Both the position numbers and the translations under genes were made by a program. 64,000 nt of DNA from Alphaproteobacteria bacterium (lineage in GTDB: Bacteria > Pseudomonadota > Alphaproteobacteria > Thalassobaculales > Thalassobaculaceae), in contig JANSYC010000001.1 of NCBI GenBank assembly GCA_024742605.1, forward strand, positions 124,001-188,000, written 5' to 3'. Shown here one piece after another: positions 1-64,000 of the stretch. The notes under the pieces are model-generated. The model was not told the DNA's origin, ran no database searches, and saw only the letters and a list, made by a program, of their open reading frames with translations. The number at the start of each line of letters is the position of its first letter. The first letter of the stretch is position 1.

Positions 1-638
1 TGTCCGCAAATATTCACATCGCCGCCGGCGCCGCCCATGCGATCAAACTTCGGGGTGAGGACCGGATCGCGTGTTCGATCTTCGGAGACGGGGCGATCAA
101 TCGCGGTCCGTTCCTGGAAGGCTTGAACTGGGCGGGTGTGTTCAAGCTGCCGGCCCTGTTCGTGTGCGAGGATAACGGGTTCGCCTCGACCACTCGGACC
201 GCCGAGATGACCTCGGGACCGGGTGCGGCGGCGCGGGCCGAGGCCCTGGGTGTTCCCAGTGTCCAGGTTGACGGAAACGACGTGCTGGCGGTGGACGAGG
301 CGGTCGCCGAGGCGGTGACCGCCATCCGTGCCGGTGGCGGGCCGCGTTTCATCGTCGCCAAGACCTATCGGTTGACCGGACACACCGCCTCGGATCCAGC
401 GACCTATCGCCCGCTTGAAGAGGTCGACGCCGCCTGGCGCAACGACCCGATCGCGCGGCTGGCCCAGGTGCTGGCCGATGCCGGTCTGCCAGCGGCGGAT
501 CTCGAGGCGGCCGAGGCCGCGGCAAAGGCAGAGATGGCCGCCGTCTACGCCGATGCCAAAGCCGCTCCCTGGCCGCCGGTAGAACGCGGCTTCGAGGATG
601 TGCAAGACGCGGGTGACCCGCGCATCGATGCGGTTTAG
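1..638 (+). CDS. Dehydrogenase E1 component, alpha subunit (5'-truncated by window edge)
   Basis: This is the alpha subunit of a 2-oxoacid or acetoin dehydrogenase E1, which decarboxylates a 2-oxo substrate with thiamine diphosphate (ThDP). The reading frame is open from base 3, so the start lies outside the window. The ThDP-binding motif GDGAINRG is visible near the beginning, followed by the family segment LPALFVCEDNGFAST. The C-terminal part carries the usual TYRLTGHTASDPATYRP stretch. The gene stops 11 bp before an E1 beta gene, and the two subunits form the alpha2beta2 enzyme. The substrate (pyruvate, acetoin or branched-chain) cannot be decided because no E2 or E3 gene is in view. Confidence 0.88.
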   Translation, partial: SANIHIAAGAAHAIKLRGEDRIACSIFGDGAINRGPFLEGLNWAGVFKLPALFVCEDNGFASTTRTAEMTSGPGAAARAEALGVPSVQVDGNDVLAVDEAVAEAVTAIRAGGGPRFIVAKTYRLTGHTASDPATYRPLEEVDAAWRNDPIARLAQVLADAGLPAADLEAAEAAAKAEMAAVYADAKAAPWPPVERGFEDVQDAGDPRIDAV

Positions 639-649
639 GGGACCCCACC

Positions 650-1621
650 ATGGTGACGATGACCTATGCCGATGCGGCCAAGACGACCCTCGCCGAGGAG
701 ATGCGCCGGGACCCGTTGGTCTGGGCCTTGGGGGAGGATCTCGGACGCGGCGGCGTGTTCGGCCAATACAAAGGCCTGGTCGAGGAGTTCGGCCCGGATC
801 GGATCTCCGACGCGCCGATCTCCGAGGCCGCAATCCTGGGCGCAGCAGTTGGTGCGGCCATGACCGGGACCCGGCCGGTGGTCGAGATGCGGTTCGCGGA
901 TTTCGCACTCTGCGCCATTGATGAGCTGGTCAATCAGGCAGCCAAGGCCCGGTTCATGTTCGGGGGTCAAACCACGGTGCCGATGGTGATCCGGGAACCG
1001 ATGGGCATGTGGCGGTCCTCCGCCGCCCAGCACAGCCAGTCCCTGGAGAGCTGGTACACCCACATTCCGGGTCTGGTGGTGGTCTGTCCCAGCACGCCCC
1101 ACGACAATCGAGGTCTGCTCAAGACCGCCATCCGCTCCGAGGATCCGGTGGTCTACATGGAGCACAAGAACATCTGGGCGCTGGAAGGCGAGGTTCCGGA
1201 TGCGGAGCCGATCCCCTTCGGCGTCGCCCGGATCGCCCGCGAGGGATCGGACCTCACCATCGTCTCCTGGTCCGCCACCGTGCACGCCGCGACCGACGCC
1301 GCCGAGGCCCTCGCCCTGGAAAACATTTCCGCCGAGGTGGTCGACCTGCGCACGCTGTGGCCCTGGGACAAGGACGCGGTTCTGGCCAGTGTCGAGAAAA
1401 CCGGACGCCTGCTGGTCGCCCATGAGAGCGTGGTGGTCGGCGGCTTCGGAGCGGAAGTGGCGGCGACGGTCGCCGACCGGGCCTTCCGATCCCTCAAGGC
1501 ACCGATCAAACGTCTGGGCAGCCCGCGGGTGCCCATCTCCTACGCCCCACCGCTTGAAGACATGCTGCGGGTCACGCCCGCAACAATCGTGGAGACGGCG
1601 CGCGCGCTCGTCACCGGCTGA
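650..1621 (+). CDS. Dehydrogenase E1 component, beta subunit (transketolase-like)
   Basis: This 323-residue protein is a complete E1 beta subunit with an N-terminal transketolase-like pyrimidine-binding domain (about residues 1-180) and a C-terminal transketolase domain (about 190-315). Recognisable pieces are LGEDLGRGGVFG near residue 25, VEMRFADFALCAIDELVNQAAK near 82, and EVVDLRTLWPWD followed by a conserved His in the C-terminal domain. The ATG follows the E1 alpha stop by 11 bp, so the two are co-transcribed and the products should assemble together. Length is normal for the family. No lipoyl domain is fused to it, so E2 must be encoded elsewhere or upstream. Confidence 0.9.
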   Translation: MVTMTYADAAKTTLAEEMRRDPLVWALGEDLGRGGVFGQYKGLVEEFGPDRISDAPISEAAILGAAVGAAMTGTRPVVEMRFADFALCAIDELVNQAAKARFMFGGQTTVPMVIREPMGMWRSSAAQHSQSLESWYTHIPGLVVVCPSTPHDNRGLLKTAIRSEDPVVYMEHKNIWALEGEVPDAEPIPFGVARIAREGSDLTIVSWSATVHAATDAAEALALENISAEVVDLRTLWPWDKDAVLASVEKTGRLLVAHESVVVGGFGAEVAATVADRAFRSLKAPIKRLGSPRVPISYAPPLEDMLRVTPATIVETARALVTG

Positions 1622-1644
1622 CCCGAACCAACAGGAATTGCGAC

Positions 1645-3378
1645 ATGACCACCAATGAAATGACCGGAGGCGAGGCCCTCGCCAGGATGCTTCAGGCCTT
1701 CGAGGTCGGCCCGATGTTCGGTATGGGGGGCTTTCAGCTTCTGCCGTTCTACGATGCGGCCCGGCGGCTCGGGCTCAAGCATTACCTGATCAATGATGAA
1801 CGCTGCGGTGCCTTTGCGGCCGATGCCTATGCCAAGGTCACCGGCCGGGTTGGAGTCTGCGACGCCACCCTGGGTCCAGGTGCCACCAATCTGATCACGG
1901 CGCTGGTCGAAAGCCTGAACGCCGGCATCCCGATCGTGGCGATCGTCGGCGACAGCCACAGGCTGCATTCCTGGAAGAACATGACCCAGGAGAGCCGGCA
2001 GACCGACATGCTGCGCCCGGCCACCAAGGAGGTCATCAGGGTCGAATACATCGAACGTATTCCGGAGCTGGTCCGGCGCGCCTTCGCGGTCGCCACCTCG
2101 GGCCGACCGGGCCCCGTCGTCCTGGACGTCCCGGAAGACATCTGCCATGCGACCTATCCCTTCACCGATGAGGATCTGGTCATCGACCCGATCCACCGCT
2201 CCGCGCCGGCGCTCCGGACCCGGCCGACGGCGACCGGCATCGATACCGCCGCCGATATGCTGAAGTCCGCCGAACGCCCGATGGTTCTGGCGGGTGGCGG
2301 CGTGCATATCTCGAGAGCCGCCGAGGCCCTGACGGCATTCGCCGAGGCCACCAATATCCCGGTCGCCCACACCCTCTCGGGCAAGGGCGCCATCGCCTGC
2401 ACCCATGACCTCTCCGCCGGCCTGTTCGGGCGGTACGACCGGATCGCCAACGGACTGATGGATGAGGCGGATGTGCTGCTGGTCGTCGGCTGCAAACTGG
2501 GCGAGATCGCCACCAAGCGCTATTCCCTTCCGCCGAAGGGCAAGACCATCATCCATCTGGATATCGTGGCGGAGGAGATGGGCCGGACCCTCACCCCGGC
2601 GCTAAGCCTCTGGGGCGACGCGCGCGAGGGAATCGTCGACCTGATGAACGCACTTTCCGGGGCCGGGCTGAAGGCCAGGCTGGCGGACTGGGCGGCGGAG
2701 GTCCCCAAACGGATGGCGAAATGGCGCGAGGAGGTCGACGTCCGCCTGACCTCCACGGAAACCCCGATCAACCTCGCCCGCGTTCTGCACGAGCTGAACA
2801 AGACCCTGCCCGCCGATGCGACCCTTGTGGCGGATGGGGGCTTCGCCGCCCATTGGGGCGGATTGCTCTACGACACCAAACAACCCGGGCGCGGCTTCGT
2901 TCCGGATCGGGGATTTGCCTCGATCGGCTACGGCGTCCCCGGGGGCATGGGAGCGACGCTCGGGGCCGCCCAGGCCGGACTTGGCCCCGTGGTGGCCCTG
3001 ACCGGGGACGGCGGCTTCAACATGGTGATCGGTGAGCTGGAAACCGCCCGCCGGCTCGGGTTGGCCTTTACCGTGATCGTCGTCAACAACGCCGCGTCGG
3101 GCTACGTGAAGGCTCTGCAGCACCTGATGTACGGCGAAGGAGCCTATCAGTCGTCTGATCTGGCCGAGACAAACTACGCCGAGGTGGTGACCGCGATGGG
3201 CTGCAAGGGCATCCGGGTCGAGGATCCCGAGGACCTGGCCGAAGCGATCCGGGCCGGCATCGCCGAGACCACGGTTCCGACCGTGCTGGACGTGGTGGTG
3301 ACCCGAGACCCCGCCAAGATGCTGCCGGGCGTCGACAATCGGACGGTGCAGGTCAAGAAGGGGGACCGGGTCGCGTAG
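1645..3378 (+). CDS. ThDP-dependent carboligase or decarboxylase, acetolactate synthase large-subunit family
   Basis: This 577-residue protein has the three domains of the acetohydroxyacid synthase/pyruvate oxidase family. The N-terminal ThDP-pyrimidine domain carries the catalytic Glu in NDERCGAFAADAYAK (about residue 52). A central nucleotide-fold domain begins near residue 190. The C-terminal ThDP-diphosphate domain has GDGGFNM followed by ELETARRLGL and VVNNAASG. It starts 23 bp after the E1 beta gene with a GGAATTG sequence upstream, so the three genes look like one operon. No regulatory small subunit lies next to it, which argues against biosynthetic IlvB. The substrate is unknown, perhaps a 2-oxo acid also used by the E1 pair. 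Confidence 0.82.
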   Translation: MTTNEMTGGEALARMLQAFEVGPMFGMGGFQLLPFYDAARRLGLKHYLINDERCGAFAADAYAKVTGRVGVCDATLGPGATNLITALVESLNAGIPIVAIVGDSHRLHSWKNMTQESRQTDMLRPATKEVIRVEYIERIPELVRRAFAVATSGRPGPVVLDVPEDICHATYPFTDEDLVIDPIHRSAPALRTRPTATGIDTAADMLKSAERPMVLAGGGVHISRAAEALTAFAEATNIPVAHTLSGKGAIACTHDLSAGLFGRYDRIANGLMDEADVLLVVGCKLGEIATKRYSLPPKGKTIIHLDIVAEEMGRTLTPALSLWGDAREGIVDLMNALSGAGLKARLADWAAEVPKRMAKWREEVDVRLTSTETPINLARVLHELNKTLPADATLVADGGFAAHWGGLLYDTKQPGRGFVPDRGFASIGYGVPGGMGATLGAAQAGLGPVVALTGDGGFNMVIGELETARRLGLAFTVIVVNNAASGYVKALQHLMYGEGAYQSSDLAETNYAEVVTAMGCKGIRVEDPEDLAEAIRAGIAETTVPTVLDVVVTRDPAKMLPGVDNRTVQVKKGDRVA

Positions 3379-3666
3379 GAGCCACTGGACGGCGCGAAAT
3401 AAAATTTCCTTGCTTTCCCGACTCGGCACCCCCATTCTCCGGACTGTCGAACGCGATTGGGCGTTTCGAGCCGGGAACGTCTGGAATTATCGGTCTCTAG
3501 GGCTGGTCAAACCGCTTTCCCTCGTTCATATATCCCAACCGTCTGATCGAGGCGCCTCCCGCCCTTGCGTGGTGGGCGCACCCGCACGACGAGCGTACCT
3601 CTTCATCGGGGCACGCCTGTCGCGTTGGGCACCCCATCATTATCAACGGCTTTAGGAGAGCTGCTT

Positions 3667-3963
3667 TTGTCAAAAGACGACATGATCGAATTCGAGGGTG
3701 AAGTGGTCGACGTCCTTCCGGACGGTATGTACCGCGTAAAGCTTGAGAACGAGCACGAGATCATCGCTTATGCCGCCGGCCGGATGAAAAAGTTCCGGAT
3801 CCGGATTATGACCGGCGATCGGGTGACGATCGAAATGACCCCGTACGACCTGACCAAGGGCCGGATCAACTATCGCCACAAGGACGCAAGCGCGCCCATG
3901 GGTGGTCCTGCCGGCCAGAACAATCGTCCCCGCCGTGGCGGCGGTGGACCGCGTCGCCGCTAG
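3667..3963 (+). CDS. infA: Translation initiation factor IF-1 with Arg/Gly-rich C-terminal tail
   Basis: IF-1 binds the ribosomal A site during initiation. Residues 6-72 match the S1-fold IF-1 domain ([17 protein letters not shown], then [13 protein letters not shown]). A TTG at 3667 lies 6 bp after an AGGAGAG ribosome site, giving 98 residues; an internal ATG at 3682 is less well placed. Ordinary IF-1 is about 72 residues, so about 26 residues (73-98) are extra and end in a Gly/Arg-rich tail ([12 protein letters not shown]). The next gene is an RNA helicase that also has a basic, glycine-rich tail. It may be a cold- or stress-specialised IF-1 paralogue rather than the only copy, which cannot be told from one window. 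Confidence 0.85.
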
Positions 3964-4067
3964 GCTTCGCGGACGGGTCTTCCCTCATCGGTCACTTTTC
4001 GGCGAATCGCCCCGGACTCCGGGTGCGACGCCTTCCCGACTTGCACATTCGCACGTCCAACATCAGA

Positions 4068-4088
4068 CCCGGCACCTTTCGGTCCGGG
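4068..4088 (+). terminator. Weak hairpin between infA and the RNA helicase gene
   Basis: CCCGG-C-ACC, loop TTTC, then GGTCCGGG can form an 8-bp stem with one bulged base. Only a short pyrimidine stretch (CCTTCT) follows and the helicase ATG is 19 bp downstream. It could be a leaky terminator or a structured leader controlling helicase translation. Position and pairing are seen directly; function is inferred. Confidence 0.3.
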
Positions 4089-4107
4089 CCTTCTAAGAAA
4101 GAGTTAC

Positions 4108-5472
4108 ATGACACAACCGACCTTCGCGGACCTCGGCCTCGCCGACATCCTGGTCCGCGCCGCTGAAAAGGCGGGCTATGAGACACCGACCCCGATTCAG
4201 GCGGACGGTATTCCGGCGGCGCTATCAGGCCGCGACCTTCTCGGCATCGCCCAGACCGGCACCGGCAAGACCGGGGCCTTCGCGCTGCCGATGCTTCATC
4301 GTCTGTCGCTTTCGGGTACCGACCGTCTTCCCGGCAAGCCGCGCGCGCTGATCCTGGCGCCGACGCGGGAGCTGGCCATCCAGGTCGCCCAGACGGTCAA
4401 CGTCTTCGCCCGACCGATGAACATGCGCTACGCCGTGATTCACGGCGGCGTCTCACAACACCCTCAGGTCGCGTCCCTGCGACGGGGGGTCGACGTGCTG
4501 GTGGCGACACCTGGGCGTCTGATGGATCTGCTCGAACAGCGCGTCCTGACCCTGGACCGGGTGGAGACCTTCGTGCTGGACGAGGCCGACCGGATGCTGG
4601 ATCTGGGCTTCGTCAAGGACATCCAGAAAATCGCCAAACTGGTCCCCGAGACCCGGCACACCATGCTGTTCTCGGCGACCATGCCCCGCGAGATCGCGGG
4701 CCTGGCGGGCTCGATGCTGCGCGACCCGCAGCGGATCGAAGTCACCCCGACCTCGACTCCGGTTGAGCGGATCGACCAGTCCGTGCTGTTCGTCGAGAAG
4801 GGCCGGAAACGCGCGCTGCTGGCGCACCTGCTGAAACAGCCGGAATTGGGCCACACGATCGTGTTCGCCCGGACCAAGCACGGGGTCGACCGGATCGTCC
4901 AGCATCTGCAGAAATCCGACATTCAGGCGGCCGGTCTGCACGGCGACAAGAGCCAGGGTGCCCGTCGGGTTGCCCTGGACAGCTTCAAGAGCGGACGGCT
5001 CTCCGTCCTGGTGGCGACCGATATCGCGGCACGCGGCATCGATGTCGACGGCATCAGCCATGTGATCAATCTCGACCTGCCGAACGTGCCGGAGACCTAT
5101 GTCCACCGGATCGGCCGGACGGCCCGCGCCGGGCGCTCCGGAGCAGCGATTTCGTTCTGCGATTTCGAGGAGGTCGAGTACCTGGTCGACATCGAAGCGA
5201 CGACCCGCCAGGACATCAAGATCGACGCGGAACATCCGTTCCACAATGCGGAGATCGCGACCTCGAAGGTCACCTATCGGAAAGGTGGCGGCGGGCGGCC
5301 GAAATCCGGCGGCCAGAAGTCCGGTGGTCAGAACCGTGGCGGCCAGAACCGGGGCCCGCAAGGCCAAGGACAAGGCGGCCGCGGCCGGAACGAAGGGTCC
5401 GCGGCGAATGCCAATGCGGGTATGCAGAAGCGCCGGCGCCGCAGCGGCGGCGGTGGACGGGAAGCCGCCTAG
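4108..5472 (+). CDS. rhlE: DEAD-box ATP-dependent RNA helicase, RhlE-like
   Basis: This 454-residue cytoplasmic helicase unwinds structured RNA. Motifs are in the canonical order: Q motif TPIQ (28-31), Walker A AQTGTGKT (48-55), PTREL (85-89), TPGR, DEAD (158-161), SAT (189-191), then ARGIDVDG and HRIGRTARAG in the second RecA domain. The core ends near residue 385. The rest is a low-complexity basic tail with repeated GGQ and NRG units, ending in a KRRRR cluster, typical of RhlE/CsdA-type proteins that work on ribosomes or cold-stabilised RNA. It lies 144 bp after an IF-1 gene with a similar tail, which suggests shared cold or stress regulation. The ATG follows AAGAAAGAG. Confidence 0.93.
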   Translation: MTQPTFADLGLADILVRAAEKAGYETPTPIQADGIPAALSGRDLLGIAQTGTGKTGAFALPMLHRLSLSGTDRLPGKPRALILAPTRELAIQVAQTVNVFARPMNMRYAVIHGGVSQHPQVASLRRGVDVLVATPGRLMDLLEQRVLTLDRVETFVLDEADRMLDLGFVKDIQKIAKLVPETRHTMLFSATMPREIAGLAGSMLRDPQRIEVTPTSTPVERIDQSVLFVEKGRKRALLAHLLKQPELGHTIVFARTKHGVDRIVQHLQKSDIQAAGLHGDKSQGARRVALDSFKSGRLSVLVATDIAARGIDVDGISHVINLDLPNVPETYVHRIGRTARAGRSGAAISFCDFEEVEYLVDIEATTRQDIKIDAEHPFHNAEIATSKVTYRKGGGGRPKSGGQKSGGQNRGGQNRGPQGQGQGGRGRNEGSAANANAGMQKRRRRSGGGGREAA

Positions 5473-5504
5473 CACCAGGCCGTCTGAACTGGACACATGA
5501 GCAA

Positions 5505-5535
5505 GCGGGGCCAGGGCGAGAAACCTTGACCCCGC
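5505..5535 (+). terminator. Hairpin after the RNA helicase gene
   Basis: GCGGGGCCAGGG, a 7-base loop CGAGAAA, then CCTTGACCCCGC form a 12-bp stem with one C-A mismatch and one G-T pair. It lies 33 bp after the helicase stop and is followed by a pyrimidine-rich (mostly C) run rather than a U tract. It is probably the terminator of the infA-helicase unit, but the missing U run lowers confidence. Confidence 0.45.
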
Positions 5536-5612
5536 CCCCCTCCCGCCGTAGAGCGAGAGGAGCCGACCGATGCGGCGCACTTTAGAGGGCCCGGTCGGCT
5601 ACGGAGCCTGTC

Positions 5613-7037
5613 ATGTCTATGTTGCAATCAACGGCAAACGGAGATTTGCCGGAGAGTGCGTCTTCCCTGTTCTGGACCGAGGTCCGCACCACCTTGGCGC
5701 TCGCCCTGCCGATCGCGCTGACCCAGATCGCCCAGATGGCGATGAATACCACCGATGTGCTGATGACCGGCTGGCTGGGCCCGGTGGAATTGGCGGCCGG
5801 CCAGCTGGGCCACACCTTCCTCTTTCCCCTCATGATCACCATGCTCGGGACCATGTTCGCCACCTCGGCGATGTTCGCCCAGGAACTGGGCGCGCGGCGC
5901 TACAAGGGCGTGCGCCGGACCTTCCGTCAGGGTCTCTGGGTGATCGGCACGATGTCGGTCCCGATGCTCACGCTGCTGCTGTGGTCAGAGGAGATTCTGC
6001 TGACCATGGGACAGGATCCGGTCGTCGTTCAGGGCTCCGCAGATTATCTGAGCGCCGCCATGTGGGGCATGCCGTTCATGGTTGCTTTCGGGCTGCTGCG
6101 GAACTTCATCGCCGCCCATTCCCGCCCGAAGCCGGCGCTGTACATTCTCATTGTCGGATTGGCGCTCAACGCGGTGGCGGATTACGTCCTGATCTTCGGA
6201 TCGTTCGGCGCGCCCAGACTCGAACTCTTCGGTCTCGGCATCGCGACCACCATCGTGCAGATCACCATGTTCTTTATCCTCCTGATCTTCGTGCTCCGGG
6301 ACCGGCGCTACAAACGGTACATGCTGCTCGCGCGGTTCTTTAAGCCGGATTGGCCGCGCTATCGCGAGGTCTGGGTGCTGGGCGCGCCGATCGCCGGAGC
6401 CAAGGTGGCGGAATCCGGACTTTTCGCCGCGTCCAGCTTCATGATCGGGCTGATCGGGGTCAACCAGTTGGCGGGCCATTCGGTGGCGATTCAGTTCGTG
6501 GCGATCGCCTTCATGATCCCGTTCGGCGTCGCCCAGGCGGCGACGGTCCGGGTCGGCATCAATATCGGACGGGGCAATCCCGCGGCCGCGAAGCTGGCCG
6601 GCCGGGTGTCGATGGCGTTGGGCGTCTTGGTGATGCTGCCCTCGGCTTTGCTCTACATGACCATGGGCGAGGAACTGGCGGGGCTGTTCTTCGATCTGCA
6701 CGATCCGGACTCGGCCCGGGCGGTCAGTTTCGCCGTCTCGTTCCTGGCGATCGGCGCGCTGTTCCAGCTGGCCGACGGCGGACAGGCGGTGGCGGCGGGC
6801 GCTCTGCGCGGCATCAAGGACACCCGCGTGCCGATGGCCATCGCCCTCGTCGGGTACTGGGGTTTCGGCATCGGGTCCGCGGTTCTATTGGCCTTTCCCC
6901 TGGAGCTCGGGGGACGTGGGGTCTGGATGGGACTGGCGATCGGGCTGGCGGTTGTCTGGGTCGCTCTGGTTGTCCGGTTTGAGCGTCTGACCTATGTCCG
7001 GCTCCCTCAGTCCTCATCAAACCCTTCGGCGAACTGA
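5613..7037 (+). CDS. MATE family multidrug/Na+ antiporter
   Basis: This 474-residue inner-membrane protein has about twelve hydrophobic segments in two six-helix halves, as in NorM-type multidrug and toxin extrusion exporters. The first helix region LALPIALTQIAQMAMNTTDV and the repeated half beginning LGAPIAGAKVAESGLFAAS are characteristic. It would export cationic or aromatic compounds using a Na+ or H+ gradient. The ATG at 5613 has CGGAG about 10 bp upstream; a second ATG two codons later is also possible. Its 3' end overlaps the convergent SDR gene by 31 bp. The substrate is not predictable. Confidence 0.92.
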   Translation: MSMLQSTANGDLPESASSLFWTEVRTTLALALPIALTQIAQMAMNTTDVLMTGWLGPVELAAGQLGHTFLFPLMITMLGTMFATSAMFAQELGARRYKGVRRTFRQGLWVIGTMSVPMLTLLLWSEEILLTMGQDPVVVQGSADYLSAAMWGMPFMVAFGLLRNFIAAHSRPKPALYILIVGLALNAVADYVLIFGSFGAPRLELFGLGIATTIVQITMFFILLIFVLRDRRYKRYMLLARFFKPDWPRYREVWVLGAPIAGAKVAESGLFAASSFMIGLIGVNQLAGHSVAIQFVAIAFMIPFGVAQAATVRVGINIGRGNPAAAKLAGRVSMALGVLVMLPSALLYMTMGEELAGLFFDLHDPDSARAVSFAVSFLAIGALFQLADGGQAVAAGALRGIKDTRVPMAIALVGYWGFGIGSAVLLAFPLELGGRGVWMGLAIGLAVVWVALVVRFERLTYVRLPQSSSNPSAN

Positions 7038-7750
7038 AACCCGCCCACGGCCTGCCGGGACGGCACTACCTCGATATAAGCGATATTGGAGCGGCGCGGC
7101 ATGTCGAGGGCCGCGAGCACCGCTTGTACAATGTCGCCCGGCAAACTGGCCTGATAGGTCTCGAACAGCTTCGACCGCATGGCATCCCGGTCGCCCTTCA
7201 TGGCCTCCAGGTAAATGTCGGTGGCGACCCGCCCGGGCGCGACCTCGGTGACCCGAACGCCCTTGTCATGGAGTTCGAGACGCAAAGTGTTCACCATCCC
7301 GGAGATCGCGGCCTTGCTCGCCGCATAGGTGACCGTTCCCGGGAAGGCGTACTGCCCGGCGATCGAGCCCAGCAGGATCACGTCGCCACGGCCCCGAGCG
7401 ATCATCCCCGGCACCACGATGCGCAGCGTCTGCAGCACCGAGGTGAGGTTCAGCCCGATGGTCCGGTCGATTTCTTCGGCCGAGCGCTCGTGCAGCGGAC
7501 CGACCCCGGTGACGATCCCGGCATTGTTGATCACGGTGTCGTAAACATGGCCGTCCAACGCCGCTTCGACGGCGGCCGTATCCATCAGATCGACGCCGAC
7601 AGGGACCGCACCCGTCCGGGCGCAGAGCGCATCGAGGGTGTCGCTGGGCCGAGCGAGCGCATGCACCGTCATGCCGCGCGCAGCCAACGCTTCCACCAAC
7701 GCGGCGCCGATCCCGCGAGATGCGCCGGTCACGAGTGCCGTCTGGGTCAT
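7007..7750 (-). CDS. Short-chain dehydrogenase/reductase (classical SDR, YdfG-like)
   Basis: This 247-residue NAD(P)-dependent oxidoreductase has a Rossmann motif TGASRGIGAALVEAL at residues 8-22, NNAGI near 89-93, and the catalytic Ser-Tyr-Lys set in LLGSIAGQY followed by TYAASKAAISG. The middle and C-terminal parts (VTEVAPGRVATDIYLEA) resemble YdfG-type serine/3-hydroxyacid dehydrogenases. Its start codon overlaps the stop of the upstream DUF3830-like gene in an ATGA arrangement, so the two are translationally coupled. The end overlaps the MATE gene on the other strand. Substrate unknown; a short hydroxy acid is a reasonable guess. Confidence 0.9.
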   Translation of the reverse strand: MTQTALVTGASRGIGAALVEALAARGMTVHALARPSDTLDALCARTGAVPVGVDLMDTAAVEAALDGHVYDTVINNAGIVTGVGPLHERSAEEIDRTIGLNLTSVLQTLRIVVPGMIARGRGDVILLGSIAGQYAFPGTVTYAASKAAISGMVNTLRLELHDKGVRVTEVAPGRVATDIYLEAMKGDRDAMRSKLFETYQASLPGDIVQAVLAALDMPRRSNIAYIEVVPSRQAVGGFQFAEGFDED

Positions 7751-8637
7751 GATGAAAGGTCCTTTCGAGATACGGTCGCAGTCCGGAACGCCTCGTTAAC
7801 CGCGTTCCACGGGATGGCGGTGTCAAGCCAGGCGCTCAATCCGCCAAGATACAGGATGGCCTCGTCGATCACATCGGCGGCGGGCACCTTTCCGGAGCGG
7901 AGCAGATCCGAGATCCCGGTGAGAGCCTCCGCGCAGGAGGTCAGATGACAGAATCCGCCAAGCCGGGCGGCCGCCTTGTCGATGGCGACGGGGGCGGCGG
8001 CCTGCAACACGACCGGGCGGCCGTCCCGGCGCATCCACCACAGCAACTCGTGCAGACCACGGGCCTCGGAGTCCGCGAGCATGACCGGCCCCGCCGGGTG
8101 CAGGATGCCCCGGTCCGCGATCAGGCCAGCGAGTTCCGGCGGCGGCGCCTGCCAGATCTCGTTACGGCAGACATGCAGCGCGGCCAGTTCGCTGAGACGC
8201 GGGCTCTCCAGCTCCGATGGAGGGACCTCCTGGCCGTTCGCCAGCCGCAACACTCCGGTCACCGGGCGCAGTCCGGCGGTTTCGCGCACCCGGTCGCCGA
8301 GCCGTGCGATCTCCGCCACCTGTCCAGCATTTTCAAGTGCGCCGAGCGCGGTAACCGAGGCGGTTTCCTGCTGCAACGGAGCGAAAAGCACCTCCAGGAA
8401 CTGCCGCTCCGGCCAATACAGGAACGCACCGGGCGCCAGGCTCATGATATCCGCCCCGGCCTCCAGATCGCACAGCAACGGCGCCTGCCAATAGATGTGC
8501 GCCCCGGCGATCTTGGGCGTCTGGAGGCGGAGCGGCAGGGGCAGGATGGCCGCGAGAGCCGCCAGCGTTCGCGGAGCGGCCGACCCGTCGCACCGGATCC
8601 GCCAAACCCGTTTGTCGATCTCAAGTATCAGCTTCAT
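7747..8637 (-). CDS. DUF3830-like (cyclophilin-fold) protein with an uncharacterised C-terminal region
   Basis: This 296-residue protein is not a well-known enzyme. Residues 1 to about 100 look like DUF3830, a small cyclophilin-like family: APRTLAALAAILPL, AGAHIYWQAPL and APGAFLYWPERQFLEVLF follow its spacing. The remaining 190 residues contain a GLRPVTGVLRL segment and a Cys/His-containing helical part (LGGFCHLTSCAEALTGI) that I do not recognise. No signal peptide or membrane segment is visible. It is the first gene of a two-gene unit with the coupled SDR, and its promoter region (8638-8826) is shared with the divergent VIT gene. Function unknown. Confidence 0.6.
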   Translation of the reverse strand: MKLILEIDKRVWRIRCDGSAAPRTLAALAAILPLPLRLQTPKIAGAHIYWQAPLLCDLEAGADIMSLAPGAFLYWPERQFLEVLFAPLQQETASVTALGALENAGQVAEIARLGDRVRETAGLRPVTGVLRLANGQEVPPSELESPRLSELAALHVCRNEIWQAPPPELAGLIADRGILHPAGPVMLADSEARGLHELLWWMRRDGRPVVLQAAAPVAIDKAAARLGGFCHLTSCAEALTGISDLLRSGKVPAADVIDEAILYLGGLSAWLDTAIPWNAVNEAFRTATVSRKDLSS

Positions 8638-8826
8638 TATTGCTCCGCAGGTCGGGCCGTAAGCTAACCTCGCCTCCTATGTCCATATGCAGCCGTCGAT
8701 ACGCCGGGGAATGCACATGGTGTATGGCCGGATGCGCCCGCACACGGCTTCGGGAATGTGTTGGGCGACAGTTCAAGGCCGTCGTCGGCTGTCGACCTGG
8801 CCAAATCTAGATCGCAGGATAGTCGG

Positions 8827-9579
8827 ATGGACACCGAGAAGAATCAACCGACAACCGAAACGCCGCTCGAGCACGGGCACGAGGTTTCGGAAATCCGCGA
8901 TCGGCTGAATGCCGGCCCGCGCACCAGCTATCTGCGTGATTGGATCTATGGCGGGATCGACGGGGCGGTCACGACCTTTGCCATTGTCGCCGGCGTCGCA
9001 GGCGCCGCGCTCTCCTCCCAGACTCTGCTCATCCTCGGGGTGGCCAATCTGGTGGCGGACGGGTTCTCGATGGCCGCCAGCAACTTCACTGGCACCAAAG
9101 CCGAACGAGAGGACCACGCGCGTCTGGAAGCGGTCGAACGCCGGCATATCGCACTGGTCCCCGAAGGCGAGCGCGAGGAAATTCGGCAGATCTTCGCCGC
9201 CAAGGGGTTCGAAGGCACCGAGCTTGAGCGCATCGTCACCATCATCACAAGCAACGAAAGGGCGTGGGTCAAGACCATGCTGACCGAGGAATACGGGCTG
9301 CCGTCCGATCCGCGCAGCCCCTGGACGGCGGCCTTCGCGACCTTCGCGGCGTTCGGCATCTGCGGTCTCGCGCCGCTGCTCCCCTATCTTCTGGGCGGCG
9401 GGCTGCTGATTTCCAGCCTGGTGACCGGACTCACCTTCTTCGCGATCGGTTCCGCCAAAAGCCGGTGGTCTTTGGTTTCCTGGTGGCGCTCCGGACTGGA
9501 GACCCTGGCGATCGGCATGGCGGCAGCAGGCCTCGCCTACGGGGTCGGCTATGCCTTGAAGGCAAGCTTCGGAGCCTGA
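8827..9579 (+). CDS. VIT1/CCC1 family membrane transporter (Fe2+/Mn2+)
   Basis: This 250-residue protein belongs to the vacuolar iron transporter/CCC1 family, which exchanges Fe2+ or Mn2+ for protons. The first helix IYGGIDGAVTTFAIVAGVAGA and the second LILGVANLVADGFSMAASNF carry the conserved Asp and the small-residue packing of the family. A cytoplasmic Glu-rich segment (EREEIRQIFAAKGFEG, residues about 115-150) corresponds to the metal-binding domain. Three more helices fill the C-terminus. I chose the ATG at 8827 because AGGATAGTCGG lies just upstream; an ATG at 8758 would add 23 polar residues. It may store or detoxify iron or manganese. Confidence 0.88.
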   Translation: MDTEKNQPTTETPLEHGHEVSEIRDRLNAGPRTSYLRDWIYGGIDGAVTTFAIVAGVAGAALSSQTLLILGVANLVADGFSMAASNFTGTKAEREDHARLEAVERRHIALVPEGEREEIRQIFAAKGFEGTELERIVTIITSNERAWVKTMLTEEYGLPSDPRSPWTAAFATFAAFGICGLAPLLPYLLGGGLLISSLVTGLTFFAIGSAKSRWSLVSWWRSGLETLAIGMAAAGLAYGVGYALKASFGA

Positions 9580-9591
9580 GGCGGCACCGCT

Positions 9592-10059
9592 TTACTCCGC
9601 ATAGGTCACCGGCAGGGCAGTCGTCGACTTGATCGTCTCCATCGCGAAATTGGCGGTCACGTTCGACAGGCTCGCCGCCCGGATCAGGCGCTTGTAGATC
9701 GCGTCATAGGCCGTGATGTTGGGCACGACGATCTTGAGGAGATAGTCGATATCCCCGGACATGCGGTGGAACTCCACCACCTCATCGATCGATTCCACCG
9801 CGCGCGAAAAGCTCTCGAGCCAGTCGTAATTGTGCTCGGTGGTTTGCAGCCGCACGAACACGGTCACGCCGACATTCAGCTTTTCCGCATCCGCCAGACA
9901 GACCCTCGCTTTGATGTAGCCTTCCTTCTCCAGATGCTGGATGCGCCGCCAGCACGGTGTGGTGCTGAGACCGACCTGTTCGGAGATCTCCGAGACCGTC
10001 GACGCGCAATTCGCCTGGAGAAGTTTCAGTATTCGGCGATCTATATCATCAAGAGCCAT
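9592..10059 (-). CDS. Lrp/AsnC family transcriptional regulator
   Basis: This 155-residue protein has an N-terminal AsnC helix-turn-helix (LDDIDRRILKLLQANCAST, then LSTTPCWRRIQHLEKEGYIK) and a C-terminal RAM ligand-binding domain (about 65-145) that normally binds an amino acid. AAGGAG precedes the ATG by 9 bp. It is divergent from the quinone reductase gene, with a 137-bp intergenic region holding several ATCATA/ATCAT units that could be operator half-sites. That arrangement suggests control of the reductase and autoregulation. The amino-acid ligand is not known. Confidence 0.93.
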   Translation of the reverse strand: MALDDIDRRILKLLQANCASTVSEISEQVGLSTTPCWRRIQHLEKEGYIKARVCLADAEKLNVGVTVFVRLQTTEHNYDWLESFSRAVESIDEVVEFHRMSGDIDYLLKIVVPNITAYDAIYKRLIRAASLSNVTANFAMETIKSTTALPVTYAE

Positions 10060-10196
10060 TTTTTCCGCTCCTTGCGCGTTTCAAGGAAACTCATTCTCCA
10101 CACTCACGGGTTTCGTGCAATCTTTGGAATGGCCATCATACCCGGTTATCATACCATCATGTGAGGTGCATCTGGGATTGCGAGAGGGAGATACCC

Positions 10197-11207
10197 ATGA
10201 AAGCTGCCGTCATCCGGCAACATGGCGAGATTGAGGACATCTCGTTCGAGACCGACTGGCCCGATCCGAAACCCGGAGAAGGGGAAGTCGTCCTGAAGGT
10301 CGGCGCCTGCGCGCTGAATTATCACGATCTGTTCACCCTCAAGGGCATGCCCGGCATCAAGATCGGCTTTCCGCTGATCATGGGAATCGACGTCGCAGGG
10401 ACCGTCGCCGAGATCGGCGCCGGTGTGACCGGATGGTCGGTCGGCGACCGGGTGGTGATTGATCCGATCGACCGGGACAAGCCCGGGTTGATTGGCGAGA
10501 CGCGGGATGGCGGGCTGGCCGAATACGTGGCCGTGCGGGCGTCGCAACTGGTGAGACTGCACGACGATATCGATTTCGCGACGGCCGCCGCCCTACCCTG
10601 CGCCTATGGTACGGCGCACCGCATGATGATCACCCGCGGGAAGATCGCTGCCGGAGAGAAAGTGCTCATTCTTGGGGCATCCGGTGGCGTCGGAACGTGC
10701 TGTGTCCAGTTGGCGAAGGCGGCGGGGGCCGAGGTGGTGGCGACCGCGTCCAGCCAGTCGAAGCTCGACCGGCTGGCGGAACTGGGGGCCGACCACCTAA
10801 TCAACTATGCCGAGACGGACTTCATGCGTGAGGTGTACGGAATCTACGGGAAGCCAAAGGTCTACGGAGGCGGCGGCGTCGATGTGATCGTCAACTTCAC
10901 CGGCGGCGACACCTGGGTGAAGTCTCTGCGCTCACTGACGAAGAACGGCCGTATGCTGACCTGCGGCGCCACAGCCGGCTTCGATCCGCAGACCGATATC
11001 CGCTTCATCTGGACCTTCGAGCAGAACATCATCGGCTCCAACGGGTGGGAGATGTCGGACATCGATGCCCTACTGGCGATGGTGCAGGCGGGCAAGCTCT
11101 CGGCGCTGATCGACCGCGAACTGCCCCTGGAAGAGACGCAGACGGCCTTTCAACTTCTGAGAGACCGAAAAGTGTTCGGCAAGGTGATCGTTCGCCCGGG
11201 CGAATGA
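10197..11207 (+). CDS. Zn-type alcohol dehydrogenase / NADPH:quinone reductase family (MDR)
   Basis: This 336-residue medium-chain dehydrogenase has an N-terminal GroES-like domain with ALNYHDLFTLKGMPG and a C-terminal Rossmann domain with ILGASGGVGTCCVQLAKAAGAEVVATASS and ADHLINYAE. The early catalytic Cys of Zn alcohol dehydrogenases is replaced by a Tyr-His pair, which is more like quinone oxidoreductases and crotonyl-CoA reductase relatives. The ATG at 10197 has GAGGGAG 7 bp upstream and is preferred over an ATG 36 bp earlier. It is divergent from an Lrp regulator. The sigma-54-type promoter of the TRAP operon starts 25 bp after its stop. Confidence 0.87.
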   Translation: MKAAVIRQHGEIEDISFETDWPDPKPGEGEVVLKVGACALNYHDLFTLKGMPGIKIGFPLIMGIDVAGTVAEIGAGVTGWSVGDRVVIDPIDRDKPGLIGETRDGGLAEYVAVRASQLVRLHDDIDFATAAALPCAYGTAHRMMITRGKIAAGEKVLILGASGGVGTCCVQLAKAAGAEVVATASSQSKLDRLAELGADHLINYAETDFMREVYGIYGKPKVYGGGGVDVIVNFTGGDTWVKSLRSLTKNGRMLTCGATAGFDPQTDIRFIWTFEQNIIGSNGWEMSDIDALLAMVQAGKLSALIDRELPLEETQTAFQLLRDRKVFGKVIVRPGE

Positions 11208-11231
11208 CCCACTAGCCCGCCGCTCGCGCAT

Positions 11232-11247
11232 TTGGCACGGGGATTGC
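11232..11247 (+). promoter_or_regulatory. Sigma-54 (-24/-12) promoter of the TRAP operon
   Basis: TTGGCACG, four bases GGGA, then TTGC match the sigma-54 consensus YTGGCACG-N4-TTGCW at every fixed position except the last. The GG (11234-11235) and GC (11246-11247) are separated by exactly 10 bp, as needed. The predicted start site near 11259 would leave about a 130-base leader before dctP. Dicarboxylate uptake genes are classically under sigma-54 with DctD-type activators, so this fits the operon; no activator gene is adjacent. Confidence 0.72.
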
Positions 11248-11390
11248 CGAGAAGCGCGCGAGCGACACAGTTACCATGGATCCAGAAGGGATCTCTTTTG
11301 GCCAGGTCAAAATCCCCCAAACGGGGGGCTGGTGACGGTTTGTCATTGCCGAGAAAGCGCAGTGACGGGACCTACAGAGGAGGATGGGAA

Positions 11391-12467
11391 ATGAAATTTG
11401 CACGGGCGCTGATGATCGCGCTGGCACTGATGGTCGGGGTCTCGACCGGAGGGTCATCGACGGCCAAGGCACAGGAATTTACGTGGCGGGTCGCGACCTT
11501 CGACAGCGAAACGGGCTCCTACTGGAACAACTTCCTGGCGCCGTACGTCAAGTATGTCGACATCATGACCGAAGGACGGGTCAAACTGGAGCCGCTGCCG
11601 GGCGGAACCCTGGGTAGCATCTTCAAGATCTACGAGCAGGTCGATGACGGTCTGGTCGAAATGGCGATGATGCCGCCGGCGTTCCTGGGCACCAAGGACC
11701 CGATGAACGCCATTATCCTGGGCTTCCCCACCGGTCTGGGCGTGGATTCCCTGATCGCGTGGCTGTACTACGGCGGCGGTGAGGAGATCCTTCAGGCGCA
11801 CCGCAGCGACAAGATGGGCATGCACTCGATTGTACTGGGCGCCGGTCCGTCCGAGATCTTCGCGCACAGCCATTCCCCGATCGTCACGGTCGAAGATCTG
11901 AAGGGCAAGAAGTATCGGACACTCGGGAACTGGGCAGCGATCGTCAGCGAGAAGTTCGAAGGGTCCCCGACCACCGTTCCCGGCCCGGAGATCTACGGTC
12001 TGCTGGAGAAGAAGGGGATCGACATGACCGAATACTCGACCCCGTCGGAGAACTACAATCTCGGCTATCAGGAAGTGGCCCCCTACATCATCTATCCGGG
12101 GATCCACGCGCCGGCCTTCGCCTTCGAACTGGTGTCGAAGACCGAGAAGTGGAACGAGTTGCCTGACGATCTGAAGGAGAAGATGACCCTCGCCGCCCGT
12201 CTGGCGACCTATGAGGGCCTTAATCGCTTCATCATCAAGGATCTGGATGCCATGGCCTCGATCCAGGCCGGAGACAACCAGCTTCAGGAACTCTCTGCGG
12301 AATTCCAGGAAAAGGCGACCGCCGCTTCCCGCGAGTGGGCGATCGAGAAGTCGGAGGCCGCAGCGGCCGACGGCAACCCGTATCCGATGCAGGCCATCGA
12401 ATCGATCATTGCGTTCCAGGACAAATGGCGCGCGAATTCGAAGTACATGGTGGTCGATCACCGCTGA
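11391..12467 (+). CDS. dctP: TRAP transporter periplasmic substrate-binding protein (DctP family)
   Basis: This 358-residue secreted protein captures a carboxylate substrate and delivers it to the TRAP membrane subunits. A signal peptide (MKFARALMIALALMVGV, cleavage probably at AKA-QE near residue 28) leads into the mature FTWRVATFDSETG. The DctP fold is supported by GGTLGSIFKIYEQVDDGLVEMAM and by DLKGKKYRTLGN, where a conserved Arg normally binds the substrate carboxylate. The ATG at 11391 has GAGGAGG 8 bp upstream; an earlier ATG would put the signal peptide internally. First gene of dctPQM, behind a sigma-54 promoter. Substrate not predictable from sequence alone. Confidence 0.9.
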   Translation: MKFARALMIALALMVGVSTGGSSTAKAQEFTWRVATFDSETGSYWNNFLAPYVKYVDIMTEGRVKLEPLPGGTLGSIFKIYEQVDDGLVEMAMMPPAFLGTKDPMNAIILGFPTGLGVDSLIAWLYYGGGEEILQAHRSDKMGMHSIVLGAGPSEIFAHSHSPIVTVEDLKGKKYRTLGNWAAIVSEKFEGSPTTVPGPEIYGLLEKKGIDMTEYSTPSENYNLGYQEVAPYIIYPGIHAPAFAFELVSKTEKWNELPDDLKEKMTLAARLATYEGLNRFIIKDLDAMASIQAGDNQLQELSAEFQEKATAASREWAIEKSEAAAADGNPYPMQAIESIIAFQDKWRANSKYMVVDHR

Positions 12468-12490
12468 TCCGCTGAACCAGAACATACCGG

Positions 12491-12521
12491 GGCCGGGCGT
12501 CCGAAGATTTGGCGCCCGGCC
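12491..12521 (+). terminator. Stable hairpin between dctP and dctQ (attenuator-like)
   Basis: GGCCGGGCG and CGCCCGGCC pair perfectly over 9 bp with a 13-base loop, followed at once by TTTC. It lies 24 bp after the dctP stop and 43 bp before the dctQ start. Such intra-operon hairpins normally stabilise the upstream message or terminate part of transcription, so the binding protein is made in excess over the membrane subunits. Pairing is visible; the role is inferred. Confidence 0.6.
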
Positions 12522-12563
12522 TTTCAATCCTGTGATCATTTACCATGCAAGGCGGGGGCGGAC

Positions 12564-13118
12564 GTGAAGACCGAGACACTGACGCGGATACTCACTCGGC
12601 TGGATACGGTCGGCCGTTTCTGCGGCTACGTCGCAATGGCCATGATCGTCCTGATGATCGGCTGCATGATCTGGGAGGTCGTTGCCCGCAAGGCCTTCAA
12701 CGCACCGACCATGTGGGCCACCACGACCTCCTACATGTTCAACGGCACGATCTTTCTGATCGGCGCCGCATACACCCTGCGCGCGAACCAGCACGTGCGG
12801 ATCGATTTCCTGTCGACCCGCTTCCCGCTGCGCGTCCAACACGCGATCAATGCTCTGTTTTATCTGGTTATTTTTCTTCCTGCACTCTACATGACGGGCG
12901 ATTTCGCGATCACCAAGGCTTTGAAGGCCTATGATCGGGGCACGCTGGAAGCGATGAGCGCCTGGGAGCCGCTGATCTGGCCGTTCCTGACCGGCATCAG
13001 CATCGGGCTGGTCAGCTTCGCCTTTCAGGTCGCGATCGAAGCCATCCGACACCTGATCGGTATCCGCTATCCAAACGCCGTGGCCGCCCCGAGCGACCGC
13101 GACCTGCTGGAGGGTTAG
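12564..13118 (+). CDS. dctQ: TRAP transporter small permease (DctQ family)
   Basis: This 184-residue inner-membrane protein has four hydrophobic segments (about residues 20-45, 55-75, 90-112 and 135-160), as in DctQ. The typical WEVVARKAFNAPTMWATTTSYMFNGTIFL region and a following RANQHVRIDFL are seen. The start is a GTG at 12564 preceded by GGCGGGGGCG; no better ATG exists in frame. It sits 97 bp after dctP with a hairpin between them and 5 bp before dctM. Together with dctM it forms the membrane complex that takes substrate from DctP. Confidence 0.9.
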   Translation: MKTETLTRILTRLDTVGRFCGYVAMAMIVLMIGCMIWEVVARKAFNAPTMWATTTSYMFNGTIFLIGAAYTLRANQHVRIDFLSTRFPLRVQHAINALFYLVIFLPALYMTGDFAITKALKAYDRGTLEAMSAWEPLIWPFLTGISIGLVSFAFQVAIEAIRHLIGIRYPNAVAAPSDRDLLEG

Positions 13119-13123
13119 GCGCC

Positions 13124-14446
13124 ATGGGAAGCGAGACCCTCGCCGCTTTGATGTTTCCTCTGCTGTTTCTGTTCGTCTTTCTGGGGGTCCCGGTCGCCTT
13201 CGCGCTGATCGCGACGGCCTTCCTGATGGCGCTGCCCGCCTTCGGCGAGCTTGCCTCCCTGCAGATCTACAACCAGATCCAGAACACGGCGTCCCAGCTG
13301 CTGCTGACGGCGGTACCAGCCTTTGTCTTCATGGGCGTGATGCTGGAAGCCTCGGGGATATCCGAACGCCTGTTCCGTGCGATGCAGGTCTGGATGGGGC
13401 GGCTGCCCGGCGGTCTGTCACTGGCGACCATGACCATGGCAGCGATCATTGCAGCCTCGACCGGGATTGTCGGCGCCGTCGAGGTCGTGATCGGCGTGAT
13501 GGCGATCCCCATCATGATGCGCAACGGCTACAACAAATCCCTGATATCGGGAACCATCTGTGCCGGTGGCTCGCTCGGCACCATGATCCCCCCGTCGATC
13601 GTGGTGGTGATCTACGCCGCGATCTCCCAGCAGAGCGTGGGCAAACTGTTCGCGGCCGTCCTGTTCCCCGCCCTGATCATGGTGGCATTGTTCCTTGGCT
13701 ATATTCTCCTGCGTGCCATCCTGAAACCGGAGGATGCGCCTCGCGCCGTCGAAGAGGAACCGGTCCCGCTGTTGGAGAAGCTGAAGATCACCGCGACCGG
13801 CATGCTTCCCGCCGCAGCCCTGATCGTCGCCGTGCTTGGCGCAATTCTGCTCGGCGTCGCCACCCCGACCGAAGCCGCCTCCGTCGGTGCCCTTGGCGCC
13901 GTGATTCTGACGGTGCTTTACGGACGGTTCTCCTGGGCGGTGCTGTACGACACCCTGGAGCGCACGCTCAAGATCAACTGCATGATCCTGCTGATCGTGG
14001 CAGGTGGAAACATGTTTGCGGGCATCTTCCGGCTGCATCGCGGCAACGCGCTGGTGCAGGACATCGTGACATCACTTGACCTGACGGCCTTCGGGATCGT
14101 CGGCGCCTTGCTGCTGATCGTGTTCATCGCCGGGTTCATTCTGGACTGGGTCTCGGTCGTGCTGATCACGCTTCCGATCTTCCTTCCGATCCTGGCGCAG
14201 TTCGAGATCGATGAGATCTGGTTCGCGACCGTGATGATCGTGGTGATCCAGACCTCTTATCTAACCCCGCCGATGGCCCCGTCGATCTTCTACCTGCGGT
14301 CCATCGCACCCGCGTCGATCACCTTCGGAGATATGTACCGAGGCGTCATGCCGTTCATCATCTGCCAGATCATCGTACTGGCTCTGGTGATGATGTTCCC
14401 GGAGCTCGCGACCTACCTGCCGTCACAACTGCAATCCTACGAATGA
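13124..14446 (+). CDS. dctM: TRAP transporter large permease (DctM family)
   Basis: This 440-residue protein is the large membrane subunit, an ion-transporter-superfamily Na+/H+ symporter with 12 or more hydrophobic segments. Family signatures include LLTAVPAFVFMGVMLEASG, a long GTMIPPSIVVVIYAA region with the conserved helical-hairpin Pro residues, and GVATPTEAASVGALGAVIL. It starts 5 bp after dctQ, so the two are coupled. The gene ends 23 bp from the convergent VOC gene, with no clear terminator between them. Confidence 0.93.
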   Translation: MGSETLAALMFPLLFLFVFLGVPVAFALIATAFLMALPAFGELASLQIYNQIQNTASQLLLTAVPAFVFMGVMLEASGISERLFRAMQVWMGRLPGGLSLATMTMAAIIAASTGIVGAVEVVIGVMAIPIMMRNGYNKSLISGTICAGGSLGTMIPPSIVVVIYAAISQQSVGKLFAAVLFPALIMVALFLGYILLRAILKPEDAPRAVEEEPVPLLEKLKITATGMLPAAALIVAVLGAILLGVATPTEAASVGALGAVILTVLYGRFSWAVLYDTLERTLKINCMILLIVAGGNMFAGIFRLHRGNALVQDIVTSLDLTAFGIVGALLLIVFIAGFILDWVSVVLITLPIFLPILAQFEIDEIWFATVMIVVIQTSYLTPPMAPSIFYLRSIAPASITFGDMYRGVMPFIICQIIVLALVMMFPELATYLPSQLQSYE

Positions 14447-14469
14447 CCGCCGCGCGACGTCAGAACCGA

Positions 14470-15285
14470 TCAGGGACCCGGGGTGAAACCCAAGATCACG
14501 CCGTGGGTCCGTTCCGGGGCGAGACGCAGGCTTTCGCCCACCCGTTCAGCGCCCAATCCGGACAGCGCCGCCTCGGTCCGCGCCAGGTCGGAGACGGCCA
14601 GAGTCAGACCGGTGAAACGGAACGGCCAGCCCCCGGTTTCCCCGCGCCGCACGCGCACGGTGACTCGACCGGCCGTGAACACCATGCCACCGTCGGGATC
14701 GGCCGTCGGCTCCTGGTCGAACAAAGCCGAGAGCTGCCCCGCGACATGCCTCGGGTCGGCCGCCACCGCTTCCAGGGCCGCGATCCCTGTCGCGGCATTC
14801 GCATGCTCCATCAACTCGGGCAGCCACACGGTGTCTCGGGTCAGCTGTTGGCAGGCGAAGATACCGTCCCGCACGGTGCCCGGCTCGTTGAAATGGGTGA
14901 CTTTGAACGCCGCCGTGGCAAGGGTCCCGTCGGGCAGGGTCACAGGCCGCGAGAAATCCAGCATGTCCCTGACCGCGTGGCCCGCCGCGCGCATCTCGTC
15001 GGCCATACCTGCGGCATCATCGGTCTTCAGGGCCGTCGCCCACAGCCCCTCTCCGGTCTCGAGTCGGGTGCGCCATGCTGCGTTGGCCGGGGTCGGCTTC
15101 AGCACCGACAGGACCTCGAAATAGTCGTCCTGCAGCATAATGGTGTGATTGGCCGATCCCATGTGATCGGAATGTACGCCGCGCGGCGACAGGGTGAAGC
15201 CGAGCCGCGTGTAGGTCTCCGCTGCCCGATCCAATTCGGCCGCCAGAATCACCACGTGGTCAATCCCCTGAATATGCTTCGGCAT
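14470..15285 (-). CDS. VOC superfamily protein (glyoxalase-like domain)
   Basis: This 271-residue protein has two vicinal-oxygen-chelate modules. The first begins IQGIDHVVILAAELDRAAETYTRLGFTLSPRG with a metal-binding His, and TIMLQDDYFEVLSV supplies a Glu. The whole resembles the Glyoxalase_3 family of uncharacterised VOC proteins, with a second weaker repeat after residue 140. The ATG at 15285 is preceded by GGAGGAACC, better than an ATG 51 bp further upstream. It is divergent from an acyl-CoA synthetase operon (87 bp apart), so it may act on the same aromatic or hydroxy-acid pathway. The reaction is unknown. Confidence 0.82.
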   Translation of the reverse strand: MPKHIQGIDHVVILAAELDRAAETYTRLGFTLSPRGVHSDHMGSANHTIMLQDDYFEVLSVLKPTPANAAWRTRLETGEGLWATALKTDDAAGMADEMRAAGHAVRDMLDFSRPVTLPDGTLATAAFKVTHFNEPGTVRDGIFACQQLTRDTVWLPELMEHANAATGIAALEAVAADPRHVAGQLSALFDQEPTADPDGGMVFTAGRVTVRVRRGETGGWPFRFTGLTLAVSDLARTEAALSGLGAERVGESLRLAPERTHGVILGFTPGP

Positions 15286-15371
15286 CCTGGTTCCTCCATG
15301 CGACCGTATCCGGAGACTGGAGCCTGCTGGGAGCAATCGAATGGGTCAAGCGCGGTTAGGAGTGAGATGAG

Positions 15372-16952
15372 ATGAACGTCCCGAAAGCGGATCCCCGTGC
15401 GGGCAATCTGGGCTATTGGACCGGCGACTGGCCCTTAAAGACCCCTGATCGGACCGCCATTATTGATCTGTTCGGCGGCAGGGAACGGGTGATCAGCTAC
15501 GGCGCGCTGGACCGGCGGCTCGACAAGGTCGCGGCCCTGCTGCGTGCCCGGGGCCTGAACCCCGGCGACCGGATGATCCTGTCCTGCGGCAACCGGGTCG
15601 AGTTCATCGAGGCTCTGTTCGGTGCCATGCGGGCGGGTATCGTCCCGGTGCCGATCAATACCCGCCAGGGTCGGGACGTGCTGGCCTATATCGTCGAGAA
15701 CTGCGAGGCCCGGGGCGTGATCGCCGAGCCGGCGGCCAATCATCCGATCCTGGAGATTATGGGCGCACGCCAGGATCTGGCCATCAGAGTGGCGATCGAT
15801 CCGGACGGCGCGGAGGGATTCGAGGATTACGAAGCCGCCCTCGCGGCGGCGCCGGACAGCTTTGAACCGGATCCTCTGGAGCCCGATCATCTGTGCTTTC
15901 TGTCTTATACCTCGGGTTCAACAGGGCGGCCCAAGGGCGTCCCGCTGACCCATGCCGGACAGATCTGGTGGCTGGGCGCGTTCCTGAAATATTGGCCGCC
16001 GGCGGACGGGGTGCGGAATCTCGTGGCGGTCCCGCTCTACCATAAGAACGCGATGGCCGGCGCGGTGAAGCCCCGTCTGGCGTCCGGCGGCTCGATGGTC
16101 CTGATGCCGGAGTTCAAGGCACGCGCATTCCTGGAAGCCGCATCGAAATACAAGGCCACGAACATCTCCGGCGTGCCGACCGTGTTCACCCTGATCCTCG
16201 AGGAAGCCGATCTTCTGGAAAGCCTGGATCTGTCATCGCTTCAGTCCGCCGTTGTCGGGTCCGCCCCGGTGCACGAGGCGCTGGAGCAGGCCATGGAAGA
16301 CAAGCTTGGCGTGGTGGTCATGCAAAGCTACGGCTTGACCGAAGGGGGGCCGGTTATGCTGGGCCCGCCGCTGGACGGACGCCCGATCCCGCGCGGCAGC
16401 GCCGGGGTCGCCTGGCCCGAGGGTGAGGTCAAACTCGTCGGGTCCGACGGCCAGACCAACTCGACGCTCGGAGAGCTCTGGGTCCGGAATCCCGGTGTGG
16501 CGCCGGGCTACTACAAGCTGCCGGCGGTCAACGCCGAGCGCTATGTGGACGGCTGGCTGCGGACCGGCGATCTGTTCCGGGTCGACGCGGACGGGTTCTA
16601 CTTTTTCCAGGGCCGAGTCGACGACATGTTCAATTGTGGCGGCGAGAACGTCTATCCGAAAGAGGTCGAGAACCTTTTGCTGGGCCATCCGGACGTGGTC
16701 GATTGCTGTGTCGTCGCCCTGCCGCACGCGACCAAGGGCGAGGCCCCGGCCGCTCTCGTGGTGCTGCGCGACGGTGGGGTCGCAGATGAAGCCGCGTTGA
16801 AGGCCTATGCGCTGGCGAACGGCCCGGCCTACGCTCATCCCCGCCGCGTGATGACCCAGCACGAGGACCTCCCCTTGACCGGGGCGCGCAAGGTAGACCG
16901 CAGCGGCATCCGAAAACACCTGACCGAGGCGTTTGGGACATTGGGCGGCTAG
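15372..16952 (+). CDS. Class I adenylate-forming acyl/aryl-CoA synthetase
   Basis: This 526-residue ligase activates a carboxylic acid as an acyl-AMP and transfers it to CoA. The phosphate-binding motif YTSGSTGRPKG is at 179-189, followed by the QSYGLTEGGP motif, WLRTGDLFRVDADGFYFFQGRVDDMF hinge, GGENVYPKEVE, and a final PLTGARKVDR with the catalytic Lys. Length is normal and the protein is soluble. It leads a unit with a RidA-like protein and a PaaI-type thioesterase and is divergent from a VOC gene. This looks like catabolism of an aromatic or branched acid; the acid is not determined. Confidence 0.9.
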   Translation: MNVPKADPRAGNLGYWTGDWPLKTPDRTAIIDLFGGRERVISYGALDRRLDKVAALLRARGLNPGDRMILSCGNRVEFIEALFGAMRAGIVPVPINTRQGRDVLAYIVENCEARGVIAEPAANHPILEIMGARQDLAIRVAIDPDGAEGFEDYEAALAAAPDSFEPDPLEPDHLCFLSYTSGSTGRPKGVPLTHAGQIWWLGAFLKYWPPADGVRNLVAVPLYHKNAMAGAVKPRLASGGSMVLMPEFKARAFLEAASKYKATNISGVPTVFTLILEEADLLESLDLSSLQSAVVGSAPVHEALEQAMEDKLGVVVMQSYGLTEGGPVMLGPPLDGRPIPRGSAGVAWPEGEVKLVGSDGQTNSTLGELWVRNPGVAPGYYKLPAVNAERYVDGWLRTGDLFRVDADGFYFFQGRVDDMFNCGGENVYPKEVENLLLGHPDVVDCCVVALPHATKGEAPAALVVLRDGGVADEAALKAYALANGPAYAHPRRVMTQHEDLPLTGARKVDRSGIRKHLTEAFGTLGG

Positions 16953-17002
16953 GGTTGGACGCGGCAGCAGATACACAAGCAATCTGAGAAAAGGATACGT
17001 TC

Positions 17003-17395
17003 ATGGCACATCAACGCTTTCCCGATGGCACCGAGGCGGCCGGCGGTTACGCACGGGCGGTCAAGGCCGGACCGATGGTCTTCGTGGCCGGCACCACCTC
17101 GCTGAATGCAGCCGGCGAAGTCCAGGGTGCGGATGCCTATGAGCAGACCCGCCTCACCTATGAGAAAATCGGTGCCGCCCTCACCAAGGCCGGGGCCAAA
17201 TGGTCCGACGTGACCCGCATCACCGCCTATCTGACCGATATGGACCAGGCGGACGGCTTTTCCCGCGCGCATGTCGAACGGTTCCCCGGAACAGAGGTCC
17301 CGGCCGCGGCCCTGATCGGGATTCCCGCCCTGCTGAAGCCCGGCCTGCTGATCGAGATCGAGGCCACCGCCGTGATCGAGGGAGAGAGCTGGTGA
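17003..17395 (+). CDS. RidA/YjgF-like protein lacking the usual catalytic Arg
   Basis: This 130-residue chorismate-mutase-fold protein matches the YjgF/RidA family (VKAGPMVFVAGTTSLNAAGEVQG, then MDQADGFSRAH and LLIEIEATAVIEG). In true RidA imine deaminases an Arg lies in the segment after the PA; here that segment is VPAAALIGI with Ala at the position. It therefore may be a non-deaminase subgroup that works as part of a degradative pathway. It is 50 bp after the acyl-CoA synthetase and overlaps the next gene by four bases (GTGA). Start ATG with AAAAGGAT upstream. Confidence 0.85.
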   Translation: MAHQRFPDGTEAAGGYARAVKAGPMVFVAGTTSLNAAGEVQGADAYEQTRLTYEKIGAALTKAGAKWSDVTRITAYLTDMDQADGFSRAHVERFPGTEVPAAALIGIPALLKPGLLIEIEATAVIEGESW

Positions 17396-17817
17396 GCGAG
17401 ACCACGCCCTTCAATGCCGCGGACCTGCAGAAGATGTTCGACGCCTCCCCGTTCATCTCGGCGCTCGGGCTGGAAGTCCTCTCAGTCAAGGCCGACACCC
17501 TGGAGGTCGAGGTCCGGATGCCGATGCGCCCGAACCTGGAACGCTTGCCCGACAGCAATCAGTTCCACGGCGGCCCAATCGCTTCGCTGATCGACACGAC
17601 GGGAGATTTCGCGGTCGGACTGGCGGTCGGAGGCGGCGTGCCGACGATTGATCTGCGCATCGACTATCTGCGTCCCGGCTTCGGGCCCTATCTGACCGCA
17701 CGCGCCACCGCCCGCCGGGTCGGAAAGACCATCGGGATTGCGGATGTCGACGTGTTCGGGGCCGATGGAAAACTGGTTGCCATCGGACGCGGCTGCTACA
17801 GCGCCAAACGGGGATAG
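17392..17817 (+). CDS. PaaI-family hotdog acyl-CoA thioesterase
   Basis: This 141-residue hotdog-fold protein hydrolyses acyl- or aryl-CoA. The family signature FHGGPIASLIDTTGDFAVG (residues about 57-75) supplies the HGG loop and catalytic Asp region, and a second strand set PTIDLRIDYLRPG follows. The start is a GTG that overlaps the RidA stop (GTGA), with GGGAGAGAG upstream. Paired with the acyl-CoA synthetase two genes before, it could release CoA from dead-end thioesters in the same pathway. Confidence 0.87.
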   Translation: MSETTPFNAADLQKMFDASPFISALGLEVLSVKADTLEVEVRMPMRPNLERLPDSNQFHGGPIASLIDTTGDFAVGLAVGGGVPTIDLRIDYLRPGFGPYLTARATARRVGKTIGIADVDVFGADGKLVAIGRGCYSAKRG

Positions 17818-17868
17818 GGCGGACCCGCTCAGCTTAACCACCTGTGCGGATTTCAGGGACCGCTTCTG

Positions 17869-18126
17869 ACGGCCGATCCGTCTGTAAAATGGTGCAAGGT
17901 GTCGGCGGATATCAGGGAGATCGAACGACCTGTCGATAGCCCGCAGCAGGTGAACATCCGGCACACGCCGTTCCAGGTTGAAACCGAAGAAAAGCTCTTC
18001 CTGCGCTGCCGTTCGCTCGCCCATTATCGGCTCGTCCGCGTCGCGCGCCGGCCCACCGGGATGAAGGCGACCACAGCGGCCGACAAAGCTCTTGCCGCTG
18101 CCATATTCACATGCCTCACACATCAA
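17869..18126 (-). pseudogene. YchJ (SEC-C) N-terminus fused to a transposase N-terminal remnant
   Basis: Read on the minus strand, the first 34 codons (18126 to 18025) encode a SEC-C zinc-binding N-terminus of the YchJ/UPF0225 type (CEYGSGKSFVGRCGRLHPGG), with one Cys changed to Tyr. The next about 52 codons (to 17869) switch without a stop to a segment matching the N-terminus of IS1182/IS5-like transposases (LERRVPDVHLLRAIDR, then HLAPFYRRIGR). No DDE catalytic domain follows. The frame runs on into the thioesterase gene on the opposite strand. This is a dead junction left by insertion and deletion, not a functional gene. It marks the left edge of the accessory island. Confidence 0.65.
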
Positions 18127-18244
18127 CCGGTCCCCCCAAAAAGATCATCGCAAGCGCAAGACTGATTGTCGTCACATCCGGGTCCCGCGACAGAATGCTC
18201 GGACAGCTCCGACTGGGATTCGCCTGGTGGCCGGTTGGCAGTTG

Positions 18245-19510
18245 TCAGCGCAATGCTGCGTTCACCGCCCGCACCAAGGCAACCGGGTCCGAATAGCGGT
18301 CGCGCTCGACTGTCAGCGACCGTGCCAGGCGCAACGCAATCCGTTCACGCCCGGCGCGCAAGTCCGGGTCGGCGATCGCTTCGAAATCGGCAACATGCGA
18401 AATGCCAACCAGGCGGCGGATCATCTTTGAACCGGCGAAGCCGACCGCATCGCGCCAGACATGATCGAGAAACCGCGAGAGCGCCGCCGTGACCGGCGCA
18501 CGCTCGGGAAACAACGCCGCCGGGAATTGACCGCCCCCGGTCTCCCTCTCGGCAAGGTCCAGGAAGCCCGCAACGAACCGCTCCCATAGCGCTGGGATCG
18601 CCTGTTCCAGCCAGTCGGTAACCGGGCGCCGGTCCTCGCTCCGCTCTTCCGCGTGACCCGCCTGGCTAATCCAGGCCAGCAACAAGTTGCCGATCAACGC
18701 GCCGATGTCGAAACCCATCGGCCCGTACAGCGCCCACTCGAAATCGATCGCCCGGATGTCGGATTCGGTCACCATGAACGACCCTGTGTGAAGGTCCCCG
18801 TGGATCAGGCTTTCGGTCGCCGTTCGGAATCGCCACTTCAATTCGGCGGCGGCGAGCTTGGCCTCGGTGTCGCCGTGCAGGGCGCGAACGTCGTCATCGA
18901 GTTGTGGACTGGTCCACCTGTTAAGCGGACCCGCATCATACGGCCCGGTGAAGACGACATCCTCTGTTGTGGCACAAAGATGGGCGTTTCCGGCGAAGCG
19001 GGCGAGTAGCGCCTTCTTGGTCTCGGTGTCGAGAGCGAAGTCGGATCCGCGATACAGGCTGAGAGCCAGGAAGTCGCCGACCTGGTCTGCCAGCTTCGGA
19101 TACACCCGGCCGGCGACCAACCCCTCGCGCAGCACGATGTGCGGTTTCAGCAACTCCAACACCGCCAGACCGAGCGCCGGCACGTAGGCCAGAACCTGCG
19201 GCACTCGACCCGGGGCGAACGCCGCCGTTTGGCGCAGGGCGGCCACCTCGAAGTCGATCCGCGAAATCGGGAACTTCCAGTCCTCGACCACACGAATCCA
19301 GGGCAACGCCTGCTTGGCGGCCACCCCGCCGGACGGGCCCTCGACCAGAAAGACCCGGTTCATATTGCCGTCGCTGACCTCGCGCACTGACCAGTCGCCC
19401 GGCACGCCGCCCAGTACGGCAACCAGCTTCGGAATCTCGGCCAAGACCGCCGCCACCGTCTCGCTCTCCAGAACCCGATATCCGTCGGGGATCGGGAAAT
19501 CCATTGCCAC
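18245..19510 (-). CDS. mtnK: S-methyl-5-thioribose kinase-type protein
   Basis: This protein of about 421 residues matches MtnK, which phosphorylates methylthioribose in methionine salvage. Kinase features are VREVSDGNMNRVFLVEG in the N-lobe, a Lys in VAAKQALPW, the catalytic loop LIHGDLHTGSFMV, and the metal-binding AIDFEWALYGPMGFDIG. The best start is a GTG at 19510 behind AGAGGAG; an ATG at 19504 is the alternative. MtnA normally accompanies mtnK but none is seen. It is divergent from two arsenosugar-type glycosyltransferase genes, so it could phosphorylate an unusual ribose derivative there instead. That alternative role is inference. Confidence 0.82.
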   Translation of the reverse strand: MAMDFPIPDGYRVLESETVAAVLAEIPKLVAVLGGVPGDWSVREVSDGNMNRVFLVEGPSGGVAAKQALPWIRVVEDWKFPISRIDFEVAALRQTAAFAPGRVPQVLAYVPALGLAVLELLKPHIVLREGLVAGRVYPKLADQVGDFLALSLYRGSDFALDTETKKALLARFAGNAHLCATTEDVVFTGPYDAGPLNRWTSPQLDDDVRALHGDTEAKLAAAELKWRFRTATESLIHGDLHTGSFMVTESDIRAIDFEWALYGPMGFDIGALIGNLLLAWISQAGHAEERSEDRRPVTDWLEQAIPALWERFVAGFLDLAERETGGGQFPAALFPERAPVTAALSRFLDHVWRDAVGFAGSKMIRRLVGISHVADFEAIADPDLRAGRERIALRLARSLTVERDRYSDPVALVRAVNAALR

Positions 19511-19610
19511 CTGTTTTACTCCTCTGAGCTCTTTCAAGCGCGCGCTTATCCGGCTATGCCAACGCCTGACCGCTCATAGGCTCGCCCCAACCGAATACCG
19601 AGACAAGACG

Positions 19611-20324
19611 TTGGCTCCTCCCGCTCTCTCAGTCGTGATCCCGACCCGCAACGCCGCCACGAGGCTGCCGGCATGCTTGGCCGCGGTGGCCGGAGGTGTC
19701 GGGCATTTCTCAGCGATAGAGATCGTGATCGCCGACTGCGAGTCCGACGACGCCACCGTCGCCATCGCGCGCGCTGCCGGGGCGAAGGTCGTACAGGCCG
19801 CGATAGGTCGTGGGCGGCAGCTCAGGGCGGCAGTTGCCGCCAGTCGCGGCGCGTGGCTGCTCGCGCTGCATGCCGACACTGTGCTCGGCGCCGGCTGGGG
19901 GGCGGCCGCTGCCGAATTCACCGTTGACCCGTCCAACCGGGCTCGCGCGGGCTATGGGCGTCTGGTCTTCGACGATCCTTCGCCCTGGGCTCGACGCATC
20001 GCGTCGGCGGCCGCGTGGCGGTCCCGCCGGCTCGGTCTGCCGTATGGCGACCAGGGTCTGCTGCTGGCGCGCGACTTCTACCAGCAGGTGGGCGGCTATC
20101 CGGACTGGCGGCTGATGGAAGATGTCGCGCTTGCCGACCGGATTGGCCGGCGCCGATTGGTCGCCCTGGATTTCGACGCGGTCACCTCGGCCGATCGCTA
20201 TCGGCACGAAGGCTGGTTGCGCCGACCGCTGCGAAATCTAACGTGCCTTACTCTGTACCGGCTGGGCATGGATCCCGACCGTATCTTGAGGCTCTACGAA
20301 GGCGGAGCACGTTCCCGACGATGA
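19611..20324 (+). CDS. TIGR04283-like glycosyltransferase (arsenosugar-biosynthesis type, GT2)
   Basis: This GT-A fold family 2 glycosyltransferase of about 237 residues opens with LSVVIPTRNAATRLPACLA and continues with EIVIADCESDDATVAIARAAGAKVV. A DAD-like nucleotide-sugar motif is replaced by HADTVLG, as in the TIGR04283 group, and YGDQGLLLARDFYQQVGGYPD followed by MEDVALADRI is the acceptor region. No ATG lies near the start of homology, so I use the TTG at 19611; a start slightly upstream is possible. Its stop overlaps the next gene (ATGA). In other genomes this family accompanies the TIGR04282 protein and arsenosugar radical-SAM enzymes. Confidence 0.8.
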   Translation: MAPPALSVVIPTRNAATRLPACLAAVAGGVGHFSAIEIVIADCESDDATVAIARAAGAKVVQAAIGRGRQLRAAVAASRGAWLLALHADTVLGAGWGAAAAEFTVDPSNRARAGYGRLVFDDPSPWARRIASAAAWRSRRLGLPYGDQGLLLARDFYQQVGGYPDWRLMEDVALADRIGRRRLVALDFDAVTSADRYRHEGWLRRPLRNLTCLTLYRLGMDPDRILRLYEGGARSRR

Positions 20325-21445
20325 CCCCGTTCGCAGATTCCACTCTGGTCATCTTCACCCGTGCGCCAGTCCTGGGGACGGTGAAGACACGGCTGGCCAG
20401 GAGCATCGGCGACGCCGCCGCCTTGGCGCTGCACAAGTCCTGCCTCGCCCGCGCCGTGGCGCTCGCAGCAGGAGAGCCGCGCTGGGCCGGCTGCCTCGCC
20501 GTGGCACCCGACACGGCGGTTGCTGGACCGGACGGCGAGTCGCCCACGTGGGCCGGTGGCCTGCCAGTGTTTCCGCAGGGAGAAGGAGACCTCGGAGCGC
20601 GCATGATGCGGGTGCTGACCCGGGCCACCCCTACTGCGCCGGTCGTGCTGATGGGGAGTGACATCCCCGCGGCCACGCCAGAGCACATCTCCCGCGCCTT
20701 CGCGTCTCTCCGCGATGCCAAGCTGGTGTTCGGACCAAGCGAGGATGGCGGCTTCTGGCTGGTCGGCGCATCGGCGCCGCCGTCGCCGGACCTGTTCTCC
20801 GACATCCGCTGGTCGAGCGTGCATGCGCTGTCCGACGTCACGGAGCGATTGGCGCGCGACGCCTGGCGGGCGGTGGACACACTCTGGGACGTCGACGAGC
20901 CGGATGATCTTTCCCGATATTTGGCAATGGCTGAGCTCAGTACGGTCATCGACGATTTCAGGGCGCCGCCGATGGCGAGCGTCGGCACCGAGTGGAAACT
21001 GGTCGCCGATAGCGTCATGGGTGGGCGGTCGACCGGCAGCATGACGCGCGAGACCCTGGGCGGCCGTCCGGTGCTGCGCTTGCGGGGCACGGTCAGCCTC
21101 GAGAACAACGGTGGCTTCGTGCAGGCCGCGCTCGACCTCGCGCCAGATGGCACGACGGTCGACGCCGCGGGCTTCCAAGGCATCGAGATCGATGTCGCCG
21201 GCAACGGCGAGTTCTACGGCCTGCACCTGCGCACCGCCGACGTTACCCGGCCGTGGCAGTCCTACCGCCAGGGCTTCGTCGCCACTGACCTGCTCCGCAC
21301 CGTGCGCCTTCCCTTCGACGGGTTCGAGACGCACCGCATCGACCTGCCCCTGGACCTCACCCGCCTGCGCCGGATCGGCCTGGTCGCTATCGGCCGCGCC
21401 TTTGAGGCCGACCTCTCGATCGCGGGGATCCGGTTCTACCGGTGA
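20321..21445 (+). CDS. Fusion: TIGR04282-like glycosyltransferase + CIA30 (complex I intermediate-associated protein 30) domain
   Basis: This 374-residue protein joins two families. Residues 1-205 are a TIGR04282-type GT-A protein (FTRAPVLGTVKTRLARSIG, MGSDIPAATPEH, GPSEDGGFWLVG). Residues about 206-374 are a CIA30-like beta-sandwich (WKLVADSVMGGRSTGSM, LENNGGFVQAALDL, GIEIDVAGNGEFYGLHLRT and a final IAGIRFYR), a fold that assists complex I assembly in mitochondria and has uncharacterised bacterial relatives. Start and previous stop share ATGA. The reading frame is continuous across the join, with the linker at MAELSTVIDDFRAP. The fusion suggests the CIA30 unit binds the same sugar product or carrier, which is inference. 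Confidence 0.82.
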   Translation: MTPFADSTLVIFTRAPVLGTVKTRLARSIGDAAALALHKSCLARAVALAAGEPRWAGCLAVAPDTAVAGPDGESPTWAGGLPVFPQGEGDLGARMMRVLTRATPTAPVVLMGSDIPAATPEHISRAFASLRDAKLVFGPSEDGGFWLVGASAPPSPDLFSDIRWSSVHALSDVTERLARDAWRAVDTLWDVDEPDDLSRYLAMAELSTVIDDFRAPPMASVGTEWKLVADSVMGGRSTGSMTRETLGGRPVLRLRGTVSLENNGGFVQAALDLAPDGTTVDAAGFQGIEIDVAGNGEFYGLHLRTADVTRPWQSYRQGFVATDLLRTVRLPFDGFETHRIDLPLDLTRLRRIGLVAIGRAFEADLSIAGIRFYR

Positions 21446-22005
21446 CATGCGTCATCTTGGGCCGTCTCGCCGTCGCCAACGACCGCCATCGGTCCCGCAG
21501 CGGATCCTGGAGCGGAGCCTGGAGCTGAAAGATCGATCCGGATGTGTCCGCGGGCACCATCACATGGACTCAAGGCAGAGGTCAGGCAAGATCATTAACC
21601 TTGACATGTAAAGCCGATCTCACACGTCCGCTTGCACTATCCGCCGCCGATCGTCCAGCGTCACCTGATCTCCCGACAAACCCTTCGAACCTTGCGCGGC
21701 GAGGCCTTCTCTCATTGGGAAGCCGCGGTGCAGGCAGCGTGATCCCACATCAGGACCTGGGCTTCGAGCGTCCGGGGCCGCCGCTTTTTCAATCGGCAAG
21801 AAGGCGCGGGGTATACGAGCCTTGGATTGGAAAACCTGCTGAAGATCAGCATATCACAACCAAAGACGGTTCAGTCCGCGAGCCGATTCGCTTGATCAAA
21901 CGGAAACCAGATCGCCCAGAGAACGCCAGTTCACTCCTTCTATGGCGTAGAAATATGGCAACGGTGGAGGATGGATTTCACGCTCCGCTGTTCTATTTCC
22001 GTGTC
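21446..22005 (+). other. 560-bp stretch without a recognised gene inside the accessory island
   Basis: No reading frame here shows a family signature on either strand. The plus frame that runs into the DCC gene is open from 21544 but its translation is low-quality and Arg/Pro-rich before residue 150. A short minus-strand frame beginning near 21720 (MREGLAAQG) is also unrecognised. A TTGACA hexamer occurs at 21601 but no matching -10 was found. The stretch looks like degenerate or scrambled DNA between acquired modules. Confidence 0.4.
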
Positions 22006-22410
22006 ATGGAAAACAGTCCCAAAACCTCAGTTCTCTTCAACGCCACCTGTCCGGTCTGTCGCTTCGAGATACAGCACTACGCGCGATATGCAGTTGCAAA
22101 CGACCTGCCGATCCGGTTCGACGATCTGAACTCCGACGCACGGGACCAATGGGGGTTGGATGCTGATACTGCCGCTCGGCGCCTTTATGTGCTGCATGAG
22201 GGCTCGCTGACATCGGGGATTCCGGCGTTTCTCGTGCTGTGGGCACAAATGCCAAAGTATCGATGGCTGGCTAGGGTCGTAGGCTTGCCGCCGATCAGAC
22301 AGGTGGCCTGCGCGGCCTATGATTTTGTCCTGGCCCCTGCAATCTACAGGTGGCATGTGCTTCGGCTGCGCAGACAGTCGAACCGTTCCCCGTCACGAAC
22401 GAACACGTGA
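22006..22410 (+). CDS. DCC family thiol-disulfide oxidoreductase-like protein (DUF393)
   Basis: This 134-residue protein matches the DCC family, named for its DxxCxxC motif; here the motif reads FNATCPVCRFEI at residues 11-22, so Asn replaces the usual Asp but both Cys are kept. Later parts (RLYVLHEGSLTSGIPAFLVLWAQMP, then RWLARVVGLPPI and VLAPAIYRWHV) fit the family well. The ATG at 22006 has no good ribosome site; an ATG at 21956 in the same frame is possible. It lies after the glycosyltransferase pair in the island. The role is probably redox or thiol chemistry. Confidence 0.78.
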   Translation: MENSPKTSVLFNATCPVCRFEIQHYARYAVANDLPIRFDDLNSDARDQWGLDADTAARRLYVLHEGSLTSGIPAFLVLWAQMPKYRWLARVVGLPPIRQVACAAYDFVLAPAIYRWHVLRLRRQSNRSPSRTNT

Positions 22411-22591
22411 CGCAGGCAGTCGCCCTCCTCCGGCGTTATACGCGTGCAACACCGACGCCTGGCCTGTCCTTCCCACGCAGCGCGGGCGCAAGCTTGTTTC
22501 TTGTCGGCCGTTGGTGCATCGGCGTACGGGTCGAAGTCGCGTGGGACAGAGGCACCGCAATCGCCGGCGACATTTTGGCGAGGGGTTGCCG

Positions 22592-23413
22592 GTGTTGACA
22601 GACTCCCGCATGGCACGGCTGGTGACCCTGATCCGCGCTGCCCTAAGCCCGCCTGCCGGTGCGGGGCGGATCGCCCTTGCGCTAGGCTTTGGGGTGCTAT
22701 GCCATGCGCTGTTTGCGGCAGGCGTCCTTGCAATGGTCGTGGCGATGTTCTTTGGCCTTAGCGAAAGCCTTGGAACGGTTCCCTGGCCCCTGGCGGCGCT
22801 GGCCAATGCCGCGCTGATCGTGCAATTCCCGCTTGCCCATTCGGCTTTGCTGACCGGCCCCGGCGGGCGGCTGCTGGCCCGGCTGATCCCCGGCCCGCAC
22901 GGACAGACGCTGGCCACAAGCACCTATGCCATCATCGCGTCGACCCAGCTTCTGGCGCTGTTTGCCCTGTGGACGCCGTCGGGCATCGTCTGGTGGCGCG
23001 CCGAGGGGGCGGTGTTCTGGGCTGTCAGCGCCGCCTACGGCGCAAGCTGGCTGATCCTGCTAAAAGCCAGCTTTGACGCCGGGGCCGAGGTTCAGTCCGG
23101 TGCACTAGGGTGGATGTCGCTCATGGCACGCATCCGGCCGGTGTTTCCCGATATGCCGACCCAAGGGCTGTTCCGCCTCATCCGCCAGCCGATCTATGTG
23201 GCCTTCGCTCTGACGCTGTGGACCGTCCCGGTCTGGACGCCGGACCAACTGGTACTGGCCATCAGCTTTACCGCCTATTGCCTGCTTGCCCCGCGCCTGA
23301 AGGAACGCCGCTTTGCCGCCCGCTATGGCGATCGGTTTGCAACCTATCGCGAGGCCGTGCCATACGCCCTGCCCCGCCTGACATCTCCCAAGGACCAAAC
23401 CGATGCGCAATGA
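22592..23413 (+). CDS. Isoprenylcysteine carboxyl-methyltransferase-like membrane protein (MddA/NnrU-like)
   Basis: This protein of about 273 residues has five or six membrane segments and a C-terminal ICMT/PEMT signature: LIRQPIYVAFALTLW, a KERRFAARYGDRFATYREAVP stretch, and a final Pro. The nearest recognisable relatives are the MddA (methanethiol S-methyltransferase) and NnrU-like membrane methyltransferases that use SAM. The likely start is a GTG at 22592 behind AGGGGTT; an ATG at 22610 is possible. It overlaps the following UbiG-like methyltransferase by 11 bp, so the two are coupled. Codon use looks more like Rhodobacterales genes than its neighbours. Substrate unknown. Confidence 0.72.
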   Translation: MLTDSRMARLVTLIRAALSPPAGAGRIALALGFGVLCHALFAAGVLAMVVAMFFGLSESLGTVPWPLAALANAALIVQFPLAHSALLTGPGGRLLARLIPGPHGQTLATSTYAIIASTQLLALFALWTPSGIVWWRAEGAVFWAVSAAYGASWLILLKASFDAGAEVQSGALGWMSLMARIRPVFPDMPTQGLFRLIRQPIYVAFALTLWTVPVWTPDQLVLAISFTAYCLLAPRLKERRFAARYGDRFATYREAVPYALPRLTSPKDQTDAQ

Positions 23414-24137
23414 CCTGACGATCTACGACGCGGTTGCCGACCGGTGGTGGTCGGACGACATTCGCTGGGTCCGCACGCTGAAGAACCTCGTGCCTGGTCG
23501 GCTAGCTTGGTTCGACGGTCACATAGACTGGCAGGGCCGGGACGTCCTCGATCTGGGATGCGCTGGGGGATTCATGGCCGAGGCGCTCGCGCTGCGCGGG
23601 GCGAATGTGACCGGGATCGACCCCGCAGCGGATGCGATAGACGCCGCACGCGCCCATGCCCGCGAGAGCGGCCTGCGCATCGGATATGATGTGGGCGTGG
23701 GCGAAGCGCTGCCCTACGACTCCAACAGCTTTGACGCCGTGGTCTGCGTTGATGTGCTGGAGCATGTCGCCGACCTCAGAAAGGTGCTGGCCGAAGTCGC
23801 CCGTACCCTGCGCCCCGGCGGGATGTTCCTGTTCGACACCATCAACCGCAACCCGCTTGCCCGGCTGGCCACCATTACCGTGGCTGAGGATGTCCTGCGC
23901 CTGTTGCCGCGCGGCACGCATGACCCGGCGATGTTCATCAAACCCGCTGAATTGCGCGCGGCGCTGCGGGGTGCAGGGCTTCTGCCGGGTGCCATCACCG
24001 GCCTTGGGCCGCGAGGGATCAACCTCCGTGGCGATCTGACCTTCGGCCCCCTCCCGCTGACTGCCATTCTCTACATGGGGGTCGCGCACAAAGCCACTGC
24101 CCTTGCGAGTTGCCCTGACAAGGCCCCCACAGCATAA
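23403..24137 (+). CDS. SAM-dependent methyltransferase, UbiG-like
   Basis: This 244-residue cytosolic class I methyltransferase has motif I VLDLGCAGGFMAEALALRGANVTGIDPAADAI, motif II VVCVDVLEHV and LRPGGMFLFDTINRNPLARL, which together resemble UbiG-type O-methyltransferases. The N-terminus YDAVADRWWSDDIRWVRTL is also UbiG-like. A true ubiG would normally sit elsewhere as a core gene, so this copy may act on another phenol, thiol or metalloid compound. It overlaps the upstream membrane methyltransferase gene by 11 bp. Codon use and absence of close neighbours suggest transfer. Confidence 0.8.
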   Translation: MRNDLTIYDAVADRWWSDDIRWVRTLKNLVPGRLAWFDGHIDWQGRDVLDLGCAGGFMAEALALRGANVTGIDPAADAIDAARAHARESGLRIGYDVGVGEALPYDSNSFDAVVCVDVLEHVADLRKVLAEVARTLRPGGMFLFDTINRNPLARLATITVAEDVLRLLPRGTHDPAMFIKPAELRAALRGAGLLPGAITGLGPRGINLRGDLTFGPLPLTAILYMGVAHKATALASCPDKAPTA

Positions 24138-24248
24138 GGCCCAAAATCTATTGTTTTTTAGATAAAAGCGTCTATTTCTGGCCGCCTCGCAAAACAGTTT
24201 GGACAGATGACTGAATCGAAAAATGCCTAGAAGTATTGAGAAACGATA

Positions 24249-24995
24249 ATGATGAACGTCCCTCTCCCCAGCGATGAAACTGACCGACTGGCCGAGCTTG
24301 TTTGGTTTCAGATACTGGATACTGCACCGGAAAAAGGGTTCGACCGTATCACGAGAATTGCGGCACAGATCGCGCAGACGCCGATCGCCCTGGTCTCGTT
24401 GGTTGACAAGGATCGACAGTGGTTCAAATCGTCTTGTGGGCTTTTTGTATCAGAGACAGGGCGGGACGAAGCCTTCTGCTCCTACACGATCTTGGAGCGA
24501 AGCCCCGTCATCATCGAAAACGCCCTCGAAGATGATCGCTTCAAAAACAATTCCTTGGTCACAGGAGAGCCACATATCCGCGCTTATGCAGGTATACCTC
24601 TGGTGACAGAGAATGATTTTGCCCTCGGCTCCTTGTGCGTAATTGACACCCGGCCACGGAAATTCAGCGACGAGCAGATTACAGTCTTGGGAGAACTCGC
24701 CGAAACGGTCATGGATCTAATGCGCTATCGTTTGCTTCAAACAGACGTTCGGCAAAAGACCAGCATGTTCTCCTCCCAGATTAGCCATGAGATCCGCACG
24801 CCTCTTAATGCCATCATTGGATTCTCAGAGGCGTTAATGAGTGGTTCTGGCAAGGTGAGTCGGGAACGCAACAAGGAGTATCTGGAGATTATATCCAATT
24901 CTGGCCGTGAACTTGAACAAACATTAGGCAAGATGCTGGACGGTCGAACCGCAGATAGAGCGCCAACTTCTGGTCAAACAACTGGACACCAGTGA
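24249..24995 (+). CDS. Truncated GAF-domain histidine kinase (no ATPase domain)
   Basis: This 248-residue protein has an N-terminal GAF domain (about 15-165; family pieces LVSLVDKDRQWFKSSCGL, DEAFCSYTIL, AYAGIPLVTENDFALGSLCVID) and then a HisKA dimerisation helix with the phospho-acceptor in FSSQISHEIRTPLNAIIGFSEAL. The N, G1 and G2 boxes of a HATPase domain are missing: the frame ends 65 residues after the His in unrelated sequence. It could accept phosphate but not make it. The DNA is clearly less GC-rich than its neighbours, which supports recent transfer. The 285 bp after it show no gene. Confidence 0.75.
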   Translation: MMNVPLPSDETDRLAELVWFQILDTAPEKGFDRITRIAAQIAQTPIALVSLVDKDRQWFKSSCGLFVSETGRDEAFCSYTILERSPVIIENALEDDRFKNNSLVTGEPHIRAYAGIPLVTENDFALGSLCVIDTRPRKFSDEQITVLGELAETVMDLMRYRLLQTDVRQKTSMFSSQISHEIRTPLNAIIGFSEALMSGSGKVSRERNKEYLEIISNSGRELEQTLGKMLDGRTADRAPTSGQTTGHQ

Positions 24996-25280
24996 CGATC
25001 AGACTGGAAAAATGGCAGAACAATCGTGCTGAGAATTCACACCCGCCCATACGCCGACGGGAACGATTGTGGTTGGGGTGAATGGGAGCGGGATCGATCC
25101 AGTGCTTCCTCCCCGCTCACATCGCGGAACTCAACGCAGCCGTTCGGAAAACCGGCGCTGCGAGTGTGCCCTCTGGCGCTTGATCGTTGCGAAGCGAGGT
25201 GTGCCATCCCGCAAGTAGCTTGCGCATGCCTATCGAGAGCCATATTGCCGTCGGATGCCGCGCAAACCTTGGAGTGAAAC

Positions 25281-26168
25281 GTGTTTGAACCCTGTGAGTG
25301 CGGGAGCGGGAAGAGTTATGTGGGATGCTGTGGCCGGCTGCATTCAGGTGCGCCGGCGCGCGATGCGGAGGAGCTGATGCGCTCCCGCTATTGCGCGTTC
25401 AGCCGAGGACATGTGCCGTACCTGCAAAAGAGCTGGGCCGTGGAGACGCGGCCGTTGATTTTGACTCTGGACCCCGCTCAGGCGTGGACCGGGTTGACGA
25501 TCGAGCATCATGAGGTCACGGGTCCAGATACCGCGCGGGTTCGCTTCACGGCGATGTGGCGCAAGGGAACACTGACGGGCCGGATGACTGAAACCAGCCG
25601 GTTTCGCCGCGAAGGTGAGAACTGGGTCGGCACGGACGAGGCGAAGTTCGTGTGGCGAAGCACAGCGGAATATCTGACGGACTCGAGTCAATTCGAAACC
25701 CTCGAGAACCAGGCCAGACTTCAGATGCCAATCAGCAACTTCTTCGACGCGGTCGCGGGTGTTCGTCTCGACACTCCCAAAGGAGAGGATCGGGTCTACG
25801 GCGTCATAGGCCTTCACGGGCTCGCACCACAATGGTTCGAGGTCGATGCGGACCTTTATCTCGGCGAAGCATCCGCAGCCCGGTTCGAGGCAGAGTACGA
25901 AGGCCTGATAACGAACCGGATCATTCTGACCCCGAGTGTCGAACTCGAGGTCCCTTTGAACGACGACGAGCAACTCGGTGTGGGTGCATTCGCGCCGACG
26001 CTCGAACTCGGTGCCCGTCTGAGCTACGACCTGATCGATCGGGCCGTCTCGCCGTATATCGGCGTTCACTATGAGCGCAGCTTTGGAGAGACAGGCGACT
26101 TGGCCCGCGCGGAGGGCGAGAGCAGGGACAACCTGTTCTTCGTCGTAGGTACTAAAGTTTTGTTTTGA
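25281..26168 (+). CDS. Chimeric ORF: YchJ-like SEC-C protein N-terminus joined to CopB C-terminal barrel
   Basis: This 295-residue frame combines two unrelated proteins. Residues 1 to about 115 are YchJ/UPF0225: a Zn-binding CECGSGKSYVGCCG, RSRYCAFSRGHVPYLQKSW, and RFRREGENW. From about residue 120 the sequence is the C-terminal outer-membrane barrel of copper-resistance protein CopB: LTDSSQFETLENQ, FFDAVAGVRLDTP, GLHGLAPQWFEVDADL, ARLSYDLIDRAVSPYIGVHYERSFG, ending in the usual phenylalanine. CopB lacks its signal peptide and Met/His-rich N-terminus, so it cannot reach the outer membrane. The start is a GTG with GGAG upstream. It is probably a dead or repurposed recombination product. A perfect hairpin follows. 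Confidence 0.75.
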   Translation: MFEPCECGSGKSYVGCCGRLHSGAPARDAEELMRSRYCAFSRGHVPYLQKSWAVETRPLILTLDPAQAWTGLTIEHHEVTGPDTARVRFTAMWRKGTLTGRMTETSRFRREGENWVGTDEAKFVWRSTAEYLTDSSQFETLENQARLQMPISNFFDAVAGVRLDTPKGEDRVYGVIGLHGLAPQWFEVDADLYLGEASAARFEAEYEGLITNRIILTPSVELEVPLNDDEQLGVGAFAPTLELGARLSYDLIDRAVSPYIGVHYERSFGETGDLARAEGESRDNLFFVVGTKVLF

Positions 26169-26177
26169 ACTTGTGTG

Positions 26178-26201
26178 ACTGGGGCGGAGATCCGCCCCAG
26201 T
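26178..26201 (+). terminator. Perfect hairpin after the YchJ-CopB chimera
   Basis: ACTGGGGCGG, loop AGAT, CCGCCCCAGT form a 10-bp perfect stem 9 bp after the stop codon. There is no long U run, only CTCGG. It is probably the original copB terminator carried along with the 3' part of that gene. Confidence 0.7.
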
Positions 26202-26388
26202 CTCGGCAAGCAGCCCGACCAACATCTCTCTCGGGGAACAATGGAGTTGCCCGGGTCCATGCGCGGTTACCAGAGACCCTGAAATGATATGCTCAGAACC
26301 GGAAAAAACAGGGATTCTTTGAAACCCAATTCTCCGATGTCGCAGATACCATTCCTCCAATAACGCCCTGCCCCCGGAGGAACCCGAA

Positions 26389-26649
26389 ATGACCACGCAG
26401 CTGCGCACCCTGTTCAAAGACCATCCCGAAAGCGTGGGCGAGAGCTATCTTGAGCATATGGGCACCGCGACATCCTTCGGCGTGCCCATGATCCTGGCCG
26501 GAATCGCCTGTCTGATCCACGGTGTGTTTCCGTTCCTGTGTACCAAGACCGGCAGCCGCACCATCCAGGATCTGCACCACCGCATGGTCAGCCATCGGGT
26601 GAAGCCTGAGAATGTCTCCCGTATCGCCGGCTCTCACGCCGCCGAATAG
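26389..26649 (+). CDS. DUF6356 family small membrane protein
   Basis: This 86-residue protein matches DUF6356, a short alphaproteobacterial family: FKDHPESVGESYLEHMGTATSFG, one or two hydrophobic stretches (MILAGIACLIHGVFPFLC), then TKTGSRTIQDLHHRMV. The conserved His residues at both ends of the membrane part suggest a metal or haem role but none is known. GGAGGAACCCGAA precedes the ATG. It is the first ordinary host-type gene to the right of the accessory island and is convergent with the GluRS gene. Confidence 0.82.
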   Translation: MTTQLRTLFKDHPESVGESYLEHMGTATSFGVPMILAGIACLIHGVFPFLCTKTGSRTIQDLHHRMVSHRVKPENVSRIAGSHAAE

Positions 26650-26684
26650 GGAGCTACGCCGGCAGGGGCGCTGCCGCGGGACGC

Positions 26685-28328
26685 TCAGCCGAGCAGCGCG
26701 CCGATCCGGCGTCTGACCTCGGGCTCGCCCAGGACGTCGGTCACCAAATGCAGCCCCGGACTCCGCTTGGTGCCGGTGAGCGCGACACGGATGATCTGCG
26801 AGGCCTCCCGGACCGATCCGACGAACTGGTCGGGCGCATCCTTGTAGGCGCGGACGGTCGGCGCGAACCCGCAGGTTTCCGAAACCGCGCGCAGATGCTC
26901 GAACCAGGCATCCCCGTCCGGGGCCTGGACGTATCGGTCCAGATAGGCCGCGCACAGTTTCCGCACCGCCTCGGGAGCGATCCCGCCGAGCCGCTCGTCG
27001 GCCTGGTCGGACACCAGATCGAACAGCGGGTTGAAGAAATAGCCGTAGTAGGTGCGGAAATCGGACCATTTGCCGAGATCCTTCCGGGGGTTCTCCACCC
27101 CTTTCCGCTCGATGTCGAGCGCGCGCACCGCGAGGCCGCGATCTGGCTCGACCGCCGCCGCCAGCTCCGGGTCGTACCGCCCGGCCCAGATCAGCACCTC
27201 ATTCAGCACGTCTTCACTGTCCATGAGAGCGATCCACTCGGAGGCGACGTGGTCGAGCTTGGCCAGATCGACCAGCGGGCCGGCCATGCCGGCTTCCTCG
27301 AGATGAACCGGCTCGGTCAGACTCTCGGCGACCGTCAGATAGGACAGCCGGCTGTTCGCCAGGCCCCGAAGGAAGGAGAGGATCGCCTGCCGGGGATAGC
27401 CGGCCTCGATGTAAAACTCCGCCGAGGCTTCCGGATCTTTCCGCTTCGACAGTTTGCGCCGGGCCGAGCCTTGCTGTTTCATCAGCGGAGCCACATGGGC
27501 ATAGGGAATCCGCTCGAACCCGTTGGCCTCCAGGAGTTGCAGATGCACGGGTACCGAGGAGATCCACTCCTCGCCGCGCAGCACGATCGTGGCCCGCATG
27601 AGGTGGTCGTCGATCAAATGGGCGAAGTGGTAGGTCGGCAAGCGCAACGCACTCGCGGAACTCTTCAGCAGCACCACATCGTTCTGATTGTCGTTCGCGG
27701 TGATCTCGCCACGAATGATATCCGTGAAAGTCACCCGCCGCTCGCCCTCGCCCGGCGACCGCAGGCGCACAACATAGGGCTCGCCGGCCTCCAGCCGCGC
27801 CCGCACCAGGTCATCGGCCGCGTCGCGCCAAGGCGCCCAGCGGCCGTAATAGCCGGGCTGAACCTTCATCGCCCGCTGCTCCGCCGCCATCGCCGTCAAT
27901 TCATCCTTGGTCGCGAAGCAGGGATAGGCCTTTCCACGTCGCATGAGATCGCGGGCAAAGGACATGTAGATATCCGCGCGCTGGGATTGGGTGTAAGGAC
28001 CATAGTCCCCCTGCCCGTCGAATTCGTCCGCGGTGAGACCGAACCAGCCCAGGATCCGATCGAAATCACCCGCTGCCCCTTCGACCTCTCGTTCCTGGTC
28101 GGTATCCTCGATCCGGATGATGTAGACCCCACCGCTCTGACGGGCGATCGCCTGGTCGAGCATGGCAACATAGATCCCACCGAGATGCATGGCGCCGGTC
28201 GGGCTCGGACAGAACCGCATCACCTGCACGCCATCGGCGAGATCCCTCTTGGGGAAATGGCGCTCCCAATGATCGACATCCGGCAGGTCGCTTGGGAAGA
28301 GAGCGTCGATCTCGTCACGGTCGAGCAT
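26685..28328 (-). CDS. gltX: Glutamate--tRNA ligase, Clostridia-type
   Basis: This 547-residue class I synthetase charges tRNA with glutamate. The HIGH-type motif is PTGAMHLGG (HLGG at 48-51), followed by IRIEDTDQEREVEG, YGPYTQSQR, PTYHFAHLIDDHLM, RGEEWISSVPVHLQL, and the KMSKS-type motif KLSKRKD (292-298). The arrangement, length and residues match the atypical GltX of Clostridia rather than the usual proteobacterial enzyme (about 470 residues). Start ATG at 28328 has AGGACAC upstream; the frame extends to 28388 without homology. It is probably a second gltX obtained by transfer. Whether a canonical gltX exists is not visible here. Confidence 0.86.
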   Translation of the reverse strand: MLDRDEIDALFPSDLPDVDHWERHFPKRDLADGVQVMRFCPSPTGAMHLGGIYVAMLDQAIARQSGGVYIIRIEDTDQEREVEGAAGDFDRILGWFGLTADEFDGQGDYGPYTQSQRADIYMSFARDLMRRGKAYPCFATKDELTAMAAEQRAMKVQPGYYGRWAPWRDAADDLVRARLEAGEPYVVRLRSPGEGERRVTFTDIIRGEITANDNQNDVVLLKSSASALRLPTYHFAHLIDDHLMRATIVLRGEEWISSVPVHLQLLEANGFERIPYAHVAPLMKQQGSARRKLSKRKDPEASAEFYIEAGYPRQAILSFLRGLANSRLSYLTVAESLTEPVHLEEAGMAGPLVDLAKLDHVASEWIALMDSEDVLNEVLIWAGRYDPELAAAVEPDRGLAVRALDIERKGVENPRKDLGKWSDFRTYYGYFFNPLFDLVSDQADERLGGIAPEAVRKLCAAYLDRYVQAPDGDAWFEHLRAVSETCGFAPTVRAYKDAPDQFVGSVREASQIIRVALTGTKRSPGLHLVTDVLGEPEVRRRIGALLG

Positions 28329-28493
28329 GCTGTGTCCTGATTCTGGGTCAAAACGGAGGCTGCGTACGCAGCCGGTTGAATACGCCACTTCGGAAAAGGC
28401 GTCCAGCCTCGCCGCCCCAGTTCCGGCGGACCGTACGAGCCTCAGGCGTCGAAACCCGCCCGGCCCGGGAAGCTGCAGGCGGCGGCCCCGGTT

Positions 28494-29000
28494 CTATTCG
28501 TCATCGCTCTTGCGCCGCCCGTCGCGCGGCAGGGGAACATCGCGGCGGCGTCGGTCGGGGCCGACATAGCGGTTCGACCGCACGAATTTCCGATGCTCGG
28601 TCAGGACCACCCGAATCTTATCCTCAAGCGCTTTAATCGATACCGGTTTGGCCACAAAAGCATTCACCCCGGCATCACGCGCCTTCATGACCGTAGGCCG
28701 GTCGGCATGTGCCGTCATCATGATGATTGGGACATAGGGATTGGTGCTGTTGGGGTCGCGGCGGACTTGGAGCGCGAACTCCAGGCCATTCATCGGCTCC
28801 ATCTCGAAATCGGAAATCACCAGATCTACTGGACGTCGGATGATCAGATCCAAGGCTGCCTGTCCACTGGCCTCGACCTGCACATCCGCGACGCCGATAC
28901 CGTCCAGAATACTCGAAATCAGCCGACGGGTGACCTTGTCGTCATCAACCACCAGGACCCGGAGTCTGGAAATATCGAGATCGTCCAGATCGTGAGTCAT
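28494..29000 (-). CDS. Stand-alone CheY-like response regulator
   Basis: This 168-residue protein has one receiver domain (about 10-130): acidic pocket VVDDDK, phospho-acceptor Asp in VISDFEMEPMNG, Thr in MMTAH and Lys in VAKPV. It is followed by a short, charged tail (VGPDRRRRDV and GRRKSDDE) with no DNA-binding domain. ATG at 29000 has GGGGAG 4 bp upstream; an upstream TTG is less likely. It may be the output of an unlinked kinase, possibly the damaged CHASE4 kinase 4 kb away. It is divergent from the Tad-like genes. Confidence 0.88.
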   Translation of the reverse strand: MTHDLDDLDISRLRVLVVDDDKVTRRLISSILDGIGVADVQVEASGQAALDLIIRRPVDLVISDFEMEPMNGLEFALQVRRDPNSTNPYVPIIMMTAHADRPTVMKARDAGVNAFVAKPVSIKALEDKIRVVLTEHRKFVRSNRYVGPDRRRRDVPLPRDGRRKSDDE

Positions 29001-29277
29001 CGGACTCCCCAAATGATTCCGGCATACCGGATACTATGTCGGCCCCTCGGACAGGTGTCGATAGACCTCCATCTTGATCCCTTTCTAACAGTCTCTTATT
29101 GCCGAAAACCTAACCAATGCATCGCCTCTGACTCCATTGGAAAGCGATACGGCGCTTTTTATCAAAATTTCCATATAAAGTAAGCTCGAAATAGAGAAAA
29201 TAAATGCCTGAATCATTTTATGGAAATTCAGTATCAAATGGCTCAACCATGGTGTCGATCTAAAGTGGAGGCCGTGG

Positions 29278-30765
29278 ATGGACCAGCAAATATTCAGACC
29301 CGTCAAAATAAAACCGAACCACGTACAAAACTCGATCGGTTCAACATTGCGCGCCCGGATCCGGGCATTCGGCCGCAACCAGACTGGAGCGGCCCTGGTC
29401 ATCCTGGCGGCCTCCATGGTGCCGGCGATCGGTGCAACCGGACTGGCGGTCGACGGCTTCGTCGCCTATCTGGTCGACGACCGTCTGCAGGGGGCCGTGG
29501 ACGCGGCTGCGCTTTCAACCGGCGCCGTGGTGAATGGCAGCGGTCAGGATTTCGAAGCCCGACAGATGGTGGAGATCAATTTCCCCAAAGGATATCTGGG
29601 CGCCACGCTCGGCTCGGTCGATGTCAGCTACGCCAACAACTTCACGCGCATCTCCATTGATGCAACCGCGACGGCCCCGACCTATTTCGCAAAAATCCTT
29701 GGCACCGAAAGTGTGCAGGTCCGCGCACGGGCCGTCGTCGAGCGGACCATCCCGGCGGTCGAGATGGCCTTGGTGATGGACAATACGGGTTCGATGCGCA
29801 GCAACGACAAGATCGGCGCCATGAAACAGGCGGCGCGGGATCTCATCGATATCCTCAAGCCCGAAGGAAGCATTAATGACGACGTCTGGATCGGACTGGT
29901 GCCCTACACCGCAACGGTCAATATCGGCCCTCAGCACGCCGACTGGCTCCACCCGAACGACCGGGTGCATGTCAGCAGGATCGATTTTCTGACCAGCGAG
30001 TGGAAAGGCTGTGTCGAGGCCCGCAAGCTGGGTGGCGACGAAACCGACCTGACCCCGGCAGAGGCTCCATTCACCGCCTTCTACTACGGTCCGGACGTGG
30101 ACAACGCCTGGTGGCCGCCCACCGGCACAATCGACGAACGCAACGGCGCCCAGAACAACGGACGCGGACCGAACCTTGGCTGCGGACCGCCGATCACTTT
30201 CCTGACTGCCGACAGGGACGAGATCCTATTCGGGATCGACGAGATGCTGCCCTGGCACCGGGGGGGAACACTGGGCAATCTCGGTCTGTCCTGGGGATGG
30301 CGCATGCTGTCGCCACGATGGCGGGGCGTATGGGACAACGATCCGGCCTCCCTCCAGCCCGTCGACTACGACGATCCGGCCATCGACAAGGTCGCTGTCG
30401 TGATGACCGACGGCCAGAACCAACTCTACGATTGGCCAAACCATCAGCCCAACAACGGGATCGGTCCCTTGGGGTCGGACTTCAGTGCCTATGGCCGGCT
30501 GCAGACCTTCGGATTCCCAAGCCTGGACGCCGCGCGGCGCGAGGTCGACGCCCGGTTCGCCCGGACCTGTCAGACCATGAAAACAAACGGGATCCAAATC
30601 TACACCATGACGTTCGGCACCACGCCGGACCGCGACACCCAGGCGCTCTACCGGCAATGCGCGTCCAATGCCGACAACTACTTTCATGCCCCCAGCAACG
30701 AAGACCTGATCGAGGCTTTCCAAACGATCGGCCGCCGTCTGGTCACCCAGCGCATTGTCGAATAG
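29278..30765 (+). CDS. TadG-like pilus assembly protein with VWA domain
   Basis: This 495-residue protein starts with an N-terminal TadG/Flp-assembly segment (GAALVILAASMVPAIGATGLAVDGFVAYL, one membrane helix; residues 38-66) and then a von Willebrand A domain whose metal-binding MIDAS begins VMDNTGSM (167-174). Later MIDAS parts are the TDGQN near residue 380 and a C-terminal fold ending TIGRRLV. The VWA domain would face the periplasm or outside, binding partners or a pilus tip. GTGGAGG precedes the ATG. It heads a three-gene unit with two TadE-like genes; no Tad secretion ATPase or prepilin peptidase is in view. Confidence 0.86.
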   Translation: MDQQIFRPVKIKPNHVQNSIGSTLRARIRAFGRNQTGAALVILAASMVPAIGATGLAVDGFVAYLVDDRLQGAVDAAALSTGAVVNGSGQDFEARQMVEINFPKGYLGATLGSVDVSYANNFTRISIDATATAPTYFAKILGTESVQVRARAVVERTIPAVEMALVMDNTGSMRSNDKIGAMKQAARDLIDILKPEGSINDDVWIGLVPYTATVNIGPQHADWLHPNDRVHVSRIDFLTSEWKGCVEARKLGGDETDLTPAEAPFTAFYYGPDVDNAWWPPTGTIDERNGAQNNGRGPNLGCGPPITFLTADRDEILFGIDEMLPWHRGGTLGNLGLSWGWRMLSPRWRGVWDNDPASLQPVDYDDPAIDKVAVVMTDGQNQLYDWPNHQPNNGIGPLGSDFSAYGRLQTFGFPSLDAARREVDARFARTCQTMKTNGIQIYTMTFGTTPDRDTQALYRQCASNADNYFHAPSNEDLIEAFQTIGRRLVTQRIVE

Positions 30766-30779
30766 CAGGAGAACGGATC

Positions 30780-31355
30780 ATGTTTCCGCATCAAACCCGT
30801 CTCGGCCACAAACCCAAGACCTTCCGCGGAGATACGCGGGGCAGCGTCGCCACGGAGTTCGCCACCACCGGCGCCGCTCTGATCCTGATGCTGCTGACCT
30901 TGTTGGAAGGCGCAGGGATGATGATGGCGCAGGGCGTCATGGACAATGCGGTGAACCGCGCCGCCCGATACGGCATGACCGGCGCTGGCGGCGACTTCGC
31001 CGCGCGCGAAAGTCAGATCGTCGAGATCATCCGCAGTTCGACCTTTGGGCTGCTGGATCCGGACAAGATCGCGATCGACACCCAGGCCTATGACAGTTTT
31101 TCCAGCGTCGGCGACAGCGAGGTGGTTTTCGATAGCAACGGCAACGGCACTTTGGACAGTGGCGAAAGTTTCGACGACAAGAATGGAGACGGCATTCAGC
31201 AGATCTCCACCGGCACGTCCAGCCCGGGTGGAGCCGGCGAAGTTGTGGTGTATCAGGTCGTCTATAAATGGAAAGGCCTGACCCCGCTGATGACCAAGAC
31301 GGTCGGCGAGGTCACTTTGCGCGCCAATCTGCCGGTCAAGAATGAGGTGTTCTGA
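30780..31355 (+). CDS. TadE-like pseudopilin with an EF-hand-like loop
   Basis: This 191-residue protein has the TadE signature: GSVATEFATTGAALILMLLTLLEG (residues 21-44), with the Glu after the cleavage-type site, one transmembrane helix, and then a periplasmic part. Residues 118-129 read as a 12-residue EF-hand calcium loop: Asp118, Asn120, Asn122, Thr124, Asp126 and Glu129, with a second Asp/Asn-rich half-motif (133-139). A calcium-binding insert is not usual for pseudopilins. AGGAG lies 8 bp before the ATG. It sits 14 bp after the VWA gene and overlaps the next gene by one base. Confidence 0.8.
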   Translation: MFPHQTRLGHKPKTFRGDTRGSVATEFATTGAALILMLLTLLEGAGMMMAQGVMDNAVNRAARYGMTGAGGDFAARESQIVEIIRSSTFGLLDPDKIAIDTQAYDSFSSVGDSEVVFDSNGNGTLDSGESFDDKNGDGIQQISTGTSSPGGAGEVVVYQVVYKWKGLTPLMTKTVGEVTLRANLPVKNEVF

Positions 31356-31909
31356 TGACCGGTCTCCGGCATCTGCTCGCGGATCGCCGGGGCGTAGCCG
31401 CCTTGGAAGCCGCTCTGGGTATCATGATGCTGACCCTGCTGACAGCGGCTGCGGTTGATCTTGGTCGCTATCTCCACACCAACCTCAAGGTCCAGAATGT
31501 GGCGGAGACCGTCGCCAATCTCGTGACCCGCGAGGAGGAGCTTACGCGCGCCGAATTCAACCAGTTCTTCGCACCGGTCGGTCACGTGGCCGCCCCACTG
31601 GATTTTCCGACGTTCGGCGTGGTGATCGTCAGCGGCGTCTCGATCGACGTGAACGATCTGGACCGGGTCCGCTGGCAGCAGAGCGGAGGCGGCGCACGGT
31701 CCGAACGGAGCCGGATCGGCACCCCCGGCAGCGCGCCGAAATGGCCGGTGAACGGGTTCCAGCTTCAGGTCGGCTCCGGCCGCTCCGTGATCACGGCAGA
31801 GGCGTTCTATCACTACGAACCGCTGTTCAATTTCATGATGGAGCCCCGGACGATTTACGCGGCCGCGATCATGCGGCCCCGCGTCGGCTCTCTGGATCGG
31901 CTGGACTGA
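31355..31909 (+). CDS. TadE-like pseudopilin
   Basis: This 184-residue protein has a TadE-type N-terminus (DRRGVAALEAALGIMMLTLLTAAAVDLGRYL, with Glu in the normal position) and a single membrane helix, then a 150-residue periplasmic part (KVQNVAETVANLV, FQLQVGSGRSVITAEAFYHYEP). Its start overlaps the stop of the previous gene by one base. It is probably a minor pseudopilin used with the TadG-like protein. The 3' end is 28 bp from the convergent split kinase. Confidence 0.82.
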   Translation: MTGLRHLLADRRGVAALEAALGIMMLTLLTAAAVDLGRYLHTNLKVQNVAETVANLVTREEELTRAEFNQFFAPVGHVAAPLDFPTFGVVIVSGVSIDVNDLDRVRWQQSGGGARSERSRIGTPGSAPKWPVNGFQLQVGSGRSVITAEAFYHYEPLFNFMMEPRTIYAAAIMRPRVGSLDRLD

Positions 31910-31937
31910 GAGGATCGCCGGTGGCCGGCGGGCACAA

Positions 31938-33581
31938 TCAGGCGGGCGGCAAGGTGATCACGACCGTCGTGCCGCGCCCCAAGGTGCTCTGAAAGTCGAA
32001 CCGCCCACCGAGCACCTCCGTCAGCTTCTTGGCGATCGGGAGACCGAGGCCGGTTCCGTGAAAGCTGTCCTGTTGCGCCGCGCGGACCTGTCCGAAGGGC
32101 TCGAGCACCCGGGGAATGTCCTGGGCAGCGATCCCCGGGCCGTTGTCTTCGACCCTGATCAAAAACGCCCCGTCGGGGGCAGGCACGGCCCGACAGCGGA
32201 TGCGACCGCCCTGAGGCGTGAACTTGACGGCATTGCCCAGAAGATTGAGCAGGACCTGGGTGAGAATCCGGGTGTCGGTCCGCACCGGCGGCAGGCCCTC
32301 GGCCACCTCGAATACCAAAGCCAGATTCTTTTCCTCCGCCTGGGTCTTCAGCAGTGCCCCGACCGCAGCGAAGGTATTCTCGATGTCCAGCACCGAGGAC
32401 GATGGCTCCATCTCGCCCGCTTCCATTCTTGCCAAGTCCAGGAGATCGTCGGTCACGGCCAAGACATGCTGACCCGCTCTCCCGATATCCCGGGCGTACC
32501 CGACATATTTCTCATGTCCCAACGGCCCGAACATCCCCTGCTCCATGATCTTCGAGAACCCCAGTATGGCGTTCGCCGGGGTGCGAACTTCGTGGGCGAC
32601 GTTCCGCAGGAGCTCGGACTTCGCGGCATTTGCGCGATCCGCGTCCGACCGCGCGGCCTCCAGAAGGTGAGCAGCCGCGGTTGCTTTTCGGAAAAATGAG
32701 ACCGACATGACCGACATTGCCAGGAACACGACAGCAAAGCCGATGGCGAGTCTCGGGAGCATTTCCGTGCCCGGAAGAGCCGGTTCCCAGAGGAAGTACC
32801 CGTGGACTGCGCCGTCAACGGTCGTGATCGGGACACTCGCCTGCCAGAGACCGCCCTCCACGGGGGAGAGACGCAGATTCGGCAAAAAGAACCGACCTGA
32901 GATGTCCTCAAGAAACACCTGATCGAGTCTTTGCGCGAACAGCATGACATGGTCGGTGCTGCGATCCACCTGGACGCCGTCCAAAGCGAGGTAGGTCGTC
33001 ATGCGAACGGCGGCCACGAGGTGGAACGACTCGTCTTTCTTAAGTATTCCGGACTGGGGTATCGGCTATATGTCCTGGGGCGTTATCCGAGCCATCGCAA
33101 TCAAAGCGTCCAGCCCGTTCCCGAAGGGAGCACCAGCCTGTGGGCTCGCGCGCTCGCCTTCAATGCTGCTGAAGACGACATCATTGTTCTGATCGAGAAC
33201 TTGGGCTTCGGAGACGTTGAGGGTCTCGAAAAGATAGGGATCGAAATTGTTTTCGATCCAGTCCGGATTGATATTCACGATCAGATTGTTGACCGCTTCA
33301 TCCCAGTATCCGTACTCCAGAACCAGTTCCGACATACGGTCGAACCGCTCGCTCATGACGGCTTCGAACAGGTGTTCTGCATGTGCGATGGCGTTTCGAT
33401 TCTGGATCTGCATCAATAAAATAGAGAAAATAACAATGCCCAGGAAACTTAATGCGAGTAGGGCTAAGAACGGTAAGGCAATGCCCCGTATGGGAGTGTT
33501 TCCTCTTTTGAAGAATTCAAGCCCGTTCAGTCTACCCACCCTAGTGTCCTGCAATGCGCAAACAAGCGCGTCCCAATCCAA
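31938..33581 (-). pseudogene. CHASE4-type sensor histidine kinase interrupted by one in-frame UAG
   Basis: Read on the minus strand, codons from 33581 encode an N-terminal membrane helix (IALPFLALLALSFLGIVIFSILLM) and half of a CHASE4 sensor (YGYWDEAVNNLIV). A TAG occurs at 33068-33066. The same frame then continues PIPQSGILKKDE and FHLVAAVRMTTYLALDGVQ, finishing the sensor, a second membrane helix, HisKA with H in NVAHEVRTPANAILGFS, N box LLNLLGNAVKF, and G boxes VEDNGPGIAAQ and GTGLGLPIAKK. Nothing else is lost. So this is one kinase with a single nonsense codon, either a recent mutation, a sequence error or a suppressible stop. If real, translation could restart at ATG 33017. Confidence 0.82.
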
Positions 33582-33725
33582 GCCTACGTTAAAAAGAATG
33601 CCGAGAAATTAGTTAATTGATCATTACTCAATGGGAGATCAGCGGACCTATTTTCGCGCCACGTTCGAAGCAAAGCGCGCATCCACCCATAAATTCTCAT
33701 GGACCAATCTGCCGTCAGCGTTTGC

Positions 33726-34556
33726 TCAGATCGACCTGCGGTTGGCCGCCCCGTCATAGAGCTGATCCAGCCACTGCGCATTGATCCGGTCGCGGGTTTT
33801 CAGGGCCGCCGAAGATCCGGACGACCCGACACGGGGAATGTGCTCCATGTGGCCGTGGCGATCCACTCCGCGAACCACCTGCACGAAACCGCGTCCCTCC
33901 AGTTGTCGGATCGTCGGCGGAATATAGGCCTGTACGGCGAACCCGATACGTCGCTCTTCGGTCCGGTTCGGCCCGGACGCATGGGCAACCTTCCAATTGT
34001 GCAGAGACATCTGGCCCGGCTGCAGGAGCACATCCACCGCTGTGGTCTCATCGATGCTCTCGATGCTCTGGCCGCGGGTCAGGATATTGTCGGTCGCGAA
34101 GGTATCGTTGTGATCGAGATACGCGCCGAGATGCGTACCGGGTGCCATCCGCATGCAGCCGTTTTCGACGGTGCTCGGCGTCAAGGCCACCCAAGCGGTC
34201 ACCGCCACATCTTCGGACAAGGCCGTATAACGTCCGTCCTGGTGCCAGCTGACGAAACTGGGCGAGCGCCCGTCCTTCGCGAACACGACGGTGCTGAGCG
34301 CGAGAATATCGGGACCGATCAGATCCGCGACCGCATCCGCGATCCGAGGATGGTGCACGATCTGATCGAAAAAATCATAGGCGAGATGGGCGTTGTTCCG
34401 CTTCACCCCACCAAAGGCGTCCGGATCCGCCCCCTCCACCTGCTTCAGTCGGGCGAGGATGGAGGCGACCTCCTCAGACGTCAGAACGTCCACCGGAAAA
34501 ACGAACCCGTCCCGATGAAAGGCGTTGACCTGCTCCGGCGACAATCCTGATGTCAT
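33726..34556 (-). CDS. Phytanoyl-CoA dioxygenase (PhyH) family protein
   Basis: This 276-residue protein is a Fe(II)/2-oxoglutarate-type oxygenase. The metal-binding His-X-Asp is in SWHQDGRY (about residues 103-110) and the distal His in [12 protein letters not shown]; the Arg that binds 2-oxoglutarate follows in the next strand ([14 protein letters not shown]). N-terminal [21 protein letters not shown] is typical. It could hydroxylate a fatty or small acid; the substrate is unknown. It is divergent from nothing obvious; a tRNA-Pro gene lies 117 bp upstream on the same strand. Confidence 0.88.
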
Positions 34557-34672
34557 GCCGCAAGTTTAGACCAGATCTTGGGAATTGCCAGAAACCACTG
34601 GGTCTTCCGGAGGTCGGGTCGACGACAGCAAAAATCGCCGTCGCACACAATCACCCAAGTCACTTGAATAAT

Positions 34673-34749
34673 TGGTCGGGGAGAGAGGATTCGAACCTCC
34701 GGCCCCTGCCTCCCGAAGACAGTGCTCTACCAGGCTGAGCTACTCCCCG
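34673..34749 (-). tRNA. tRNA-Pro (anticodon CGG)
   Basis: The minus-strand 77-nt sequence folds as a proline tRNA: acceptor CGGGGAG pairs with CTCCCCG, D arm GCTC-AGCCTGGTA-GAGC, anticodon stem CTGTC/GGCAG with loop TTCGGGA (anticodon CGG), and T arm CGGAG-GTTCGAA-TCCTC-type. The CCA end is encoded (TGG at 34673-34675 on the plus strand). It closely resembles the E. coli proline CGG isoacceptor. Confidence 0.96.
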
Positions 34750-34872
34750 ACCGGTCATGGGCGAAGCCGGAAGTCAGCCCCGCCCGGAGACAGGCGGCTG
34801 ATATAGCGGGTCGCTTCGGGTGCATCAAGAGCCGAATGCTGATCCGTCGAGAATTCGCATTCGGAAGACGGT

Positions 34873-35931
34873 TCAGTATCCCCGGTCGACACAGAAATCG
34901 ATCAGCTCTTCCAGGGCATCCCGATAGGCGTTCCGTGGGAAGGTCAGCAGCGCCGCACGGGCCGAACCGGCATAGGTGCGGGACCGCTCCAGGGCGGTCT
35001 CAAGAGTTCCGTGCTTGGCCATCAGGCGCTGCGCCTCGGCAAGATCGGCATCGGTTTGCTCCATTGTGCCGATGGTGCGCGCCCAGAACGCCCGCTCCGC
35101 CTCGGTTCCCCGCTGATAGGCCAAAATCACCGGCAGGGTCGCCTTGCCCTCGCGGAAATCGTCGCCGACCGTCTTGCCGAGGGTCTCCTGCTCGGCCGAA
35201 TAGTCCAGAACGTCGTCGACCAGCTGGAAGGCGATGCCCAGATCCCGTCCGTAGGTCGCCATCGCCGCCTGCTGGTCGGCCGGGCGCCCGGCCACAACCG
35301 GGCCGATCTCGGCGGCGGCGGCGAACAGCTGGGCGGTCTTGCAGCGGATGACTTCGAGATAAGCCTCTTCGGTGGTCTCGACGTCGTTGGTGGTCATGAG
35401 CTGGTGGACCTCGCCTTCGGCGATCACCGCCGAGGCGTCCGACAGAATGCGCAGAACCTCGAGCGACCCGTCGGCCACCATGAGCTGGAAGGAGCGGCTG
35501 AACAGGAAGTCCCCCACCAGCACGCTGGCCTGGTTGCCCCAGACCGCGTTGGCGGTGTCGTAGCCGCGCCGCAGATCGCTCTCGTCGACCACGTCGTCAT
35601 GCAGCAGGGTGGCGGTGTGAATGAATTCGACACAGGCCGCCAGGCCGATATGCCGGTCGCCCCGATAGTCGCAGAGGCCCGCCGCCGCCAGGGTCAGCAT
35701 CGGCCGCAGGCGCTTGCCGCCGGCCGCCACGATATGACCGGCCAGCTGCGGGATCAGCGCCACCGGGCTGTGCATGTTCTGCACGATGGTCTGATTGACC
35801 CGCTCCATGTCCGATTGCACCAGACGCCGCAGGGTATCGACCGACGGTTTGCGGTCGGGCTGGATGGACGCGGGCGGCATATGGGAGGCGGGCGCGGGCA
35901 CGAGCGGCAACTCCTGGGTCGGTCTGGTCAC
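34873..35931 (-). CDS. ispB: Polyprenyl diphosphate synthase (octaprenyl/decaprenyl type)
   Basis: This protein of about 352 residues makes the quinone side chain. The two Asp-rich motifs are clear: LLHDDVVDESDLRRG and LVDDVLDYSAEQETLGK, together with GGKRLRPMLTLAAA. I use a GTG at 35931 (VTRPTQELPL) as the start, in the usual alphaproteobacterial position; the frame remains open to 36036, and ATG at 35880 is an alternative. The gene is divergent from a small DUF2007 gene, with about 120 bp for both promoters. Chain length (C40 to C50) is not decided by the sequence seen. Confidence 0.9.
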   Translation of the reverse strand: MTRPTQELPLVPAPASHMPPASIQPDRKPSVDTLRRLVQSDMERVNQTIVQNMHSPVALIPQLAGHIVAAGGKRLRPMLTLAAAGLCDYRGDRHIGLAACVEFIHTATLLHDDVVDESDLRRGYDTANAVWGNQASVLVGDFLFSRSFQLMVADGSLEVLRILSDASAVIAEGEVHQLMTTNDVETTEEAYLEVIRCKTAQLFAAAAEIGPVVAGRPADQQAAMATYGRDLGIAFQLVDDVLDYSAEQETLGKTVGDDFREGKATLPVILAYQRGTEAERAFWARTIGTMEQTDADLAEAQRLMAKHGTLETALERSRTYAGSARAALLTFPRNAYRDALEELIDFCVDRGY

Positions 35932-36050
35932 GGCAATTCTAGGGACGGGGTTCCGGTCTCTTGACCGGTCACCACGCGACAGCGAGCATAGGCGCGCCGC
36001 CTGCGCGGTCAAGTCGGCATCCTCCGGCGGAGCCACGGGAGCAAGGCAAT

Positions 36051-36263
36051 ATGAAGGAACTGCTCCGCACCAACGACCTGGTTCGGCTGTCCTATCTGGA
36101 AGCGCTGCTGCGGGGCGACGGAATCGAACCTTTCGTCCTGGACGGTCATATCAGCGCCGCCGAAGCCGGCATTTCGCTCTTTCCGCGCCGTCTGATGGTA
36201 CGTGAAACCGAATACGCCGCCGCCTGCAGCTTGCTGCTGGACGCCGGCGAGCCGCTCGATTGA
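36051..36263 (+). CDS. DUF2007 (putative signal-transducing protein)
   Basis: This 70-residue protein matches DUF2007: MKELLRTNDLVRLSYLEALLRGDGIEPFVLDGH, then a basic segment FPRRLMVRETEYAAACSLL. No membrane segment. Family function is unknown, though it is common beside RNA-modification and cell-envelope genes. It is 7 bp before the methyltransferase gene, so they are co-transcribed. Confidence 0.8.
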   Translation: MKELLRTNDLVRLSYLEALLRGDGIEPFVLDGHISAAEAGISLFPRRLMVRETEYAAACSLLLDAGEPLD

Positions 36264-36270
36264 GACGCCG

Positions 36271-37002
36271 ATGGACGTGACACATGACAAGCTCCACGGT
36301 GGTCGGGTTCTTTTGACGCAGCCCCGGGACGGATACCGGGCGGCGGTCGACCCGGTGCTTCTGGCGGCCGCGGTCCCGCTGGCCTCCGGCGAGCGGGTGC
36401 TGGATCTCGGCTGCGGAGTGGGTGCCGTCGCGCTCTGTCTGATGCAACGGGTGCCGGGCAGTTCGGTGACCGGCGTCGAGTGGGACGAGGAGACCGCGGC
36501 CCTGGCGGTCAGGAACGCCCGGGACAACGGGTGCGAAGAGAGGTTCGCCGTTGAAGTCGCTGATTTCACCCATCTCGCGACCGATTGGGAGAAGGAGGCC
36601 TTCGACCATGTGGTCTTCAACCCGCCCTACATGACCGCCGAACGGGCCGAACTCTCGCCGATCACGCGGAAGCAGTTGGCGGATGTGGAAGGCGAGGCCG
36701 GGTTCAGGGCCTGGGTGATCCGGGCCCACCGCTCGCTCAAGCCGCGCTGCCGGATGACCTTCATTCACCGGGCCGACCGGCTGGACGAGATCATCCGCGA
36801 ACTGGTCGGGTTCGGCGAAATCACCGTGTTCCCACTCTGGCCGAAGCAACGGGTCGATGCCAAGCGGGTGATCGTCACCGCCCGCAAGGGGGTCCGGAGT
36901 CCGTTTCGCCTTGCCGCCGGACTGTATCTGCACGACGGCGAGGGCGAGTTCACCAAACGCGCCGAGGCCATCCTGCATGGGGCCGCGCTGGAGCTGACCT
37001 AA
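36271..37002 (+). CDS. tRNA1(Val) (adenine(37)-N6)-methyltransferase-type protein
   Basis: This 243-residue class I methyltransferase has motif I VLDLGCGVGAVALCLMQR and the NPPY motif (VFNPPYMTAERAELSP) of N6-adenine methyltransferases, with the substrate loop GGRVLLTQPRDGYRAAVDPVLLAAAV near the N-terminus, as in TrmN6/YfiC. It would methylate A37 of tRNA-Val. The ATG at 36271 is preferred to an earlier frame start because homology begins at DKLHGGRVLL. It overlaps the convergent purine permease by 4 bp. Confidence 0.85.
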   Translation: MDVTHDKLHGGRVLLTQPRDGYRAAVDPVLLAAAVPLASGERVLDLGCGVGAVALCLMQRVPGSSVTGVEWDEETAALAVRNARDNGCEERFAVEVADFTHLATDWEKEAFDHVVFNPPYMTAERAELSPITRKQLADVEGEAGFRAWVIRAHRSLKPRCRMTFIHRADRLDEIIRELVGFGEITVFPLWPKQRVDAKRVIVTARKGVRSPFRLAAGLYLHDGEGEFTKRAEAILHGAALELT

Positions 37003-38294
37003 GCGCCGATCAGCACGAACTTGGCAACGAAAGCGACCGCGATCACGTAGACTCCGACCGACACGGCGCTGGCCTGACCGGTCAGGACCTTGACCACGGC
37101 ATAGGTGATGAAGCCGAAGCCAATTCCGGTCGCGATCGAGAATGTGAACGGCATCGACAGGGCCGTGACCACCGCCGGCGCCGCTTCGGTCATGTCCTCC
37201 CAGTCGATCTCGGACAGGCCGCGCGCCATCAGGACCGCCACATAGACCAGCGCCGGGGCGGTGGCATAGGCCGGGATCGAGGTCGCCAAGGGTGCGAAGA
37301 ACAGGCCCAACAGGAACAGCACGGCCACCACGCAGGCGGTCAGCCCGGTGCGGCCGCCGGCCCGAATCCCGGACGCGCTCTCGATATAGGAGGTTGTGGT
37401 CGAGGTGCCGATGGCGGCGCCGGCGCAGGTCGCGACGCTGTCCGCCATCAGCGCCTGGGGCAGACGCGGCAGCTTGCCATGCTCGTCCAGCAGACCGGCC
37501 CGGTGCGCCACACCGACCAGTGTGCCTGCGGTGTCGAACAGATCGACAAAGAAGAACGCGAAGATCACCGCGATCAGGCCGATATTGAACGCCCCCTGGA
37601 TGTCCATCTGCATCAGGGTCGGCGCCAGGCTCGGCGGCGCATCCACGACGCCCGCCAGTTGACTGATTCCCAGGGCGACGCCGACCAGGGTCACGCCCAG
37701 GATGGCGAGAATGATCGCACCCGGAACCTTGAGCTTGTCGAGCACCACAATCGCCATGAAACCGACGATCGCGAGGATCACGGAGGGATCCGCCAGATTA
37801 CCGAGCCCGACCAGCGTCGCGGGATGGTCGACCACGATGCCCGCGTTCTTGAATCCGATGATCGCCAGAAAAAGGCCGATACCGGCCGAAATCGAGACCT
37901 TCAGGGTGCGCGGAATCGCATTGACCACCCATTCACGGATCGGCAGGACGGAGAGGATGATGAACAGCACACCGGAGAGGAAAACCGCGCCGAGGGCCGC
38001 CTGCCAAGTATAGCCCATGCCGAGGACAACGCCGTAGGTGAAGTAGGCGTTCAGCCCCATGCCCGGTGCCAGGGCAATCGGATAGTTCGCATACAGGCCC
38101 ATGATCAGCGTACCGATGGCCGCCGCCAGACAGGTGGCGACAAAGACAGCGCCGTGATCCATGCCGGTTTCGGCCAGGATCATCGGGTTGACGAACATGA
38201 TGTAGGCCATCGTCAGGAAGGTTGTGATTCCGGCGATCACCTCGGTCCGCACGGTCGTACCGTGCTCGGTAAGCTTGAAATACGTCTCGAGCAT
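36999..38294 (-). CDS. NCS2-family purine permease (guanine/hypoxanthine, AzgA/PbuG type)
   Basis: This 431-residue inner-membrane transporter takes up hypoxanthine, guanine or adenine with protons. The signature HGTTVRTEVIAGITTFLTMAYIMFVNP near the N-terminus and FFVDLFDTAGTLVGVAHRAG and SATSYIESA-type regions (here GTSTTTSYIESASGIRAGGRTGL) are diagnostic; about 12 helices in two inverted repeats. ATG at 38294 has GGGGGA 6 bp upstream; an ATG 15 bp further and one at 38357 are alternatives. It is convergent with the methyltransferase. Confidence 0.9.
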   Translation of the reverse strand: MLETYFKLTEHGTTVRTEVIAGITTFLTMAYIMFVNPMILAETGMDHGAVFVATCLAAAIGTLIMGLYANYPIALAPGMGLNAYFTYGVVLGMGYTWQAALGAVFLSGVLFIILSVLPIREWVVNAIPRTLKVSISAGIGLFLAIIGFKNAGIVVDHPATLVGLGNLADPSVILAIVGFMAIVVLDKLKVPGAIILAILGVTLVGVALGISQLAGVVDAPPSLAPTLMQMDIQGAFNIGLIAVIFAFFFVDLFDTAGTLVGVAHRAGLLDEHGKLPRLPQALMADSVATCAGAAIGTSTTTSYIESASGIRAGGRTGLTACVVAVLFLLGLFFAPLATSIPAYATAPALVYVAVLMARGLSEIDWEDMTEAAPAVVTALSMPFTFSIATGIGFGFITYAVVKVLTGQASAVSVGVYVIAVAFVAKFVLIGA

Positions 38295-38478
38295 GCTGTC
38301 CCCCGCCATAGGCCGGGCCTGCCACGTCTCCAGGACGACACGGCCGGACCCAGTCACGATTTCGGAATTGTGCAGATGCGAAGCACCATTGTCGAGGTAC
38401 TTGAGCGCCGGTCATGGAAACCCCGAAGTCCCGAGATCATCCGTTGCATCAACGGCCGGAAACCCCCATGTCACAGCG

Positions 38479-39351
38479 ATGAAAATCATTGACACCCTTC
38501 TCTCGCCGATCCGCGGCCGCCCGCCGGTCGTCAGCGTCGTGCGCCTCGACGGAATTATCAAAGGCAACGATCGGTTCTCCCGCTCCATCAACCTTGCAAG
38601 CGTGGCCGGACGACTGGAAGCGGCCTTCAAGATGCGTCACAGCCAGGCGGTGGCCCTGCTGGTGAACTCGCCCGGCGGCTCACCTGTGCAGTCGGACCTG
38701 ATCGCGGGCCGCATTCGGGCGCTCGCCAAGGAGCATGATAAGCCGGTCGTCGCTTTCGTGGAGGACGTGGCCGCCTCGGGCGGTTACTGGCTGGCCCTGG
38801 CGGCCGACGAGATTTTCGTGACCCCCGCCTCGATCATCGGATCGATCGGGGTCATTTCCGCCGGATTCGGTTTTCAGGATGCGATCGAACGGATCGGGGT
38901 CGAGCGCCGGGTTCATACCTCCGGCACCCGAAAATCCCTGCTGGATCCGTTTCAGGCCGAGAACCAGGATGACGTCGCCTATCTCGAGGAGATCCAGTCC
39001 GAGATCCATGCCGGCTTCCGGAAATGGGTCGAGGAACGGCGCGGCGGCAAGCTGAAAACCGAACTCGAACCCGAGCTGTTCGACGGAAAGTTCTGGACCG
39101 GCGCGCGCGGCGTCGAGCTTGGACTCGCGGACGGGATCGGGGATCTGCGCAGCGTGATGCGCGGCCGATTCGGCGAGAAGACCCGGTTCCGGGAGCTGGA
39201 AGAGCGGCAGGGCCTGCTGAAACGCCTCGGAATCGGAAGCTCGGTCCGCGGCTCCCAGGGCAGCATGAGTGGGGAGATTGCGGCAGGGCTCGGTGAAGGT
39301 ATGCTGGAAACGGTCGAGAGCCGCGCGCTCTGGGCGCGGTTCGGGTTATAG
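38479..39351 (+). CDS. S49-family signal peptide peptidase (SppA/SohB type)
   Basis: This 290-residue protein is a serine protease of the S49 family: a short N-terminal hydrophobic stretch, VNSPGGSPVQSDLI, the nucleophile Ser in DVAASGGYWLALAADEIFV, GSIGVISAGFGF, and a Lys in TSGTRKSLLDPF that would complete the Ser-Lys dyad. It would cut cleaved signal peptides or membrane proteins. It lacks a clear strong transmembrane anchor. The ATG at 38479 is used because earlier in-frame starts have no homology. Confidence 0.87.
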   Translation: MKIIDTLLSPIRGRPPVVSVVRLDGIIKGNDRFSRSINLASVAGRLEAAFKMRHSQAVALLVNSPGGSPVQSDLIAGRIRALAKEHDKPVVAFVEDVAASGGYWLALAADEIFVTPASIIGSIGVISAGFGFQDAIERIGVERRVHTSGTRKSLLDPFQAENQDDVAYLEEIQSEIHAGFRKWVEERRGGKLKTELEPELFDGKFWTGARGVELGLADGIGDLRSVMRGRFGEKTRFRELEERQGLLKRLGIGSSVRGSQGSMSGEIAAGLGEGMLETVESRALWARFGL

Positions 39352-39396
39352 TTGGTCGCTGTTCACGCCTCGCCACCGTTCGGGTAAATACGAAAC

Positions 39397-39657
39397 ATGT
39401 TCAGCCTGTCGAAATTGTTGGCTCTGATTGGGATCATTGGCGCGGTTCTGTACGGCTATCGGCTGTACAACAGACTGCAGGAAACCCGGTCCAATCTGGA
39501 CGAGACCAAACGCTCGCGGGACGCGAAGCGGGAAGCCCAGACGCAGTCCACCGGGCCCGGCCGACGTCCGCCTGAGACCGACGACACTGTCGATCTGGTG
39601 CGGGACGAGAAGACCGGGGCGTTCGTGCCGCGTGACCGCACCGACACCCGCACGTAA
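39397..39657 (+). CDS. Small single-pass membrane protein, uncharacterised
   Basis: This 86-residue protein has one N-terminal membrane helix (LSKLLALIGIIGAVLYGYRLY) and then a polar, proline- and charge-rich tail with GRRPPETDDTVDLVRDEKTGAFVPRD. The tail segment VDLVRDEKTGAFVP is conserved in small alphaproteobacterial proteins with a possible metal- or redox-associated role, but the family function is unknown. It starts 45 bp after the S49 protease gene and may be co-transcribed with it. It is convergent with the rRNA methyltransferase. Confidence 0.68.
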   Translation: MFSLSKLLALIGIIGAVLYGYRLYNRLQETRSNLDETKRSRDAKREAQTQSTGPGRRPPETDDTVDLVRDEKTGAFVPRDRTDTRT

Positions 39658-39662
39658 TCGGT

Positions 39663-40862
39663 TCAGTCCAGGGCCAGGACCTCGCATTTCAGATAGGCGC
39701 TTTCCGGCAGCTGCGGATGCAGCGGATGGTCGGCACCCGCCCCGGACCGGCGCAGCACCCGTCCGGTGCGTTCCGCGTCGATCAGCCCCCGGCTGACCTG
39801 GATCGAAAAACTGGCCGGGTCGATATGGTGGCTGCACGACGCCATCAGCAGCAGCCCCCCGGGTGCGGTGACGCCCGCCGCCAGGCGCGCCAGCTTGCGG
39901 TAGGCCTTGGTAGCCGCCCCCACATCCTTCTTCGATTTCGCGAAGGCCGGCGGATCCGCGATCACCACGTCGTAGTTCTGCCCGCTCTTGAACAGATGTT
40001 CGAGAGACGCGAACGCATCGGCCTTTCGGGTGGTGACACGGTCGGCCACGCCGGACAGCTCGGCGGCCTGGGCGGCCATCATCAGCCCCGGAGCCGACCG
40101 GTCGATCAGGTCCACCGAGGCGGCACCCGCGACGGCACATTGGATACCGAACGCCCCGGAATGACTGTAGAGATCCAGCACCCGCGCGCCCTGGGACAGC
40201 CCGGCGATGAACTCTCGATTGGCACGGTGATCGAAGAACCAGCCTGTCTTCTGACCGGAAAGCGGGTCGAGCGGGAAACGCGCGCCGCCTTCGATGACGA
40301 AGGGATCGTCGGGTACCGCGCCCGTGCCGAGTCGCACCTCCTGGCTCAACCCTTCGTGCAGGCGGCTGGGCGAATCATTGCGCAGGACAATAGCAGCCGG
40401 GTTCAAGACCTCGGCCAGGGCGGACAGCAGGGCGGATTCCAGACGCTCCATGCCGGCGGTGTTGGCCTGCACCACAACCAGATCGTCGAACCGGTCGACC
40501 ACCAGGCCGGGCAAACGGTCCGCTTCGGCATGAACCAGACGATAGTAGGGCGTTGGGAACAGGCGCTCCCGCAAGCGCAGGGCCGCGGTCAAACGCTCCA
40601 CCAGAAACCCGTGATCGATGGCGCGGTCAGCATCCCGGTCCAGGACCCGCGCCGAAATCAGGCTGTGCGGATTGAACTGGGCCGTGCCGACCGGCGTGTT
40701 GTCATCGGTCACCAACCGAACCAGGGCGCCGGCGTCCAGAGCACGGGCCTCCGGCGTCATCTCGATCTCGTTTGAGAACGCCCATGGGTGCCCGCGCAGG
40801 ACTCGCCCTGCCGATTTCGGCTTCATGCGAACGGTCGGACGATCGGGTGTCGGCTCGGTCAT
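39663..40862 (-). CDS. rlmI: Class I SAM-dependent rRNA methyltransferase, RlmI-like
   Basis: This 399-residue protein has an N-terminal PUA-like domain (RVLRGHPWAFSNEIE, residues about 15-80), then a mid RNA-binding part (YYRLVHAEADRLPGLVVDRF) and a Rossmann methyltransferase (RVLDLYSHSGAFGIQCAVAGAASVDLIDRS) with the DPPAF motif ending NYDVVIADPPAFAKSKKD. The conserved Cys of SCSHHID sits in the final segment. This matches RlmI, which methylates C1962 of 23S rRNA at C5. ATG at 40862 (MTEPTPDRP); the frame is open further upstream without homology. Confidence 0.9.
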   Translation of the reverse strand: MTEPTPDRPTVRMKPKSAGRVLRGHPWAFSNEIEMTPEARALDAGALVRLVTDDNTPVGTAQFNPHSLISARVLDRDADRAIDHGFLVERLTAALRLRERLFPTPYYRLVHAEADRLPGLVVDRFDDLVVVQANTAGMERLESALLSALAEVLNPAAIVLRNDSPSRLHEGLSQEVRLGTGAVPDDPFVIEGGARFPLDPLSGQKTGWFFDHRANREFIAGLSQGARVLDLYSHSGAFGIQCAVAGAASVDLIDRSAPGLMMAAQAAELSGVADRVTTRKADAFASLEHLFKSGQNYDVVIADPPAFAKSKKDVGAATKAYRKLARLAAGVTAPGGLLLMASCSHHIDPASFSIQVSRGLIDAERTGRVLRRSGAGADHPLHPQLPESAYLKCEVLALD

Positions 40863-40935
40863 TGTGGAAATCCCGCTGCACTGGTTCCGGAAGAAGGGCC
40901 TTATGACACGGGCGGAGGCAGAGTACACTCTTCCC

Positions 40936-41592
40936 ATGCGACCGATCCGTCTCCTCACCCTCCTGCTGGTCTTCGCGCTCGGCGCCTGCGCCCAAGGCCC
41001 GGAGATGAATCCGCTGCCGGCCACCAGCACTCCCAAGGTGACCACCCTGGTGGAGGTGCTTCCGGAAAGCGCCCGCTGCCGGGTTGAGGGCAGTAAACAA
41101 AGCCGATCCGGTCGGCCGGCGCCGCTGGTCTTCCAACCGCAGGAATTGGGCTATCCGATCCGGGTGATCTGCAACGCTCCCGACTACGCCGAGACCACCG
41201 CCGTGATCCAACCGCCGCTGGGCATCGGAAAAGCAGAAAAGCCCGACGCAATCCTCACCAACCGTCTGGCCGGGGGCGCCCTGTTGACGGTTCTGGCGTC
41301 CGATCAGGACGGTCCGACCAGACTGACCATCCTGATGTACCGTTCGCACTTTCCCTATGCGGCCGAACGTGACGCGTTCTACGCGGGTCTGAGGGCGCAG
41401 CACGACCGATTTTGGATGGACATGCGGGCGCGCGTCACCCGTGCGTGCCAAACCGGGGAGGTCTCGACCGCAGGCGGCAGCAGCGTGACCTTGCCGACCG
41501 TCTGCCGAGACGGCTTGGCGAACCTTGGCCAGCAGCGGGCCGACAATCTGCGCTCGATCGAGATCCAGCGGCGCCGGGCGACGTTCTTCTAG
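40936..41592 (+). CDS. Putative lipoprotein, uncharacterised
   Basis: This 218-residue protein begins with a signal sequence and lipobox (LLTLLLVFALGAC, Cys at 18), so it should be an outer- or inner-membrane lipoprotein. The rest has PEG-like segments: CRVEGSKQSRSG, a strand-rich LGYPIRVICNAPDYAETTAVIQP and a C-terminal basic part with Cys pairs. Similar small lipoproteins (YgdI/DUF-type) carry an unknown role. It is divergent from the rRNA methyltransferase, with about 70 bp between them, and its last 4 bp overlap the convergent rsmD gene. Confidence 0.66.
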   Translation: MRPIRLLTLLLVFALGACAQGPEMNPLPATSTPKVTTLVEVLPESARCRVEGSKQSRSGRPAPLVFQPQELGYPIRVICNAPDYAETTAVIQPPLGIGKAEKPDAILTNRLAGGALLTVLASDQDGPTRLTILMYRSHFPYAAERDAFYAGLRAQHDRFWMDMRARVTRACQTGEVSTAGGSSVTLPTVCRDGLANLGQQRADNLRSIEIQRRRATFF

Positions 41593-42167
41593 GCGTCCGC
41601 CGTCTCGGCGGCATCTGCGCGCCGCAGGATCACAAGCTTGGCCCGCCCGTATTTACGTTGATCGAGCAGTTCGAACCCTTCGGGCACCTCCGGGTCCTCG
41701 GTCTTGGCGACTTCAATGGCGATCACCGTGTCGTCTCCGATCCAACCCCGTGCCGCGACCGAGGCCAGGGCCGGGGCCCAGTCACCGGTGCCATAGGGCG
41801 GGTCCATCAGGATCAGACCGGCGGGTTCGATCGCGCGTTCGTGAAAGACGGTGGCGTCCTGTTCGCGGATCTGCGACTCGTCCCGCGCCTTACAGGTCGC
41901 GACATTGACGCGCAAGGCGGCAACCGCGCGCGGATGGTTCTCGACCAGCACGACCTGCGCCGCACCCCGGGACAACGCTTCCAGGCCAAGGGCCCCGGTG
42001 CCTGCAAACAGATCCAGCACCCGGCGTCCGATCAGCACATTGCCGAACTTCCCGCTGGTCAGCATCGAGAACAGGGCTTCCCGCGCCCGCTCCGAAGTGG
42101 GCCGGACGTCCAGACCTTCAGGGGCGGCAAGCTTCAAGCCGCGACGGCTTCCGGCGACGATACGCAA
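41589..42167 (-). CDS. rsmD: 16S rRNA (guanine(966)-N2)-methyltransferase RsmD
   Basis: This 192-residue protein is RsmD: LRIVAGSRRGLKLAAP at the N-terminus, VRPTSERAREALFSML, VLDLFAGTGALGLEALSRGA and the catalytic DPPYG in LILMDPPYGTGDW. Homology starts at the TTG codon 42167, with GGGAG 8 bases upstream; the TTG further upstream at 42218 adds 17 residues without homology. In many alphaproteobacteria rsmD follows the pseudouridine synthase rluB; here rluB is 1.2 kb upstream on the same strand with two genes between them. Confidence 0.9.
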   Translation of the reverse strand: MRIVAGSRRGLKLAAPEGLDVRPTSERAREALFSMLTSGKFGNVLIGRRVLDLFAGTGALGLEALSRGAAQVVLVENHPRAVAALRVNVATCKARDESQIREQDATVFHERAIEPAGLILMDPPYGTGDWAPALASVAARGWIGDDTVIAIEVAKTEDPEVPEGFELLDQRKYGRAKLVILRRADAAETADA

Positions 42168-42251
42168 GACGGGATCTCCCGGATGGATCTGTTCAACGTG
42201 AGTCGGTTCAAACGCCAACCTGCCTGAGAGGCGTGACGATTTCCAGGCCGA

Positions 42252-42782
42252 TCAGAGCATCTTGTACATATAGGTGGTCGCCTCCAGCCGATCCGGGGTC
42301 TCGGGCGCGCGGGCGAAATTGGGGATCGTGCCGGCCACCTGGTAGCCGAGCGACCGATAGAGCGGTTCCGCCGTGTCGCCGGTCCGGGTATCCAATGTGA
42401 TCAGGGACTTGCCGAGGCCCCGCGCCCGCTGCTCCAGCGTCTCCATCAGCGCCCGGGCAATCCCCCGCTTGCGGAAGTCCGGATGCACCAGAAGTTTCGC
42501 CACCTCTCCGCGATGGGCCTGGTTCGGCGGCAGATCCACATCCAACTGGACCGTTCCGGCGACCCGGTCCTCCGCGGTCGCGGCCAGCAAGATCCGAGTG
42601 CCGGCGGCGACGGAGGGGGCGACCTTGACGCGCCAGAACCTCAGGCTGTCGTCAATCGAGAACGGCAGGATGAAACTCACGCTGGCCCCCTGATGGACCG
42701 AGGCATGGAGTACATACGCCAGGCCGTCCAGATGATCGGCGAGGGTCTCGGCGGTGACGTCCCGAATGGAGAAACCGGTCAT
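42252..42782 (-). CDS. GNAT-family N-acetyltransferase
   Basis: This 176-residue protein has the GNAT acetyl-CoA pocket: VAKLLVHPDFRKRGIARALMETLEQRAR (motif A R/QxxGxG/A at about 115-125), with LITLDTRTGDTAEPLYRSLGYQ as motif B. It could acetylate an amine or small molecule. ATG at 42782 is preceded by GAGGGA. The gene follows the XRE/cupin regulator by 7 bp, so both are controlled by the operators upstream of that gene. Confidence 0.88.
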   Translation of the reverse strand: MTGFSIRDVTAETLADHLDGLAYVLHASVHQGASVSFILPFSIDDSLRFWRVKVAPSVAAGTRILLAATAEDRVAGTVQLDVDLPPNQAHRGEVAKLLVHPDFRKRGIARALMETLEQRARGLGKSLITLDTRTGDTAEPLYRSLGYQVAGTIPNFARAPETPDRLEATTYMYKML

Positions 42783-42789
42783 TTGTCCC

Positions 42790-43344
42790 TCACACCAGAA
42801 CCAGAAAGTAGCGGGCGCCACTGGCTTCGGGGGTGCGGAAACGGTTGGAGCCGACGAGCTTGTAGCGCAGGCAGTCACCGGGATCGAGCGCGTGCGACAC
42901 GCCGTCGACCGTGACCTCCAGATGGCCCTCCTGCATCACGAGATGATGCTCAAGACCGCCGGCAGGCGGTGTCTCATAGGAGACGGTCGTGTCCGGTTCC
43001 AGTCGGCAGTCCAGAACCTCTGCGGACAAGGTCGGCGAGGAGGGAGAGACCGCCCGCCGGGTGAACCCAATCTGGGAGTCCGTCCAGACCGCCTGCTCCG
43101 AACACCGGATCACCGGCCGGAACTCCGCCTCCACCATCGACAGCAGTCGTGACATCCGGATGTCGAAGACCGCGCAGAGCCGGGCCAGAACGTCGGTGGT
43201 CGGACTCACCTCGGCGTTCTCGATGCGGGACAGGGTCGCACGGCTTACGCCGCTTAGCTCCGCCAGCCGGTCGAGCGGCCAGTCTCGCTCCCGGCGCAGG
43301 GTCTTGAGCTGATCGGCAAGCCGCCGGGCATGGGTGTCGGACAT
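42790..43344 (-). CDS. XRE-family regulator with C-terminal cupin domain
   Basis: This 184-residue protein has an N-terminal XRE helix-turn-helix (LKTLRRERDWPLDRLAELSGVSRATLSRIENAEVSPT) and a cupin beta-barrel from about residue 85 (GLEHHLVMQEGHLEVTVDGVSHALDPGDCLRY), with the metal-His in EHH and a Gly-Asp loop. This class regulates amine, antibiotic or toxin-related genes. Two near-palindromic repeats lie 11-38 bp upstream of the start (see the next feature), which strongly suggests autoregulation. It is the first gene of a pair with the GNAT acetyltransferase. Confidence 0.87.
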   Translation of the reverse strand: MSDTHARRLADQLKTLRRERDWPLDRLAELSGVSRATLSRIENAEVSPTTDVLARLCAVFDIRMSRLLSMVEAEFRPVIRCSEQAVWTDSQIGFTRRAVSPSSPTLSAEVLDCRLEPDTTVSYETPPAGGLEHHLVMQEGHLEVTVDGVSHALDPGDCLRYKLVGSNRFRTPEASGARYFLVLV

Positions 43345-43354
43345 CGGTAAATCT

Positions 43355-43382
43355 CAAATATGAATTTAATTTCCAAATATGA
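43355..43382 (-). promoter_or_regulatory. Tandem operator of the XRE/cupin regulator
   Basis: Two copies of CAAATATGA (43355-43363 and 43374-43382) lie 19 bp apart, just upstream of the XRE start on the minus strand. Each is part of a near-palindrome TCA-N4-TGA, the size of a typical XRE dimer site, in DNA that is clearly more AT-rich than its surroundings. The 19-bp spacing places both on nearly the same helix face. Binding by the regulator itself is inferred. Confidence 0.6.
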
Positions 43383-43406
43383 GAATTACCTGATTTGGCC
43401 CAAAGG

Positions 43407-44555
43407 TCAATCGCGGGCTTTTCGGGCTGCCGGCCTATTGAGTGTCAGCTTCCCGGGTTTGGGCTTCGCGCCGGAAGGTTTCCCACTCTGGGGCCTGCCA
43501 CTCGGGGGCTTACCGCCCTGGAGTTTGCTGCCGTGAGGTTTCGCGCTCTCAACGTTCGCGCTCCCGGTACCGGCGGCCTGGGGTCGACCGCCCTTCCCCC
43601 GTGGGGTGTGTGCGGGCTCGCTTTCTCCGGCAGCTTTGGGCGCCGCGCCGCGCCCTCGACCCGGCCGCATCGGTGGTTTGGCCCGCGCCTTGGCGCGTCC
43701 GCTGTCGTCCTCGCTGCGGCCGAGGCCGAGCTGGTCCTTCAGCACTGCACGCTTGATCTCTGCCGCCTGCCCCGGCTCCAGATCGCCAAGCTGGAACGGA
43801 CCGTAGGAGACCCGCAGCAAGCGGCTCACGGTCAGGCCGATATGCTCCATCACCTTGCGGATTTCGCGATTCTTGCCCTCCCGAATTCCGACCGTCAGCC
43901 AGGAATTGGTTCGGCTGGCCTTGTCGATGGTGACCTCGACCGGACCGTATCGGACACCGTCGACGGTCACGCCGTTGGCCAGGGCCTTAAGCTCCTTCTC
44001 CTTCAACTCGCCATAGACCCGGACCCGATAGCGCCGCACCCAGCCGGTGGTCGGCAATTCCAGATAGCGCGACAGCTCGCCGTCATTGGTCAGCAGCAGC
44101 AGTCCTTCGGAGTCGAAATCCAGCCGCCCGATGGAGACCACCCGCGGCAGATCCTTCGGCAAGGACTCTGCCAGGGTCCGGCGTCCTTCGGGGTCCCGAT
44201 CCGTGGTCAGGACGCCGCGGTCCTTGTGATAGCGCCACAGGCGGGGCGGCTCGATCTCCGGAATCGGTTTGTCGTCCACCAGGATCACGCTGGTCTCGCC
44301 TACCGTGACCGCCGGAGTTTCCAGGGTTTTCCCGTCAACCGAGACCCGGCCCGCCTCAATCCAGCGCTCGGCGTCCCGGCGGGAGCACAGCCCGGCCCGT
44401 GCCATGCGCTTGGCGATCCGCTCCACCGGCCGGCTGTCTTCGAACAGGGCGGACAGTCGTTCCTTGGTCTCCGCCATGGTGTCCGTGAACTTGGCGGAAG
44501 AGCGGGATCGGGAAACGGGTGCGGCACCTGAGGTGCGGTTTGGAGGATTTGCCAT
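43407..44555 (-). CDS. rluB: RsuA/RluB-family 23S/16S rRNA pseudouridine synthase
   Basis: This 382-residue protein has an S4 RNA-binding domain (RIAKRMARAGLCSRRDAERWIEAGRVSVDGK, about 45-90), then the pseudouridine synthase core with the catalytic Asp in GRLDFDSEGLLLLTNDG. RluB-type features include GKNREIRKVMEHIGLTVSRLLRVSYGPF. The last 100 residues are a low-complexity tail of PSGKP/GAKPKPG-type repeats, typical of alphaproteobacterial RluB. Start at ATG 44555; an ATG at 44477 is possible. Confidence 0.9.
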   Translation of the reverse strand: MANPPNRTSGAAPVSRSRSSAKFTDTMAETKERLSALFEDSRPVERIAKRMARAGLCSRRDAERWIEAGRVSVDGKTLETPAVTVGETSVILVDDKPIPEIEPPRLWRYHKDRGVLTTDRDPEGRRTLAESLPKDLPRVVSIGRLDFDSEGLLLLTNDGELSRYLELPTTGWVRRYRVRVYGELKEKELKALANGVTVDGVRYGPVEVTIDKASRTNSWLTVGIREGKNREIRKVMEHIGLTVSRLLRVSYGPFQLGDLEPGQAAEIKRAVLKDQLGLGRSEDDSGRAKARAKPPMRPGRGRGAAPKAAGESEPAHTPRGKGGRPQAAGTGSANVESAKPHGSKLQGGKPPSGRPQSGKPSGAKPKPGKLTLNRPAARKARD

Positions 44556-44599
44556 GGCGAAGGCTGTGTACCGCGAGCCAAGCCGGGATACAATCACGC

Positions 44600-45094
44600 A
44601 TGCGACCCGAACAGAACGATCCTTCGAAACCCCCTATGCAGCTGGCCCTCGAAGCGGCGCGCCGGGCCGCGTCGATGGGTGAGGTGCCGGTCGGCGCCGT
44701 CATCACCGAGGCCGAAACCGGCCGGGTGCTTGCGGTCGCCCACAATCGGGTGGAGGCCGACAGGGATCCGACCGCCCATGCCGAAGTCCTTGCCATTCGC
44801 GAGGCGGCACGGGTCATCGGCGCGGCCCGCCTGACCGATTGCGACCTGCACGTGACCCTGGAGCCCTGTGCCATGTGCGCCCAGGCCCTGGCACATGCCC
44901 GCATTCGACGACTGTTCTTCGGTGCCTATGATCCGAAGGGTGGCGGGGTCGAGCACGGGGCCAGAGTGTTCAGCCATCCGACCTGCCATCACAAACCGGA
45001 CGTTGTCGGAGGCGTTGAGGAGCGAGCTGCGGCGGAACTGCTCAAGGGGTTCTTCAGGAGCCTGAGAGACGGGGCCGCCGGGCAACAGTCTTGA
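44600..45094 (+). CDS. tadA: tRNA-specific adenosine deaminase TadA
   Basis: This 164-residue enzyme converts A34 of tRNA-Arg(ACG) to inosine. The zinc site is HAEVLAI (His plus catalytic Glu) and PCAMCAQAL (two Cys). N-terminal LALEAARRAASMGEVPVGAVITE and C-terminal ELLKGFFRSLR are characteristic. ATG at 44600 is 44 bp from the divergent rluB start, so the two share a small promoter region. Confidence 0.94.
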   Translation: MRPEQNDPSKPPMQLALEAARRAASMGEVPVGAVITEAETGRVLAVAHNRVEADRDPTAHAEVLAIREAARVIGAARLTDCDLHVTLEPCAMCAQALAHARIRRLFFGAYDPKGGGVEHGARVFSHPTCHHKPDVVGGVEERAAAELLKGFFRSLRDGAAGQQS

Positions 45095-45153
45095 CCGAAA
45101 CGATCGGGACGGGCACACCCGAACAGGAATCAACCGGTGGGGACCGATAAGAC

Positions 45154-45561
45154 GTGTCGGACGACAATCAGAAAAAACTGGAACCGATCAACGTGCACGT
45201 GATCTTCGATCTCGAGCGGGATCGGCTCAATGCACGGAGTTTCCTGAAGGAACTGATGCAGCAGAACTGGCCGATCCAGGTCACCGGTGTCTCGAAGCGG
45301 GAGAATATCGCCGCAACCCAACGCGAGTTGGTCATGCTGGAGACCATGCGGCAGGCCAGCCGGGCGCTGGTGCTGATCTCGCCCTCGGCCGCCGTCAGCC
45401 GCAATGTGGGCGAGGAAGTCCGGATGTCGAAATCGGCCCGGCTCCGGCTGATCGGAATCCTGATCAACGGCGCCACCGCCTACACACACCTGCCCGAAGG
45501 CATGCATCGGTCCCAGATCGTCGGCTGGGACTGGGCAGCCGTCAAGAAGATGGTTTACTAG
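45154..45561 (+). CDS. Small TIR-like (MTH538-type) protein, uncharacterised
   Basis: This 135-residue soluble protein is not clearly assigned. Its order of strands and helices resembles the MTH538/TIR-like fold: INVHVIFDLERDRLNARSFLKELM, a central ALVLISPSAAVSRNVGEEVRMSKSARLRLIGILINGA with a Glu at the position used in TIR NADases, and a short C-terminal helix. There is no HTH or membrane segment. It begins with GTG and follows tadA by 59 bp. The TIR comparison is weak inference; it might equally be a plain nucleotide-binding protein. The serine hydrolase gene next to it is convergent. Confidence 0.5.
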   Translation: MSDDNQKKLEPINVHVIFDLERDRLNARSFLKELMQQNWPIQVTGVSKRENIAATQRELVMLETMRQASRALVLISPSAAVSRNVGEEVRMSKSARLRLIGILINGATAYTHLPEGMHRSQIVGWDWAAVKKMVY

Positions 45562-45564
45562 GCG

Positions 45565-45596
45565 CTAGATCAACGCCTGACTAGATCAACGCCTGA
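45565..45596. repeat. 16-bp perfect tandem duplication
   Basis: CTAGATCAACGCCTGA is present twice in direct succession (45565-45580 and 45581-45596). The second copy contains the stop and last codons of the serine hydrolase gene on the minus strand, and the first copy is a duplicate of that 3' end just past it. It is a small slippage or repair event. Confidence 0.95.
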
Positions 45597-46843
45597 TAGG
45601 TCAGCACCCGAAGCTCCCGACGCAGCGGCCAGGCCGAGGACGGCAGCAACTGGGTGAAGAAGATCACGCACAGATCTTCCGCCCGGTCGATCCAGAAACC
45701 GGTGCTGGCAACCCCGCCCCAGGCGAACTCCCCGGAGCTCCCGACGATCTGCGCATGGGCCGGGCTCAGAACGACCGACCCGCCGAGTCCAAACCCGATC
45801 CCGACCATCGGCATCTCGGAATGGGTGGCGACCCCCATCGAGGCGATGTCGCCGGGAAGGTGGTTGCTCATCATCAGATCGACCGTCTTCCGGCCCAGGA
45901 CCCGCGCCGTGCCCAGGGCGCCGCCACGGCGCAGCATTTCCATGAACCGCAGATAGTCCGGCATGGTGGAGACCAGCCCGCCGCCGCCGGACTGCATCGC
46001 CGAATGCCCCAGGAACTTGCTGGAACTCCGGTCCTCGACCCGCTTCATGCTACCGGTTTCTGTTTTCTCGTAACACGCGGCCAGCCGACCCGCTTGGTCC
46101 GTGGGGCAGCCGAACCAGGTGTCGGCCATGCCCAAGGGGGTGAGGATCCGCTCGGCCAGCACCTCGACCAACGGCTTGCCCGCCACGACCTCGACCAGCC
46201 GGCCCAGGATGTCGGTCGCGATTGAATAGGTCCAGCGGCTGCCGGGTTCGAAACAGAGCGGAACGTTGGCTGCACGGCGCACCGCCTCGGCCAGGGTCTC
46301 GGACCCGGGCCCGAACTGGACATTGTTGTCGCGATAGGCTTGGCCGATCGGTCCCGGGTCCGCGAACCCGTAGGTGAAACCGGCGGTATGCGTCATCAGT
46401 TGACGGATGGTGATCGGCCCGTCGGCCGCCCGGGTCTGCATATCGGGTCCGCTGCCGGAGACGTGAATGCGCGGCGCGGCGAACTCCGGCAGGAACCGGC
46501 TGATCGGATCGTCCAACTGGAAGCGCCCTTCCTCGTAGAGGCTCAGGGCGGCGACGGTGACGACCGGCTTGGTCATCGAATAGATCCGGTTCAAATGGTC
46601 GATCGCGACGAGCTCGCCCGTCTCCGGGTCGGTCGACCCTCGGGCGTCGAGATAGGCGATCTCACCGCCGCGTGCGATCAGGGTCATGGCGTAAGGCAGC
46701 CGGCCGGACTCCACATACCGATCCATCCAGGCGCCGATCCGCGCCAGACGCTCTGGATCCAGCCCGACCGAGCTCGGTGCCACCCGCGCGTCAGGAAACT
46801 CGGAAAGGCTCGAAGGCAGATCGGGAGAGTGCAGCGTCGACAT
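45581..46843 (-). CDS. Serine hydrolase of the beta-lactamase / penicillin-binding fold
   Basis: This 420-residue protein belongs to the class C beta-lactamase-like esterases. The nucleophile motif is SMTK (residues about 89-92), the Tyr motif is WTYSIATDILGRLVEVV, and the third motif lies in LGGSVV-type sequence. No signal peptide is visible, which fits a cytosolic esterase or amidase rather than a lactamase. Its ATG is 28 bp after the uppP stop on the same strand. The last bases are duplicated in tandem just downstream. Substrate unknown. Confidence 0.88.
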   Translation of the reverse strand: MSTLHSPDLPSSLSEFPDARVAPSSVGLDPERLARIGAWMDRYVESGRLPYAMTLIARGGEIAYLDARGSTDPETGELVAIDHLNRIYSMTKPVVTVAALSLYEEGRFQLDDPISRFLPEFAAPRIHVSGSGPDMQTRAADGPITIRQLMTHTAGFTYGFADPGPIGQAYRDNNVQFGPGSETLAEAVRRAANVPLCFEPGSRWTYSIATDILGRLVEVVAGKPLVEVLAERILTPLGMADTWFGCPTDQAGRLAACYEKTETGSMKRVEDRSSSKFLGHSAMQSGGGGLVSTMPDYLRFMEMLRRGGALGTARVLGRKTVDLMMSNHLPGDIASMGVATHSEMPMVGIGFGLGGSVVLSPAHAQIVGSSGEFAWGGVASTGFWIDRAEDLCVIFFTQLLPSSAWPLRRELRVLTYQALI

Positions 46844-46870
46844 CGGGGTCGCCCTTTCAGTCGGAGCGGC

Positions 46871-47683
46871 TCAGGCCGGCCCGTTGAACATGTAGATCCA
46901 GATCAGCAGACCGCCCCCGAGCAGGATGCGGTAGAGCACGAAGGGCAGGAAACTCGCCCGGCGCAGCCAGCTCATCATCACCGCGATGGCGATCAGCGCC
47001 GTGACGAAGGAGAGTCCGGCGGCGGCCGCAGCATCCAGGCCTAGAGCGATGTTTCCGGACTCATAGAGATCCAGACCCGCCAGACCGCCTGCCGCGATGA
47101 TCGCCGGAATGCTCATCAGCATCGAGAACCGCGCCGCCTCCGACCGCTCGTAGCCGAGCAGGCGAGCGGCCGTCATGGTGATGCCGGAACGGCTGGTGCC
47201 GGGGATCAGCGCCAGAACCTGCGACAGGCCAATAAAGAAGGCGGCCCCGTATCCCATATGCTCAATCCGCCGGACAGTCATGCCGACATGGTCGGCGGCC
47301 CAAAGCACCAGTCCGAATCCCAGGGTCGCCCACGCCACGATTTCGGCTGTGCGGAGCGCGTCCCCCAGATAGCGCGACGCCGCATATCCCGCGGCAACCA
47401 AGGGCACTGTTGCCAAAATCACCTGAAACGCCAAGCGCGCACCCGGATCCCGCCTGCCGGTCAGGGCACGCAGCACGCCGACCGTCATGCGCCAGACGTC
47501 ACGCCAAAGATACAGGATCACTGCGCACAGAGTGCCCACATGGACCGCGACGTCGATGATCAAACCCTGGTCAACTTCACCTGTGAGGGTCGGTGCCAGG
47601 ATCAGATGTCCCGATGAGCTGATCGGCAGAAACTCGGTGATCCCCTGCACCACCGCGATCAGCAAAAGATGTTCCAGTCGCAC
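46871..47683 (-). CDS. uppP: Undecaprenyl-diphosphatase UppP (BacA)
   Basis: This 270-residue membrane phosphatase dephosphorylates undecaprenyl diphosphate, recycling the lipid carrier of peptidoglycan. Motifs VVQGITEFLPISSSGHL at the start and ALIPGTSRSGITMTAARLLGYER near residues 155-177 hold the catalytic Glu, His, Ser and Arg. About eight helices. It probably shares a transcript with the downstream serine hydrolase. Start ATG at 47683. Confidence 0.95.
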   Translation of the reverse strand: MRLEHLLLIAVVQGITEFLPISSSGHLILAPTLTGEVDQGLIIDVAVHVGTLCAVILYLWRDVWRMTVGVLRALTGRRDPGARLAFQVILATVPLVAAGYAASRYLGDALRTAEIVAWATLGFGLVLWAADHVGMTVRRIEHMGYGAAFFIGLSQVLALIPGTSRSGITMTAARLLGYERSEAARFSMLMSIPAIIAAGGLAGLDLYESGNIALGLDAAAAAGLSFVTALIAIAVMMSWLRRASFLPFVLYRILLGGGLLIWIYMFNGPA

Positions 47684-48008
47684 CGCCGCGCTCCCCCCGG
47701 ACCCGATCCCTCAATGAAATCCCAAGCGAGTCATACTCTAGACGTTTGGGGTAAACCTAGAAATTCTGTGGGATTCCAGCATTTTTTACAAAAAGATCCG
47801 ATTCAGGACTATTTTTGTCGGACACTGCTGTGTGACAACAAACATTTTCCTGGGTTAGCATGTGGTAAACCCTAATTAGTCAATTTTGTTGTCCTATTTT
47901 CCAGTCCGCGCATTGCCCTCCGCGCGACAAAGGTATATAGAGGCCGGCCCGGATTTGGGAACGATCTTGCGTCGCTTCCGCTTTCGCTGTCCGGGAAAGG
48001 AGGATCAG
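47684..48008 (+). promoter_or_regulatory. 325-bp AT-rich regulatory region between uppP and gltD
   Basis: No gene is seen here. The DNA is visibly AT-richer than its surroundings, with short runs such as ATTTTTTACAAAAA (47781-47794). An inverted repeat GGGTT-N11-AACCC (47852-47872) lies about 140 bp before gltD and may be an operator. A strong AAGGAGG ribosome site (47997-48003) precedes the gltD ATG. Both divergent promoters (uppP and gltDB) must lie in this stretch; no sigma-54 consensus was found despite the nitrogen role. Confidence 0.5.
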
Positions 48009-49483
48009 ATGGCTGAAGACCGCATGCTCAAGTTCGTCGGCACGGCAAAAAAAATGCCGACCAAGCGCGCTGCCGAGGAACGTCGCGCGGATTTCGGCGA
48101 AATCTACCGGGAATTCGAAACCGCGGGCGCGGCCGAACAGGCCGGCCGCTGTTCCCAATGCGGCGTGCCGTTTTGCCAGATCCACTGCCCGTTGCACAAC
48201 AACATCCCCGATTGGCTGAAGCTGACGGCCGAGGGGCGTCTGGAAGAGGCCTATGAGGTCTCGAGCGCGACCAACAATTTCCCGGAGATCTGCGGCCGCA
48301 TCTGCCCCCAGGACCGCCTGTGCGAAGGCAATTGCGTGATCGAAAAGGGCTTCGAAAGCGTCACCATCGGATCGGTCGAGAAATACATCACCGAGACCGC
48401 GTTCGACAACGGCTGGGTCAAGCCGGTCAAGCCGCCGCGCGAGCGCGAGCAGTCGGTCGGCATCATCGGCGGCGGTCCCGGTGGGTTGGCGGCAGCCGAG
48501 CAACTGCGCAAGAAGGGATATCAGGTGCACGTCTACGATCGGTACGATCGGATGGGCGGCCTGATGATCTACGGCATCCCGAACTTCAAACTCGAGAAGG
48601 ACGTGGTGGAGCGCCGCTCCAGGCTGCTGGCCGATGGCGGAATTCATATGCACCACAATGTCGAGATCGGCAGCACCGTCACCCTGGACGCGCTGCGTCA
48701 GAAACACGACGCGATCCTGATCGCGACCGGCGTGTACAAGGCGCGCGATTTCAAGGCGCCTGGTATCGGACTGCCCGGAATCGTGCCGGCGCTGGATTAT
48801 CTGACCGCATCCAACAGGAAGGGTCTCGGCGACGAGGTGCCGAGCTTTGACGACGGCGCGCTGAACGCGACCGGCAAGCGGGTGGTGGTGATCGGCGGCG
48901 GCGACACTGCGATGGACTGCGTGCGGACCGCCGTCCGGCAGGGTGCGAAGAGCGTCAGCTGCGTTTATCGGCGAGACCGGGCCAACATGCCCGGCTCCCA
49001 ACGCGAGGTCGCGAATGCCGAGGAAGAAGGCGTCGACTTCAAGTGGCTGTCCGCGCCCGAGGCCTTCCTGGGCGATGACAGCGTGACCGGGGTCCGCTGC
49101 CAGCAGATTCACCTCGGCGTGCCCGACGCAACCGGCCGGCAGTCGCCACAGGTGATCGACGGCTCAAGCTTCACGATCGAGTGCGACATGGCAATCAAGG
49201 CGCTCGGCTTCGACCCGGAAGATCTCCCGAAACTGTTCGGCGCCGACGGCCTGGACGTCAGTCAGTGGGGCACCGTCCGGATCGATTTCCGCACCATGAT
49301 GACCAGCCTGGACGGCGTGTTCGCGGCCGGCGACATCGTGCGGGGCGCCTCTCTGGTGGTGTGGGCGGTCCGCGATGGCCGCGACGCGGCCGAACGGATG
49401 CACAGCTATCTCGAGCGGAAGGCGGCCGCCGCGCCGCTCGGCAAGACCGCCGACAAGTCCGGCCGGGCCCGGAGCGCCGCGTG

Positions 49484-49484
<1 letters not shown>
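48009..49484 (+). CDS. gltD: Glutamate synthase (NADPH) small subunit
   Basis: This 491-residue subunit feeds electrons from NADPH to GltB. The N-terminal iron-sulfur Cys clusters are CSQCGVPFCQIHCPLHNNIPDW and CGRICPQDRLCEGNC; two Rossmann folds follow (VGIIGGGPGGLAAAEQL for FAD and VVVIGGGDTAMDCVRTA for NADPH) and FAAGDIVRGASLVVWAVRDGR near the C-terminus. The ATG has a strong ribosome site. The stop overlaps the gltB start by one base, so synthesis is coupled. The order gltD-gltB is the reverse of the more usual one. Confidence 0.95.
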
Positions 49485-54028
<4,544 letters not shown>

Positions 54029-54048
54029 GACGAAGCCGGTTCGGGAGG

Positions 54049-55260
54049 TCAGATCAGCTCCCGGACCGCCGCCAGGACAGCCTCCACCCCTGCGCCCGGC
54101 GGTCCGAGATCCAACCGGGCCGCCACCGCTTTCGCGGTATCCGCCATGGCGCCGTCCTCGACCAGCCTGTTGACGCCGTCGCTGTAGATCTGGTGCTCAA
54201 ACGCATCATTCGGGAGGACCATGGCGCAACCGGCCGCCGCGACGCCGCGTGCTGTGACCAGATGCTCGAGGTTCCACGGCAGAATAAGCTGCGGCGTGCC
54301 TGCCAGAATGCAGGCGACCGCCGTCGACAACCCGCCGTGATGGATCACCAGCCGGGCGTTCGGAATCACCTCCGCGAAATTCCGTGGCGTGGCGTGCAGT
54401 CTGAGTGTCGCAGTGGAATACTGGGTGACTGCGGAGGCAGGCAGATCCGAGATATAGCCATCGGCAACCACGTCGAGCGAGCCTAGGGTCTCGATCGCCT
54501 CCTGCGCGCGGGGATGGGTGCGCGGCATGTACAGGAATACGCTTCGTTCCGGGCGATCGTTCCAGGATTTCTGATGGACATCCCTTGGCAGGTTGAAGGG
54601 CGGCAACGTCGGAGCCCTTCGGTACCGGGCATAGGGATCGACCATCGGCAGCGTGAACACGAAGGTCCGGTCGCCATGGAACATGTCGGCCAGGTGCACG
54701 AGCGGCGTATCCCCCCGCGCGGCGAGCACCGCGTTCGTACTCTCCAGGAGTTTCGCCTCGTGTTCCGCGCTGGTCGGCTCGGTCTGCTCCCGCCACGGCC
54801 GGATCGGCGGCATCGGGCGGTCTCGCGGCGGAATGGTGTAGCCGTTGCCGACCATGATCGACGGGATGCGGCCCCGCGCCGCCAGGGCCAGGGTAGGCGC
54901 AAAATCCCCGATCACCAGGTCCGGCTTGGCCAGTCCGATCAGACCTTGCCAGGCATTGAGCCGATGGATCATGGCACCCCGTTCGCCGATGCCAATCAGG
55001 TTCAGGACATCCGCGAAACTATGGGTCGGAATCCTCCGGATGGCCGGATCACCCGGGATATTCCAGCGCGGAGCCTGGACCACCGAATACCCCGGCAACG
55101 GCCGACCGGTGGTTCCGTCCAGAAACGGCCGGGCCTTGTCGATATCCTGCAGGGCCAGTGTGATCTTCGCACCTTCGGCCACCAGCCGGTCGCCGATCGG
55201 CTTGAAACGGGTCAGATGCCCGAGCCCGGCACCGAATTCCCAACCAAACATCAGACGCAT
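54049..55260 (-). CDS. MGT/UGT-like GT-B glycosyltransferase
   Basis: This 403-residue GT1-family glycosyltransferase has FGWEFGAGLGHLTRFKPIGDRLVAEGA at the N-terminus, a middle domain with DLVIGDFAPTLALAARGRIPSIMVGNGY, and the donor-binding LVIHHGGLSTAVACILAGTPQLILPWNLEHLVTARGVAAAG. The HHGG...P motif binds a UDP- or TDP-sugar. It would glycosylate a small hydrophobic molecule. The ATG at 55260 is chosen because homology starts at RLMFGWEFG. It is divergent from the DUF1028 gene. Confidence 0.87.
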   Translation of the reverse strand: MRLMFGWEFGAGLGHLTRFKPIGDRLVAEGAKITLALQDIDKARPFLDGTTGRPLPGYSVVQAPRWNIPGDPAIRRIPTHSFADVLNLIGIGERGAMIHRLNAWQGLIGLAKPDLVIGDFAPTLALAARGRIPSIMVGNGYTIPPRDRPMPPIRPWREQTEPTSAEHEAKLLESTNAVLAARGDTPLVHLADMFHGDRTFVFTLPMVDPYARYRRAPTLPPFNLPRDVHQKSWNDRPERSVFLYMPRTHPRAQEAIETLGSLDVVADGYISDLPASAVTQYSTATLRLHATPRNFAEVIPNARLVIHHGGLSTAVACILAGTPQLILPWNLEHLVTARGVAAAGCAMVLPNDAFEHQIYSDGVNRLVEDGAMADTAKAVAARLDLGPPGAGVEAVLAAVRELI

Positions 55261-55359
55261 GCTGTCGTGCCCATCGGAAACGTGTTTCGATTGTGGGATC
55301 GTGGTATCCCACACTCGTCCGCAAAGGCCAGCATCGAACGCAGGAAACACGGAAGTCTC

Positions 55360-56055
55360 ATGACATTCTCCATCGCCGCCCGCGAAGCGTCGACCGGCCG
55401 TTTCGGTCTCGCCATCACCACCTCCAGCCTGTGCGTGGGGTCCCGGTGTCCGTTTGCCCGTGCCCATGCGGGGGCGGTTCTGACCCAGCACCGGACCGAT
55501 CCGCGTCTCGGACCGATGGGACTCGACCTGCTCTCACGGGGCCAGTCGGCGGAAGAGACCCTTGCGATCCTGACCGACGGGCGCGACGATTCCAAATGGC
55601 GTCAGGTCGCGGTGATCGATGCCCAGGGACGTACCGCTGCCTACCACGGATCGGAAATCTACTCGATCCACGGACACGCCGCCGCAGAGGGTGCGATTGC
55701 TCTCGGGAACATTTTGGCCTCCGACCGGGTGCCACAAGCCATGCTGGACGGCTATCTGGACGCGCCAAACCGGCCGTTCGAGATGCGCTTGATGGCGGCA
55801 CTGCAGGCCGGCCTGCGGGCAGGCGGAGAACTGAAACCGGTCAGATCCGCGGCGATCCTGATCGTGGACAAAGACCCGTTTCCCTGGATGGATCTGCGGA
55901 TCGACAAAGCCGACGATCCGGTCGCGGAGCTTGCCGATCTGGTGGATGCCTACGCCCCTACGGCCGACGGGTTCCGGGTCAGGGTGGTGAATCCGGAGAC
56001 CGTGGCCAACGATCCCGAACTGGTCGCTCTCAACGCGGCAATGTCGACCATGTGA
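55360..56055 (+). CDS. DUF1028 (Ntn-hydrolase-like) protein
   Basis: This 231-residue protein matches DUF1028: MTFSIAAREASTGRFGLAITTSSLCVGSRCPFARAHAGAVLTQHRTDPRLG, with the typical GRTAAYHGSEIYSIHGHAAAEGAIALGN. The family shows an Ntn-hydrolase-like beginning and is often near peptidases or oligopeptide genes; its activity is unproven. ATG at 55360 with GGAAG upstream. The following response regulator begins 3 bp after. Confidence 0.85.
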   Translation: MTFSIAAREASTGRFGLAITTSSLCVGSRCPFARAHAGAVLTQHRTDPRLGPMGLDLLSRGQSAEETLAILTDGRDDSKWRQVAVIDAQGRTAAYHGSEIYSIHGHAAAEGAIALGNILASDRVPQAMLDGYLDAPNRPFEMRLMAALQAGLRAGGELKPVRSAAILIVDKDPFPWMDLRIDKADDPVAELADLVDAYAPTADGFRVRVVNPETVANDPELVALNAAMSTM

Positions 56056-56057
56056 GC

Positions 56058-56543
56058 ATGATGCCGGATATCGACACCGAAGAGACTGGAGGCCCGTCCG
56101 GAGGGAGCGCAGGAAACGTGCTGGTGATCGACGACGAGCCCGACAGCCTGGAACTTCTGGCTCGCTACGTTTCCAGAGCCGGCTTCACCGCAATCACCGC
56201 CCAGAACGCTCAACAGGCGCTGGCCCATCTGAACGCCAAAATAGCACCGGTCGCCGTCACGGTGGATGTCAGCATGCCCGAAGTGGATGGCATCTCCCTG
56301 ACCCGGCAGATCCGGGCACGCCTGCCCCCTTACATCCCGATCCTGTTCACCACCGGCTTGGACGACAGCAGAACCGTTATGGACGCTATTCGGGCAGGCG
56401 GTGACGACTACCTGATCAAGCCGATCCGACAGGCCACATGCATCGAGCTGCTGCAGGAGCTGATCGAAATCGGCCGGATGGGCGATCTGCCGGACCGCCG
56501 CAGCCGGATGCTGAGAGAACTGGAGCGACGACTCAGCGGATAG
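56058..56543 (+). CDS. Stand-alone response regulator receiver protein
   Basis: This 161-residue protein has one receiver domain (about 18-140) with acidic pocket VIDDEPD, phospho-Asp in VTVDVSMPEVDG, Thr in LFTTG and Lys in YLIKPIRQ. After the domain there is only a short basic helix. A GTG at 56052 overlapping the previous stop is an alternative start. It has no DNA-binding domain and probably signals to an unlinked protein. Confidence 0.87.
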   Translation: MMPDIDTEETGGPSGGSAGNVLVIDDEPDSLELLARYVSRAGFTAITAQNAQQALAHLNAKIAPVAVTVDVSMPEVDGISLTRQIRARLPPYIPILFTTGLDDSRTVMDAIRAGGDDYLIKPIRQATCIELLQELIEIGRMGDLPDRRSRMLRELERRLSG

Positions 56544-56647
56544 ACCGTTTCCCGGGTCTCCAGAATAGACCCGCGCGGACCATTGGCGCTTGCCGGACCC
56601 GGCACCAAATAGACCCGTAAGCCCACCGAGACAATCAGGAGCCTGAC

Positions 56648-56959
56648 ATGAGCAGCAAGCCGGAGATCGACCCGCAGACCCGTACCGAATTGGAGGCCGC
56701 TGCCTTCCGAACGCTGGTCGATCACCTGCGGCAGCGGACCGATGTGCAGAATATCGATCTGATGAATCTGGCCGGATTCTGCCGGAACTGCCTGTCGAAA
56801 TGGTACCGGGCGGCCGCCGAGGAGAAGGGTCTGGATCTGGACTACGAAGGGGCCCGCGAGATCGTCTACGGAGAGCCCTATTCCAGCTGGAAGGCCCAGC
56901 ATCAGGCCGAGGCGAGCCCGGAGCAGAAAGCCGCGTTCGATGCGGCCGCCAAGCACTAA
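56648..56959 (+). CDS. DUF1244 domain protein
   Basis: This 103-residue protein is a DUF1244 member, a family of compact helical proteins found mostly in alpha- and gammaproteobacteria. LVDHLRQRTDVQNIDLMNLAGFCRNCLSKWYRAAAEEKG and the final IVYGEPYSSWKAQHQ are its signature; two Cys in CRNC may bind metal. The function is not known. GAGCCTG precedes the ATG. Confidence 0.9.
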   Translation: MSSKPEIDPQTRTELEAAAFRTLVDHLRQRTDVQNIDLMNLAGFCRNCLSKWYRAAAEEKGLDLDYEGAREIVYGEPYSSWKAQHQAEASPEQKAAFDAAAKH

Positions 56960-56964
56960 CCCGG

Positions 56965-57354
56965 CTACATCCGTTCGGTGAACTCGGACCTGTCATAGGG
57001 CGGGGTGCCGGCGTCTGCGAAGAACTCCTCCGCCGACAGGATACGGCCCCCCATAATCCTGTAGAAGCCGATGGCGTGCACCACCTCGTCTCCGTTCGTG
57101 ATCCGAGCGCGCACGACCGCGCCTTCCGGTGACGGGTCGACCGATTGGACCTTGATCTTCCAGTTCCCCGGATAGGCCTGATTCAGTCCGACATAGGCGG
57201 CCGGCGTCGGGATCACCTCCCCTGTCTGCGGCCAGACGGCGCGGAACCCACCATCCAGCAACCGGGCGACACCGTCCCAGTCACGGGCGTTCAACCGCTC
57301 CCACAGGGCGCGGGCGGGTTCGGTGGGATCCGAGATCATGGTCGCAAGCATCAT
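56965..57354 (-). CDS. NTF2-like / SnoaL-type small protein
   Basis: This 129-residue protein has the NTF2-like cone fold: ARALWERLNARDWDGVARLLDGGFRAVWPQTGE, NWKIKVQSVDPSPEGAVVRARIT, and a final FFADAGTPPYDRS. Such proteins bind small hydrophobic ligands or act as isomerases. ATG ATG at 57354 follows AGGAG. It is convergent with the DUF1244 gene 5 bp away. Confidence 0.82.
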   Translation of the reverse strand: MMLATMISDPTEPARALWERLNARDWDGVARLLDGGFRAVWPQTGEVIPTPAAYVGLNQAYPGNWKIKVQSVDPSPEGAVVRARITNGDEVVHAIGFYRIMGGRILSAEEFFADAGTPPYDRSEFTERM

Positions 57355-57547
57355 CGGTTTTCTCCTCAATCGGGCGAGAATGTTCCTGTAATGTTCACGT
57401 CCTGTCAAGCAACATCGTCACCGCGGAGCATTACCGGCGTTCAGGGGGATTGGCGCTTGATGGGCGGTGAGGAGCGGTCTATCTTCCGCGCCTTTCCACC
57501 CTGGACGGGTGAAGCTCGAACGGGCTCGGAACTGCAGGAGATTGAGA

Positions 57548-57817
57548 ATGGCGGATGACTCCTCGGGCGAAACGGAGAATGTCGGCGGGATCGCAGGCGA
57601 TCAGCTTCGGTCCTATATCGAGCGGATTGAACGACTCGAGGAAGAGAAAGCGGCGCTCGCGGCCGACATCAAGGAGGTGTTCGCCGAGGCGAAGGCCAAC
57701 GGATTCGACGTGAAGATCATGCGTCAGGTGCTCAAGCTGCGGAAAATGGACAAGGACGACCGAGACGAGGTCGAGACCCTACTGGAGCTCTACAAGCGCG
57801 CGCTTGGCATGGGCTGA
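57548..57817 (+). CDS. gapR: GapR-type (DUF2312) nucleoid-associated protein
   Basis: This 89-residue protein matches DUF2312/UPF0335, including Caulobacter GapR, which binds overtwisted AT-rich DNA and helps replication forks. The long helix QLRSYIERIERLEEEKAALAADIKEVFAEAKANGFDVKIMRQVLKLRKMDKDDRDEVETLLELYK covers most of it. AGGAGAT precedes the ATG. The gene is 28 bp before a RidA-like gene but that neighbourhood says little about function. Confidence 0.9.
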   Translation: MADDSSGETENVGGIAGDQLRSYIERIERLEEEKAALAADIKEVFAEAKANGFDVKIMRQVLKLRKMDKDDRDEVETLLELYKRALGMG

Positions 57818-57845
57818 CCCGACGCATCCGAGACCGGAGAACCAG

Positions 57846-58271
57846 ATGGCACACACGCGGATCCGTCCCTTCAACACACGGGACACCTATCCCGATCAGT
57901 CTCTGGACAACGATCTCGCCCAGGCGGTGGTGGCGGACAACGGCACGATCTATCTGCGCGGCCAGGTCGGCACGGACTTCGACGGCAACCTGGTCGGCGC
58001 CGGCGACCCCGCTGCCCAGACGGACCAGGCCATGCGCAATGTCCAGCAATTGCTGGAGGAGTGCGGCGCCTCGCTGTCCGACATCTGCAAGATCACCATC
58101 TTCATCACCGACCGCAGCCATCGGGAACCGGTTTACCGCACGGTCGGGCGCTGGCTGAAGGGAGTCCACCCGGTCTCCACCGGACTGATGGTGGCAGGCC
58201 TGGCAAAACCGGAATGGTTGATGGAGATCGACGTGATCGCTGTTCTGCCGCAGGATAATCGTCCCCAATAA
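57846..58271 (+). CDS. RidA/YjgF-like protein, distant subgroup
   Basis: This 141-residue protein has the YjgF fold: QAVVADNGTIYLRGQVGTDFDGNLVGAGDPAAQTDQAMRN, then TIFITDRSHREPVYRTVGRWL. The catalytic Arg segment reads HPVSTGLMVAGL, with Thr-Gly where a deaminase has Arg-based chemistry, so imine deaminase activity is doubtful. Start at ATG 57846. It is followed 23 bp later by a cupin gene, suggesting a small catabolic unit. Confidence 0.82.
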   Translation: MAHTRIRPFNTRDTYPDQSLDNDLAQAVVADNGTIYLRGQVGTDFDGNLVGAGDPAAQTDQAMRNVQQLLEECGASLSDICKITIFITDRSHREPVYRTVGRWLKGVHPVSTGLMVAGLAKPEWLMEIDVIAVLPQDNRPQ

Positions 58272-58294
58272 AAAGCGAATGGGAGGCGAGACCG

Positions 58295-58687
58295 ATGACC
58301 GCTGTAACTCCAAAAGCCTCGAACCATGATGGGCTCGGTCCCTTGGCGTCACGGTATGTGGATGTGGGTGAGATTCCTTGGGAGCCGACACCCTATGCCG
58401 GCATCGAATGGAAGATCCTGCTGAAGGACGAGGAGAGCGGCTTGTTGACCGCACTGTTCAAGTGGGAGCCCGGCTCGGAACTGCCGCTCCACGAACACAC
58501 CGATATCGAGCAGACCTTCGTGATCGAGGGCTCGATCGAGGACGAGGAAGGCGAAGTGACCGCCGGTAATTTCGTCTGGCGCCCGACCGGTTCCCGGCAT
58601 GTGGCGCGGTCCCGGAACGGTGCAGTCCTGCTGGGCACCTTTCTGCGGCCCAATCGGTTCTTCTCCACGGTCGACGCGGCGGAGTAA
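58295..58687 (+). CDS. Cupin-domain protein (ChrR/DAD-like)
   Basis: This 130-residue protein is a single cupin: LPLHEHTDIEQTFVIEGSIEDEEGEVTAGNFVWRPTGSRHVARS supplies the two His of the first motif, a Glu and the last His. It resembles the anti-ChrR-type or 2,4-dihydroxyacetophenone-dioxygenase cupins. GGGAGGCGAG precedes the ATG. It may be a dioxygenase or a small-molecule sensor. Confidence 0.84.
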   Translation: MTAVTPKASNHDGLGPLASRYVDVGEIPWEPTPYAGIEWKILLKDEESGLLTALFKWEPGSELPLHEHTDIEQTFVIEGSIEDEEGEVTAGNFVWRPTGSRHVARSRNGAVLLGTFLRPNRFFSTVDAAE

Positions 58688-58697
58688 ACCCGAGTCC

Positions 58698-59522
58698 ATG
58701 CCCGGAGAGGTCACCCGGTTCGCGCCCAGCCCAACCGGCCTGCTTCATCTCGGTCATGCCTATTCGGCTTTCGACGCCGCCGATGCCGCCGCCGGCGGAC
58801 GTTTTCTGCTGCGAATCGAAGATATCGACCGCACCCGCTGCAAACCGGAATTCGCCGCTGCAATCGAACAGGATCTGGCCTGGCTGGGATTGGACTGGGA
58901 GCGGCCGGTCCGTCGCCAATCCGAACATCTCGCCGACTACCAGACCGCCCTGTCGGACCTGGACGCCATGGGTCTGCTCTACCCCTGTGTCCTCTCCCGC
59001 AAGGAGTTGGCTGCGGCCTTCGGACCCGACAGCGACGATCTCACCGTGGTGACGGACACCGACCGGGTGCTCGACCCTGAACTCTACGCCGAGCGCCTCG
59101 CCTCAGGCCAACCGAGGGCCTTGCGGCTCCGGATGGCGCGGGCGATCGCGCGCACCGGCCCCCTCACCTGGACCGATGACCGGCACGGTGTCCGGACGGC
59201 CCGGCCGGAGCGGCACGGGGACGTGGTGCTGGCCCGAAAGGAAACCCCCACCAGCTATCACCTCTCGGTCACGGTCGACGACGCACTTCAGGGAATCACT
59301 CTGGTCACGCGCGGGATGGATCTGTTCGAGTCGACCGACGTCCATCGCCTGCTCCAGGCGCTGCTCGGCCTGCCGACGCCGCGGTACCGCCATCACGACC
59401 TGCTGGTCGACGGAACCGGGACGCGTCTCGCCAAAAGTCACAACTCTCCGAGCCTGCGGTCCCTGCGGGACGGCGGAGCGACGCCGGAGGCGATCCGGCG
59501 AAAACTCGGCTGGGCTGCCTAG
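58698..59522 (+). CDS. gluQ: Glutamyl-queuosine tRNA(Asp) synthetase
   Basis: This 274-residue enzyme lacks a tRNA-binding C-terminus and adds glutamate to queuosine in tRNA-Asp. HIGH-type motif APSPTGLLHLGHAYSAF, IEDIDRTRCKPE, and the KMSKS-type RLAKSHNSPSLRSL are typical of GluQ-RS. The usual zinc site Cys-X-Cys near YxC is incomplete here (YPCVLSR), so zinc may be absent. ATG at 58698 begins 10 bp after the cupin stop. queF, another queuosine gene, is 2.4 kb downstream. Confidence 0.9.
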   Translation: MPGEVTRFAPSPTGLLHLGHAYSAFDAADAAAGGRFLLRIEDIDRTRCKPEFAAAIEQDLAWLGLDWERPVRRQSEHLADYQTALSDLDAMGLLYPCVLSRKELAAAFGPDSDDLTVVTDTDRVLDPELYAERLASGQPRALRLRMARAIARTGPLTWTDDRHGVRTARPERHGDVVLARKETPTSYHLSVTVDDALQGITLVTRGMDLFESTDVHRLLQALLGLPTPRYRHHDLLVDGTGTRLAKSHNSPSLRSLRDGGATPEAIRRKLGWAA

Positions 59523-59764
59523 AGGGGGACCGACAGCGGCTCTCTAGCCCGTGGGTTTCGGGCGGAGACGACGGCATGGAGTGGGCGGAGGCAGGGTAAA
59601 TGGATCGCATTGGCCCAAAGCGGATGATCGAGCCGATCTCACCCAAAGGCTGGTTGGCCAAGAGACTCCTCGGCGTGCATCATGCGGGGCCACCATCGGA
59701 ACTATCCCTCCAATCAACGAGATCACCGCAGGAAACACGACGGCAGCGCAAATGGGGAAACGCA

Positions 59765-60613
59765 ATGACAGTTGATCTGACGGGACGGACAGCCTTGGTC
59801 ACCGGAGCGGCGGGCGGCATCGGCCGCGAGATTGTTCGGGGCCTGCTGGGGGCCGGCGCCCATGTGGTGGCGGCCGATGTCTCGGGACCCGGCCTGGCGA
59901 CGCTGGCGCAGGACATGGCGGCTCCCGAGGGGCAGCTGACGACCGACCGGCTCGATATCTCCAGCGAGGCCGATTGTTCGGCCATTGTCGCGGCCATCGA
60001 GCAACGCCGGGGTAGCCTCGACATCCTGGTCAACAACGCCGCCGTCGGCATGGGGCTGATCCGCGATGACCATATGACCGATCTGGTCAGGATCGAGGAG
60101 ATCGAGCCGGAGATCTGGGACCGGTTCGTGCGCACCAATTTCTCCGGCGCCTGGTATCTGACCAGGGCGGCGGTGCCCGGCATGAAACGGGCCGGATGGG
60201 GCCGGATCATCACCATCACCACCAGTTTCTTCACCATGCTGCGCGGTAAATTCCATCCCTATGGCCCCTGCAAGGCCGGGCTCGAAGCGATGGCCGCCGG
60301 CCATGCCGCCGAGTTCGAGGGCACCGGGATCACGGTCAATGTGGTGGTGCCGGGCGGGCCCACCGATACCCCCTTCGTGCCGGACAGTTCCGGCTTCAAC
60401 CGGGACGACCTGATCCAGCCGTCGGTCATGGCCCCGCCGATCGTCTGGCTGTGCGGGCCGGAGGGTGATCAGGTCACCGGGAACCGCTACGTGGCGGCGA
60501 ACTGGGACCCTTCAGGCGACATTGCGGCCGCACGCGCCGCCAGCGAAGCCCCGATCGCCTGGCCGGATTTGGCGGGCGCCCCGGTCTGGCCGGGCAGCGA
60601 CCCGAACCGTTAG
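59765..60613 (+). CDS. Short-chain dehydrogenase/reductase
   Basis: This 282-residue SDR has TGAAGGIGREIVRGLLGAGAHVVAADVSG, DILVNNAAVGMG, and the catalytic Ser in TITTSFFTM with Tyr-Lys in YGPCKAGLE. The C-terminal VVPGGPTDTPFVPD segment is typical of sugar or secondary-alcohol dehydrogenases. The ATG at 59765 has GGGAAA upstream; a further 165 bp of open frame lacks homology. It overlaps the convergent DJ-1 gene by 4 bp. Substrate unknown. Confidence 0.87.
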   Translation: MTVDLTGRTALVTGAAGGIGREIVRGLLGAGAHVVAADVSGPGLATLAQDMAAPEGQLTTDRLDISSEADCSAIVAAIEQRRGSLDILVNNAAVGMGLIRDDHMTDLVRIEEIEPEIWDRFVRTNFSGAWYLTRAAVPGMKRAGWGRIITITTSFFTMLRGKFHPYGPCKAGLEAMAAGHAAEFEGTGITVNVVVPGGPTDTPFVPDSSGFNRDDLIQPSVMAPPIVWLCGPEGDQVTGNRYVAANWDPSGDIAAARAASEAPIAWPDLAGAPVWPGSDPNR

Positions 60614-61239
60614 AGGACGCGACCGGGGAAAGCGGCCCGGTTCGCCTCCCACGCGGTGCTGTATTCCAGAATCCGGGCGGTTTCCCGGGCGGCCCGCTCA
60701 CCGGCGACCCGTTCGATCAGGTGCAGGGTCATGTCGATGCCAAGCGAGACGCCACCGCCGGTCAGAACCCGCCCCCGATCTACGAACCGGGCTTCGACGG
60801 CCTCGACCGCCCCATGCCGGTCGCGGAGCAGATCCAGCGGACGGGCCTCCCCGGTGACGATCTCCCGCTTGGTTGTGGCCGCGCCGCCGTCCAGAAGGCC
60901 GCTCGCCGCCAGGATCATCCCGCCGGTGCAGACCGCCGCGACGGTTCCTCCACCAGCATGGAAGGCGCGGATATGGGCCAGGATCTCCGGATCCGCCGCC
61001 GCGTCCGGCCAGCCGGGGCCGCCGAGCACCATCAGAATGTCCGCCGCCGGCGCATCGGCGAAGCCATGGTTCGCCAGGATGGACAGCCCGTTCGCCATCG
61101 CCACTTCCCCGCCCTGTTTCGAGAGCACGTGGAAGGCCAGTCCGCCGGTCACCCGGGTCGCCATCGACAGCACACCATGGGTGGCGCCGATGTCGATCGG
61201 CTCGATCCCCGGATAGGCCAGAATCGCGAACACGGTCAT
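60610..61239 (-). CDS. DJ-1/PfpI family protein (GATase-1-like)
   Basis: This 209-residue protein has the DJ-1 fold with the nucleophile in VAAVCTGGMILAASGLLDG, a preceding MVLGGPGW loop, and the helix FVDRGRVLTGGGVSLGIDMTLHLIER. It resembles intradiol or isonitrile-hydratase-like subgroup members. The start overlaps the stop of the PPOX gene in an ATGA pattern, so the pair is coupled. Reaction unknown. Confidence 0.85.
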   Translation of the reverse strand: MTVFAILAYPGIEPIDIGATHGVLSMATRVTGGLAFHVLSKQGGEVAMANGLSILANHGFADAPAADILMVLGGPGWPDAAADPEILAHIRAFHAGGGTVAAVCTGGMILAASGLLDGGAATTKREIVTGEARPLDLLRDRHGAVEAVEARFVDRGRVLTGGGVSLGIDMTLHLIERVAGERAARETARILEYSTAWEANRAAFPGRVL

Positions 61240-61862
61240 CAGTACAGCCCGCGCTCGGCCATGATCTTCGCCTGGCGTTCGGATTCCTCCAGCGTCAGCC
61301 CTGCAACGTGATCGGTCAGGATCTCGGTATAGGTCGGCAAGGTCCGCCGCTCGATCCGGTTCTCCTCACCCCACAGCTTGGAGCGGACCAGCGCCTTGGA
61401 GCAGTGCAGGAACACCTCTTCGATCGCGATCACCAGGCCGATCTTCGGAGCCCGATCCCGGATCGCGCTCCCGTCCAGCAGCCGCGCATCATCGGTGATC
61501 CGGGCGGTGCCGTTGAGCCGCAGGGTCTCATCCATGCCGGGCACCAGGATCAGCATTCCGATCTTCGGATTCTCGATGAGATTGAGGAAATTGTCCAAGC
61601 GGTTGTTGCCGATCCGGTCCGGCAGCAGCAGATGGGTGTCGTCCAGGATCCGGATGAAGCCCGGAGGATCGCCGCGCGGCGAGACATCGGCCCCGTCCCG
61701 GCCTTGAGTCGAGATCACGCAGAACGGCGCCAACCCGATGATCGCCCGACAGTGCTCGTCCAGCGCGGTAAGCACCTTATCGGTCGCCCGGCTCATGGGC
61801 TTGAGGTGCATCTCGCGCAAAGCCTCGGCATCTGTCACATAGCTGATGTTGTCGGGAAGCAT
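61239..61862 (-). CDS. Pyridoxamine 5'-phosphate oxidase-like FMN-binding protein (MSMEG/DR2398 subgroup)
   Basis: This 207-residue split-barrel flavoprotein matches the PPOX-like group ([79 protein letters not shown]). It usually binds FMN and reduces small oxidised compounds. ATG at 61862 is used; the frame is open to 61949 without homology. Its stop shares bases with the DJ-1 start. Confidence 0.86.
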
Positions 61863-61954
61863 CTGCGGTCTCCACTGGCGTTCGTCACCCGTTAAGTCTA
61901 GGGAAGTGGTCGCACGCGGTCGACAGGAACCGGCCCAACCTTGAGGCATATCGC

Positions 61955-62422
61955 ATGACAGACCGAACCTTGCCCGACGGACCGAACCAGCTTGGAAGCT
62001 TCGTGAAACTGCCGGAGTCCCCGTCGGAAGCCGTGCTGGATCGGGTCCACAACCCGCACCCGGACACTGACTACACAGTCCGGTTTACCCAGCCGGAGTT
62101 CACCTCGCTCTGCCCGGTGACGGGGCAGCCGGATTTTGCCTTTCTGATCATCGACTACGTCCCGGCCGATTGGCTGGTCGAAAGCAAATCGCTGAAGCTT
62201 TATCTCGGTGCGTTCCGAAACCACGGCGCCTTTCACGAGGCCTGTACCCTGGACATCGCGAAGCGCCTGATCGACATGCTGTCGCCGAAATGGCTGCGGA
62301 TCGGCGGCTACTGGTTCCCCCGCGGCGGCATGCCGATCGACGTCTTCTACCAGACGGGCGAACCGCCGGCCGGGCTCTGGATTCCACCCCAAGACGTACC
62401 GGTGTATCGGGGACGCCCGTAG
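61955..62422 (+). CDS. queF: NADPH-dependent 7-cyano-7-deazaguanine reductase QueF
   Basis: This 155-residue enzyme reduces preQ0 to preQ1 in queuosine synthesis. The catalytic Cys is Cys53 in [11 protein letters not shown], with Asp60; the QueF motif [12 protein letters not shown] and FRNHGAFHE follow, and [10 protein letters not shown] at the end is typical of the short YkvM-like subfamily. No preQ1 riboswitch is seen upstream. It lies 2.4 kb from gluQ. The next gene starts 2 bp after the stop. Confidence 0.93.
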
Positions 62423-62424
62423 TC

Positions 62425-63441
62425 ATGAAGATCGATGGGCTTCTGTCAAAATATGCCGAGATGCTTGAGGAGATCGATCCGGCTCTGGCCGACCTCTGGG
62501 GCAATAATCACGATCACAACAGGAAATCCAAACTGGATATCACGCCCGAACTGGTCGCGAATTTCGCCGCCTTCGAGATGGGCGGTCTGGGCTTCGAGTT
62601 CGGAAACGACTTCCCGGACCGGAAGACGATTCCCGACGGGGCGCCACGCCCAGTGGTCGCCGATCCGGATTTCGACGCCGGCTACGGTGCGCGGATCCGC
62701 GAGGTCCTGCCGCGATCGCTCCGACACCTGTCCCGGTTCGCGTTTGCCGACCCGATGCAGATCGCCGAACTGGTGCGCTGGGACGGAATCGGCGGAGGAC
62801 GCAGCGTGTCGGTCCAATTGGAGACCGGCCCCGTCCGAGTCAGCCACCACACCCTGCGGGTGGCGGGGCGGGCCTATGAGATGCGGGCCAGCCACCGGGT
62901 CTGGCCGAAGTCGTTGCTGGAGATCGGTGGCGGCCATGGTCGCTTCCTGCGCGATGTGGCGATCTGCGCGCCCGACGCCTCACTCTACTACTGTGATCTG
63001 CCGTTCAATCTGCTGATCGCGGCCGGTTATCTCGCCCGCAAGTTTCCCGGCCAGGTCAACCTGGTCTGGACTCAGGAGGACCGGTTCAAGCCGGAGGCCC
63101 GCATCACCCTGATCGCGCCCTGGCGGTTGGGCGACCTGCCGGAGAATGTCGAGATCTGCTGTAACTTCCTGTCCTTCCAGCACATGTCGGCCGCCAACCT
63201 CGGATACTACAGTGAGATCCTGGATCGCCGGAACGTGGGCGCCCTGTTTCACATGAACCGGGACAAAGCCCTTCACGGCGGCGAAATCGATCTCGATCAG
63301 GCGCCGTTCAATCAGAGCTTCGAGCTGGTTTTCGATCAGGAGATCGGCGGCTTCGTCCGGGCTCACCGCAGAGGCGGTGCCGCCGCGTCCACAACGGCGG
63401 TGAGCATCAGAATGCAGTATCTTCGCCGCCGGGTCGGGTAA
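62425..63441 (+). CDS. Putative sugar O-methyltransferase (TIGR04371-like)
   Basis: This 338-residue protein has a C-terminal Rossmann methyltransferase (LLEIGGGHGRFLRDVAICAPDASLYYCDLPFNLLIAAGYLARKF) and an N-terminal helical and beta part with LRHLSRFAFADP. The LEIGGGHG motif and the following CDLPFNLL fit the putative sugar O-methyltransferase family often found with capsule or glycan genes, though no such genes are nearby. The ATG at 62425 is 2 bp after queF, so it may be co-transcribed. Acceptor unknown. Confidence 0.72.
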   Translation: MKIDGLLSKYAEMLEEIDPALADLWGNNHDHNRKSKLDITPELVANFAAFEMGGLGFEFGNDFPDRKTIPDGAPRPVVADPDFDAGYGARIREVLPRSLRHLSRFAFADPMQIAELVRWDGIGGGRSVSVQLETGPVRVSHHTLRVAGRAYEMRASHRVWPKSLLEIGGGHGRFLRDVAICAPDASLYYCDLPFNLLIAAGYLARKFPGQVNLVWTQEDRFKPEARITLIAPWRLGDLPENVEICCNFLSFQHMSAANLGYYSEILDRRNVGALFHMNRDKALHGGEIDLDQAPFNQSFELVFDQEIGGFVRAHRRGGAAASTTAVSIRMQYLRRRVG

Positions 63442-63550
63442 GTCACTCCAGATCCCGGCCAATGCGCCGAAAGCTGGAAAGACGGAATTGCCCATCGTCC
63501 AGCACCCCCGATCCGGTCTAGGCTGGCGCTCGATCAAACCAGCGGGGGCC

Positions 63551-64000
63551 ATGATGAAACGCAGGGACAATTGGGGCTGGCAGGCCCGGATCGGGATGTT
63601 CATCGTCTCCAGCGAGGCGGTCCCGGAAGCGGAGTGGTGGGCGATGATGCCGGAGGGCTGTTCGGTCCACGCGGCACGCGTCACCGCCTCGACGCCTTGG
63701 GCCACCTGGCGGGTGGATCGCTCCGGGGTCGATCTGGCGGCTGACATGGCGCACGGGGCGGAACAGTTCGCATCCATGCAGCTCTCCGCCGTTGTCCTGG
63801 GGCACAGTTCCAGCGGGTTTGTGGGCGGCACGGGATGGGACGCGGCCACGGTGCGGGCGCTGTCCGAGATCCTGGGGCCCGATATCGCCGTCACCACCAA
63901 CGGGTTCGACAGTTTCACCGCCCTTAAGACCGCGGGCATCGAACGACCGTTCCTGGTGCTGCCGCCCTGGTTCAACGCGGCCACGGTGGAGAAAGGCCTC
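63551..64000 (+). CDS. Arylmalonate decarboxylase / Asp-Glu racemase family protein (3'-truncated by window edge)
   Basis: The first 150 residues of an Asp/Glu/hydantoin racemase superfamily protein are present: RIGMFIVSSEAVPEAEWWAMMPEG, SAVVLGHSSSGFVGGTGWD and ERPFLVLPPWFN-type sequence. In racemases and maleate isomerase a Cys lies in the first glycine loop; here the loop reads HSSSGF with no Cys, as in arylmalonate decarboxylase, which has only the second Cys. The second half with its Cys is beyond the window. The ATG ATG follows a GGGGGCC sequence. Confidence 0.7.
   Translation, partial: MMKRRDNWGWQARIGMFIVSSEAVPEAEWWAMMPEGCSVHAARVTASTPWATWRVDRSGVDLAADMAHGAEQFASMQLSAVVLGHSSSGFVGGTGWDAATVRALSEILGPDIAVTTNGFDSFTALKTAGIERPFLVLPPWFNAATVEKGL

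Follow-up and report, generated by a model that had tools for sequence, protein, structure and literature searches.

A single in-frame UAG codon in a CHASE4 sensor histidine kinase gene of a Thalassobaculaceae genome, probably a recent nonsense mutation

The interrupted kinase gene

The stretch of DNA analyzed here (the window) covers 64,000 nt of Alphaproteobacteria bacterium (Thalassobaculaceae), at positions 124,001-188,000 of contig JANSYC010000001.1 in assembly GCA_024742605.1. Its minus strand contains a 547-codon frame (33581-31938), which is broken by one internal stop, a TAG at codon 172. The original prediction of a single in-frame UAG at this site was borne out by the minus-strand sequence and its translation. 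About 533 codons encode, in order, TM1, CHASE4, TM2, HisKA and HATPase_c, and the TAG is the single stop among them (Table 1). In the remaining two forward frames, this stretch contains 15 and 10 stops. A single internal stop is therefore much fewer than chance would give, and the frame codes for protein both before and after the TAG. The gene likely starts at the GTG at 33539, to judge from an AGGA sequence 7 nt upstream of it; no in-frame ATG was found ahead of TM1.

Table 1. Features of the interrupted kinase gene (window coordinates)
Feature	Position	Strand	Details
In-frame TAG	33066..33068	-	Codon 172 of the 547-codon frame; minus-strand sequence and translation
Upstream fragment	33066..33539	-	Probable start GTG 33539; TM1 and first half of CHASE4; ends at TAG
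Downstream open frame	31938..33065	-	Second half of CHASE4, TM2, HisKA, HATPase_c; ends at TGA
TM1	33399..33497	-	Hydropathy; residues about 29-61
CHASE4, split by TAG	32871..33356	-	Pfam PF05228; residues 76-237 when read through
TM2	32688..32765	-	Hydropathy; residues about 273-298
HisKA	32415..32624	-	Residues 320-389; H box HEVRTP intact
HATPase_c	31944..32276	-	Residues 436-546; N, G1, F and G2 boxes intact
GTG	33015..33017	-	First in-frame start codon past the stop; weak Shine-Dalgarno
ATG	33000..33002	-	First in-frame ATG past the stop; weak Shine-Dalgarno

It was proposed that the frame is the same on either side of the TAG and that sensor homology continues across it. Indeed, the read-through translation matched positions 2-138 of the 140-position CHASE4 profile with 62.2 bits (Pfam gathering cut-off, 26.2), and the N-terminal half alone matched positions 2-68 with 44.6 bits. 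The proposal that the kinase boxes are intact was also confirmed, as HisKA (44.1 bits) and HATPase_c (97.3 bits) were both found, and the alignment showed the H, N and G boxes. Hydropathy analysis placed the sensor between two hydrophobic stretches, TM1 and TM2. No frameshift was seen when the gene was compared with a 42% identical relative (G131), in agreement with the earlier view that nothing else in the gene is damaged.

We then considered the place of the stop within the sensor. In an alignment of 12 proteins (the window gene and 11 homologs), the homologs had P, V, E, E, N, V, E, E, R, V and A at the stop column, and a small indel adjoined the column. An AlphaFold model (mean pLDDT, 79.9; pTM, 0.46) put the stop in a loop formed by residues 166-175, between a helix (155-165) and a strand (176-182). 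The TAG is thus predicted to sit in an unconserved loop of the sensor. In the model, two strands of the sensor sheet lie upstream of the cut and the remainder lies downstream, so that neither part would be a whole sensor. Two genuine separate genes were also considered, and this reading was rejected, as the break lies within CHASE4, between the modeled helix and strand. A fold search recognized no CHASE4 chain among the matches listed (50 of 563), which were kinase cores.

Three plus-strand open reading frames elsewhere in the window had unusual domain contents. The first, of 248 codons (24249-24995), encodes GAF and HisKA domains (profile positions 4-59 of 66) and ends without HATPase_c; none was evident after it in a three-frame translation to 25700, and the frame is possibly a truncated kinase. 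Another (25281-26168) joins a YchJ middle domain (residues 28-116) to the copper resistance protein CopB (residues 104-295), an odd combination of two unrelated families in one frame. The third (20015-21445) encodes DUF2064 and CIA30 domains.

Decoding of UAG in the genome

UAG was not rare as a terminator. Among window open reading frames of at least 150 codons, chosen greedily, TAG ended 14 of 52 when the upstream kinase fragment was included and 13 of 51 without it. Release factor RF1 was present, with a score of 513.4 bits (cut-off, 423.25). The search for a UAG-suppressor tRNA called for in the original prediction found none: not one of the 43 tRNA genes detected and typed in the genome had a CTA anticodon, although this set may be incomplete, since Ala-TGC and Arg-TCT were also missing from the lists inspected. 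The best match to PylS in the genome scored 26.6 bits, below the cut-off of 178.15. The RNA 3' of the stop folded no better than shuffled sequences (z, -0.57), and no Rfam element other than the tRNA was found.

On these grounds, recoding by pyrrolysine or by a suppressor tRNA was rejected. Because TAG is a normal terminator, RF1 is present, and neither a CTA tRNA among the 43 detected, PylS above its cut-off nor a stable RNA structure was found, recoding of UAG is essentially excluded and programmed read-through is unsupported. UAG is an ordinary stop in this genome, and there is no sign of a new genetic code.

Relatives of the gene and age of the stop

The closest relative found was the G131 homolog, from the same class and another family, in the sole genome sampled from its order. 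It is 42% identical over residues 28-545 (E value, 1.5e-131), contains no stop, and aligns without a gap across the TAG site, where it has a sense codon. The stop therefore lies in a gene that is intact in a relative, and the conservation of a stop between species with selection on both sides, as expected of programmed read-through, was not found; G131 is too distant for a meaningful dN/dS.

Other relatives were more distant. In a class sample of 385 genomes, our own included, 8 genomes (again with our own) passed at 1e-66, and G131 was the one other genome to reach 1e-131. The order set and the family set were the same 36 genomes, including our own; the 35 others gave no match at an E value of 1e-80 or below, and two of them matched at 1e-64, with 31% identity. 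In the other genome of this genus, which is 87% complete, the best match was a 30% identical homolog, which aligned closely with an intact paralog on contig C71 of our own genome. No stop was found in matches from other genomes among the matches listed in the order, genus and class searches. A scan of genome contigs found no relative of the N-terminal half, and for the C-terminal half it found generic kinases only, with at most 47% identity in the kinase part, none of which passed the sensor comparison. A plasmid search gave identities of about 31% at most, over most of the length. Gene order was uninformative: among the neighboring genes tested, in the stretches fetched, none was common to the G131 locus and the window.

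As there was no match at 1e-80 or below in the 35 order genomes and one relative reaching 1e-131, in G131, among the 384 other genomes of the class sample, the kinase gene looks accessory and patchy in distribution, and it may have been acquired by horizontal transfer. The third-position GC content of 31938-33581 (minus strand) is 0.55-0.65 in the part encoding the sensor and rises to 0.85-0.88 toward the end of the kinase, and that of most other window genes is about 0.8. Recent acquisition could account for this gradient, as could a mosaic structure of the gene. Upstream of the kinase lies a PhyH-like dioxygenase gene (33726-34556, minus strand). A relative of it with 75% identity is present in G010, a genome of the same family with no kinase match at an E value of 1e-30 or below. 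PhyH was the only neighboring gene common to G010 and the window in the stretches fetched; no other tested gene was shared around the G010 relative.

We further compared the window gene and G131 by their identities to ten other homologs. Over residues 61-547, the window gene had a mean identity of 0.297 and G131 one of 0.286. The corresponding values were 0.263 and 0.238 for residues 61-171, 0.217 and 0.213 for residues 173-300, and 0.354 and 0.346 for residues 301-547. Conserved columns in these three segments were retained in 9 of 12, 5 of 8 and 50 of 61 cases by the window gene, and in 9 of 12, 5 of 9 and 51 of 60 cases by G131. By these sequence measures, the gene is free of decay relative to G131 on both sides of the stop, which suggests that the lesion is young; an old, decayed pseudogene was rejected by the same comparison. 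Under a neutral model in which indels are assumed to be 10% of substitutions, the probability of no further damage was 0.67 at 0.2% divergence, about 0.13 at 1%, and 0.02 at 2%. The stop is young, if it is real and neutral.

Explanations of the stop and comparison with known systems

The original prediction offered a very recent nonsense mutation, a base error or a stop that is read through. The first two both fit the results; read-through is not supported, given RF1, the 13 of 51 ordinary UAG ends, and the failure to find a CTA tRNA, PylS or an RNA structure. We conclude that the TAG is probably a real, recent nonsense mutation in an accessory orphan CHASE4 sensor histidine kinase, either fixed in the strain or a polymorphism captured by the assembly. 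One stop in an intact frame, the retained domains, the gap-free G131 homolog without a stop, and the lack of decay all favor a young mutation. The TAG base would then be truly present in the organism. Ribosomes would start at the GTG at 33539, make TM1 and half of CHASE4, and stop at the UAG, where RF1 would release them. Functional kinase would be scarce or absent. As the product would be a sensor fragment without the kinase, the allele would be null or nearly so.

A base error would yield the same sequence picture, and an error or a leaky stop would account equally well for the lack of other damage. An error in base calling, consensus or assembly, with an intact gene in the living organism, is the main rival of the mutation, and we consider it unlikely. 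The rest of the gene is undamaged and evolving normally, and the draft assembly is fragmented, with 187 contigs. Interrupted genes are also rare in this genome, as no stop occurred in 107 ABC_tran matches or in 40 other kinase matches, counted over the matched stretches only. The same counts, however, speak against poor-quality sequence, deep short-read assemblies rarely contain isolated substitution errors, and no positive sign of an error was seen. Since the counts indicate both that errors do not pervade the assembly and that stops within genes are rare, they do not separate mutation from error.

The remaining explanations would leave some kinase activity. It was suggested that an ATG at 33017 could restart translation, but the codon there is a GTG, the nearest in-frame ATG past the stop lies at 33002, and neither has a clear ribosome-binding site. 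Restart at either codon would produce a kinase that lacks TM1 and the first half of CHASE4 and might be constitutively active, and the 359-codon frame from the GTG is indeed open with every kinase box intact. We regard restart as improbable. Shine-Dalgarno pairing is weak at the GTG and the ATG (-2.5 and -2.6 kcal/mol, compared with -4.0 at 33539), a weak test because the intact PhyH neighbor also scored only -2.7 kcal/mol. In the model, the GTG (residue 189) lies inside a sensor strand (185-193) and the ATG (residue 194) just past it, and the product would open with half a periplasmic domain and without an export signal. Leaky or regulated read-through, giving a small amount of full-length kinase, is still more improbable. 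The sole point in its favor in this gene is that the stop position is tolerant, with varied residues in the 11 homologs and a predicted loop, so that almost any inserted residue would do; a published study argues for read-through of some bacterial in-frame stops (PMC7918605). Against it stand the decoding results, the unremarkable RNA fold, and the lack of a stop among the listed matches from other genomes. We give very little credence to a further version, in which selection maintains the TAG as a leaky switch and low-level read-through in the tolerant loop holds the full-length kinase at a very low dose. Most translation would then end in the sensor fragment.

On the preferred reading, a recent nonsense mutation, an accessory sensor kinase is probably inactive in this strain, and the result has little meaning beyond it. 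Annotation will split or discard the gene. Single in-frame stops in draft genomes can be mutations, polymorphisms or errors, and the gene offers a clean case for asking how often each applies. Nonsense-interrupted bacterial genes are a known and ordinary kind, to which the finding adds one more example. In-frame stops in bacterial genes are described as widespread; most are reported to be short-lived, and those that are shared to have a dN/dS below 1 (PMC7918605). The cases presented by Belinky et al. 2021 (PMC7918605) are alike in having a single stop, an intact frame on both sides and no other damage; however, conservation was shown there across related genomes, whereas the window stop was found in one genome only.

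The read-through frame has the full domain order of CHASE4 sensor histidine kinases (PF05228, PF00512 and PF02518), but its sensor domain is cut in two by the in-frame TAG. Solved chains 8z6n, 8z5k and 8wct, named as bifunctional diguanylate cyclase/phosphodiesterase and possibly chains of IsmP, gave weak, non-significant matches (E value, about 0.5). The Pseudomonas aeruginosa protein IsmP is described as having an iron-binding CHASE4 domain of two subdomains and as acting with a diguanylate cyclase (PMC10904736). Its sensor belongs to the same family as that of the window gene; while IsmP, as described there, binds iron and has a diguanylate cyclase partner, the window protein is a histidine kinase instead.
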